NCBI GenBank assembly: GCA_027485045.1
Contig: JAIXRU010000117.1
Location: 1-32,972 of the forward strand
Direction of reading: 5' to 3'
Origin: Opitutaceae bacterium
Lineage (GTDB): Bacteria; Verrucomicrobiota; Verrucomicrobiia; Opitutales; Opitutaceae
Length of the DNA stretch: 32,972 bases
Part shown: one piece after another, positions 1-32,972 of the stretch
How the letters are laid out: every line of letters starts with the position of its first letter
Numbering within the stretch: position 1 is the stretch's first letter
Program-made: the position numbers and the translations under genes
The notes under the pieces: generated by a model
Told to the model about the DNA's origin: nothing
What the model saw: the letters and a program-made list of their open reading frames with translations, nothing else
The model's database searches: none

Positions 1-1211
1 AATTGGGCGAACGCGGCCAACTCGCGGGACTGGGCGAGCACGCCCTTGCGTTTGCCGCCAGCCTGCTTGGTCGCTTTGATCTGGGCGGCGGAACCTACGC
101 GAGAGACGGATAGACCTACGGAGACGGCGGGACGGATGCCTTGGTTGAAAGGATCGGTTTCGAGGAAGCTCTGGCCGTCGGTGATCGAGATCACGTTGGT
201 CGGAATGTAAGCGGAAACGTCGCCAGCAAGGGTCTCGATGATGGGCAACGCGGTGAGCGAGCCTTTGCCGTCGAGGCGGGCGGCGCGTTCCAGCAAGCGG
301 GAGTGCAGATAGAAAACGTCGCCGGGATAGGCTTCGCGACCGGAAGGGCGCTTCAGGATCAGGGAGATTTGACGGTAAGCGACGGCGTGCTTGGAGAGAT
401 CGTCGTAAACGATCAGAGCATCCATGCCGTTTTCCATGAACCACTCGCCGATGGCGGCGCCCGAGTAAGGAGCGAGGTATTGGTTGGCGGGATTGTCGGC
501 GGCGGGGGCGGCGACGATGCAGGTGAACTCCAGCGCGCCGGCCGCCTCAAGGGCGGCGATGGTGCGGACGATGTTGGAATTCTTCTGACCGATGGCGACG
601 TAGATGGAGTAAACCGGGCGGAAGGAAGCGTCACCGCTGGCCAGACCTACGCGGTTGATGTTCGCCTGGTTGATGATGGTGTCGATGGCGATGGTGGTCT
701 TGCCGGTGCCGCGGTCGCCGATGATGAGCTCGCGCTGGCCACGACCGATCGGGATCATGGAATCGATGGCCATGATACCGGTGAAGAGAGGCTGGTTAAC
801 CGACTTACGCGCCATGATGCCGGGCGCGATTTTTTCCACGGGATAATAGGTGGTGGAGTCGATGGCGCCCTTGCCGTCGACGGCGTTACCGAGGGCGTCA
901 ACGACGCGACCGAGCAGCCCCTTGCCGACCGGAACGGAGAGAAGTTTGCCGGTGGTCTGCACCTCGTCGCCCTGCTTGAGCTGGGAAACGTCGCCGAGGA
1001 CGACGCAGCCGACCTCGTCTTCGCCGAGATTTAGAGCGATGCCGATGACGCCGCCGGGGAAGGCGACCATCTCGTTATACATCACCTCAGAGAGGCCATT
1101 GACCTTGGCTACGCCGTCGGCGACCGCGGTGATAAAGCCGGTGTTTTTGCGAACGGCGGTGGCGGAGAGCTTGGCGATCTGCGATTCGATTTGGGCGAGG
1201 ACTGTGCTCAT
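1..1211 (-). CDS. atpA: F-type ATP synthase F1 subunit alpha (partial, C-terminus beyond the window)
   Basis: The frame is open from an ATG at 1211 to the window edge and gives about 403 residues of the usual 500 to 520, so the C-terminal helical domain is missing only because the window ends. Alpha is the non-catalytic nucleotide-binding subunit of the F1 hexamer on the cytoplasmic side of the membrane. The N-terminus ([12 protein letters not shown]) is the helix that normally contacts delta. It is followed by the beta-barrel domain and a P-loop reading GDRGTGKT, where most alpha subunits have GDRQTGKT. Later conserved stretches include [22 protein letters not shown] and [18 protein letters not shown]. 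It is the fifth gene of the atpB-E-F-H-A run, 66 bp after atpH. A 16-nt all-pyrimidine tract (complement of 1218-1233) lies just upstream of the ATG, and no purine Shine-Dalgarno is seen. Confidence 0.97.
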
Positions 1212-1277
1212 TTTATTGGAAAGGGAGAAGGGGCGCGGGACGCGTAAGGTTTAGGGGGGAAAAGGGGATAACAAGAC

Positions 1278-1673
1278 TTAGCAGGAGGCGGACAAAGCCG
1301 CGAGCTGACCGGATATGGAGGACTCAAATACATCGTCGGCCACGCGCACGCGCAGACCGCCGAGAAGGGTGGGATTAGGCTGGGTTACGGCCTCAACCGG
1401 ACGACCGTAGCGACGGGACATGGCGGCGGCAATCGCCGCGATCGAGTCCGCTGAGACCGGGCCGGCGTGCTCGATACGCGCCTCACCTTTGGCGAGTTCG
1501 GCCGCGATCAAATCCCGATAATAACCCAACACCAATTGTGGTCGGGATGGCGGGTTTTTCTCTAAATACTCAAGCACGCCCGCAACCTGCTCGGAGGACA
1601 CGCGACCGTTCACCAGACTGAGCTGAACGAGCTGCTTGACGAAAACGCGGAGCTTGGCAGGGAGTGCGGCCAT
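1278..1673 (-). CDS. atpH: F-type ATP synthase F1 subunit delta, short form
   Basis: This is the delta (OSCP-like) subunit, part of the peripheral stalk joining F1 to the b subunits. Identity rests on position between atpF and atpA and on the C-terminal region: a segment like ISAAMEKR (IAAAMSRRYGRPV), then LLGGLRVRVADDVFESSISG, which corresponds to the GVIIRAGD...DGSVRGRL end of E. coli delta. The protein is only 131 residues against about 175 to 180 in typical bacteria. By eye it aligns to roughly the last two thirds, so much of the N-terminal six-helix bundle that binds alpha appears absent. Only 42 bp separate it from the atpF stop, so the missing part does not fit upstream unless translation starts within atpF. 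The ATG at 1673 follows 19 consecutive pyrimidines (complement of 1674-1692). Confidence 0.88.
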   Translation of the reverse strand: MAALPAKLRVFVKQLVQLSLVNGRVSSEQVAGVLEYLEKNPPSRPQLVLGYYRDLIAAELAKGEARIEHAGPVSADSIAAIAAAMSRRYGRPVEAVTQPNPTLLGGLRVRVADDVFESSISGQLAALSASC

Positions 1674-1715
1674 GGGGAAGAAGGGGAGAAGACGGAGAAA
1701 CGGAGGCTGTTGGAC

Positions 1716-2291
1716 TTAGACAGAAGTGAGCTCGCGGGCAGCGGTCTCGTTGTAAGCGGCGCGATCGGAGTCGGAGAGCTTTTTGGCCAACACGCGTTCG
1801 GTGGTGGCGACCACGAGGCGGGCGATTTCCTTCTGGGCATCGGCGAGCATCTTTTTGTGCTCAAGCTCGATCGCTTGTTGCGCCTTGGAGATGAGTTGCT
1901 GCGCACGCTCGGTGGCGGCAGCGGTTTCGCGGTCGGACAATTCCTTGGAAACCTTACGAGCTTCCTCGACGATCACGTTGGCCTTGACCTGGGCCTCCTT
2001 GAGGAAAACAGCTGCTTGGACCTGTGCCTCCGCAAGTTTGGCAACCGAAGCCATCTCGTTAGCAAGACCTGCCTCGATCTTGCTGGTTCGCTCGTCCATG
2101 GCAGCAATGGTCGGCTTAATGCCGAACCAGTAAAGCGTCGCGGCAAGAATCGCGAAACTAATGAACTGCATCACGACATAGTTACCCTGTATACCAAAGC
2201 GATGAATGAGCTCGGCAGCGCCACCAGATGCTTGAATGGTTTCGGCATGGGCTGTGGCGGTTTCGGCAACGGCGAGAAGGAAGACAGACAT
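1716..2291 (-). CDS. atpF: F-type ATP synthase F0 subunit b
   Basis: The 191-residue protein has one membrane segment at about residues 38 to 58 (VVMQFISFAILAATLYWFGI), followed by a long charged helix rich in Ala, Glu, Lys and Arg (about 65 to 180). That is the usual layout of the b subunit, the peripheral stator that links subunit a to delta/F1. About 30 residues precede the membrane segment, more than in E. coli b, and their start (MSVFLLAVAETATAHA) resembles a signal sequence. It sits between atpE and atpH in the normal order. The leader before the ATG is pyrimidine-rich (12 of the last 15 bases) with no purine Shine-Dalgarno. Confidence 0.93.
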   Translation of the reverse strand: MSVFLLAVAETATAHAETIQASGGAAELIHRFGIQGNYVVMQFISFAILAATLYWFGIKPTIAAMDERTSKIEAGLANEMASVAKLAEAQVQAAVFLKEAQVKANVIVEEARKVSKELSDRETAAATERAQQLISKAQQAIELEHKKMLADAQKEIARLVVATTERVLAKKLSDSDRAAYNETAARELTSV

Positions 2292-2329
2292 GGTGCGTGG
2301 GGAGGACTAACTAGGTAAAAAGTGGAAAA

Positions 2330-2371
2330 CCGGGGCGCACCAGACGTGATGCTTATCGCAGCGCGCCCCGG
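2330..2371 (-). promoter_or_regulatory. Hairpin in the atpE-atpF intergenic region
   Basis: In the 106-bp gap between the atpE stop and the atpF start, the arms CCGGGGCGC (2330-2338) and GCGCCCCGG (2363-2371) are perfectly complementary over 9 bp with a 24-nt loop. On the transcribed minus strand the stem is followed by a T-rich stretch with one TTTT and one TTTTT run. It could be a partial terminator (attenuator) or a 3' barrier that protects atpE mRNA. Either would raise c-subunit output over the downstream subunits, which matches the ring stoichiometry. The structure is seen; its role is inferred. Confidence 0.6.
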
Positions 2372-2397
2372 GAGGACTTGATTTTGAAGTTAACGGC

Positions 2398-2610
2398 TTA
2401 CTTGCCGAGAACGAAGATCGCGAGAATGCCAAGGCCTTCGGCGAAAGCACCGAGAACGAGAGCTAGGGGAAGAATCTTGCCTTGAGCGGCAGGATTGCGA
2501 CCGACAGCTTCAACCGTGCGAAAGCCGATCAGACCGACGGCGATAGCAGCGCCGAAAACAGCGAGACCAGTAGCTAGATTGCCTTCAATGGCAGCAATGA
2601 TAGGGAGCAT
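2398..2610 (-). CDS. atpE: F-type ATP synthase F0 subunit c
   Basis: This is the 70-residue proteolipid of the rotor ring: two hydrophobic hairpin helices joined by the polar loop R38-N39-P40, with the ion-carrying carboxylate at E58 in GAFAEGLGIL, 20 residues after the loop arginine as in E. coli. The residue after E58 is Gly and the position 33 residues before it is also Gly. The Gln and Ser/Thr ligands of sodium-type rings are therefore absent, and proton coupling is inferred. The ATG at 2610 gives the normal N-terminus (MLPIIAAIEGNLATG). A GTG at 2667 in the same frame would add 19 polar residues and is less likely. The leader before 2610 is A/C-rich and lacks a Shine-Dalgarno. Confidence 0.95.
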   Translation of the reverse strand: MLPIIAAIEGNLATGLAVFGAAIAVGLIGFRTVEAVGRNPAAQGKILPLALVLGAFAEGLGILAIFVLGK

Positions 2611-2697
2611 TTGATGTAGGGTTGGTTTGTTTTGTTGAAACCCGGAAAGCCGCGTTTGGTTTGGCACGTTGGCCCGCGATGCTGTCCGGGAAAAAGT

Positions 2698-3630
2698 TTA
2701 GTGTTTGGCGCCTTCGGCAACAGCCGGAACATCACCATGACCATCGTTGTGATGTCCCGCTTCTGAGCCATGGTCATCGCCATGGTTGCAAATCAGTCCG
2801 ATGTATACCGCCGACAAAAGAGTGAAAACAAAGGCCTGAACAAGTCCGACGATGATCTCTAGGAAATAGAAAACGAAAATGAAACCCGTCGCGTGTAACA
2901 AATTCTCGCCGCCGAAGACATTACCGAAAAGACGCGCCGATAACGTGATCGGGCGCATGCCAATAGAAACAAGTTCGATTAGGCCAACGAGAAAGAATAC
3001 AACGGAAAGAAAGTAATACATGGCCGGGTTCAGCTCTGCTTTACCCGCCTTGTTACCGAAGAGATCGTGCCAGATCAGTTTCGGACCGGCGTACTTAAAA
3101 ATTAAAACCAACCAGGCAACGAACGAAAAAAGGGATAGAGCAAGCGTGCCATTTGCTTCGGAGGTGTGAGGACGGAGAAGTGCGTACTCCAAAATAAACT
3201 TACCGGTTTCAGGATCGGTGTATCCCCAACCAGCCGTCCCAATAAAAGGCAGTAGGCCTGACCAATTGTGAACCAGGATAAAGATGAACAAGCAGAGCAA
3301 AACAGGAAAGGCTCCCGGCATGGCTTTCTTGCCAACAATCGGCTCCAAAGTTTCCTTAAGCCCACTGATCAAAGTCTCGAAAACCGCTTGGCCGCGGTTA
3401 GGAACAAGCTTGGGCCTGCCAACAAAAAAACGAATTGCGAGAATCAGCAGTGTGGTAATGAGCAGACTGGTCAGGATCGAGTTGGTAATTGGAAAGCCAA
3501 AACCGAGCTGCTTGCTAATATCCGCCGGCGCTTCGTGCCCACCAGATGCATAAGCCAACGGTGCCATTGTCGCGTAAAGCGGCAACGCTACGAGGGTCTT
3601 GAAAGCTGAAAAGAAGTCACGAGGGGCCAT
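2698..3630 (-). CDS. atpB: F-type ATP synthase F0 subunit a
   Basis: The 310-residue membrane protein forms the proton half-channels against the c-ring. The essential arginine is in the conserved helix MRPITLSARLFGNVFGGE, and the final helix contains QAFVFTLLSAVYIGL. The first 30 residues resemble a signal peptide (LYATMAPLAYASGG), so an alternative start at the internal Met is possible. After the last membrane helix comes a tail of about 30 residues rich in His, Asp and Gly (CNHGDDHGSEAGHHNDGHGD) that E. coli lacks. It is the first gene of the atp operon here; no atpI precedes it. The 15 bases before the ATG contain 14 pyrimidines. Confidence 0.95.
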   Translation of the reverse strand: MAPRDFFSAFKTLVALPLYATMAPLAYASGGHEAPADISKQLGFGFPITNSILTSLLITTLLILAIRFFVGRPKLVPNRGQAVFETLISGLKETLEPIVGKKAMPGAFPVLLCLFIFILVHNWSGLLPFIGTAGWGYTDPETGKFILEYALLRPHTSEANGTLALSLFSFVAWLVLIFKYAGPKLIWHDLFGNKAGKAELNPAMYYFLSVVFFLVGLIELVSIGMRPITLSARLFGNVFGGENLLHATGFIFVFYFLEIIVGLVQAFVFTLLSAVYIGLICNHGDDHGSEAGHHNDGHGDVPAVAEGAKH

Positions 3631-3651
3631 GGAAAGAGAGTAAAGGATTAC

Positions 3652-3681
3652 GGATTAGGGAACCCATCAGGCCTTCGTCAA
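3652..3681 (-). promoter_or_regulatory. Possible sigma70-type promoter of the atp operon
   Basis: Reading the minus strand, TTGACG (3681-3676) is followed after 18 bp by TAATCC (3657-3652), about 22 bp before the atpB ATG. The -35 element matches the consensus at 5 of 6 positions, but the -10 is weak. The 149-bp gap after trmB suggests the atp operon has its own promoter, but this exact placement is uncertain. Confidence 0.3.
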
Positions 3682-3689
3682 TCTTGGAT

Positions 3690-3707
3690 ATGACTGATAA
3701 CTGTCAT
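3690..3707. promoter_or_regulatory. Inverted repeat ATGAC-N8-GTCAT upstream of atpB
   Basis: Arms ATGAC (3690-3694) and GTCAT (3703-3707) form a short two-fold symmetric site just upstream of the possible atp promoter. The half CTGTCAT also matches one half of the enteric PHO box, but no second direct repeat sits at the 11-bp spacing. It could be an operator; five-base arms can also occur by chance. Confidence 0.25.
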
Positions 3708-3779
3708 TAGAGAGGTTCATTAGTTTTCCCAAAGCGACAAATCGCGTGTGCTTATGTGTTTCAGTAATCATGTGAATTT

Positions 3780-4448
3780 TTAGCAACGCACCGCAGTAAA
3801 CGACCGGGGGGCGCCGGCCAGCGAGCGTTCCTCAAAAACCGAAACGTATTCAAAAGGCCACGTCACCGTATCCTCGACCTCAAGGCGCCATAGCGGGTGC
3901 GCCGCGACTACCTCACGGGCAAAAGTGAAATACTCGGGATGATCCGTGCGGAAGTGAAACGCCGCCCCGGGCTCAGTCAGCTTGCCCAGCAAATCCAGCA
4001 AGCCCGGCTGCACGACGCGGTTTTTCCAGTGCCGCCGCTTCGGCCACGGATCGGAAAAGAGCACAAACACACGTCGCAAACGCACCGGCACGGGCTGTTC
4101 CGCCAGCGCGCCAAGAAAGAGGGATGCCTCCGCCTGCACAAAAGCCAGATTAGACAAACGCGCGCGACTCGCCTTGCGCTCCGCACGCGCGATTCGGTCC
4201 GCGATCAAGTCCAATCCGACGCAATACTCCTGCGGGTGAGCCGCAGCGTAGGCATTTAAGTAATGCCCGTGCCCGCAACCCACCTCGAGGATTATCGGCG
4301 CGCCAGTCGGAAGACGCGGAAAAAACCCGGCTCGCAAAGCGGCGAGACGCTGGTCACGCAAGGAATCGTATAGTTCGAGTGGCACTTCGGGTCGAAGGGA
4401 TGACGGGGATAAGTGGGCACTTTCCGCGATCACGCCGACCACGCTCAA
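3780..4448 (-). CDS. trmB: tRNA (guanine-N7-)-methyltransferase TrmB
   Basis: TrmB transfers a methyl group from S-adenosylmethionine to N7 of G46 in the tRNA variable loop. The sequence has the SAM-binding loop LEVGCGHGHYL (about residues 54 to 64), the acidic end of motif II (GLDLIADRI) and the family hallmark DPWPKRRHWKNR (about 133 to 144). A C-terminal HFRTDHPEYF segment is also typical. At 222 residues it has a normal length. The longest frame starts with TTG at 4448, overlapping the kinase stop (TTGA). A GTG at 4442 has an AAAGG motif six bases upstream and may be the true start, giving 220 residues. The 4-bp overlap suggests translational coupling with the sensor kinase gene. It is one of the few starts here with a purine Shine-Dalgarno. 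Confidence 0.93.
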   Translation of the reverse strand: MSVVGVIAESAHLSPSSLRPEVPLELYDSLRDQRLAALRAGFFPRLPTGAPIILEVGCGHGHYLNAYAAAHPQEYCVGLDLIADRIARAERKASRARLSNLAFVQAEASLFLGALAEQPVPVRLRRVFVLFSDPWPKRRHWKNRVVQPGLLDLLGKLTEPGAAFHFRTDHPEYFTFAREVVAAHPLWRLEVEDTVTWPFEYVSVFEERSLAGAPRSFTAVRC

Positions 4449-5734
4449 CCTTTAACTGGCACGGTGGTGTGATGAAGCGGCAGCGTAATGAGGAAACTGG
4501 TCCCCGCCCCTACCCTGCTCTCCGCCCAAACTTTGCCGCCATGCAGCTGAACGATATGCTTCACGATGCTAAGCCCCAGCCCCGTCCCTCCTTTTTCCCG
4601 CGAACGCCCCTTATCCACCCGGTAGAAACGCTCAAAAATATGCGGCAAGTCCTCCGCCGGTATACCCGGTCCGTTATCCCGCACGGCAATTTCAAGCGTA
4701 TCCTTTGAGTCGATACGCGCGGAAAGCTCGATCCTTGAGCCGCGGGGCGTATACTTCAGCGCGTTGGAAACGAGATTATCCAAAACCTGCCCGATTTTTA
4801 GCGGATCCACGAACACCTCGGGTAAAGCCGGATCCACCACCAGATGGAACTTGTGCTCCTGCGCTGCCGGACGGCTGCGGAAATCCTCCAGCGAAACCGT
4901 CACCAGTTGGGCTAAATCCACCTGTTCGCGCGCCAAGCCGGGCTGGGTGGATTCCAGACGGGAAAGCGTAAGCAAATCCTCCAAAAGGGAATTAAGGCGA
5001 TCAGTGTGCCGCTGAATCGTGTTCATGAAGCGGTGACGATCCCCGCTCGGCATGTCGTCGCCGGCATCAACCAGGGTCTCCACGTAACCCTTGATCACTG
5101 AAAGCGGGGTGCGCAATTCATGGGAAACATTGGCTACGAAGTCCTTGCGGAGATTTTCCAAGCGTTTTTGCCGCGTAATGTTATGGAGCACGAACAATAA
5201 TGCCGGGGCGCTTTGCCCTTCCCACGGACCCACAATGGAACCCGTCACCTCCACCCACGTCGAACCTTTAGTATCTACAAACTCAATCTCTTGTCGTTGC
5301 TGAGCCCGCCCACTGCGCACCGCCTCGACATAACGCAGAAACACGTCGCTGTGCATCGCCAGCTCCAGTCGTTCACCAAGAATACGTCCCGCCTTGGGAA
5401 AAATCGCGTGGAAGGCCTGATTCGCCAACAGCACGTAATTATGCGGGCCAATCAGCAGCACTGCTTCCTGCAATGAGCCCAGAGTAGCCTCCAATTGAGC
5501 AAGTTGTCCGCTATGCTGCCGGTCGAGACGGTTGACCTCCGCAACCAAATCCGAGGCGGTTGTGCAGAGCTCATCCCATTGAGGCCCTAGTGCGCCCGGC
5601 AGATCATCACGCAATAGCGCCCTCCTCAATGATAAGGACTCACGCAAGGCAGCCACCGCGCGCATATGATTCTTTAAACGTAACCAAACCCAAACTAACG
5701 CTGCACCGAGTATGACGATAACCAAAGTCTGCAT
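4445..5734 (-). CDS. phoR: PhoR-like sensor histidine kinase
   Basis: The 429-residue protein has a single N-terminal membrane segment (about 2 to 19) and no periplasmic sensor domain. A linker, then a PAS domain (about 80 to 190), then the HisKA dimerisation helix with phospho-acceptor H205 in NVSHELRTPLS follow. The ATPase domain shows the N box (DNLVSNALKYTP), G1 (DNGPGIP), F box (FERFYRVD) and G2 (GGTGLGLSIVK). This is the architecture of PhoR, the phosphate-limitation kinase, which senses through the Pst transporter and PhoU. Neither pst nor phoU is in the window, so the phosphate role is an inference from architecture and the neighbouring PhoB-like regulator 85 bp upstream. The gene overlaps trmB by 4 bp. 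The leader ends in a pyrimidine-rich tract before the ATG. Confidence 0.88.
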   Translation of the reverse strand: MQTLVIVILGAALVWVWLRLKNHMRAVAALRESLSLRRALLRDDLPGALGPQWDELCTTASDLVAEVNRLDRQHSGQLAQLEATLGSLQEAVLLIGPHNYVLLANQAFHAIFPKAGRILGERLELAMHSDVFLRYVEAVRSGRAQQRQEIEFVDTKGSTWVEVTGSIVGPWEGQSAPALLFVLHNITRQKRLENLRKDFVANVSHELRTPLSVIKGYVETLVDAGDDMPSGDRHRFMNTIQRHTDRLNSLLEDLLTLSRLESTQPGLAREQVDLAQLVTVSLEDFRSRPAAQEHKFHLVVDPALPEVFVDPLKIGQVLDNLVSNALKYTPRGSRIELSARIDSKDTLEIAVRDNGPGIPAEDLPHIFERFYRVDKGRSREKGGTGLGLSIVKHIVQLHGGKVWAESRVGAGTSFLITLPLHHTTVPVKG

Positions 5735-5819
5735 AAAAAGAGCGGGCCAAGTGCCGAGTTAAAAGACGAACGGTAATCACCCCACCCAAACACAATCCTT
5801 GGCACCGACGACGGGTCTT

Positions 5820-6554
5820 TTAGGTATTGGCGGTATCCGTAGACCGACGCTCCGCAAACCGGTAACCCACACCTCGAATGGTCTCGATCCAGTCCGCCTC
5901 ATCCCCAAGTTTTTCCCTTAGACGCCGCACATGCGTATCCACAGTGCGCGTCTCAATCTCGGTTTCATAATTCCAAACATTAATCAACAAATGCTCACGG
6001 GTCTGTACCCTGCCACGCCTCTCCATCAAAAGGCGTAACAGTTTAAACTCGGTCGCCGTCAGGACCACCGGCTCGCCGGCCACTGAGGCCACATGCCGAT
6101 CTCCATCCAAAACAATACGACCGGCGGAGATCATCTTCGGGACCTCTGGCACACCCTCATGGACGCGACGTAAAATAGTCTGCACCCTAAGCACCAGTTC
6201 TTTAGTGCTAAATGGCTTGCAGAGATAGTCATCGGCTCCGATTTCCAATCCTTGGATGCGGTCGCTTTCCTCGGCTTTGGCGGTAAGAAAAACCACCGGT
6301 ACTTTTTTGAGCTTAGGGTCAGCCCGCAACATGCGGCAAATCTGAATACCGTTTAAATCCGGCATCATCACATCGAGAATAACAAGATCCGGCAAAAAAG
6401 TGCGCGCCAGTCCGATACTACGATTGGGATCATTCAATGTCTCGACGGTGAAACCCTTGGCTTTAAGTGTATAGGCGAGCAACTCAGTAACATCGGTCTC
6501 GTCATCTACCACGAGAATCTTCTTGGCGGTGGACTCAATGGGGGCGGAAGACAT
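5820..6554 (-). CDS. phoB: PhoB-like response regulator (OmpR/PhoB family)
   Basis: The 244-residue protein has a receiver domain (about 11 to 125) with acidic pair D18-D19, phospho-acceptor D61 in LVILDVMMPD, T91 and K113 in CKPF. A winged-helix DNA-binding domain follows (about 145 to 236), with the TATEFKLLRLL, RTVDTHVRRLREKL and IRGVGYRF signatures of the OmpR/PhoB subfamily. It is expected to be phosphorylated by the kinase encoded just downstream and to bind direct-repeat promoter sites. PhoB is the best guess because the partner resembles PhoR, but other OmpR-type pairs are possible. The 142-bp gap after mnmG probably holds its own promoter. The leader is pyrimidine-rich (13 of 15 bases). 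Confidence 0.9.
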   Translation of the reverse strand: MSSAPIESTAKKILVVDDETDVTELLAYTLKAKGFTVETLNDPNRSIGLARTFLPDLVILDVMMPDLNGIQICRMLRADPKLKKVPVVFLTAKAEESDRIQGLEIGADDYLCKPFSTKELVLRVQTILRRVHEGVPEVPKMISAGRIVLDGDRHVASVAGEPVVLTATEFKLLRLLMERRGRVQTREHLLINVWNYETEIETRTVDTHVRRLREKLGDEADWIETIRGVGYRFAERRSTDTANT

Positions 6555-6696
6555 GCGAAAGTAGAAAGGATGTTAATTAATGGACATCGAAAGTGCATGA
6601 ACCGTATTTTCGTTTAGACTAGTCGCCGAGGGTAAATCCAGCGTGTTTCACAATTGTTACAGCCTCAAATGCGTCTCACGACGTCATCGGGCACGA

Positions 6697-8697
6697 CTAT
6701 TCCGGGTCAATTAGCGAAGGTTGCGATGCCTTACTGCGGCGGCGTATAGCCGTGAGATGGACCATCAGAACGCTCAAATCGGCCGGATTCACCCCGCTGA
6801 TTCGCCCAGCCTGGCCCAAATTTACCGGACGGGCAGCCTTTAACTTAGTCAAACTCTCCGCTCTCAAACCGCGTACTTGATCGTAATCGAAGTCTACGGG
6901 GATCTTGATTTTCTCCACGTCGGACAGCCGGGCAACGTGGCGTTCCTCGCGAGCCAGATAGCCGGCGTAGGCCACCCGGTAGAGCACTTCCGCCCGTTCT
7001 TCTTTTGCCAAATCCGTAAATTCAGATGGCAGCGGCAAATCAACTTTAGCCGCCAGCTCAGGGGCTGAGCCAACGGAACCGCGGGCCAAGGTATGCCGGA
7101 TATGATCTCCCCAAGTCCCCTGCCCTAGCCCCAAATTCGATGCCGGACGAGTCTGCTCCAAACGATGGACTTCCGCATGGATACGAGCCGCCTTCGCCTC
7201 TATGCGGGCCAGGCGCGAAGCGGAAAGCAGCCCGCAAGCCCGCGCATGATGCCGTAACCGGAGTTCGGCACTACCGTGATTAAACAACAGTCGATGCTCA
7301 GCCCGACTGGTAAACATACGATACGGTTCACGCGTGCCCTTTGTTACCAAATCATCGATCAGCACACCCAGGTAGCCCTCATGTCTGGCGATTACCAAAG
7401 GCACCTCTCCCCTACCCTTTCGCGCAGCATTAGTTCCCGCAATCAAGCCTTGGGCTGCCGCCTCCTCATAGCCGGAAGTGCCATTTATCTGACCGGCGAA
7501 AAAAAGGTTTTCGACCTTCCTCGATTCCAACGACGGAAACAATTGTGTCGGCGGGGCGAAATCATACTCCACGGCATAAGCCGGGCGCAACAACTCGGCC
7601 CGCTCCAACCCAGGAATGCTGCGAACCATTTCCACCTGCACCGCGAAGGGTAACGAAGTGGAAAGCCCGTTGATGTAAAACTCATTGGTGGCGCGACCCT
7701 CCGGTTCCAAAAATAACATGTGCCGGGGCTTATCTGCGAACCGGACAAACTTATCCTCAATCGACGGACAATAGCGCGGCCCCGTGCCCTCAATTTCCCC
7801 TGAATACATGGCGGAAAGATGTAAATTATCGCGCACCAACTGGGCGGTACGCTCCGTGGTATAGGTTATCCAACACGGCACCTGCGCCTCACCCGGCGCC
7901 CACCCGAGGCGCTGTTCGCGCAGTACCACGCCGGCCACCGAAGGGAGTTCCACGTGGAACAGTGGCTCCGTGTCTCGCGTATCGTGAAACGCAAAAAGGG
8001 TAGGGCTGGCATCGCCATACTGCGGTTCCATTTTGGAGAAATCTATCGAGCGCCCAAGTAAACGAGGCGGAGTTCCGGTCTTTAGGCGCTGTAGTTCAAT
8101 GCCCGCCTCTAGAAAACTGGCGGAAAGAGTCTTGGCACTAAAATCACCCAGCCTGCCTCCTTCGTTTTTATTCTGCCCGATGTGCATCAGACCACGCAAA
8201 AAGGTGCCCGTCGTAACGACCACCGTGCGTCCGAAAAACTCCAGATCCAGATTAGTACGGACTCCGATGACAGAGCGTCCGCACGAACTCAGGTTTTCAG
8301 AATAAATCAGTCCAGTGACTGTCGCTTGAAAAAGTTTTAAATTCGGCTGCAGTTCCAAGGTATGTTTTAGCCGAAACTGATAGGCTTTTTTATCGCACTG
8401 CGCCCTCGGGGACTGCACCGCCGGGCCCTTGGACTCGTTCAGGAGCCGAAACTGAATACCGGTTAGGTCGGTATTAATCGCCATTTCTCCGCCTAGCGCA
8501 TCAATCTCGCGCACCATTTGTCCCTTGGCCTGGCCACCGATAGCCGGGTTACAGCTCATCTGTGCGACGGTATCGAGATTGCCCGTCAACAATAAGGTGC
8601 GCGCTCCGGTTCGTGCGGATGCCAAGGCCGCTTCACAGCCAGCATGCCCCGCACCACAAACAATCACGTCATAAGGAAGGGCAGGGGAGTCAGACAT
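6697..8697 (-). CDS. mnmG: tRNA uridine 5-carboxymethylaminomethyl modification enzyme MnmG (GidA)
   Basis: MnmG is the FAD-dependent partner of MnmE. Together they install the cmnm5/nm5 group on wobble U34 of several tRNAs. The N-terminus has the dinucleotide-binding loop VCGAGHAGCEAA, then the family signatures CNPAIGGQAKGQMVREID and LKTGTPPRL, the second signature region AGQINGTSGYEEAAAQG, and a C-terminal helical domain that binds MnmE and tRNA. The ATG at 8697 gives 666 residues and an N-terminus of normal length. An ATG at 8721, embedded in the mnmE stop (TGATG), would add 8 residues and would couple the two genes; both starts are plausible. The bases before 8697 are pyrimidine-rich on the coding strand, and the AAGGAGG there lies on the wrong strand to act as a ribosome site. 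Confidence 0.96.
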   Translation of the reverse strand: MSDSPALPYDVIVCGAGHAGCEAALASARTGARTLLLTGNLDTVAQMSCNPAIGGQAKGQMVREIDALGGEMAINTDLTGIQFRLLNESKGPAVQSPRAQCDKKAYQFRLKHTLELQPNLKLFQATVTGLIYSENLSSCGRSVIGVRTNLDLEFFGRTVVVTTGTFLRGLMHIGQNKNEGGRLGDFSAKTLSASFLEAGIELQRLKTGTPPRLLGRSIDFSKMEPQYGDASPTLFAFHDTRDTEPLFHVELPSVAGVVLREQRLGWAPGEAQVPCWITYTTERTAQLVRDNLHLSAMYSGEIEGTGPRYCPSIEDKFVRFADKPRHMLFLEPEGRATNEFYINGLSTSLPFAVQVEMVRSIPGLERAELLRPAYAVEYDFAPPTQLFPSLESRKVENLFFAGQINGTSGYEEAAAQGLIAGTNAARKGRGEVPLVIARHEGYLGVLIDDLVTKGTREPYRMFTSRAEHRLLFNHGSAELRLRHHARACGLLSASRLARIEAKAARIHAEVHRLEQTRPASNLGLGQGTWGDHIRHTLARGSVGSAPELAAKVDLPLPSEFTDLAKEERAEVLYRVAYAGYLAREERHVARLSDVEKIKIPVDFDYDQVRGLRAESLTKLKAARPVNLGQAGRISGVNPADLSVLMVHLTAIRRRSKASQPSLIDPE

Positions 8698-8720
8698 AAG
8701 AAAAGGAGGTGCACAGGACA

Positions 8721-10181
8721 TCACTTACCAATGCAGAAATTAGCGAAAAGGGCGTCGAGCATACGTTCATTATCCACCCGGCCGGCAATTTCCCCGAGCG
8801 CATCCAAACCAGCCCGCACATCTCCCGAAACCAGTTCAATCGGAGCCGGTGGCTCAGCCATAAGCCCGGACAAGGCCGCTTGAAATCCCTCCGCAGCACG
8901 GCGAAGCGCATCGGCATGCCGGGCATTAATCGCGATGTGCTCTTCCACGAAAAGCGTGGGGCGCAAGCCATCCGCCAAAGCAATAATCGCCGTCCGCAAT
9001 TCCGCCAAACCCACCCCAGTAACTGCGGAAACAAGCAAAGGAACACGCGCGCCTAATTCGCCTAAAGTGGAAAATGTCTGGCTGGAAGAACTCTGCGAAG
9101 AAACCAAATCGATTTTATTGCGCACCAAAAGGGTCTTTTCCGGCAGAATATGTTGAGCAAACTCGAACGGCAGGGTGGGGCAGGGGAGTGAGGCATCGAT
9201 CACCCAAATAATCAAATCCGCCTTGGTCAGGCATTCGGCGGTTTTTTCCATACCGCGTCGCTCCAAAGCCCCAGGCTCAGGATTAATACCCGCCGTATCA
9301 ATAAGTCGCAGTAAATGCGGACCCACCTGTAGCCGCTCTTCAATATAATCGCGCGTGGTTCCAGGCTCCGGGCTCACCAAGGCACGATCCGCTCCCACCA
9401 AGGCATTCAACAAACTGCTCTTTCCCACATTGGGTGCGCCCAAGAGCACCGTCTTGACCCCATCCCTCAGCAAATCCCCATAAGCTTGGGTAGCTAGTAA
9501 ACGAAGTGTTCCACGTAGAACACTATCCAGTGCTTCCGCCACTTGCAGCCGGTTCTCGGTTGGCAAATCCTCATCGGGGAAATCAATATAGACCTCTATT
9601 TTGGCTAGGTTTAAGATGGCGGTCTTTATGAGCTCTTCCAGAAATTTACCTAGCTGTCCTTGCAACTGACGCTGCGCCGCAGCCAACGCCCGTTCACTAC
9701 GCGCATGGATAAGGTCCATCACCGCCTCTGCCTGCGTCAGCTCCATTCGCCCATTTAAAAACGCCCGGCGGGTGAACTCACCAGGCTCGGCCGCACGGCA
9801 ACCTCGACGAAATAAATCCGCGAGCAACAGGTGCACAATCAGGGGATTCCCATGACAACTCAGCTCTAATGTATCGTCGCCTGTCGCAGTATTCGGCCCA
9901 GTTGCGAAAACCCATACCAAATCATCTAAAATCCGCCCGTCCTCCCCTGCACGATACTGCCCATACACCGCCCGCCGGATTGAGAGCTTGCTGGCATCCC
10001 GGTTGAAAACCGCTGACGCAATAGCCCGACAGGCCGGCCCGCTTACACGAATTAACGCGAGCGCTGCTGTCCCCGCCGGCGTCGCTAGAGCTGCGATCGT
10101 ATCGTGACCACCGGTCGAATGAAAATCGGGGGGGGCGTCCACCTGCGCGGACCAATTAGAGTAGAGCACGGGCACCTTCAC
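8721..10181 (-). CDS. mnmE: tRNA modification GTPase MnmE (TrmE)
   Basis: The protein has the N-terminal tetrahydrofolate-binding domain (DTIAALATPAGTAALALIRVSG and the PGEFTRRAFLNGRM/LTQAEAVMDLI segments). A helical domain follows, and the G domain is inserted in it: P-loop GAPNVGKSS (248-256), the G2 region PGTTRD, DTAG (295-298) and NKID. The C-terminus is CIGK, the invariant catalytic cysteine motif. It works with MnmG on wobble U34. The frame begins with GTG at 10181 (486 residues), about 20 residues longer than the usual start near HDTIAA. Several GTG codons are close together, so the exact start is uncertain. The mnmG gene follows directly with possible TGATG overlap. Confidence 0.95.
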   Translation of the reverse strand: MKVPVLYSNWSAQVDAPPDFHSTGGHDTIAALATPAGTAALALIRVSGPACRAIASAVFNRDASKLSIRRAVYGQYRAGEDGRILDDLVWVFATGPNTATGDDTLELSCHGNPLIVHLLLADLFRRGCRAAEPGEFTRRAFLNGRMELTQAEAVMDLIHARSERALAAAQRQLQGQLGKFLEELIKTAILNLAKIEVYIDFPDEDLPTENRLQVAEALDSVLRGTLRLLATQAYGDLLRDGVKTVLLGAPNVGKSSLLNALVGADRALVSPEPGTTRDYIEERLQVGPHLLRLIDTAGINPEPGALERRGMEKTAECLTKADLIIWVIDASLPCPTLPFEFAQHILPEKTLLVRNKIDLVSSQSSSSQTFSTLGELGARVPLLVSAVTGVGLAELRTAIIALADGLRPTLFVEEHIAINARHADALRRAAEGFQAALSGLMAEPPAPIELVSGDVRAGLDALGEIAGRVDNERMLDALFANFCIGK

Positions 10182-10275
10182 GACCCGCGTTTAACCGGAA
10201 CCGCGTTTAAAGGTCCAGCCCAGGCGACCAAAGAAACCTGACCCGCCAGCGACCCAGTGACTTCGTCCCGTGCAT

Positions 10276-11106
10276 TCATCGCAAACTGGTCAACACCCGA
10301 TCAATCGGGATCGCATGCCGCCGCCTATCCAAGAATACACTTACCTCCTCATAACCGATTTCGCGCAACAAATTCAGGGCCGTCACAAATTTATCCCCGA
10401 CTCGATCCGGACGATGGGCATCCGCGCCCAAAACTACCGGAATGCCACGCTCATACATCATGGCTAATTGCGCCGGTCCCGGGTTCATCTCCGGAATGGC
10501 CTTTAGCAGACCACTCGTATTGAGCTCCATCGCCACACCGGAAGCGGCGATACGATCCAAAGCTTTGGCAATAAACGGCTGAATACGCGGGAAGTGCCAT
10601 TCCACCGGGCATTCGTTTTTGATCAAATCCGGATGCGATAAGGTGTCGAACAATCCACTCTCCGCCGCCAAGGCCAAATGCTCGTAATAGACCTGTTGAT
10701 AACTAAATACGTCGCCTGTGTAATACTTTTGCCGATAAAAAGCCATTTGGTAATGCACGCTCCCCAAGACGTGATGCAAAGGTACCCGGCGATGTAGCTT
10801 CTCCAGCCAAGGCTCCACCCCGGGTACAAAATCACTTTCCAAACCCAGCCGCACATCCAGGCGGTCCGCGTATGAAACTTTGGCCTGCTCCACCATCGCC
10901 ACATAGAGACCAAACTCGGCATCAGCCATACGCACGTCAGCCGACCAGTTGTTTGGCAAGGGCGCGTGACAGGTAAAAATAATCCCGCGCAAACCACGCC
11001 GCACCGCATGTGCGCAGTATTCCTCCGGCTCTCCAGTCGCGTGTTTGCACAACGGTGTGTGGCAGTGTGATTCGTAAAGTATGGGTGATGCGATGGCAGC
11101 GAACAT
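10276..11106 (-). CDS. PHP-domain phosphoesterase, histidinol-phosphatase (HisK)-like
   Basis: This 276-residue protein has all the metal-binding motifs of the PHP family: ESHCHTPLCKHA at the N-terminus, FTCHAPLP, the glutamate in LGLESDFVPG, GSVHY, SHPDLIK and the final GADAHRP. The family uses three metal ions to hydrolyse phosphate esters. The arrangement matches the HisK/HisJ type of histidinol-phosphate phosphatase, the penultimate step of histidine synthesis. No other his gene is nearby, so the substrate is not certain. It lies 23 bp after the PAS-SpoIIE gene and about 95 bp before mnmE, all in one direction, and could be cotranscribed with either. Confidence 0.8.
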   Translation of the reverse strand: MFAAIASPILYESHCHTPLCKHATGEPEEYCAHAVRRGLRGIIFTCHAPLPNNWSADVRMADAEFGLYVAMVEQAKVSYADRLDVRLGLESDFVPGVEPWLEKLHRRVPLHHVLGSVHYQMAFYRQKYYTGDVFSYQQVYYEHLALAAESGLFDTLSHPDLIKNECPVEWHFPRIQPFIAKALDRIAASGVAMELNTSGLLKAIPEMNPGPAQLAMMYERGIPVVLGADAHRPDRVGDKFVTALNLLREIGYEEVSVFLDRRRHAIPIDRVLTSLR

Positions 11107-11129
11107 GCTCAGGTATCAAAGATAAAAAC

Positions 11130-13475
11130 TCACCGTGCCCGAACCAGCAAAAGCGCGCGATCATCGTGGCGGGGCGCTAGAGTGCAAAACTGCCTGAGAT
11201 AGCGATCAAATCGTCGCAAGATCTCCGCGAGGGGTTCGTTTTGATGTCGGCCCAGGGTCTCGACGACTCGATCGCGGCCAAATTCTTCACCCGACACATT
11301 ACACGCTTCGTTAATTCCATCGGTGTAAAGAGCCAGCAAATCACCAGGGTCGAGCGTCACCCCCCCCTCCTCCAACGTGTCGTCAAAAAGCTCGCCGGGC
11401 ACCATGCCCAGCGCCATGCCCCCTTCGCCCAGTAACACCGGGGCCCCGCCACCCGCCCGCAGTAGCAAGCCTGCCTCGTGGCCGGCCCGGCAATACCGCA
11501 ATTCCAGGGTGTCCAAATTTAGAATACCATAGAAGAGCGTGATGTACATACCCGGCGGCATGTCCGGTTGCAGCGCCCGGTTGACCCGCCGGAGCACCGC
11601 CGCCGGCGACACCTCTCCCGGCGCGCACAGTCGCAGACTGGCGCGGCATGCCGCCATCATCAATGCCGCCGGCGCACCCTTGCCTGAAACATCCGCGATC
11701 AGAAAACCATGATGCTTCCCGTCCACCGGCAATACATCGTAATAGTCGCCGCCCAATTGCTGCGAAGGCTGCGACAGCACCTCGACCTCAATGCGTCCAA
11801 GCGACGGAAAGCGGCTGGGAAGAAGATGCTGCTGCACATCCCGCGCCAGCGCCAGTTCACGCTCCTGCGCCACCCGCTGGTTGGCTTCGGCCACCTTGCG
11901 CTCGGTGATATCGGTGATCAACCCTTCATGATGCGTCACCTCACCCCGTTCGTTCACACGCACGATAGTGTGGTCATCGACCCACCGGACCGATCCATCC
12001 GCACATTGAATACGATACTCCTGGGTGTATTCTTGGTGGCCGGCCGCCGCATGCGCATCCACCTCGGCACCCACCCGTTCACGATCTTCCGGATGGGTGA
12101 TGTCACGAAAACTGAGCCGACGACTGGTTAAATCCTCCGGGGAATAACCAAATTGACGCAAGCTGGCGGATACGAACTCCACCGGCCAGTTACCTGCCTC
12201 CGCCCGCCAAAGGACCACCACCGAGGGCGAACGATCAATAATCCGCGCCATCTCCTCCAATCTGGCCAAGGCCGTGCGCAGTTCCTGCTGTGCATGTCGA
12301 CGGATGGAAATATCCCGACCAACGCCGAAAAACGCCCGACGCCTGTCGCGGTCACTGTACGCCGAACCTGTGGACGCATGCCATATCCAGCGACCATCCG
12401 CATGCCGCACGCGATACTCGATGCCCTCCCCACCTTTTCCCGTCTTCAGTGTACGGGCCAAAAACTGATCCCATAACGGCAAGTCCTCGGGATGCAGATA
12501 CTCACGAAAAGCTGTGCCGAGCACCTCATCCACCGGATGCCCCAACTTGGCGGTCCATGCTTGTGAAACGAATTTAAACCGACCCTCCGGCGTCAACGCG
12601 TAGAGAATCTCGCTGGCAGTCTGGATATAGGTGCGCCACCTCGCCTCAGTCCGTCGTAGTTCATCTTCGGCCAAATGTCGGGCCGTGATATCTTCGAGCA
12701 TCGCAAAATGATGCGTTATACGACCGTCATTTTCCCGTACCACCACCACGGTCAAAACGCCCCATACCGTGCGTCCATCGGGATGAATGTAGCGTTTTTC
12801 CAACGTAAAGTTATCCCGCTTCCCGGAATGGATCTCAGCGTTCAAAACCTCCTGCCGCTTCAAATCTTCGGGGTGTGTTATGCGGTAAACATTATTGATA
12901 TCTCCGGCCTGCTCGCGCGTGAGCCCGATCAACTCGCAAAAACGTTTGTTCACATGGTTGGTGCCCGGTTTACCGTCCGGCCCGAATTCCCGCCAACTTA
13001 GCCCGATCGGCGAATGCTCGAATAAGAGCTGCAACTCCCGGGTCTTTAACGCCAGCTCCCGTTCCATGCTCACCAGCCGGGAAACATCGGTACGAATCGC
13101 CAGAAACCCCAACCTGCGCCCGGCCAGACCAAGCAAGGGCAATATTGTCGTCTGCACCCAATACAGCCGTCCGTCTTTGGCCCTATTGCAGATCGCACCA
13201 CGCCAGATTTCCCCCTCCAGCATGGTTTCCCACATCTTAACATAAAACGAATCCGGATGCTGGCCGGACTTCAGTATCCTGTGCGTCTTGCCGATTACTT
13301 CATGTTCGCTGTAACCGGATATTTCGCAAAAGCGTTTGTTAACATACCGGATTACCCCCTCGGCATCCGTGATCGCCACGATGTCATGCTCGTCCAACCC
13401 TTGCCGAAGCCAGGAAAGCAACATGGGCTCATAAGCATCAAGAGTGGCATTGAGCAGAGGCGCGGGTAGATTCAT
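11130..13475 (-). CDS. Multi-PAS SpoIIE-family protein phosphatase
   Basis: The 781-residue protein has no membrane segment and consists of four PAS or PAS-PAC modules in tandem (about 20-130, 150-270, 280-395 and 410-530). Each PAC module ends in a motif such as TDVSRL, EDITARH, RDISIRR or TDITERK. A short coiled coil (about 530-560) leads into a PP2C-type SpoIIE domain (about 560-780) that keeps its metal-binding motifs GGDYYDV, ADVSGKG, CRAGHE, YTDGINE and the terminal HDDRALLLV. Such RsbU-like enzymes dephosphorylate STAS-domain anti-anti-sigma factors in response to signals read by the PAS domains. No STAS, RsbW-like kinase or sigma factor is in the window, so the target is unknown. It lies 47 bp after the ABC permease gene. 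Confidence 0.88.
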   Translation of the reverse strand: MNLPAPLLNATLDAYEPMLLSWLRQGLDEHDIVAITDAEGVIRYVNKRFCEISGYSEHEVIGKTHRILKSGQHPDSFYVKMWETMLEGEIWRGAICNRAKDGRLYWVQTTILPLLGLAGRRLGFLAIRTDVSRLVSMERELALKTRELQLLFEHSPIGLSWREFGPDGKPGTNHVNKRFCELIGLTREQAGDINNVYRITHPEDLKRQEVLNAEIHSGKRDNFTLEKRYIHPDGRTVWGVLTVVVVRENDGRITHHFAMLEDITARHLAEDELRRTEARWRTYIQTASEILYALTPEGRFKFVSQAWTAKLGHPVDEVLGTAFREYLHPEDLPLWDQFLARTLKTGKGGEGIEYRVRHADGRWIWHASTGSAYSDRDRRRAFFGVGRDISIRRHAQQELRTALARLEEMARIIDRSPSVVVLWRAEAGNWPVEFVSASLRQFGYSPEDLTSRRLSFRDITHPEDRERVGAEVDAHAAAGHQEYTQEYRIQCADGSVRWVDDHTIVRVNERGEVTHHEGLITDITERKVAEANQRVAQERELALARDVQQHLLPSRFPSLGRIEVEVLSQPSQQLGGDYYDVLPVDGKHHGFLIADVSGKGAPAALMMAACRASLRLCAPGEVSPAAVLRRVNRALQPDMPPGMYITLFYGILNLDTLELRYCRAGHEAGLLLRAGGGAPVLLGEGGMALGMVPGELFDDTLEEGGVTLDPGDLLALYTDGINEACNVSGEEFGRDRVVETLGRHQNEPLAEILRRFDRYLRQFCTLAPRHDDRALLLVRAR

Positions 13476-13522
13476 GGCGGGGAAGAAAAGCAGGATACGC
13501 GAGTAAACCCCCGCGTCGAGCC

Positions 13523-14389
13523 TCAGCCTTTAACCGCTCCCGCCGTGATGCCGCGCACCAAGTGTCCCTGCAAAAAAACATAGATCGCCAATATCGGCAC
13601 CGTCACGATCACGATACCCGCAAACAAGCGCGCTTGATCGCCCTGATACTGCGCCGTGATGGCCAGATTAGCCAGGCCGAGTGGCAACGTTTTTTCCGCC
13701 CCGCCACCCGTCAGCATGAAGGCGAAAAAATACTCCTTCCAGACCCCGATAAACTGAAAAATCGCCACCGTCACCAAGCCCGGCCGGGCCAAGGGCAGCA
13801 TCACGCGCCAAAAAGCCTGTGACTCCGAACACCCATCCACGACCGCCGCCTCGTACAGGGCTCGCGGCAAACTTCGAAAGAAACCCGTGAGAATAAAAAT
13901 CGCGAAGGGCAGGCCGTTAGCCGTGTAAACCAGCACCAGTCCCCAACGCGATTCCAACAGCCCCATTGCCCTCAACTCGAAAAACAAGGGCACCATCGCC
14001 AACTGCGCCGGCACCATCAGTCCCGCTAAAAACAACCCATGGGTAAACCGTCCCAGCGGATGATAAAACCGCGCCAGTGCATAGGCCGCCATCGAACCGA
14101 AAAGCAGAATCAAAGCGACCGAGCTCGTCGTCACCATCGCCGAATTCAGAAAATACTCGCCCAGCCCCGCATCCCGCCAAGCCCGGCCATACGCCGCGCC
14201 ATCCACGCCCGCCCACTCCGGCAGCGCCAGCGGATCCTGTGTGATGGCCGCATCATCCTTAAAAGATGAATACGCCACCCACACCATCGGGAAAATGACC
14301 CACAACAGATACCCGCCCAGCGCCGAGCCCAGCAGCCAACGCGCCGCGCCTGTTCCGCTGCGAGCCGGTTTCTCACGCAGAGGGTTCAT
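13523..14389 (-). CDS. Carbohydrate ABC transporter permease, MalG-like
   Basis: The 288-residue membrane protein has about six hydrophobic helices and the MalG-type EAA loop (YEAAVVDGCSESQAFWRVML), the docking site for the ATPase. It belongs to the CUT1 family of sugar importers. It overlaps the fused binding protein/permease gene by 4 bp, so the two form one translation-coupled unit. GGAGG and GGAG motifs precede the ATG, a purine Shine-Dalgarno unusual for this window. No ATPase gene is present, so a shared MsmX/UgpC-type ATPase encoded elsewhere is likely. The substrate cannot be read from the sequence. Confidence 0.9.
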   Translation of the reverse strand: MNPLREKPARSGTGAARWLLGSALGGYLLWVIFPMVWVAYSSFKDDAAITQDPLALPEWAGVDGAAYGRAWRDAGLGEYFLNSAMVTTSSVALILLFGSMAAYALARFYHPLGRFTHGLFLAGLMVPAQLAMVPLFFELRAMGLLESRWGLVLVYTANGLPFAIFILTGFFRSLPRALYEAAVVDGCSESQAFWRVMLPLARPGLVTVAIFQFIGVWKEYFFAFMLTGGGAEKTLPLGLANLAITAQYQGDQARLFAGIVIVTVPILAIYVFLQGHLVRGITAGAVKG

Positions 14390-16710
14390 CGCTCCACCGC
14401 CTCCTGACGTGTCACTCGCAGCACGGCCAGACTCGCCACCAACACCAAGCCGAACAACACCACCGCGATCGCCGAGGCCCGCCCCGCCTGGAACTCGTTA
14501 AAAAGCGCACCCACCATAAAGGTCCCGAGCGTATGCGTTCCCGCCGCCGGATCCTGCGCGGTAAGCAACCAGACCAACTCAAAAGCATTCAACCCGCCGA
14601 TTACGAGAAACACCGCCGACACCACCAAGACCTCACGGATCAAGGGCACTGTAATGGTGAAAAATTGCCGCGTCGCCGAAGCCCCATCCAGCTCCGCCGC
14701 CTCATAAAGCTCCTCTGGCACGCCCTGCATCGCCGCCAGATACAGCACCAGATTAAACCCGCACGCCATCCACAGATAAATCGGCACCAGCGACCAATAA
14801 AGATTGGCCTGCGCCAGCCAGGCATAGCCGGCAAAGCCCTTCAACCCCGCCGCCACCAGCGCCGCATTAATAAACCCACTGGTCGGCTCGTAGGCCGCCA
14901 GCCAGATCAAAGCCGCGGCGATCCCGCCCAGTAAGTTGGGAAACAACAATACGACCCGAAACACTCCCGCACCCGGCCCTCCGCGATGAATAAACGCCGC
15001 CATGCCCAAGGCCACCGGCACCACCACCAAAGGCGGCACCAGCATCAAAAACAGGTTGTTGCCCAACGCGGACCAGAACACATCGCTCTCCAGCAGCAGC
15101 CAGCGGAAGTTAAACAAACCCGCCCAACGCATCTCGCCAAAACCATCCCAGCGCACCAAGGACCACCCGAACGCCGCCAAGCCCGGCAACAAAACAAACG
15201 CGGCGTAGATACCCAAGGCCGGCCCCACAAACCCCGCCCCGAAATCGTTGCGCAGACGTCCCAGCCGACTCGTCGCCGCACCCGCTTCCTCTTGCGCGCC
15301 TTTACGTCGCCGGCGCGGCCAGACCATCCACGCCACCACCGCCGCCACCAAAATCCCCAGCCCGGCAGCCTTTCCCGCGTGACGCACCGTCACATGATCC
15401 GGGTCTTGCATCCTCCGTCGCTCGACTTCCGCCGCCGCCTCCAAACGCGTGCCGAACTCCGCCGCTCCGATACGCCCCGTCATTAACTGATATCGCAAAT
15501 CCGTGAGCGCCTGCGAAAGCGTGGCCTGCGCGGCCGATGCCGCCGCCGGCGCCGCATCGAAGGCCCCCGGACTGCGCTCAAGCAAAGCCGCTGTATCCGC
15601 CATGCGCGCCGAATAATCCCCCACCTTTGCCGCCACCAAGGCCACCGGAGCATCCGCCTGACTGGCAAACCGTCGCGCGCGTTCCCGTGAGGTGAGATAC
15701 CGGAAAAAATCTATCGTCGCCCGTTCCTTCGCCGCATCACCACTCTTGAATAAAAAATAATACCCGCTCTGTGCCTGAACCGTATCCGGTAAACTGATGC
15801 CGTCGGCAAAAACCGGCAGATTCATCGCACCCAGCTCAAAATCCGGCGGCAGCTTGCCCCGCATTTCATTGGCAAACCAGGATGCCGAAAGCGTCATCGC
15901 CGCCTTGCCCTCGATGAACGTCTGTTGCGCCGCCGTATGTGTCATGCCTTCCCAGCCCCGCACCAGATAACGAGTCGCCACCCGTTGCAGCACCTCCGCC
16001 GCCCGCACGAAACGGGGATCCGAACGCGCCCCGGGGGCCAGCGCATGATACGCGTTGTAGCCTTCGTCACCCGCCAGATTGTAAAACGCCGCGCGCAGAA
16101 TCGCGTCTCCATAACGCATCGTAACTCCCGGCAGAGAAAGCGGAGTCACACCCGCCGCCTGCATCGCATCACAGAGACGGAAAAACTCGTCCCAAGTGCG
16201 CGGCACCGACCAGCCGTGCCGCCGGAAGAGCGCTTTATCATAAAAGATAGTCCACACCGCGTGAGCAAACGGCAGGCCATAAACCGCTCCCGCTCCGTTA
16301 CTACGCCACCGGTCCAGCACCCCGGGCCGGAAGGTATCGCGCCAGCGCGCATCTCCCTCCCAATTCGGTCCGTCCAACTCGGGCGCGAGGTCGAGGATTT
16401 TGCCCGCTTCGATCAGGCGGGGATAAAGCAAAACGGCATCCGTCGCATCCGGCGGATCGCCTGCCATTACGCGGATGCGCACCCGATCATTAATGCGCGG
16501 GTCGCCATACAGGCGCACTTCCACCCCGGGACGCAGTTTTTCAAACGCCCGCGCCGTCTCCTCAAAAAACTCCGCGCCATAGCCAGCAACCAAAACCGGT
16601 ATATCCACCACCACGCACGGCCCCGCCACAGCCTTTGCCTCCGTCGTCGCAGTCTGGCCACGCAGCCATCCACAGCACCAACAGCACAGAATAAAACAGA
16701 TCAGTCGCAT
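14386..16710 (-). CDS. Fused solute-binding protein and MalF-like ABC permease
   Basis: One open frame encodes two parts of an importer. From the ATG at 16710 (774 residues) there is a signal sequence (MRLICFILCCWCCGWL). A family 1 type extracellular sugar-binding domain follows (about 30 to 430; motifs VYGLPFAHAVWTIFYDKALF and FIEGKAAMTLSASWF). A membrane helix comes next (about 446 to 464, LGILVAAVVAWMVW), then the basic cluster RRRRK. After that is a complete MalF-like permease with about six helices and the EAA loop YEAAELDGASATRQFFTITV (about 671 to 690). The basic cluster after the extra helix fits an out-to-in crossing, leaving the binding domain outside and the permease in its normal orientation. 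A GTG at 16791 would extend the protein by 27 residues but hide the signal sequence. Fusions of binding protein and permease are known in other importers such as GlnP; in the MalF class they are uncommon. Confidence 0.88.
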   Translation of the reverse strand: MRLICFILCCWCCGWLRGQTATTEAKAVAGPCVVVDIPVLVAGYGAEFFEETARAFEKLRPGVEVRLYGDPRINDRVRIRVMAGDPPDATDAVLLYPRLIEAGKILDLAPELDGPNWEGDARWRDTFRPGVLDRWRSNGAGAVYGLPFAHAVWTIFYDKALFRRHGWSVPRTWDEFFRLCDAMQAAGVTPLSLPGVTMRYGDAILRAAFYNLAGDEGYNAYHALAPGARSDPRFVRAAEVLQRVATRYLVRGWEGMTHTAAQQTFIEGKAAMTLSASWFANEMRGKLPPDFELGAMNLPVFADGISLPDTVQAQSGYYFLFKSGDAAKERATIDFFRYLTSRERARRFASQADAPVALVAAKVGDYSARMADTAALLERSPGAFDAAPAAASAAQATLSQALTDLRYQLMTGRIGAAEFGTRLEAAAEVERRRMQDPDHVTVRHAGKAAGLGILVAAVVAWMVWPRRRRKGAQEEAGAATSRLGRLRNDFGAGFVGPALGIYAAFVLLPGLAAFGWSLVRWDGFGEMRWAGLFNFRWLLLESDVFWSALGNNLFLMLVPPLVVVPVALGMAAFIHRGGPGAGVFRVVLLFPNLLGGIAAALIWLAAYEPTSGFINAALVAAGLKGFAGYAWLAQANLYWSLVPIYLWMACGFNLVLYLAAMQGVPEELYEAAELDGASATRQFFTITVPLIREVLVVSAVFLVIGGLNAFELVWLLTAQDPAAGTHTLGTFMVGALFNEFQAGRASAIAVVLFGLVLVASLAVLRVTRQEAVER

Positions 16711-16891
16711 GGATGATTTCTGCTCAAACCGTGGCGTCCGCGCCCCAGCTCTCGCAACCCTCAATCCCGCCTCGAAGCAGGCTTTTGGCACCTATCCGGT
16801 TTGTGGAGTTATCCCGCCTTTACCTTCCTGCCTGCAACCCGGAGCTCGCGTCATGATTTTGTAACCTCCCCTCCAAGGCTTAAGCTTTCTT

Positions 16892-16907
16892 CGGCACCAG
16901 ACCTGCG
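16892..16907 (+). promoter_or_regulatory. Possible sigma54-type promoter of eutBC
   Basis: CGGCAC then CTGCG places GG (16893-16894) and GC (16905-16906) exactly 10 bases apart, as in -24/-12 promoters (TGGCAC-N5-TTGC). It lies 25 bp before the eutB start. Two consensus positions are changed and no activator site or sigma54 activator gene is visible, so the match may be chance. Confidence 0.25.
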
Positions 16908-16931
16908 ACATCGCTGACGTCGCTTCGCACC

Positions 16932-18311
16932 ATGTCCGCCGTTTACGCCACCACTCTGGGCCGCAACCGCCATACCTTTGCCTCCCTACGCGAGCTCATG
17001 GGCAAGGCCACCCCGCGTCGTTCTGGCGATGAACTCGCCGGTCTGGCCGCCACATCCGCAGAGGAGCGTGCCGCCGCCCAGAGCTGCCTTGCCGACGTCC
17101 CGCTCGCCGAGTTTCTACGCACCCCGTTGATACCCTACGAAAGCGATGAGGTTACCCGCCTGATCATCGACACCCATGACCGGCAGGCTTTTGCCCCGGT
17201 AGCCAGCCTCACGGTCGGGCAATTTCGCGATTGGTTGCTACGCTACGAAACCGACGATGCCACCCTCGCCGCCCTCGCCCCCGGTCTCACGCCCGAAATG
17301 GTCGCGGCCGTCTCCAAACTCATGGGCAACCAGGATCTGATTCTGGTCGCCGCCAAACGCCGGGTGCACACCGCTTTTCGCAATACCCTCGGCATGGCTG
17401 GCCGGCTCTCCGTTCGTCTCCAACCCAATCATCCTACCGACGATCCACACGGTATCGCCGCCTCCATCTTGGATGGCCTGCTCTACGGCTGCGGCGATGC
17501 CGTCATCGGAATCAATCCCGCCACCGATAGCGTCCTGGCGGTGGAAACCCTGCTGCGCCTGCTCGATGATTTGATCCAGCGCTACGCGATTCCCACCCAG
17601 TCCTGTGTGCTCGCGCACATCACGACTACCCTCGAAGCGATGCGACGCGGCGCACCGGTGGACCTGGTTTTTCAATCCATCGCCGGAACCCAGGCCGCCA
17701 ACCAGAGCTTTGGCGTTTCACTCGCTTTGTTGGCCGAGGCCCAGGCCGCCGCGCTGGAACTTCGTCGGGGCACCGTGGGCGACAACGTCATGTACTTCGA
17801 AACCGGGCAGGGCTCCTGCCTCTCAGCCGGAGCGCATCAGGGCGTGGATCAACAAACCTGTGAAGTGCGCGCCTACGCCGTGGCCCGCGCCTTTCGTCCC
17901 CTGTTAGTCAATACAGTGGTGGGCTTCATCGGCCCGGAATATCTCTACGACGGCAAACAGATCATTCGCGCCGGTCTGGAAGATCATTTTTGCGGCAAGC
18001 TGCTCGGCCTCCCCATGGGCTGTGATATCTGTCATACCAACCACGCCGAGGCCGATCAGGACGATATGGATACGCTGCTCACACTATTGGGCGTGGCCGG
18101 CTGTAATTTTATCATGGGCGTGCCCGGTGCCGACGACATCATGCTGGGCTACCAAAGCACCAGCTTCCACGACAGCCATTACCTTCGCCAGGTGCTCGGC
18201 TTGCGTCCCGCCCCCGAGTTTGAAGCCTGGCTCGAAGCCATGCGCATCGTTACCGGTGGTCGCCAGCTCCTTCCCGTAACGGCCGATCATACGATACTGG
18301 CCCGTATCTAA
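16932..18311 (+). CDS. eutB: Ethanolamine ammonia-lyase heavy chain EutB
   Basis: EutB is the catalytic large subunit of the adenosylcobalamin-dependent enzyme that splits ethanolamine into acetaldehyde and ammonia. The 459-residue protein is of normal length and carries the expected conserved blocks: YESDEVTRLIIDTHD, LSVRLQPNHPTDDP, DAVIGINPATDS, MYFETGQGSCLSAGAHQG, LGLPMGCDICHTNHAEADQ and the C-terminal GVPGADDIMLGYQSTSFHD. The barrel residues that bind ethanolamine are in these blocks. EutC follows after 38 bp. No eutA reactivase, shell protein, EutE dehydrogenase or transporter gene is in the window. No cobalamin riboswitch is visible in the 140-bp leader region. Confidence 0.96.
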   Translation: MSAVYATTLGRNRHTFASLRELMGKATPRRSGDELAGLAATSAEERAAAQSCLADVPLAEFLRTPLIPYESDEVTRLIIDTHDRQAFAPVASLTVGQFRDWLLRYETDDATLAALAPGLTPEMVAAVSKLMGNQDLILVAAKRRVHTAFRNTLGMAGRLSVRLQPNHPTDDPHGIAASILDGLLYGCGDAVIGINPATDSVLAVETLLRLLDDLIQRYAIPTQSCVLAHITTTLEAMRRGAPVDLVFQSIAGTQAANQSFGVSLALLAEAQAAALELRRGTVGDNVMYFETGQGSCLSAGAHQGVDQQTCEVRAYAVARAFRPLLVNTVVGFIGPEYLYDGKQIIRAGLEDHFCGKLLGLPMGCDICHTNHAEADQDDMDTLLTLLGVAGCNFIMGVPGADDIMLGYQSTSFHDSHYLRQVLGLRPAPEFEAWLEAMRIVTGGRQLLPVTADHTILARI

Positions 18312-18349
18312 ACGCCTCGCAAAAAACCCTGCGACCGAGTCCCGCCCAA

Positions 18350-19138
18350 ATGTCTTTTTCGCTACCTGCACCTGATGCCGCCCGGGATCCTTGGCTGGCC
18401 CTGCAGCGCTTCACCACGGCGCGAATCGCCCTCGGGCGCTCGGGCGGCAGCCAGCGCACGGCTACCGTACTCGCTTTCAGAGCGGCCCACGCGCGAGCAC
18501 GCGATGCGGTGCAGGCTTCATTTTCCCCTACCACTCTTTGCGCTCAACTTGACGCTGCAAAGCTCCCCAACCTGGTCCTGAAATCCGCCGTAACTGACCG
18601 CCAAACCTACCTGCTGCGCCCGGACTTGGGCCGTAAGCTCTGCGCCGAATCACAGCGAAGCCTCGCGGACATAGCCGCTGCGCCGGATTATACCGCACCC
18701 GATATCGTCTTGATGATTTCGGACGGGCTCGCCGCCCAGGCAGCCGAAAACTACGCCCTCCCTACCTTGATCCCCTTGACCGAGGCCTTGCGCTCCTCCG
18801 GCTGGCGTATAGGTCCCGTGTGCATCGTCCCTTTCGCCAGAGTAAAAATCCAAGATGAAATCGGTGCTCTTCTGCGCGCGCGCTTTACGCTGCTCTTACT
18901 AGGCGAACGCCCCGGTCTAGGCTCACCGGATAGTCTCGGCGCTTACTTTACCGCGCGGCCAGCGGCGGAACGCACGGATGCCGACCGCAACTGCGTTTCT
19001 AATATTCGTGCCGCAGGATTATCGCCCGATCTCGCCGCGCGCAAACTCGCCTGGCTGCTCAATACTTCCCGGGAAACCGGTCAAAGCGGTGTCGCGCTCA
19101 AAGATACGCAACCCACAGAGGCCATCTCACCTCTCTAA
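18350..19138 (+). CDS. eutC: Ethanolamine ammonia-lyase light chain EutC
   Basis: The 262-residue small subunit completes the EutB-EutC complex and helps hold adenosylcobalamin. It has the family's N-terminal region with TTARIALGRSGG, the central DYTAPDIVLMISDGLAAQAAE, a CIVPFARVKIQDEIG stretch and LLLLGERPGLGSPDSLGAY, and it ends in AARKLAWLLNTSRETGQSGV, which matches the usual C-terminus. Length is somewhat below the roughly 295 residues of E. coli EutC. The distance and direction make it an operon partner of eutB. Confidence 0.94.
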   Translation: MSFSLPAPDAARDPWLALQRFTTARIALGRSGGSQRTATVLAFRAAHARARDAVQASFSPTTLCAQLDAAKLPNLVLKSAVTDRQTYLLRPDLGRKLCAESQRSLADIAAAPDYTAPDIVLMISDGLAAQAAENYALPTLIPLTEALRSSGWRIGPVCIVPFARVKIQDEIGALLRARFTLLLLGERPGLGSPDSLGAYFTARPAAERTDADRNCVSNIRAAGLSPDLAARKLAWLLNTSRETGQSGVALKDTQPTEAISPL

Positions 19139-19214
19139 ATCGCTCTAATCCGCAGCAAACCATCAACGCCACCAGCCTTGCCTTGTTTTAACCAGCACGC
19201 TTGCGTGCCCCCTT

Positions 19215-19568
19215 ATGTTTCAGGTCACATTTTCCGCCCAATCCTTGGGAGAGCTTAAAAAGCTCGATCCTTTGGCGCAGATGTCCGCCTTCGAACCGCT
19301 TGGTCATTTAAAACAAGAGGAACTTCTCCATCCTCGCGAGCCCTTGGGCCGTTTCGTCCGTGCAGGTAAGACACTCTACCGTCTGCGTGCCGGTGAGCTG
19401 CGCTTTTATTTCGAACTGCGTGGTGAAGCGGAGCTTCACGTGCTGTATATTTTGCACCATCATTCTCTGGAGGACTTTCTTCTTAGAAATCGTTTGCCCG
19501 TCAGCGAAGGGCAGTTGGTCGAGCAACATTCCAAATTCTGGAAATATCTAGAAACCCTTACCAAGTAA
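19215..19568 (+). CDS. RelE/ParE-like small protein without visible antitoxin
   Basis: The 117-residue protein has the sequence rhythm of the RelE/ParE fold: an N-terminal beta strand (VTFSAQS), two helices (LGELKKLDPLAQMSAFEPL), and then strands around GRFVRAGKTLYRLRAGELRFYFELRG and ELHVLYILHHHSL. In toxins these correspond to the R-x-G-x-Y-R-x-R region and the final V-L-x-I-x-H-R strand. No antitoxin-like gene is adjacent; it sits alone between eutC (76 bp) and pssA (48 bp). It may be a domesticated relative with a housekeeping role rather than an active toxin. The assignment rests on pattern only. Confidence 0.55.
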   Translation: MFQVTFSAQSLGELKKLDPLAQMSAFEPLGHLKQEELLHPREPLGRFVRAGKTLYRLRAGELRFYFELRGEAELHVLYILHHHSLEDFLLRNRLPVSEGQLVEQHSKFWKYLETLTK

Positions 19569-19616
19569 GCGTTTTCATTAGCAGTTATGCTCAGTTTCAC
19601 ATCCTTCTAAAATCAC

Positions 19617-20522
19617 ATGCCCGCTTCGCAACGTCCGCCCTTGTTAGACGATGATTACGAGCCACCGCTCGATACGGCTACCGCCAGCCGGATTTACTTT
19701 CTGCCCAACTTGATGACCGCGGGTAATCTGTTCTGCGGGTTCGTTGCTGTTATCATGTGTATCCAAGCACATTATGCGATGCGTGGTTCAGATATGATCA
19801 CAGCGGAGGCGGCGGATCTTTTTCGTCGTGCGGTGTGGTTGATATTTGGAGCCATGGCGTTTGATGCCTTGGATGGCAGACTCGCTCGCATGGGCGGCAA
19901 AGAATCCCTCTTCGGAGCTGAGTTTGATTCCCTAGCCGACATCGTTTCCTTCGGTCTGGCGCCAGCCTTGATGGTGTTTTTCCTGATTCTGTCACCGACC
20001 CAAGGCTATCCGCATTTTCGGGAAATTGGGTGGCTTTTAGGTTTCATCTATTTGCTCTGCGCAGCGATCCGTCTCGCGCGTTTTAATGTCATTACCCACC
20101 CCTTGCTTCAAAAACCAGGCGTGCGTTCCAACAAGGATTTCCTGGGCTTACCCGTCCCTGCCGCCGCCGGAACGGTGGCCGCCTTGGTTTTATTTTTGCT
20201 TAATCTAGCCGAACACGAACGGGATCTACAGCGCTGGGCCTTGGTTTTACCGGTTCTAATGCTTTTGATCGCTTTTTTGATGGTCAGCACCGTGCGCTAC
20301 CCGAGTGGCAAACAGATCGACATGCAGACGAAAACAAAACTGACCACTTTGATCCTTTATGTCGTTTGTGGAGCCGCAGCCGTAGTTTACAAAGAATTCG
20401 GAATCCTTGCGTGCTGCCTTGGTTACATTTTTTACGGTTTGTTTCGGCATTTTCGCAGACCTGCGTCAGTCACGGTAAATCCGTCGGATAATTCCCACCC
20501 TGACGATAAATCACCGCTGTGA
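19617..20522 (+). CDS. pssA: CDP-diacylglycerol-serine O-phosphatidyltransferase
   Basis: This inner-membrane enzyme makes phosphatidylserine from CDP-diacylglycerol and L-serine, the precursor of phosphatidylethanolamine. The 301-residue sequence contains the CDP-alcohol phosphotransferase motif: DALDGRLARMGG followed by GAEFDSLADIVSFG, which supplies the D-G-x2-A-R and D-x3-D metal and substrate ligands. About seven hydrophobic helices are visible. FLPNLMTAGNLFCGF near the N-terminus and RLARFNV after the second helix group are typical of the PssA type II family. A polar tail of about 20 residues ends the protein. It is 48 bp after the RelE-like gene. Confidence 0.93.
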   Translation: MPASQRPPLLDDDYEPPLDTATASRIYFLPNLMTAGNLFCGFVAVIMCIQAHYAMRGSDMITAEAADLFRRAVWLIFGAMAFDALDGRLARMGGKESLFGAEFDSLADIVSFGLAPALMVFFLILSPTQGYPHFREIGWLLGFIYLLCAAIRLARFNVITHPLLQKPGVRSNKDFLGLPVPAAAGTVAALVLFLLNLAEHERDLQRWALVLPVLMLLIAFLMVSTVRYPSGKQIDMQTKTKLTTLILYVVCGAAAVVYKEFGILACCLGYIFYGLFRHFRRPASVTVNPSDNSHPDDKSPL

Positions 20523-20869
20523 ATCGTTCGGTGAGTAAGTTTTCTTTGAACGACCAATAAGCTGAAGCTTGGGCACAAGACCCGCCTTGCCGGTTGGAAA
20601 CCAAACTTTATTCGCCTCGAATTTGACCCCGATTCTGAGAGGTAAACGAAGCCGGTTGTTTGAGTTATTCACCGCCTTTATGAAGATGACTGACTTATAT
20701 CTAAAGAGATAGAATACAGTAGAGTTTGTGCCCAACTGGCTTTTGTTCTTCGTGCTCCGCAATTTTACCCTTCCACTCGTTCGCCCGCCTTGCTCTTTCC
20801 TTCCAAGCCTTTTCTCTCCTTCAGTTTTACCGGCTCAACCCTGCCCACCCAAACGCCTCCGCACCTCCC
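20523..20869 (+). other. Intergenic region between pssA and dnaN (347 bp)
   Basis: No gene is supported here. The frame that runs into dnaN from 20726 is a non-conserved extension. The region has an AT-rich middle (about 20655-20725) and a pyrimidine-rich end before the dnaN ATG. One near-match to a DnaA box (TTATTCACC, 20665-20673) and a weaker one (TTATTCGCC, about 20609-20617) are visible, too few to call an origin. Confidence 0.5.
20686..20715 (+). promoter_or_regulatory. Possible promoter of dnaN
   Basis: ATGACT (20686-20691) and TAGAAT (20710-20715) are separated by 18 bp and match the sigma70 elements at 4 of 6 and 5 of 6 positions. It would give a leader of about 150 nt before the dnaN ATG. 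Other hexamer pairs in this AT-rich stretch are possible. Confidence 0.3.
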
Positions 20870-21994
20870 ATGAAATTTAAGATCAATCGCGATCACTTTA
20901 GCCACGGCCTCGCCCAGGTGCTCAATGTTGTCGGCTCCAAGGCCACGATGCCCATTCTCAGCAACGTGCTCATCGAGGCGGAAAAAGACTGCATCACCCT
21001 GACCACTACAAATCTTGATCTGGGTATTCGCGCAAAGATCAAAGCCGAGGTTAAGGAAACGGGTTCGGTTACTTTGCCTGTTAAACGACTGGCTGGAATC
21101 GTGCGCGAATTGCCGCAGATCGACGTTTCTTTTGACGCAGCGCCTAATCACCAGGTGAAGCTTTCTTCCGGAGGCTCCATTTTTAAGATTATGGGTATAG
21201 GTAAAGAAGAGTTCCCGCCCCTGCCCGATTTTGGCGACGACAAGACCTTCACCTTGGACCAAGCCGAACTCATCGGCATGTTAAAGAGCGTCTCATACGC
21301 CCAATCCACCGACGAAACCCGTTACATTCTGAATGGCGTGTATTTTAATTTCCGCGACGGTAAGTTGTCTCTTGTCGCCACTGATGGACGGCGCCTCGCA
21401 TTGGTAAGCAAAGAAATTGAAGTTCCCGCCGAAAAAGCCGGTTCCATCATTCTTCCGGCCAAAACCGTTAATGAGCTGCTTCGCATGTTGGATAAGGGAG
21501 AGAAACTCAAAGTTTCGTTCAACGAACGCAGGGCTTCTTTCCAAATCAATGCGGATAATCCTGAAACCGGCTTGGTTGAGTCCGTTTACCTTTATAGCAA
21601 AGTGGTCGAAGGTAACTACCCTAATTATCAACAAGTTATTCCAAAAGAGACCCACCAGCGCATTAAGTTGGAGCGCGAATTGTTCGTCGAGTGTGTGCAT
21701 CGCGCGGCGCTTGTTTGTTCAGACAAGAGCAACTCGGTAAAACTCAAGCTCACCAGTAACCATTTGGAAGTTATCGCTAGCAGCCCGGATTTCGGCGAGG
21801 CACACGAGACGATGGCTATCGCTTACAGTGGCCCGGATCTACAGGTAGCCTTTAATCCTCAATTCATCATCGATCCTCTACGTGCGCTTACGAAGGACGA
21901 AATCTACTTTGAAATTAAAGACGAAGTTAGCCCCGGCGTTCTAAAAACCGATGCGAACTTCCTCTGCGTGGTGATGCCGGTGCGTATTAACTAA
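20870..21994 (+). CDS. dnaN: DNA polymerase III beta subunit (sliding clamp)
   Basis: The clamp encircles DNA and holds polymerase III and other repair proteins. The chosen ATG at 20870 gives 374 residues beginning [21 protein letters not shown], the normal start of the first of three clamp domains. The 48 residues upstream in the frame are not clamp-like. Family blocks include [57 protein letters not shown] with [11 protein letters not shown], and the C-terminal [11 protein letters not shown], which is the usual MPVR ending of the ligand-binding pocket. No dnaA or recF is adjacent. A strong terminator follows. Confidence 0.97.
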
Positions 21995-22037
21995 CCGCAA
22001 ATCTTCAGTAAGTTTTTATCCAACGAGAAATCATTAG

Positions 22038-22076
22038 GCCGGGCCAAAACCCTCTGGTTTGGCCCGGCATTTTTTT
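22038..22076 (+). terminator. Rho-independent terminator of dnaN
   Basis: An 11-bp perfect stem, GCCGGGCCAAA (22038-22048) with TTTGGCCCGGC (22058-22068), has a 9-nt loop and is followed by A and seven T residues (22070-22076). It starts 43 bp after the dnaN stop and ends 14 bp before the next gene. Confidence 0.92.
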
Positions 22077-22090
22077 CTGAATACACACGC

Positions 22091-22972
22091 ATGCAGCCCG
22101 TATTTATTCTGATTCCCGCGATGTTGCTTTCGCTGGTGCTGCTGAAACTTCATCAACACTTTGGTTCTCCGTGGCTGGCGATGATCAATCGCTGGCTGCG
22201 TTGTTTGGTCATGGCGGGAAGTCTGGCTATGCTATCCCAACACTTTGACTTGGACGGGGCGCGCCCCTTTTGGGCATTGTTTGTGGTATTTTTGCTTTTC
22301 TGGATACTGCTAGATGGCGTTTATCGGTGGCTGGCTATTCATGCCATGAGTGTGAGTCCTTTGCCCCTGTTTCCCCGCTTCACAGAAAACAAGGCCGGAG
22401 ATGAATGGCCGGTACAGCGCCGGTTTCTGACTTTGCGCGACCAGTTGCGGACCGCGGGTTTTAAACAAGTGCAGGCGCTGCGCTCCGAAGTCGCACCGGG
22501 GATTTATGTGCGGGTCTCGATTTACCATGACGCAAATCAACAAACGCGTTTGCAGGTAAGCTTTCTACCGCAACCCGGAGCGGGCGTGTTGTCCTGTTTG
22601 CAATTCTCGAGCTGCACCACGGACGGACGGCGTTTGGTGACGGATAATCACCACCTGCCCTTTGCAGGCTTTTATCCGGAGACCTGGCGGGTGGAGCGCA
22701 AGCCGCGCACGCGTCGCTTTAAGACCCTTTTGGCACACCATCGAGCCCGAGCCTTTGCCGTCGGCGAAAAGCTGGTTCCTTGGGCAAGCGTGCCTTTGGC
22801 GGATCTTAATGCGCAGCAAACGGAGCTGGAACGACTCAACACCGACCTAGGCTTTTTACTGCCCGCAACCTTACATGAAGAGCACGGCCGTATCAGTCAT
22901 GAAGGTCGGTATCGCGTGTGGAAAGAAATGCTGTCGCTCGATTATCTGGGCCGGGCGATGCGCTACGAGTGA
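22091..22972 (+). CDS. Membrane protein of unknown function
   Basis: I do not recognise this 293-residue protein. It starts with three hydrophobic segments (about 1-20, 36-52 and 59-83). A soluble C-terminal part of about 200 residues follows, with mixed strands and helices (for example YVRVSIYHDANQQTRLQVSF and GRRLVTDNHHLPFAGFYPET) and no known catalytic motif. With the N-terminus in the membrane, the bulk is probably cytoplasmic: basic residues flank it. It follows the dnaN terminator by 14 bp, so it must have its own promoter within the terminator region or depend on read-through. It converges with the minus-strand pair that begins at 22996. Confidence 0.7.
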   Translation: MQPVFILIPAMLLSLVLLKLHQHFGSPWLAMINRWLRCLVMAGSLAMLSQHFDLDGARPFWALFVVFLLFWILLDGVYRWLAIHAMSVSPLPLFPRFTENKAGDEWPVQRRFLTLRDQLRTAGFKQVQALRSEVAPGIYVRVSIYHDANQQTRLQVSFLPQPGAGVLSCLQFSSCTTDGRRLVTDNHHLPFAGFYPETWRVERKPRTRRFKTLLAHHRARAFAVGEKLVPWASVPLADLNAQQTELERLNTDLGFLLPATLHEEHGRISHEGRYRVWKEMLSLDYLGRAMRYE

Positions 22973-22995
22973 TTAGATCGCGCAGTGATGTCCGG

Positions 22996-23472
22996 TTAAA
23001 CCACCGCTCCAAAGAGAAAGTAACCAATCACCGCTGCGATGTAGGCCGAGAGACCGGCGAGTAACAGGCAGAGCTCGATAAAAAACAACCGGGCCTTGCG
23101 GTCGCGGTAACACACGATTTGAGCCAGAAGCGCTTCATCGTTCGCACCGGCTGGCAGGCGAAACTGGGTAACCCAGCGAATACGCAAAGAGCCACCTAGA
23201 ATCAGGAGCATGGAAGCCAGCACAAACGCCAGACCCCCGGCCATGGCGTAACGCTGAAAAGCGCCCGCCGCCGCGATGCGCGGTCCGGAAAATCCGGTGA
23301 TAGTCAGCGCCAGAGTGGAAACCGTGAGCAGGAGTTGGGCGCGGGTTTGCAGCACGTTAAATTGCTGCATCAGTAATTTGAGCCCGCCGGCGAGGTCGCG
23401 GCCCAGCATCAGCAGGTGGCGCGCTTCCTCATGGTGTATCGGGCGGGGATTTTCGGGCGCTGGGGTCGTCAT
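22996..23472 (-). CDS. Small membrane protein of unknown function, paired with kinase-like gene
   Basis: The ATG at 23472 gives 158 residues. The frame is open further upstream, but that part overlaps the end of the preceding gene and looks non-conserved. The protein has a charged N-terminal helix (HHEEARHLLMLGRDLAGG). Two hydrophobic segments follow (about 46-65, LLLTVSTLALTITGFSG, and about 77-96, YAMAGGLAFVLASMLLILGG), then a polar connector and a final membrane segment (about 132-155). The layout recalls small membrane effector domains seen beside signalling enzymes, but I see no diagnostic motif. It lies 34 bp after the kinase-like gene and is probably cotranscribed with it. Confidence 0.65.
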   Translation of the reverse strand: MTTPAPENPRPIHHEEARHLLMLGRDLAGGLKLLMQQFNVLQTRAQLLLTVSTLALTITGFSGPRIAAAGAFQRYAMAGGLAFVLASMLLILGGSLRIRWVTQFRLPAGANDEALLAQIVCYRDRKARLFFIELCLLLAGLSAYIAAVIGYFLFGAVV

Positions 23473-23506
23473 GGCTTTGGTCGTCTGATGGCAGGAAAGT
23501 GCCGGT

Positions 23507-24595
23507 TTAATGGCCGAGAGGAGGGGTGCCAGGGTTTGTGGTGCTGACGGCGATACGGATGCTTTGCAGGTTTTCGCGGACCAGCGCGCCCATGGATTCA
23601 CAGGCGAGGTACTCTTTGCGGCGGTAGTGTTCGGCTAACGACTGCCGCAGTTGATGCACATGAGCCAGAGGCGCGAGGGTTTCGCACGACATGGCCTTGA
23701 GCAACAGACCGAGGCGATCCTCGATAATCGTCGCCCGCTGAAGCATAAGAACCTGCTCTTCGCGCTGATATTGGCGCGCCGTCTCTATGCGCAGGTGTTT
23801 GGTGCAAAACAAAGCCAGCGGGGCGTTGTCCTTGAAGAATTGCGGGCGGTAAAGATTCAGACGTCCCTCGTAGCTTTGCTGGTCAAAATCCATCGCGCGC
23901 ACCCGGATCTGCGCACCCTCGAAATCGGGGGTCACCACGACCACAAAGTTATAGGCGCGCATATCACCAAGCAGACGAACGAAGCAGCGTTCGTTGAATT
24001 TCACCAATTCCTTGGCTAGTCGTATCGGTCGTATCTCCGGGCTTTCCAGCCAGCGGTCGATGAATTCGTTGCCCGGTATGCCCGCGATATGTTCTTCAAC
24101 CAAGGTGCCGCCGCAGGTGACGTAGTTCAAGCGGTTGGGTGAAAGCAGATGCTCCAGCTCCAAACCGTAGACTCGGGATGCGTCGCCGCGTTTTACGTAA
24201 AAGTGGTCGGGATTGTCGTTGTAGGCGTTTACGATACGCACGCGAAACGGAGCCGAATTCCCGAAGGCGCAGAAATCGATGCGGTCCACATAAAGATGCT
24301 GCATCACCGAAAGATCACCATCCACACGCAGGATGGCGTATACGCGTTTCAGATCTTCGTGGAGCGACTGCATGTCCAACCGGTCGTAGAAAACACTTTC
24401 CCAAAGGGTAGGGCGGCCCCGGCGATCAGTGAGCGGCACGCTGTCCGCGAAACTTCGTAGACGCTCGTAGGTCACCGGCAGCTCGCGCTCACGCCGGATG
24501 CGCAGCAGGTAAGTGCGCAAGGCTTCACCGACCGGAAAAGAGGGTTTCTTCTGTTGCTGGCGAGGGGCGGTGGACGATTCGCGTTCTTCGAGCAT
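23507..24595 (-). CDS. Divergent protein-kinase-fold protein of unknown function
   Basis: No family is named with confidence, but kinase-fold landmarks appear in the right order in this 362-residue soluble protein. A lysine is in HFYVKRGD (K135). A candidate hinge segment GGTLVEEHIAGIPG lies at 162-175. A catalytic-loop-like motif GDMRAYNFVV (210-219) has D211 and N216 at the D-x4-N spacing. A metal-binding-like DFD (236-238) follows about 20 residues later. GDM-x3-NF-x-V followed by a D-x-D motif also recalls the isocitrate dehydrogenase kinase AceK. The N-terminal 120 residues and the helical C-terminus match nothing I know. The substrate is unknown. It is the first gene of a two-gene unit with the small membrane protein; the ATG at 24595 has an AAGG about 10 bases upstream. 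Confidence 0.65.
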   Translation of the reverse strand: MLEERESSTAPRQQQKKPSFPVGEALRTYLLRIRRERELPVTYERLRSFADSVPLTDRRGRPTLWESVFYDRLDMQSLHEDLKRVYAILRVDGDLSVMQHLYVDRIDFCAFGNSAPFRVRIVNAYNDNPDHFYVKRGDASRVYGLELEHLLSPNRLNYVTCGGTLVEEHIAGIPGNEFIDRWLESPEIRPIRLAKELVKFNERCFVRLLGDMRAYNFVVVVTPDFEGAQIRVRAMDFDQQSYEGRLNLYRPQFFKDNAPLALFCTKHLRIETARQYQREEQVLMLQRATIIEDRLGLLLKAMSCETLAPLAHVHQLRQSLAEHYRRKEYLACESMGALVRENLQSIRIAVSTTNPGTPPLGH

Positions 24596-24778
24596 CTGCG
24601 GTTTACCTTGGCGTCGATGCGCGTGTGACGAAAGACCAAAGACGCGCCCCGGGGTCCTTTAAAACCGCACAAAACCGCTCCATGAGTTTTCTTTAAGGTC
24701 CTTATGAGCACGTTTGCGGCAAATTGAGTTGGCCCCCGCCGCTCCTGCGCCTACCGCTTGTTACTTTACCTTTCCACC

Positions 24779-26287
24779 ATGCCAAAGACGCACTCCGACA
24801 TCGGACTCATCGGCCTCGCCGTGATGGGTCAGAACCTCGCCCTCAACATCGCCGATCACGGCTTCCAAATCTCGGTTTACAACCGCACGGTCGAAAAGAC
24901 CGAAAAGTTTGCCGCCGAAAACCCCTCCACCCCCGGTGGCCTCATCGGGACCAAGACCCTCGAGGAGTTCGTCCAGTCCATTGCCCTGCCCCGTAAAATC
25001 GTCATCCTCGTCCAAGCCGGCAAGGCCACCGACGCGGTGATCGACGGGCTCCTGCCCCTTCTCGCCCCCAACGACATCATCATCGACGGCGGCAACGCGC
25101 TCTGGACCGACACCATCCGCCGCGAAAAAGCGCTTAAAGAAAAAGGCTTCCGCTTCATCGGTTCCGGCGTGTCCGGCGGCGAAGAGGGTGCGCGTTTCGG
25201 CCCCTCCCTGATGCCCGGTGGCGACAAGGCCGCGTTCAAGGAGCTGGAGCCCATCTGGAAGGCCATCGCCGCCAAGGTGGACAAAAAGACCGGCAAGCCC
25301 CTCACCGGTGCCAAGCCCGGCAAGCCCGTCAAGGGTGGCGTTCCCTGCACCGTTTACATCGGTGAAAACGGTGCCGGCCACTACGTGAAGATGGTCCATA
25401 ACGGCATCGAATACGGCGACATGCAGATGATCTGTGAGGCCTACTCTCTCATGCAGGGTCTGCTCGGTCTCAAACCCGCCGAAATGGGCGAGATTTTCAG
25501 CACTTGGAACGAAGGCGCACTCGACAGCTTCCTGATCGAAATCACCGCCGATATCCTCAAACAGAAAGACCCCGTCACCAAGAAGCCCTTTGTCGACGTG
25601 GTGCTCGATACCGCCGGTCAAAAAGGCACGGGCAAATGGACTTCGGTCAACGCCCTCGACATGGGTGTTCCCGCTCCGACCATCGCCGAGTCCGTCTTCG
25701 CCCGCTGCATTTCCGCGATCAAGGAAGAGCGCGTCGCCGCAGCTAAAGTGCTCAAGGGTCCCAAGATCACCAAGGTCTCCCCAGCCAAGAAAAAGGCCCT
25801 CGTCGAAGCGATTCACGACGCCCTCTACTGCTCCAAGATTTGCTCCTACGCCCAGGGCTTCCAGCTCATGCGCACCGCCCAGGGCGAATACGGCTGGAAA
25901 CTCAACTTCGGCCAGATCGCCCAGATCTTCCGCGGTGGTTGCATCATCCGCGCCGCCTTCCTGCAAAAGATCACCGAGGCTTACGCCCGCAACCCCAAGC
26001 TCGCGAACCTCCTGCTCGATGAGTATTTCAACAAGACCATCCAGAAGGCCCAGGCCAACTGGCGCAAGGTCGTGAGCCTCGCGGTGGAAAACGGTATCAG
26101 CGTGCCCACGTTTGCGTCCGCCCTAAGCTACTACGACGCCTACCGTTCCGCCCGCCTGCCGGCCAATCTGCTTCAGGCCCAGCGCGATTACTTCGGTGCC
26201 CACACCTACGAGCGTGTCGACCAGCCCCGCGGAAAGTTCTTCCACATCGACTGGCCCGAGGCCAACCGTCCCCAACTCGACGTTTAA
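24779..26287 (+). CDS. gnd: 6-phosphogluconate dehydrogenase, decarboxylating
   Basis: This pentose phosphate pathway enzyme oxidises 6-phosphogluconate to ribulose 5-phosphate with release of CO2 and NAD(P)H. From the ATG at 24779 the protein has 502 residues. The dinucleotide fold is at the N-terminus ([19 protein letters not shown]), then [11 protein letters not shown], the signature [21 protein letters not shown] and the catalytic [18 protein letters not shown]. The C-terminal part has [11 protein letters not shown] and [20 protein letters not shown]. It is about 30 residues longer than the E. coli enzyme, mainly through a Lys/Gly/Pro-rich insertion ([20 protein letters not shown]) in the middle. 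The coding strand favours C-ending codons strongly, as expected of a highly expressed gene. A terminator follows. Confidence 0.96.
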
Positions 26288-26331
26288 AGTCGTCGGATAA
26301 TCGTCCTGTCTAAGGAACGACTATTTTCATT

Positions 26332-26360
26332 GCCGCGCCCATTCAGGGCGCGGCTTTTTT
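26332..26360 (+). terminator. Rho-independent terminator of gnd
   Basis: A 9-bp perfect GC stem, GCCGCGCCC (26332-26340) with GGGCGCGGC (26346-26354), has a 5-nt loop and six T residues (26355-26360). It starts 45 bp after the gnd stop. On the opposite strand the stem is not followed by a T tract, so it serves gnd rather than the convergent SDR gene. Confidence 0.92.
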
Positions 26361-26399
26361 ACGTTAACGCATCCGGTTTTTCACGACCGATCGGGTGGA

Positions 26400-27164
26400 T
26401 TACTGGGCCGTCCAACCACCATCCACGGTCAGAACGGTGCCGGTGATGAAGGCGTTTTCGAGCAACGCGACCACGGCTAAAGCAGCCTCTTCCGTCGTGC
26501 CCACGCGCCCGACTGGATGCGCCCCGGCCAGCCAGTCACGCTGTGGATTATCTGTTTTGGACTCTCCTACGAAACGGTCCAACATCGGAGTCTGGATACC
26601 GCCGAAAGCGACCGCGTTCACCCGCACGCCCCGTTTGGCTAATTCCAGGGCCGCTGAACGAGTGAGCCCGTTCACCGCATGCTTGGAGGCGACATAGAGA
26701 CCGAAGCCGGGCATGCCCACCTGTCCGGCAATCGAAGAGGTATTCACAATAGCACCACCGTTTTTTACGATCTCGGGAATCTCGTGCTTCATGCTCATCA
26801 ACACTCCAAACACATTGATATCGAAGGTGTGCCGGTAGTTTTCCTCGGTCTGTTGTTCGGTCGTCAGGCCAGGCGTGCCTTCGACTCCAGCATTGTTGAA
26901 CGCGTAATCGAGGCGGCCGTAAGTGCGGATAGTAAAGTCCACCAGGGCCTTCACCTCGGCCTCCTTGCTGGTATCCGCTTTGAAGAAAGCCGCGATACCA
27001 CCGGCATCTTGGATACCTTTGACCACGGCTTCGCCTTCGGGAGTGCGGCGACCCGAGACTACGACCTTGGCGCGCCTGGCCGCGAGTTCATGGGCTACTG
27101 CGGCGCCGATGCCACTGGTAGCACCGGTGATGAGAACGACTTTATCTTGGAATGGAGTATTCAT
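26400..27164 (-). CDS. Short-chain dehydrogenase/reductase (SDR family)
   Basis: The 254-residue protein is a classical SDR: the cofactor loop TGATSGIG near residue 14, NNAG in the middle of the Rossmann fold, and the catalytic Ser in NTSSIAG with Tyr and Lys in GLYVASKHA (Y-x3-K). SGRR after the second strand suggests NADP(H). The C-terminus has ITGTVLTVDGGW, as in most members. The substrate cannot be read from sequence, and the neighbours (convergent gnd, divergent anchored protein) do not suggest one. The leader upstream of the ATG is pyrimidine-rich (12 of 15). Confidence 0.9.
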   Translation of the reverse strand: MNTPFQDKVVLITGATSGIGAAVAHELAARRAKVVVSGRRTPEGEAVVKGIQDAGGIAAFFKADTSKEAEVKALVDFTIRTYGRLDYAFNNAGVEGTPGLTTEQQTEENYRHTFDINVFGVLMSMKHEIPEIVKNGGAIVNTSSIAGQVGMPGFGLYVASKHAVNGLTRSAALELAKRGVRVNAVAFGGIQTPMLDRFVGESKTDNPQRDWLAGAHPVGRVGTTEEAALAVVALLENAFITGTVLTVDGGWTAQ

Positions 27165-27301
27165 GATAAGAAAGGGTCGTTTTGTTAAGACGGTTAATTC
27201 GTAAGACTGAAAGACCTTACCACAGCTCGTGCAGCGTTGCCCGATACCACCTTGCTAGCCCAAGCCATGCTTCCCATGAATTCAACGCCCTGCACCGTAT
27301 C

Positions 27302-28105
27302 ATGATACCCTTAAAGACAGCATCGGTCGGCGTTTTAAGTGCACTGCTGGCTAGCACGGCTACTTACTGGCTGCTCGATAGTTATCGAGCGGGGAACACA
27401 TCTGCGATGCAACCTGTAGTGATAAAGGAATACTTGCCCGCACCTCCGCCATCCGTGGCTCCCGCAACGCCGGCCGAGTTGCTCCAACTGGCTGAGCTCA
27501 CCCGAAAAAATGCCGAGTTGATGGCCCAGTTGGCCGACGAACGGGCACGCGTTGCCAACGCCAATCTCACTTTGACCAAAACACGTGAGGATCTGGACGA
27601 ATTGCGCCGACCGATGATGAGCGACCTGATCAGCTCCACTTTACGGGCTGAGCTAAAGTCGGGCGAGACGGTGGTCACCGGTGGCTACCAGTTACCCAAC
27701 GGAAGCCGTCTCTACGCCTTTGCTTCGCCTCACGTTTTCACGGAGGAAGGGGTGGAGATGGTTAAAATCGGCGGCAAGTTTTTGGTTCTATCCGAAGAGG
27801 CGAGTATCGCCGTAGGCCTGCGGAATCTGGATACTAATGCCGCCAACACGCTCCAGCATGGCGAGGTCTGGGCGGCAGGTGAAGAAGCCGCCGTACTTAA
27901 ACAGCTCGAAACCATGGGCGGAGTGGATGTGCTAAACACTCCGCCGATTTCGCTACGGTCCGGGACCAGCTCGGTGATCGAGATGGGTGATATGAGACTA
28001 AAACTCACTCCCATCCTTAGCTCTGGATCAGAAAATCTGGATTTTGAACTCAGGCTGGAACAGCCCCAGCCTAAGTCATCTGACAAAGAAACTCCGGTGC
28101 GATGA
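27302..28105 (+). CDS. N-anchored coiled-coil protein with secretin-like C-terminal segment
   Basis: The ATG at 27302 gives 267 residues with an N-terminal signal-anchor helix (about 6-26). A Pro-rich linker (KEYLPAPPPSVAPATPAE) follows, then a predicted coiled coil (about 58-105). The C-terminal domain contains DVLNTPPISLRSGTSSVIEM and later LKLTPILSSGSENLDFELRL. The first resembles the V-L-x-x-P-x-[IV]-x-[TL]-x-[SN]-G element of type II/III secretion secretins, and the second the strand after it. Full secretin pore sequences are absent, so this is not a secretin by itself. It probably faces the periplasm. Similar proteins with this tail occur in Verrucomicrobia as far as I recall; the function is unknown. 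Confidence 0.6.
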   Translation: MIPLKTASVGVLSALLASTATYWLLDSYRAGNTSAMQPVVIKEYLPAPPPSVAPATPAELLQLAELTRKNAELMAQLADERARVANANLTLTKTREDLDELRRPMMSDLISSTLRAELKSGETVVTGGYQLPNGSRLYAFASPHVFTEEGVEMVKIGGKFLVLSEEASIAVGLRNLDTNAANTLQHGEVWAAGEEAAVLKQLETMGGVDVLNTPPISLRSGTSSVIEMGDMRLKLTPILSSGSENLDFELRLEQPQPKSSDKETPVR

Positions 28106-28113
28106 TCGTTGGT

Positions 28114-29178
28114 TCAGCTGTGCGCAGCCGTTTGGGCTTCGGCTTTCTTCGGGAAAGCCAAAGACCAGGCAACCGACAAGGCCAGCAGAACTCCGATGAT
28201 GCCGAGGGACCAAGTGATGGGGAACTTGCCGCCGAAGGCGTGATTTAGGTAAACCATTTTCAGACCCACGAAGGCGAGGATGAGACCCAGTCCGAATTTA
28301 AGCGCCCAGAACTTGTGCATGACACCCGCCAGGAGGAAAAACAAGGCACGCAGACCCAGAATAGCGAAGACGTTGGAGGTGAAAACAATCAGCGGCTCCT
28401 TGGTGATGGCGAAAATCGCCGGCACCGAATCCACCGCGAAGACGATGTCCGTCACTTCGATGAAGACCAAGCACACGAACAAGGGCGTGGCGTGGAGCAC
28501 ACCGCTTTTGCGCAGGAAAAACTTGTCGCCGTCCAAAGTGGGTGTGATGGGCAAAAACTTCTTCAACAGACGAATGATCGGGTTTTTCTCCGGTTCGATG
28601 GGCTTTTCCGGGGCGAACAGGATCTTGATACCGGTCAGGATCAGGAAGATGCCGAAGATCCAGATGACCCACTCATACTGCATGAGTACGGAGCCAAGGG
28701 AGATAAAGATTATGCGGAAAAACAACGCGCCCAAAATACCGTAAAAGAGTACGCGATGTTGGTACTTGGCCGGAATAGCGAAGTAGGAAAACACCACCAC
28801 AAATACGAAGATGTTATCCACCGAGAGGGCCTTCTCGACTACGAAGCCGGTCAAAAATTCGAGCGCTGACTGGTTGGCCAGACGCGTAGCTTCTGCCGCT
28901 ATGGCTGCTGTCCCCGTCACGCCGTTTGCCGCCAAGGCTTCAAGCAAGGGCGGATACTGGGGGAATTTCCACAGCGAGTATTGCCAGAACCCGTAGGCGA
29001 AGATCATCGCCAGGGAAATCCAGGCCACGCTCCAGCCGGCGGCCTCCTTGACCGTCACGACATGGGCGTCGCGGTGAAACACGCCCAGATCGAGCGCGAG
29101 CATGCCGAGCACGAACAACGTGAAGAGGCTGTAGAGCCACCAGTAGTCGGCGATGGGGAAGAGCATTAGGTTTTGCAT
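28114..29178 (-). CDS. TerC family integral membrane protein
   Basis: The 354-residue protein has about nine hydrophobic helices and both TerC signatures: EKALSVDNIFVFVVVFSYF in the first half and IEVTDIVFAVDSVPAIFAIT in the second, with conserved acidic residues inside membrane segments. TerC proteins such as Alx are linked to manganese export and to tellurite resistance in other bacteria; tellurite genes terA/B/D are not present here, so metal homeostasis is the likelier role. The ATG at 29178 was chosen because the protein then starts directly before the first membrane helix. An ATG at 29166 would also work; the long frame upstream is not membrane-like and is rejected. The gene ends 8 bp from the stop of the convergent gene. 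Confidence 0.88.
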   Translation of the reverse strand: MQNLMLFPIADYWWLYSLFTLFVLGMLALDLGVFHRDAHVVTVKEAAGWSVAWISLAMIFAYGFWQYSLWKFPQYPPLLEALAANGVTGTAAIAAEATRLANQSALEFLTGFVVEKALSVDNIFVFVVVFSYFAIPAKYQHRVLFYGILGALFFRIIFISLGSVLMQYEWVIWIFGIFLILTGIKILFAPEKPIEPEKNPIIRLLKKFLPITPTLDGDKFFLRKSGVLHATPLFVCLVFIEVTDIVFAVDSVPAIFAITKEPLIVFTSNVFAILGLRALFFLLAGVMHKFWALKFGLGLILAFVGLKMVYLNHAFGGKFPITWSLGIIGVLLALSVAWSLAFPKKAEAQTAAHS

Positions 29179-29331
29179 ATATTTAGAAATATGGCCCGAG
29201 GGCGGTTTGTAAGTGAATGGTTTCGGACCTCGCATACAAGGCCGGTGCTCAGGTTTGGAAACGAAGCCGGCAAATTCCAGTCTATTACAACTCCCGTTTG
29301 CGCCGGTCGCGGTCGAGACGCAGGGTGCGGC

Positions 29332-29775
29332 ATGGATACACGCTGGTTTCTGGCTCAATTCGCCGTTTCTTCCGCTCTGGCTGGTTTGTGCTGGACCGTT
29401 CAGCTCGGGATTTATCCCCGCTTCGAGAGTGTGCTGGCGGAAGGTGGCGCGGCGGTTTTCCAGAGCTTTCATGCTGCTTACACTCGGAGTATGGGCCTCG
29501 TCGCCGCCCCGTTGATGCTGGTCGAGGCGGCGCTTGCAGCGCTTTGGTTTCGCGCCGGATTTACCGTCGAGGCGATGGCGGGACTGGTCATGGTGGGACT
29601 TGTCTGGGGGCTCACCTTCGGCCTGATCGTGCCCGTGCATGCCCGGCTCCAGCGCGCGCCGTCCCAAGCCGATGCCCGTCTGGTGACGCTGCTCAACTGG
29701 CCGCGCACCGTGCTCTGGACCGCGCGCGCGGGCTTGCTGGGCTGGGTGACGGCGGCTCTGCTTTCGCACCGCTAA
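29332..29775 (+). CDS. Small four-helix membrane protein of unknown function
   Basis: The 147-residue protein has four hydrophobic segments (about 5-25, 48-70, 75-97 and 122-143). Between the first two is a conserved-looking stretch, QLGIYPRFESVLAEG followed by FQSFHAAYTRSMG, with paired aromatic and His residues. I do not recognise the family. The ATG at 29332 has AGGG about 6 bases upstream. It lies 10 bp before the nucleotidyltransferase gene, so the two are probably cotranscribed. Confidence 0.65.
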   Translation: MDTRWFLAQFAVSSALAGLCWTVQLGIYPRFESVLAEGGAAVFQSFHAAYTRSMGLVAAPLMLVEAALAALWFRAGFTVEAMAGLVMVGLVWGLTFGLIVPVHARLQRAPSQADARLVTLLNWPRTVLWTARAGLLGWVTAALLSHR

Positions 29776-29785
29776 ACTCGCGCCC

Positions 29786-30703
29786 ATGTCCTCGACCTCC
29801 CTTGCCGCCACCACTCCGCTTCTTACGCTCGTCGTGCTCGCCGCCGGCATGGGCTCGCGCTACGGCGGGCTCAAGCAGATCGACCCGATGGGGCCATCGG
29901 GGGAGACCGTGCTCGACTATACCGTGCACGACGCATTGCGGGCGGGTTTTGGCCGCGTGCTCTTTATCATCCGACGCGACTTCGCCGACGCGTTTCGAGC
30001 CAGCGTGGGCGAACGCTTCGCCGGCCGCGTGCAGGTGGACTACGCCTTTCAGGAGCTGAACGATTTGCCCGTCGGTGGCGTCTTGCCCGTCGAGCGGGTA
30101 AAGCCCTGGGGCACCGGTCACGCCTTGTGGTGCGCCCGGGCCGCGTTGAACGGCCCTTTCTCGGTGGTTAACGCGGACGATTTTTACGGCGCGCAATCGC
30201 TGGTCGCGCTGGCCGCGTTTTTACGCGGTCAGTCCGGCGGGGTAGGGGTCGTGCCGATTTATGCGATGGTGGGTTTTCCGCTGGGCAACACCCTCTCCGA
30301 GCATGGCGCGGTCTCGCGCGGGGTCTGCACCGTGACGGCGGACGGCGCGCTGCGCGACATCGAGGAGCACACCGGCATCCTTGCCGCCGAGGTGGGTGAG
30401 GGGCGGCGCTACGATCCGGCCACGCCGGTTTCGATGAATTGCTGGGGCTTTACGCCGGAGTTTTTACCCCAGTTGGATGCAGGCTGGCGGGCGTTTTTCG
30501 CCGCGCGCGGCGGCGAGGAAAAAGCCGAGTTCTACCTGCCCGCCGCCGTGAATGCGCTGGTGCAGGCGGGCACGGCGCAGGTGCGGGTGCTGCCCACCGC
30601 CGATCACTGGTTCGGCGTCACCTACCGCGAGGATAAACCCCGCGTGCAGGCCGCGCTCGCAGATCTGGTGGCGCGTGGCGTCTATCCCTCGCCTTTACGA
30701 TAA
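29786..30703 (+). CDS. Sugar-phosphate nucleotidyltransferase
   Basis: The 305-residue protein belongs to the nucleotidyltransferase (NTP_transferase) fold. It has the N-terminal nucleotide-binding loop VVLAAGMGSRYGGLKQIDPM and a sugar and metal-binding aspartate pair in VVNADDFYG. PWGTGHALWCAR and NCWGFTPEFL also match sugar nucleotidyltransferases. It should make an NDP-sugar from a sugar 1-phosphate, most like UTP-glucose-1-phosphate uridylyltransferase, but base and sugar are not certain. It is the middle of a three-gene run with the small membrane protein and the PIG-L deacetylase, 40 bp upstream of the latter. Confidence 0.82.
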   Translation: MSSTSLAATTPLLTLVVLAAGMGSRYGGLKQIDPMGPSGETVLDYTVHDALRAGFGRVLFIIRRDFADAFRASVGERFAGRVQVDYAFQELNDLPVGGVLPVERVKPWGTGHALWCARAALNGPFSVVNADDFYGAQSLVALAAFLRGQSGGVGVVPIYAMVGFPLGNTLSEHGAVSRGVCTVTADGALRDIEEHTGILAAEVGEGRRYDPATPVSMNCWGFTPEFLPQLDAGWRAFFAARGGEEKAEFYLPAAVNALVQAGTAQVRVLPTADHWFGVTYREDKPRVQAALADLVARGVYPSPLR

Positions 30704-30743
30704 ACCGCTCGCCCGTCCCGCCGTTTTCGCTCCCGTTTCTCTC

Positions 30744-31595
30744 ATGCGTTTTTCCCGAGCCGAAGCCGATGTGTTTACGCCCGATGGGGCCTCGCCTGAG
30801 GCCGCGTTGGCGCGGGTTACCCACCTTTGCGTGGCGGCGCACCAGGACGACATCGAGATTCTAGCCCACGACGGCATCTGCGATTGTCTCGACCAGCCGG
30901 ACCGCAAGGCCTTCGGCGGCGTGGTGGTGACCAACGGCGCCGGTTCTCCCCGCTCCGGCCCGTATGCGCAATTTAGTGACGAGGAGATGCAGGCGGTGCG
31001 CCGCGAGGAGCAGCGCGCGGCGGCCCGGCTGGGGGGCTACGCGATCCAGTTTCAGCTCGCCCATCCCAGCGCCGATGTGAAAACGCCCGGCCACGCCGGC
31101 GTAGCGTCGGATTTGGCGGCGATTTTCGCGGGGTGCTCGCCCGAGGTGGTTTACCTGCACCAACCGGCGGACAAGCACGATACCCACGTGGCGGTTTTCC
31201 TTCGCTGCCTGGAGGCGCTGCGTGCCTTGCCGCCGGAGCGCCGCCCCAGCCGGGTGCTGGGCGCGGAGGTGTGGCGCGATCTGGACTGGATGGTGGATGC
31301 GGACAAAGTCGCCTTGGACAGCGGACGGCGTCCCCGGCTGGCGACGGAGTTATTGGCGGCCTTTGATTCGCAAATCAGCGGGGGTAAACGCTACGACCTC
31401 GCCGCGCAGGGACGGCGACTGGCGCACGCGACCTTTCACACCTCGCACGCCACCGACCGGCTGGCGGGCATCACTTGGGCGATGGATCTAACCCCTTTGG
31501 TCAAGGACCCGGCACTCGACGTGGCCGATTATACCCTAGCGTATGTGGATCGCCTGCGCGCAGACATAGCGGCGAGGCTTGCGCGGTTTCGGTGA
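30744..31595 (+). CDS. PIG-L/LmbE family deacetylase
   Basis: The 283-residue protein is a zinc-dependent N-acetylsugar or similar deacetylase of the PIG-L family. The first motif is CVAAHQDDIEI, equivalent to the usual PHPDD-E/D with Gln in place of Pro. The second is YLHQPADKHDTHVAVF, which supplies the further zinc-binding His. The ATG at 30744 was chosen because the fold starts there; the longer frame upstream overlaps the previous gene. The 15 bases before the ATG hold 13 pyrimidines. Together with the neighbouring nucleotidyltransferase it hints at sugar-nucleotide or glycan metabolism. The actual substrate is not known. Confidence 0.85.
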   Translation: MRFSRAEADVFTPDGASPEAALARVTHLCVAAHQDDIEILAHDGICDCLDQPDRKAFGGVVVTNGAGSPRSGPYAQFSDEEMQAVRREEQRAAARLGGYAIQFQLAHPSADVKTPGHAGVASDLAAIFAGCSPEVVYLHQPADKHDTHVAVFLRCLEALRALPPERRPSRVLGAEVWRDLDWMVDADKVALDSGRRPRLATELLAAFDSQISGGKRYDLAAQGRRLAHATFHTSHATDRLAGITWAMDLTPLVKDPALDVADYTLAYVDRLRADIAARLARFR

Positions 31596-31600
31596 GATTT

Positions 31601-31668
31601 TCGAACCCAAGGTTCTCATCCCGTGAGGTTGGGTATTCGCTTCACGACGTGGTGGGCCCACTGGGATT
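31601..31668. repeat. Repeat copy 1 containing a duplicated tRNA 3' end
   Basis: This 68-bp stretch is a diverged copy of 31731-31801. It begins TCGAACCCAA and can fold as a hairpin (CGAACCCAA with TTGGGTATTCG, inner stem CTCA/TGAG). It ends in 20 bases identical to the last part of the tRNA on the minus strand (31649-31668 compared with 31782-31801), including the encoded CCA, acceptor strand and one T-stem strand. Confidence 0.7.
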
Positions 31669-31730
31669 GGTGGCCTGCGGCCATCGCTGCGCGACCGCGC
31701 TAAAGCGCGTCCCATCTCCGCTACGCTCCG

Positions 31731-31801
31731 TCGAACCCAAGGGTTCTCATCCCAGGGGTGTTTGGGTATTCGCTTCGCGAAGTGGTGGGCCCACTGGGAT
31801 T
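31731..31801. repeat. Repeat copy 2, running into the intact tRNA
   Basis: This 71-bp copy starts with TCGAACCCAA and keeps the outer stem arms of copy 1 (CGAACCCAA and TTGGGTATTCG), although the inner loop differs. It ends in the 3' portion of the intact tRNA gene. The 62 bp between the copies contains two small palindromes (GGCCTGCGGCC and CGCGC-TAAA-GCGCG). Confidence 0.7.
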
Positions 31802-31858
31802 CGAACCCAGCACCAAGGGATTATGAGTCCCCTGCTCTGACCATTGAGCTATAGGCCC
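31783..31858 (-). tRNA. tRNA with anticodon CAU, probably tRNA-Ile2 (lysidine-modified)
   Basis: The minus strand folds into a complete cloverleaf: acceptor GGGCCTA/TGGGCCC, D stem GCTC/GAGC, anticodon stem GGGGA/TCCCT with loop CTCATAA, variable TGGTG, and T arm CTGGG-TTCGAAT-CCCAG. The discriminator A73 is followed by an encoded CCA (31785-31783). The anticodon CAU allows Met or Ile2. C4-G69 and C5-G68 are the TilS recognition pairs of E. coli tRNA-Ile2 and are absent from elongator tRNA-Met, and the anticodon arm also resembles Ile2. It would then read AUA codons after C34 is converted to lysidine. Confidence 0.92.
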
Positions 31859-32352
31859 CAAACACGGGCGAAACTTCGGCGACAGCGGGCGTGCGGGTCG
31901 AGCCTTTTGCGCGGCGGAGTTCTATCGTCCGCGTATTAGCGCACTTTAAAACGGGCTGGCTTTAGCTCCGGTAGAAAAACGCTGCCGAAAAAATACCCGC
32001 AGCTCGAATTCGTGAAATGGCATCTTTGTAACGCCCCACTTCATTTCAGGACTCATTGTCTCTATGGCTCCTGAAACACACGGGCTTTTTTGAAACCGCC
32101 TAGAGCGGCATTGTAACTGCTCGGCAAGTCCTCGGCGCTCCACTGCGTACCTGCATCATTCAATCCCGTTACTGAAATCCATCCGCTCTGCCTGCAGCAC
32201 CAATTCACCTAAGCGTCGCCCCCGCCACCACGCCTTAATTACTTAATCCGCAATCACCTTGCATTTTCCTGCGCCAACGAGACAGAAAACCAGCGGACAC
32301 AAAATCGGAAAAAACCGCTAAAGCGTCCCACCTCATACCTTTTTAATAACTC
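31859..32352. other. Intergenic region upstream of the tRNA and the NHL-repeat gene (494 bp)
   Basis: I see no supported gene. One small minus-strand frame (31946-32143) has no recognisable protein character. The stretch should hold the promoter of the tRNA (minus) and of the NHL gene (plus), but no convincing promoter pair was found. It is lower in GC than the flanking genes. Confidence 0.5.
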
Positions 32353-32972
32353 ATGAATTTCTATAATCTGATCGTTCGAAGCCTTTTAACCGTCTTCGGC
32401 GCGCTCGCGTTTCTGACCGCCGTCGGGCTGCGCGCGCAGAGTAATTATGCCACGCCGTATGCGTTTGCGGGGCTGGCCGGGTCGAGCTTGGGGGCCTCGG
32501 GGAGCACCGACGGCACGGGAAGCGCCGCGCGGTTTAACGGTCCGTTCGGAGCGGCGGTGGACAGCAGCGGGAACGTGTATGTGGCGGATACGTATAACCA
32601 CACGATCCGTAAGATCACGAGTGGCGGGGTGGTGACGACGCTGGCGGGAACGGCGGGCAGTCAGGGTTCGACCGACGGCACAGGCAGCGCCGCGCGGTTT
32701 TATTTTCCTCGAGGAGTTGCCGTGGACGGAAACGGGAACGTGTATGTGGCGGATCATTTTAACCAGACGATCCGTAAGATCACGAGTGGCGGGGTGGTGA
32801 CGACGCTGGCCGGAATGACGGGCGGCCAGGGTTCGACCGACGGCACGGGCAGTGCCGCGCGGTTTTACGGTCCCGCCGGAGTGGCGGTGGATGGGAGTGG
32901 GAACGTGTATGTGGCGGATTCTTTTAACAATACGGTCCGAAAGATCACGAGTGGCGGGGTGGTGACGACGCT
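32353..32972 (+). CDS. Secreted NHL-repeat beta-propeller protein (partial, C-terminus beyond the window)
   Basis: The frame is open from the ATG at 32353 to the window edge (206 residues). It starts with a signal peptide (about 1-29, hydrophobic core LLTVFGALAFLTAVGL, likely cut after LRA). Near-identical 55-residue blades then follow, each with GVAVDGNGNVYVADHFNQTI and RKITSGGVVTTLAG, the NHL pattern. NHL propellers bind proteins or ligands; enzymatic activity is possible but not indicated. The blades are joined by GSTDGTGSAARF segments. It is probably exported, and a C-terminal sorting or adhesion domain may lie beyond the window. Confidence 0.85.
   Translation, partial: MNFYNLIVRSLLTVFGALAFLTAVGLRAQSNYATPYAFAGLAGSSLGASGSTDGTGSAARFNGPFGAAVDSSGNVYVADTYNHTIRKITSGGVVTTLAGTAGSQGSTDGTGSAARFYFPRGVAVDGNGNVYVADHFNQTIRKITSGGVVTTLAGMTGGQGSTDGTGSAARFYGPAGVAVDGSGNVYVADSFNNTVRKITSGGVVTT
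32500..32972 (+). repeat. Tandem 165-bp repeat within the NHL gene
   Basis: Units begin at 32500, 32665 and 32830, the last cut by the window edge. A 44-bp segment is identical between the first two units (32602-32645 and 32767-32810). This is more similar than protein function would need and suggests recent duplication or gene conversion. Confidence 0.85.

Follow-up and report, generated by a model that had tools for sequence, protein, structure and literature searches.

Fusion of a sugar-binding receptor to a MalF-type permease is a widespread, little-described importer variant in Verrucomicrobiota

The DNA analysed here, which we call the window, is a stretch of 32,972 nt from Opitutaceae bacterium (GCA_027485045.1, contig JAIXRU010000117.1). 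A single open reading frame on its minus strand (14386-16710) encodes a receptor and a MalF-type permease in one chain of 774 residues. The coding region runs from an ATG at 16710 to a last codon ending at 14389, the stop occupies 14386-14388, and the frame is already open from a GTG at 16791. The stop is overlapped by 4 bp by the next gene, malG. The features of this locus, together with those of some MalG partners from other loci that are discussed further below, are collected in Table 1.

Table 1. Features of the fused importer locus and of MalG partners carrying an insert in other loci
Feature	Residues	Coordinates	Strand	Basis
Signal-like N-terminus and start of mature region	1-30	16621..16710	-	model helix 2-20; orthologue N-termini
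Sugar-binding domain, SBP_bac_1 / CUT1 type	31-435	15406..16620	-	Pfam, Foldseek, VIA
Extracytoplasmic tether DPDHVTVRH, 9 residues	436-444	15379..15405	-	orthologue alignment; 435/445 limits from model
Extra membrane helix TM0	445-463	15322..15378	-	model; hydropathy in orthologues
Cytoplasmic linker with RRRRK	464-487	15250..15321	-	orthologue charge; low pLDDT
MalF-type permease with EAA loop	488-774	14389..15249	-	Pfam, PDB sequence matches, model helices
malG-type permease, partner of fused protein		13523..14389	-	BPD_transp_1, E 2.8e-21
PAS-repeat / SpoIIE-type phosphatase		11130..13475	-	Pfam; 47 bp past malG, same strand
MalG partners with insert, other loci		L075:1281-3005; L085:6165-8714; L089:2633-4822; L090:2464-4794; L201:4865-6772; L215:4557-7091		

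Pfam placed SBP_bac_1 at residues 46-343 (E 1.5e-27) and BPD_transp_1 at residues 566-763 (E 2.1e-8), both above the Pfam cut-offs. The permease part is of the six-helix MalF type, and its EAA loop is YEAAELDGA (residues 669-677), in which Y669, E670, A671, A672 and G676 are invariant in 41 orthologues. An EAA motif is present in the translations of both the MalF-type and the MalG-type permease. An AlphaFold model of the monomer, built on 41 sequences, had a mean pLDDT of 80.7 and a pTM of 0.76, with pLDDT mostly above 90 in the receptor, lower in the permease and mostly below 50 in the cytoplasmic linker. In this model the binding domain extends up to residue 435 and is followed by a brief non-helical stretch, a helix at 445-463 and further helices within 488-768; the RRRRK motif falls at residues 466-470. 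The orthologue N-termini are hydrophobic and many have AXA-like end sites, as judged by eye. A sequence-only reading of this DNA had claimed that a signal sequence, a binding domain, an extra helix, RRRRK and a MalF permease lie in one frame, and this was borne out by Pfam and the model, with the signal assessed by eye. The topology that it proposed, with the binding domain outside and the permease in its usual orientation, is likewise supported.

Comparisons with known families place the protein close to CUT1 importers. Foldseek gave as its top match 9h0p, a fucosylated lacto-N-biose-binding protein (E 1.5e-21), and VIA gave 7eho, a chitin-oligosaccharide-binding protein (Z 38.9, 385 residues, 2.5 A); both lists were filled by the receptor domain, and the permease fold was outside their reach. 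In a sequence search of the PDB the closest receptors were 9h0n and RafE, and the permease was closest to SugA (1.6e-18), with MalF at about 8e-12. The best NCBIfam receptor model was NgcE (E 8e-55), with 186.5 bits against a cut-off of 399.65; the best permease models for the fused protein, UgpA and GlcT, and the matches of the malG product to GlcU, MalG and UgpE were also below their cut-offs. As all NCBIfam matches fell below cut-off, the importer appears to be CUT1-like, yet outside the named families. Two traits of CUT1 importers were found: an SBP_bac_1 receptor with the fold of sugar-binding proteins (Pfam, Foldseek and VIA) and two unlike permeases, MalF-type and MalG-type, with one EAA loop each (Pfam, NCBIfam and the translations). 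Across the orthologue alignment the binding domain keeps 63 positions unchanged, seven of them tryptophans (W117, W123, W135, W153, W173, W253 and W278).

Scanning genomes for relatives yielded 48 loci on public contigs, 47 of them from Verrucomicrobiota as judged by title, and several of these loci end early. Orthologues were present, among others, in Opitutaceae bacterium EW11 and in Geminisphaera colitermitum TAV2, whose copy is truncated by the edge of its contig. Homologues of malG were present in 45 of the 47, of pssA in 31, of dnaN in 27 and of the PAS/SpoIIE gene in 24. The recurrence of these neighbours suggests that the importer gene sits at an old chromosomal place. On the other side of the importer in the window, and divergent from it, are eutB and eutC, encoding ethanolamine ammonia-lyase (16932-19138); a eutB homologue was found in 2 of the 47 loci, and these genes look like a recent neighbour. 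A home-made profile search of the 47 stretches turned up no additional receptor ORF. Two loci were scanned with Pfam for substrate hints from neighbouring genes: the distant locus L030 contained a GH39 gene, and no family was found in a 356-residue ORF of L036.

The PAS/SpoIIE gene is a candidate companion in part of the relatives, and in the window it lies on the same strand only 47 bp past malG. Conceivably the binding domain acts as a sensor, or transport has been lost, and the operon signals with the adjoining phosphatase. However, no homologue of that gene was seen in the remaining 23 loci (some of them truncated), and the permease is the most conserved part of the chain (mean pairwise identity 0.72 versus 0.61 for the binding domain), as is expected of a working transporter. 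We consider the signalling explanation very unlikely.

An orthologue, counted as a match at 1e-100 or better among the matches listed, occurs in 70 of 200 genomes of the family, that of the window included, and in 65 of those 70 both parts are in one open frame. The parts are on different contigs in four genomes (G022, G097, G109 and G124) and the gene is interrupted in G075. Likewise, 42 of the 47 loci have the fusion in one frame, the other five being one interrupted gene (L024) and four cut by contig ends (L045-L048). At the order level any match at 1e-30 was found in 17 of 273 genomes, and two genomes from other families, G212 and G226, carry an orthologue with 46-49% identity. In a collection of 72,556 plasmid records, 2179 matched and the one match covering at least 80% consisted of two separate ORFs, in a search that could miss divergent fusions. 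The interrupted orthologue, in the complete genome of IMCC26134 (CP011265.1; L024:7956-9186), is broken after about residue 642 by an opposite-strand transposase gene with rve and HTH_21 domains, so that the fused gene is dispensable there.

This distribution bears on whether the frame is an artefact in which faulty sequencing or assembly has merged neighbouring genes. Separate operons do have the order receptor-malF, so that loss of a stop could join them, and one locus outside the window's clade, L185, is split into two overlapping frames. Against such an error, the one-frame fusion recurs in those 42 loci across many assemblies, with the remainder cut or interrupted, and all 41 aligned orthologues have a helix with a positive linker separating the parts, whereas just 2 of 46 separate receptors carry a helix at the C-terminus. 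The orthologues refute the artefact, to which we give practically no chance. A stop lost by sequencing error, which the sequence-only reading had raised against itself, fails as an explanation for the same reason, and its other reservation, that homologues might be uniformly separate genes, does not hold either: the window-clade orthologues that were read are all fused, and none was found as two separate genes.

The junction between the two parts is itself conserved in its physical properties. The tether is 9 residues long in all 41 aligned orthologues, with P437 and H444 invariant; the TM0 region of each reaches a peak 19-residue hydropathy of 1.45 or more; and the linker, with a length of 16 to 62 residues, carries a net charge of +2 to +8 in every one. 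Mean pairwise identity is 0.53 in the tether, 0.38 in the helix and 0.28 in the linker. Compared with the two nearest relatives, dN/dS was 0.06-0.07 for the binding domain, 0.04-0.06 for the permease and 0.20-0.24 for the junction (436-490). For two further relatives, where synonymous sites are close to saturation, the junction values were 0.39 and 0.55. Across these four comparisons (0.20-0.55) the junction changes more quickly than the domains, still with dN/dS below 1. The low dN/dS, the fixed tether length and the kept linker charge show that both domains are under constraint and that leash length and linker charge are maintained. It is conceivable that one chain is made and then cut in the tether or linker, leaving an ordinary permease and a receptor that is either free or anchored by its helix, and an anchored, unfused receptor does seem to exist in the L180 operon, where the separately encoded binding protein has a membrane helix at its C-terminus. 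However, all 41 aligned orthologues retain the single frame despite the variable linker, whereas a cut protein would tolerate separate genes, and we regard processing of this kind as unlikely.

The operon itself does not include an ATPase gene. ATPases shared between importers are known from MsmX and MsmK. A protein above the cut-off of NF008653 (UgpC-type) was found in 20 of 20 relatives, and in both relatives whose ATPases were scanned OB_MalK and TOBE_2 were present. In six of six genomes, no binding-protein or MalF/G-like ORF was found within 11.5-12.5 kb around the ATPase gene. These results point to a shared orphan MalK/UgpC-type ATPase as the likely partner of the fused importer. It was not found in the genome of the window, where the best NF008653 match had 309.5 bits against a cut-off of 432 and no OB_MalK; this assembly is 83.83% complete, and its incompleteness may explain the absence.

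Given the architecture, conservation, gene order and homology described above, the locus most probably encodes a CUT1-type sugar importer in which each complex bears a single, covalently tethered receptor, and we infer its working from general knowledge of the MalFGK2 transport cycle. The binding domain would be exported and held outside the inner membrane by its 9-residue leash, and the added out-to-in helix would allow the permease to retain the normal N-in topology. Pairing of the fused protein with MalG would give each complex one resident receptor, one binding domain per MalF-MalG pair being the natural inference. Once loaded with ligand, the receptor would close and dock on its own MalF-MalG, and ATP binding at the shared orphan MalK/UgpC-type ATPase would lead to an oligosaccharide, perhaps beta-linked or containing amino sugars, being passed inward. 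After hydrolysis the receptor would reopen and stay attached.

Well-known CUT1 importers are MalEFGK2, UgpBAEC and MsmEFGK. The fused importer resembles them in its SBP_bac_1 receptor, in its unlike MalF and MalG with EAA loops, and in the MalK-type ATPase of its relatives, and its gene order, receptor-malF-malG, is also that of separate operons of Thermus and of Shinella plasmids. It differs in that receptor and MalF form one chain with an added helix, so that the receptor cannot diffuse off or outnumber the permease. Among tethered importers, GlnPQ and OpuA have receptor and permease families different from those of CUT1, and the GlnPQ type is marked by an amino-acid-type receptor domain and a self-pairing permease. 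Here, Pfam found only SBP_bac_1/8, and a separate malG homologue accompanies the fusion in 45 of the 47 loci; the likeness to GlnPQ is limited to tethering. The covalent link between receptor and translocator is shared with both systems: in GlnPQ two tandem receptor domains are tethered to the permease, with four binding sites per complex (PMC8025302), unlike the one per heterodimer expected here, and in OpuA the receptor is covalently linked to the translocator (PMC11065425). Another source (PMC8276074) also refers in general terms to importers whose receptor is fused to the transport domain. The NCBIfam model NF043073 (MMSYN1_0195, polyamine) combines by its name a permease and a receptor in one chain and matched the MalG partner weakly (E 0.0021), but it belongs to a polyamine family and was not listed for the fused protein. 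Titles and beginnings of abstracts in the open-access literature yielded no such CUT1 or Verrucomicrobiota fusion, which is weak evidence of absence.

The sequence-only reading had proposed a search for this domain pair in Verrucomicrobiota, and when it was run, SBP_bac_1-BPD_transp_1 fusions proved to be common. Comparing the window protein with the phylum recovered MalF parts, some within open frames of 820-1080 residues. A long frame was rejected as a sign of fusion, six of them (L093, L094, L098, L099, L102 and L107) showing the permease family only. All 15 fused proteins from outside the 47 loci that were scanned with Pfam (L075, L085, L086, L089, L090, L092, L096, L199, L201, L203, L206, L208, L209, L213 and L216) had SBP_bac_1 above cut-off, and 14 had BPD_transp_1 at 0.01 or better (not L206; below cut-off in L201). 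A profile of 808 positions, built from 17 fused proteins, matched 119 of 288 phylum genomes at 1e-80, and among the matches listed a single row covered at least 690 positions in 90 of the 288, G651 being counted only through a row with an internal stop. With both domains covered in that many genomes, separate genes, given earlier as the rule for CUT1, are not the rule in Verrucomicrobiota, and the fusion cannot be upheld as exceptional in the phylum.

To see how these fusions are related, trees were built for the MalF domains (112 rows, 65 fused; an earlier version had 92) and the receptor domains (108 rows, 63 fused). Partial domains were excluded, L081 is absent from the receptor tree, and both MalF trees exclude L185 and the remote rows L146, L174, L187 and L188. 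Fusions appeared at the same five places in both trees: group A, which is that of the window, groups B and C, a pair and a single protein. Group A was represented in the MalF trees by 14 of the 47 loci plus the window, L096, L097 and L108, and in the receptor tree by 13; in both trees its neighbours include the separate operons L102 and L163, and those of group B include L093-L095 and L158. Two of the five places are thinly based, the pair (L082, L086) having a very long branch and the single protein (L092) being cut by a contig end. The same loci had supplied the domain profiles by which sequences were sorted, and subgroups smaller than all fused proteins were defined after the trees had been seen.

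A single clade of all fusions was rejected (MalF p 1.9e-9, receptor p 7e-4; 92-row MalF tree p 1.7e-4), as was a single clade of A, B and C (p 0.031 and p 3.7e-5). Only the receptor tree rejected clades of A with B (receptor p 3e-4, MalF p 0.10) and of A with C (receptor p 0.013, MalF p 0.66), and neither tree rejected a clade of B with C (p 0.33 and 0.56). For B with C (p 0.56) and for A with C in MalF (p 0.66) the held tree outscored the free one, which indicates that these quick trees are imperfect. In such a test a new joining and a re-splitting look the same. However, a C-terminal helix was present in only 2 of the 45 separate-receptor rows of the tree, and in none of those closest to group B, an argument against old fusions having come apart again. 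We regard two origins of the fusion as the likely minimum, and more are possible.

The fusions of groups B and C have the same order as the window protein, with a helix and a net positive linker between the parts, although the ten compared are only 18-23% identical to it. Beyond the 47 loci, 50 fused proteins were read, three from group A, and every one has a hydrophobic helix between the parts followed by net positive charge. The two separate receptors with a C-terminal helix, among 46, are L185 and L180. In L185 (3082-5723), a relative of group C, receptor plus helix and MalF are in two overlapping frames, through a frameshift, an error or a real split. L180 (1970-3430) encodes a separate sugar receptor with a terminal membrane helix and a basic tail, and such an anchored receptor is possibly an intermediate toward fusion. 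The MalG partners of groups B and C that were read have about 280-600 residues between the first and second helix, an inserted stretch that is seemingly an outer domain. Four of seven such partners scanned with Pfam showed the permease family only, and L090, L201 and L210 also had a Glyco_hydro_42 stretch. Perhaps it is a habit of this phylum to join receptor and malF, more than once (at least twice and maybe up to five times), with a new helix each time and with many MalG proteins carrying a large outer domain; we hold this view tentatively, somewhat short of even chances. If it is true, repeated joining would suggest that a common selective pressure was at work; in the periplasm of these bacteria an untethered receptor might, for instance, be too dilute or be lost too easily.

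The receptor-MalF fusion is a real, little-described variant of a well-known importer and is widespread in Verrucomicrobiota. Annotation that names one half only may be misled by such proteins. A tethered receptor should behave differently from a free one in its kinetics, in the response to receptor excess and in the sharing of one permease among several receptors. The well-studied tethered importers, GlnPQ and OpuA, carry amino acids and osmolytes, and these common fusions beside unfused relatives provide natural pairs for testing what tethering buys sugar importers.
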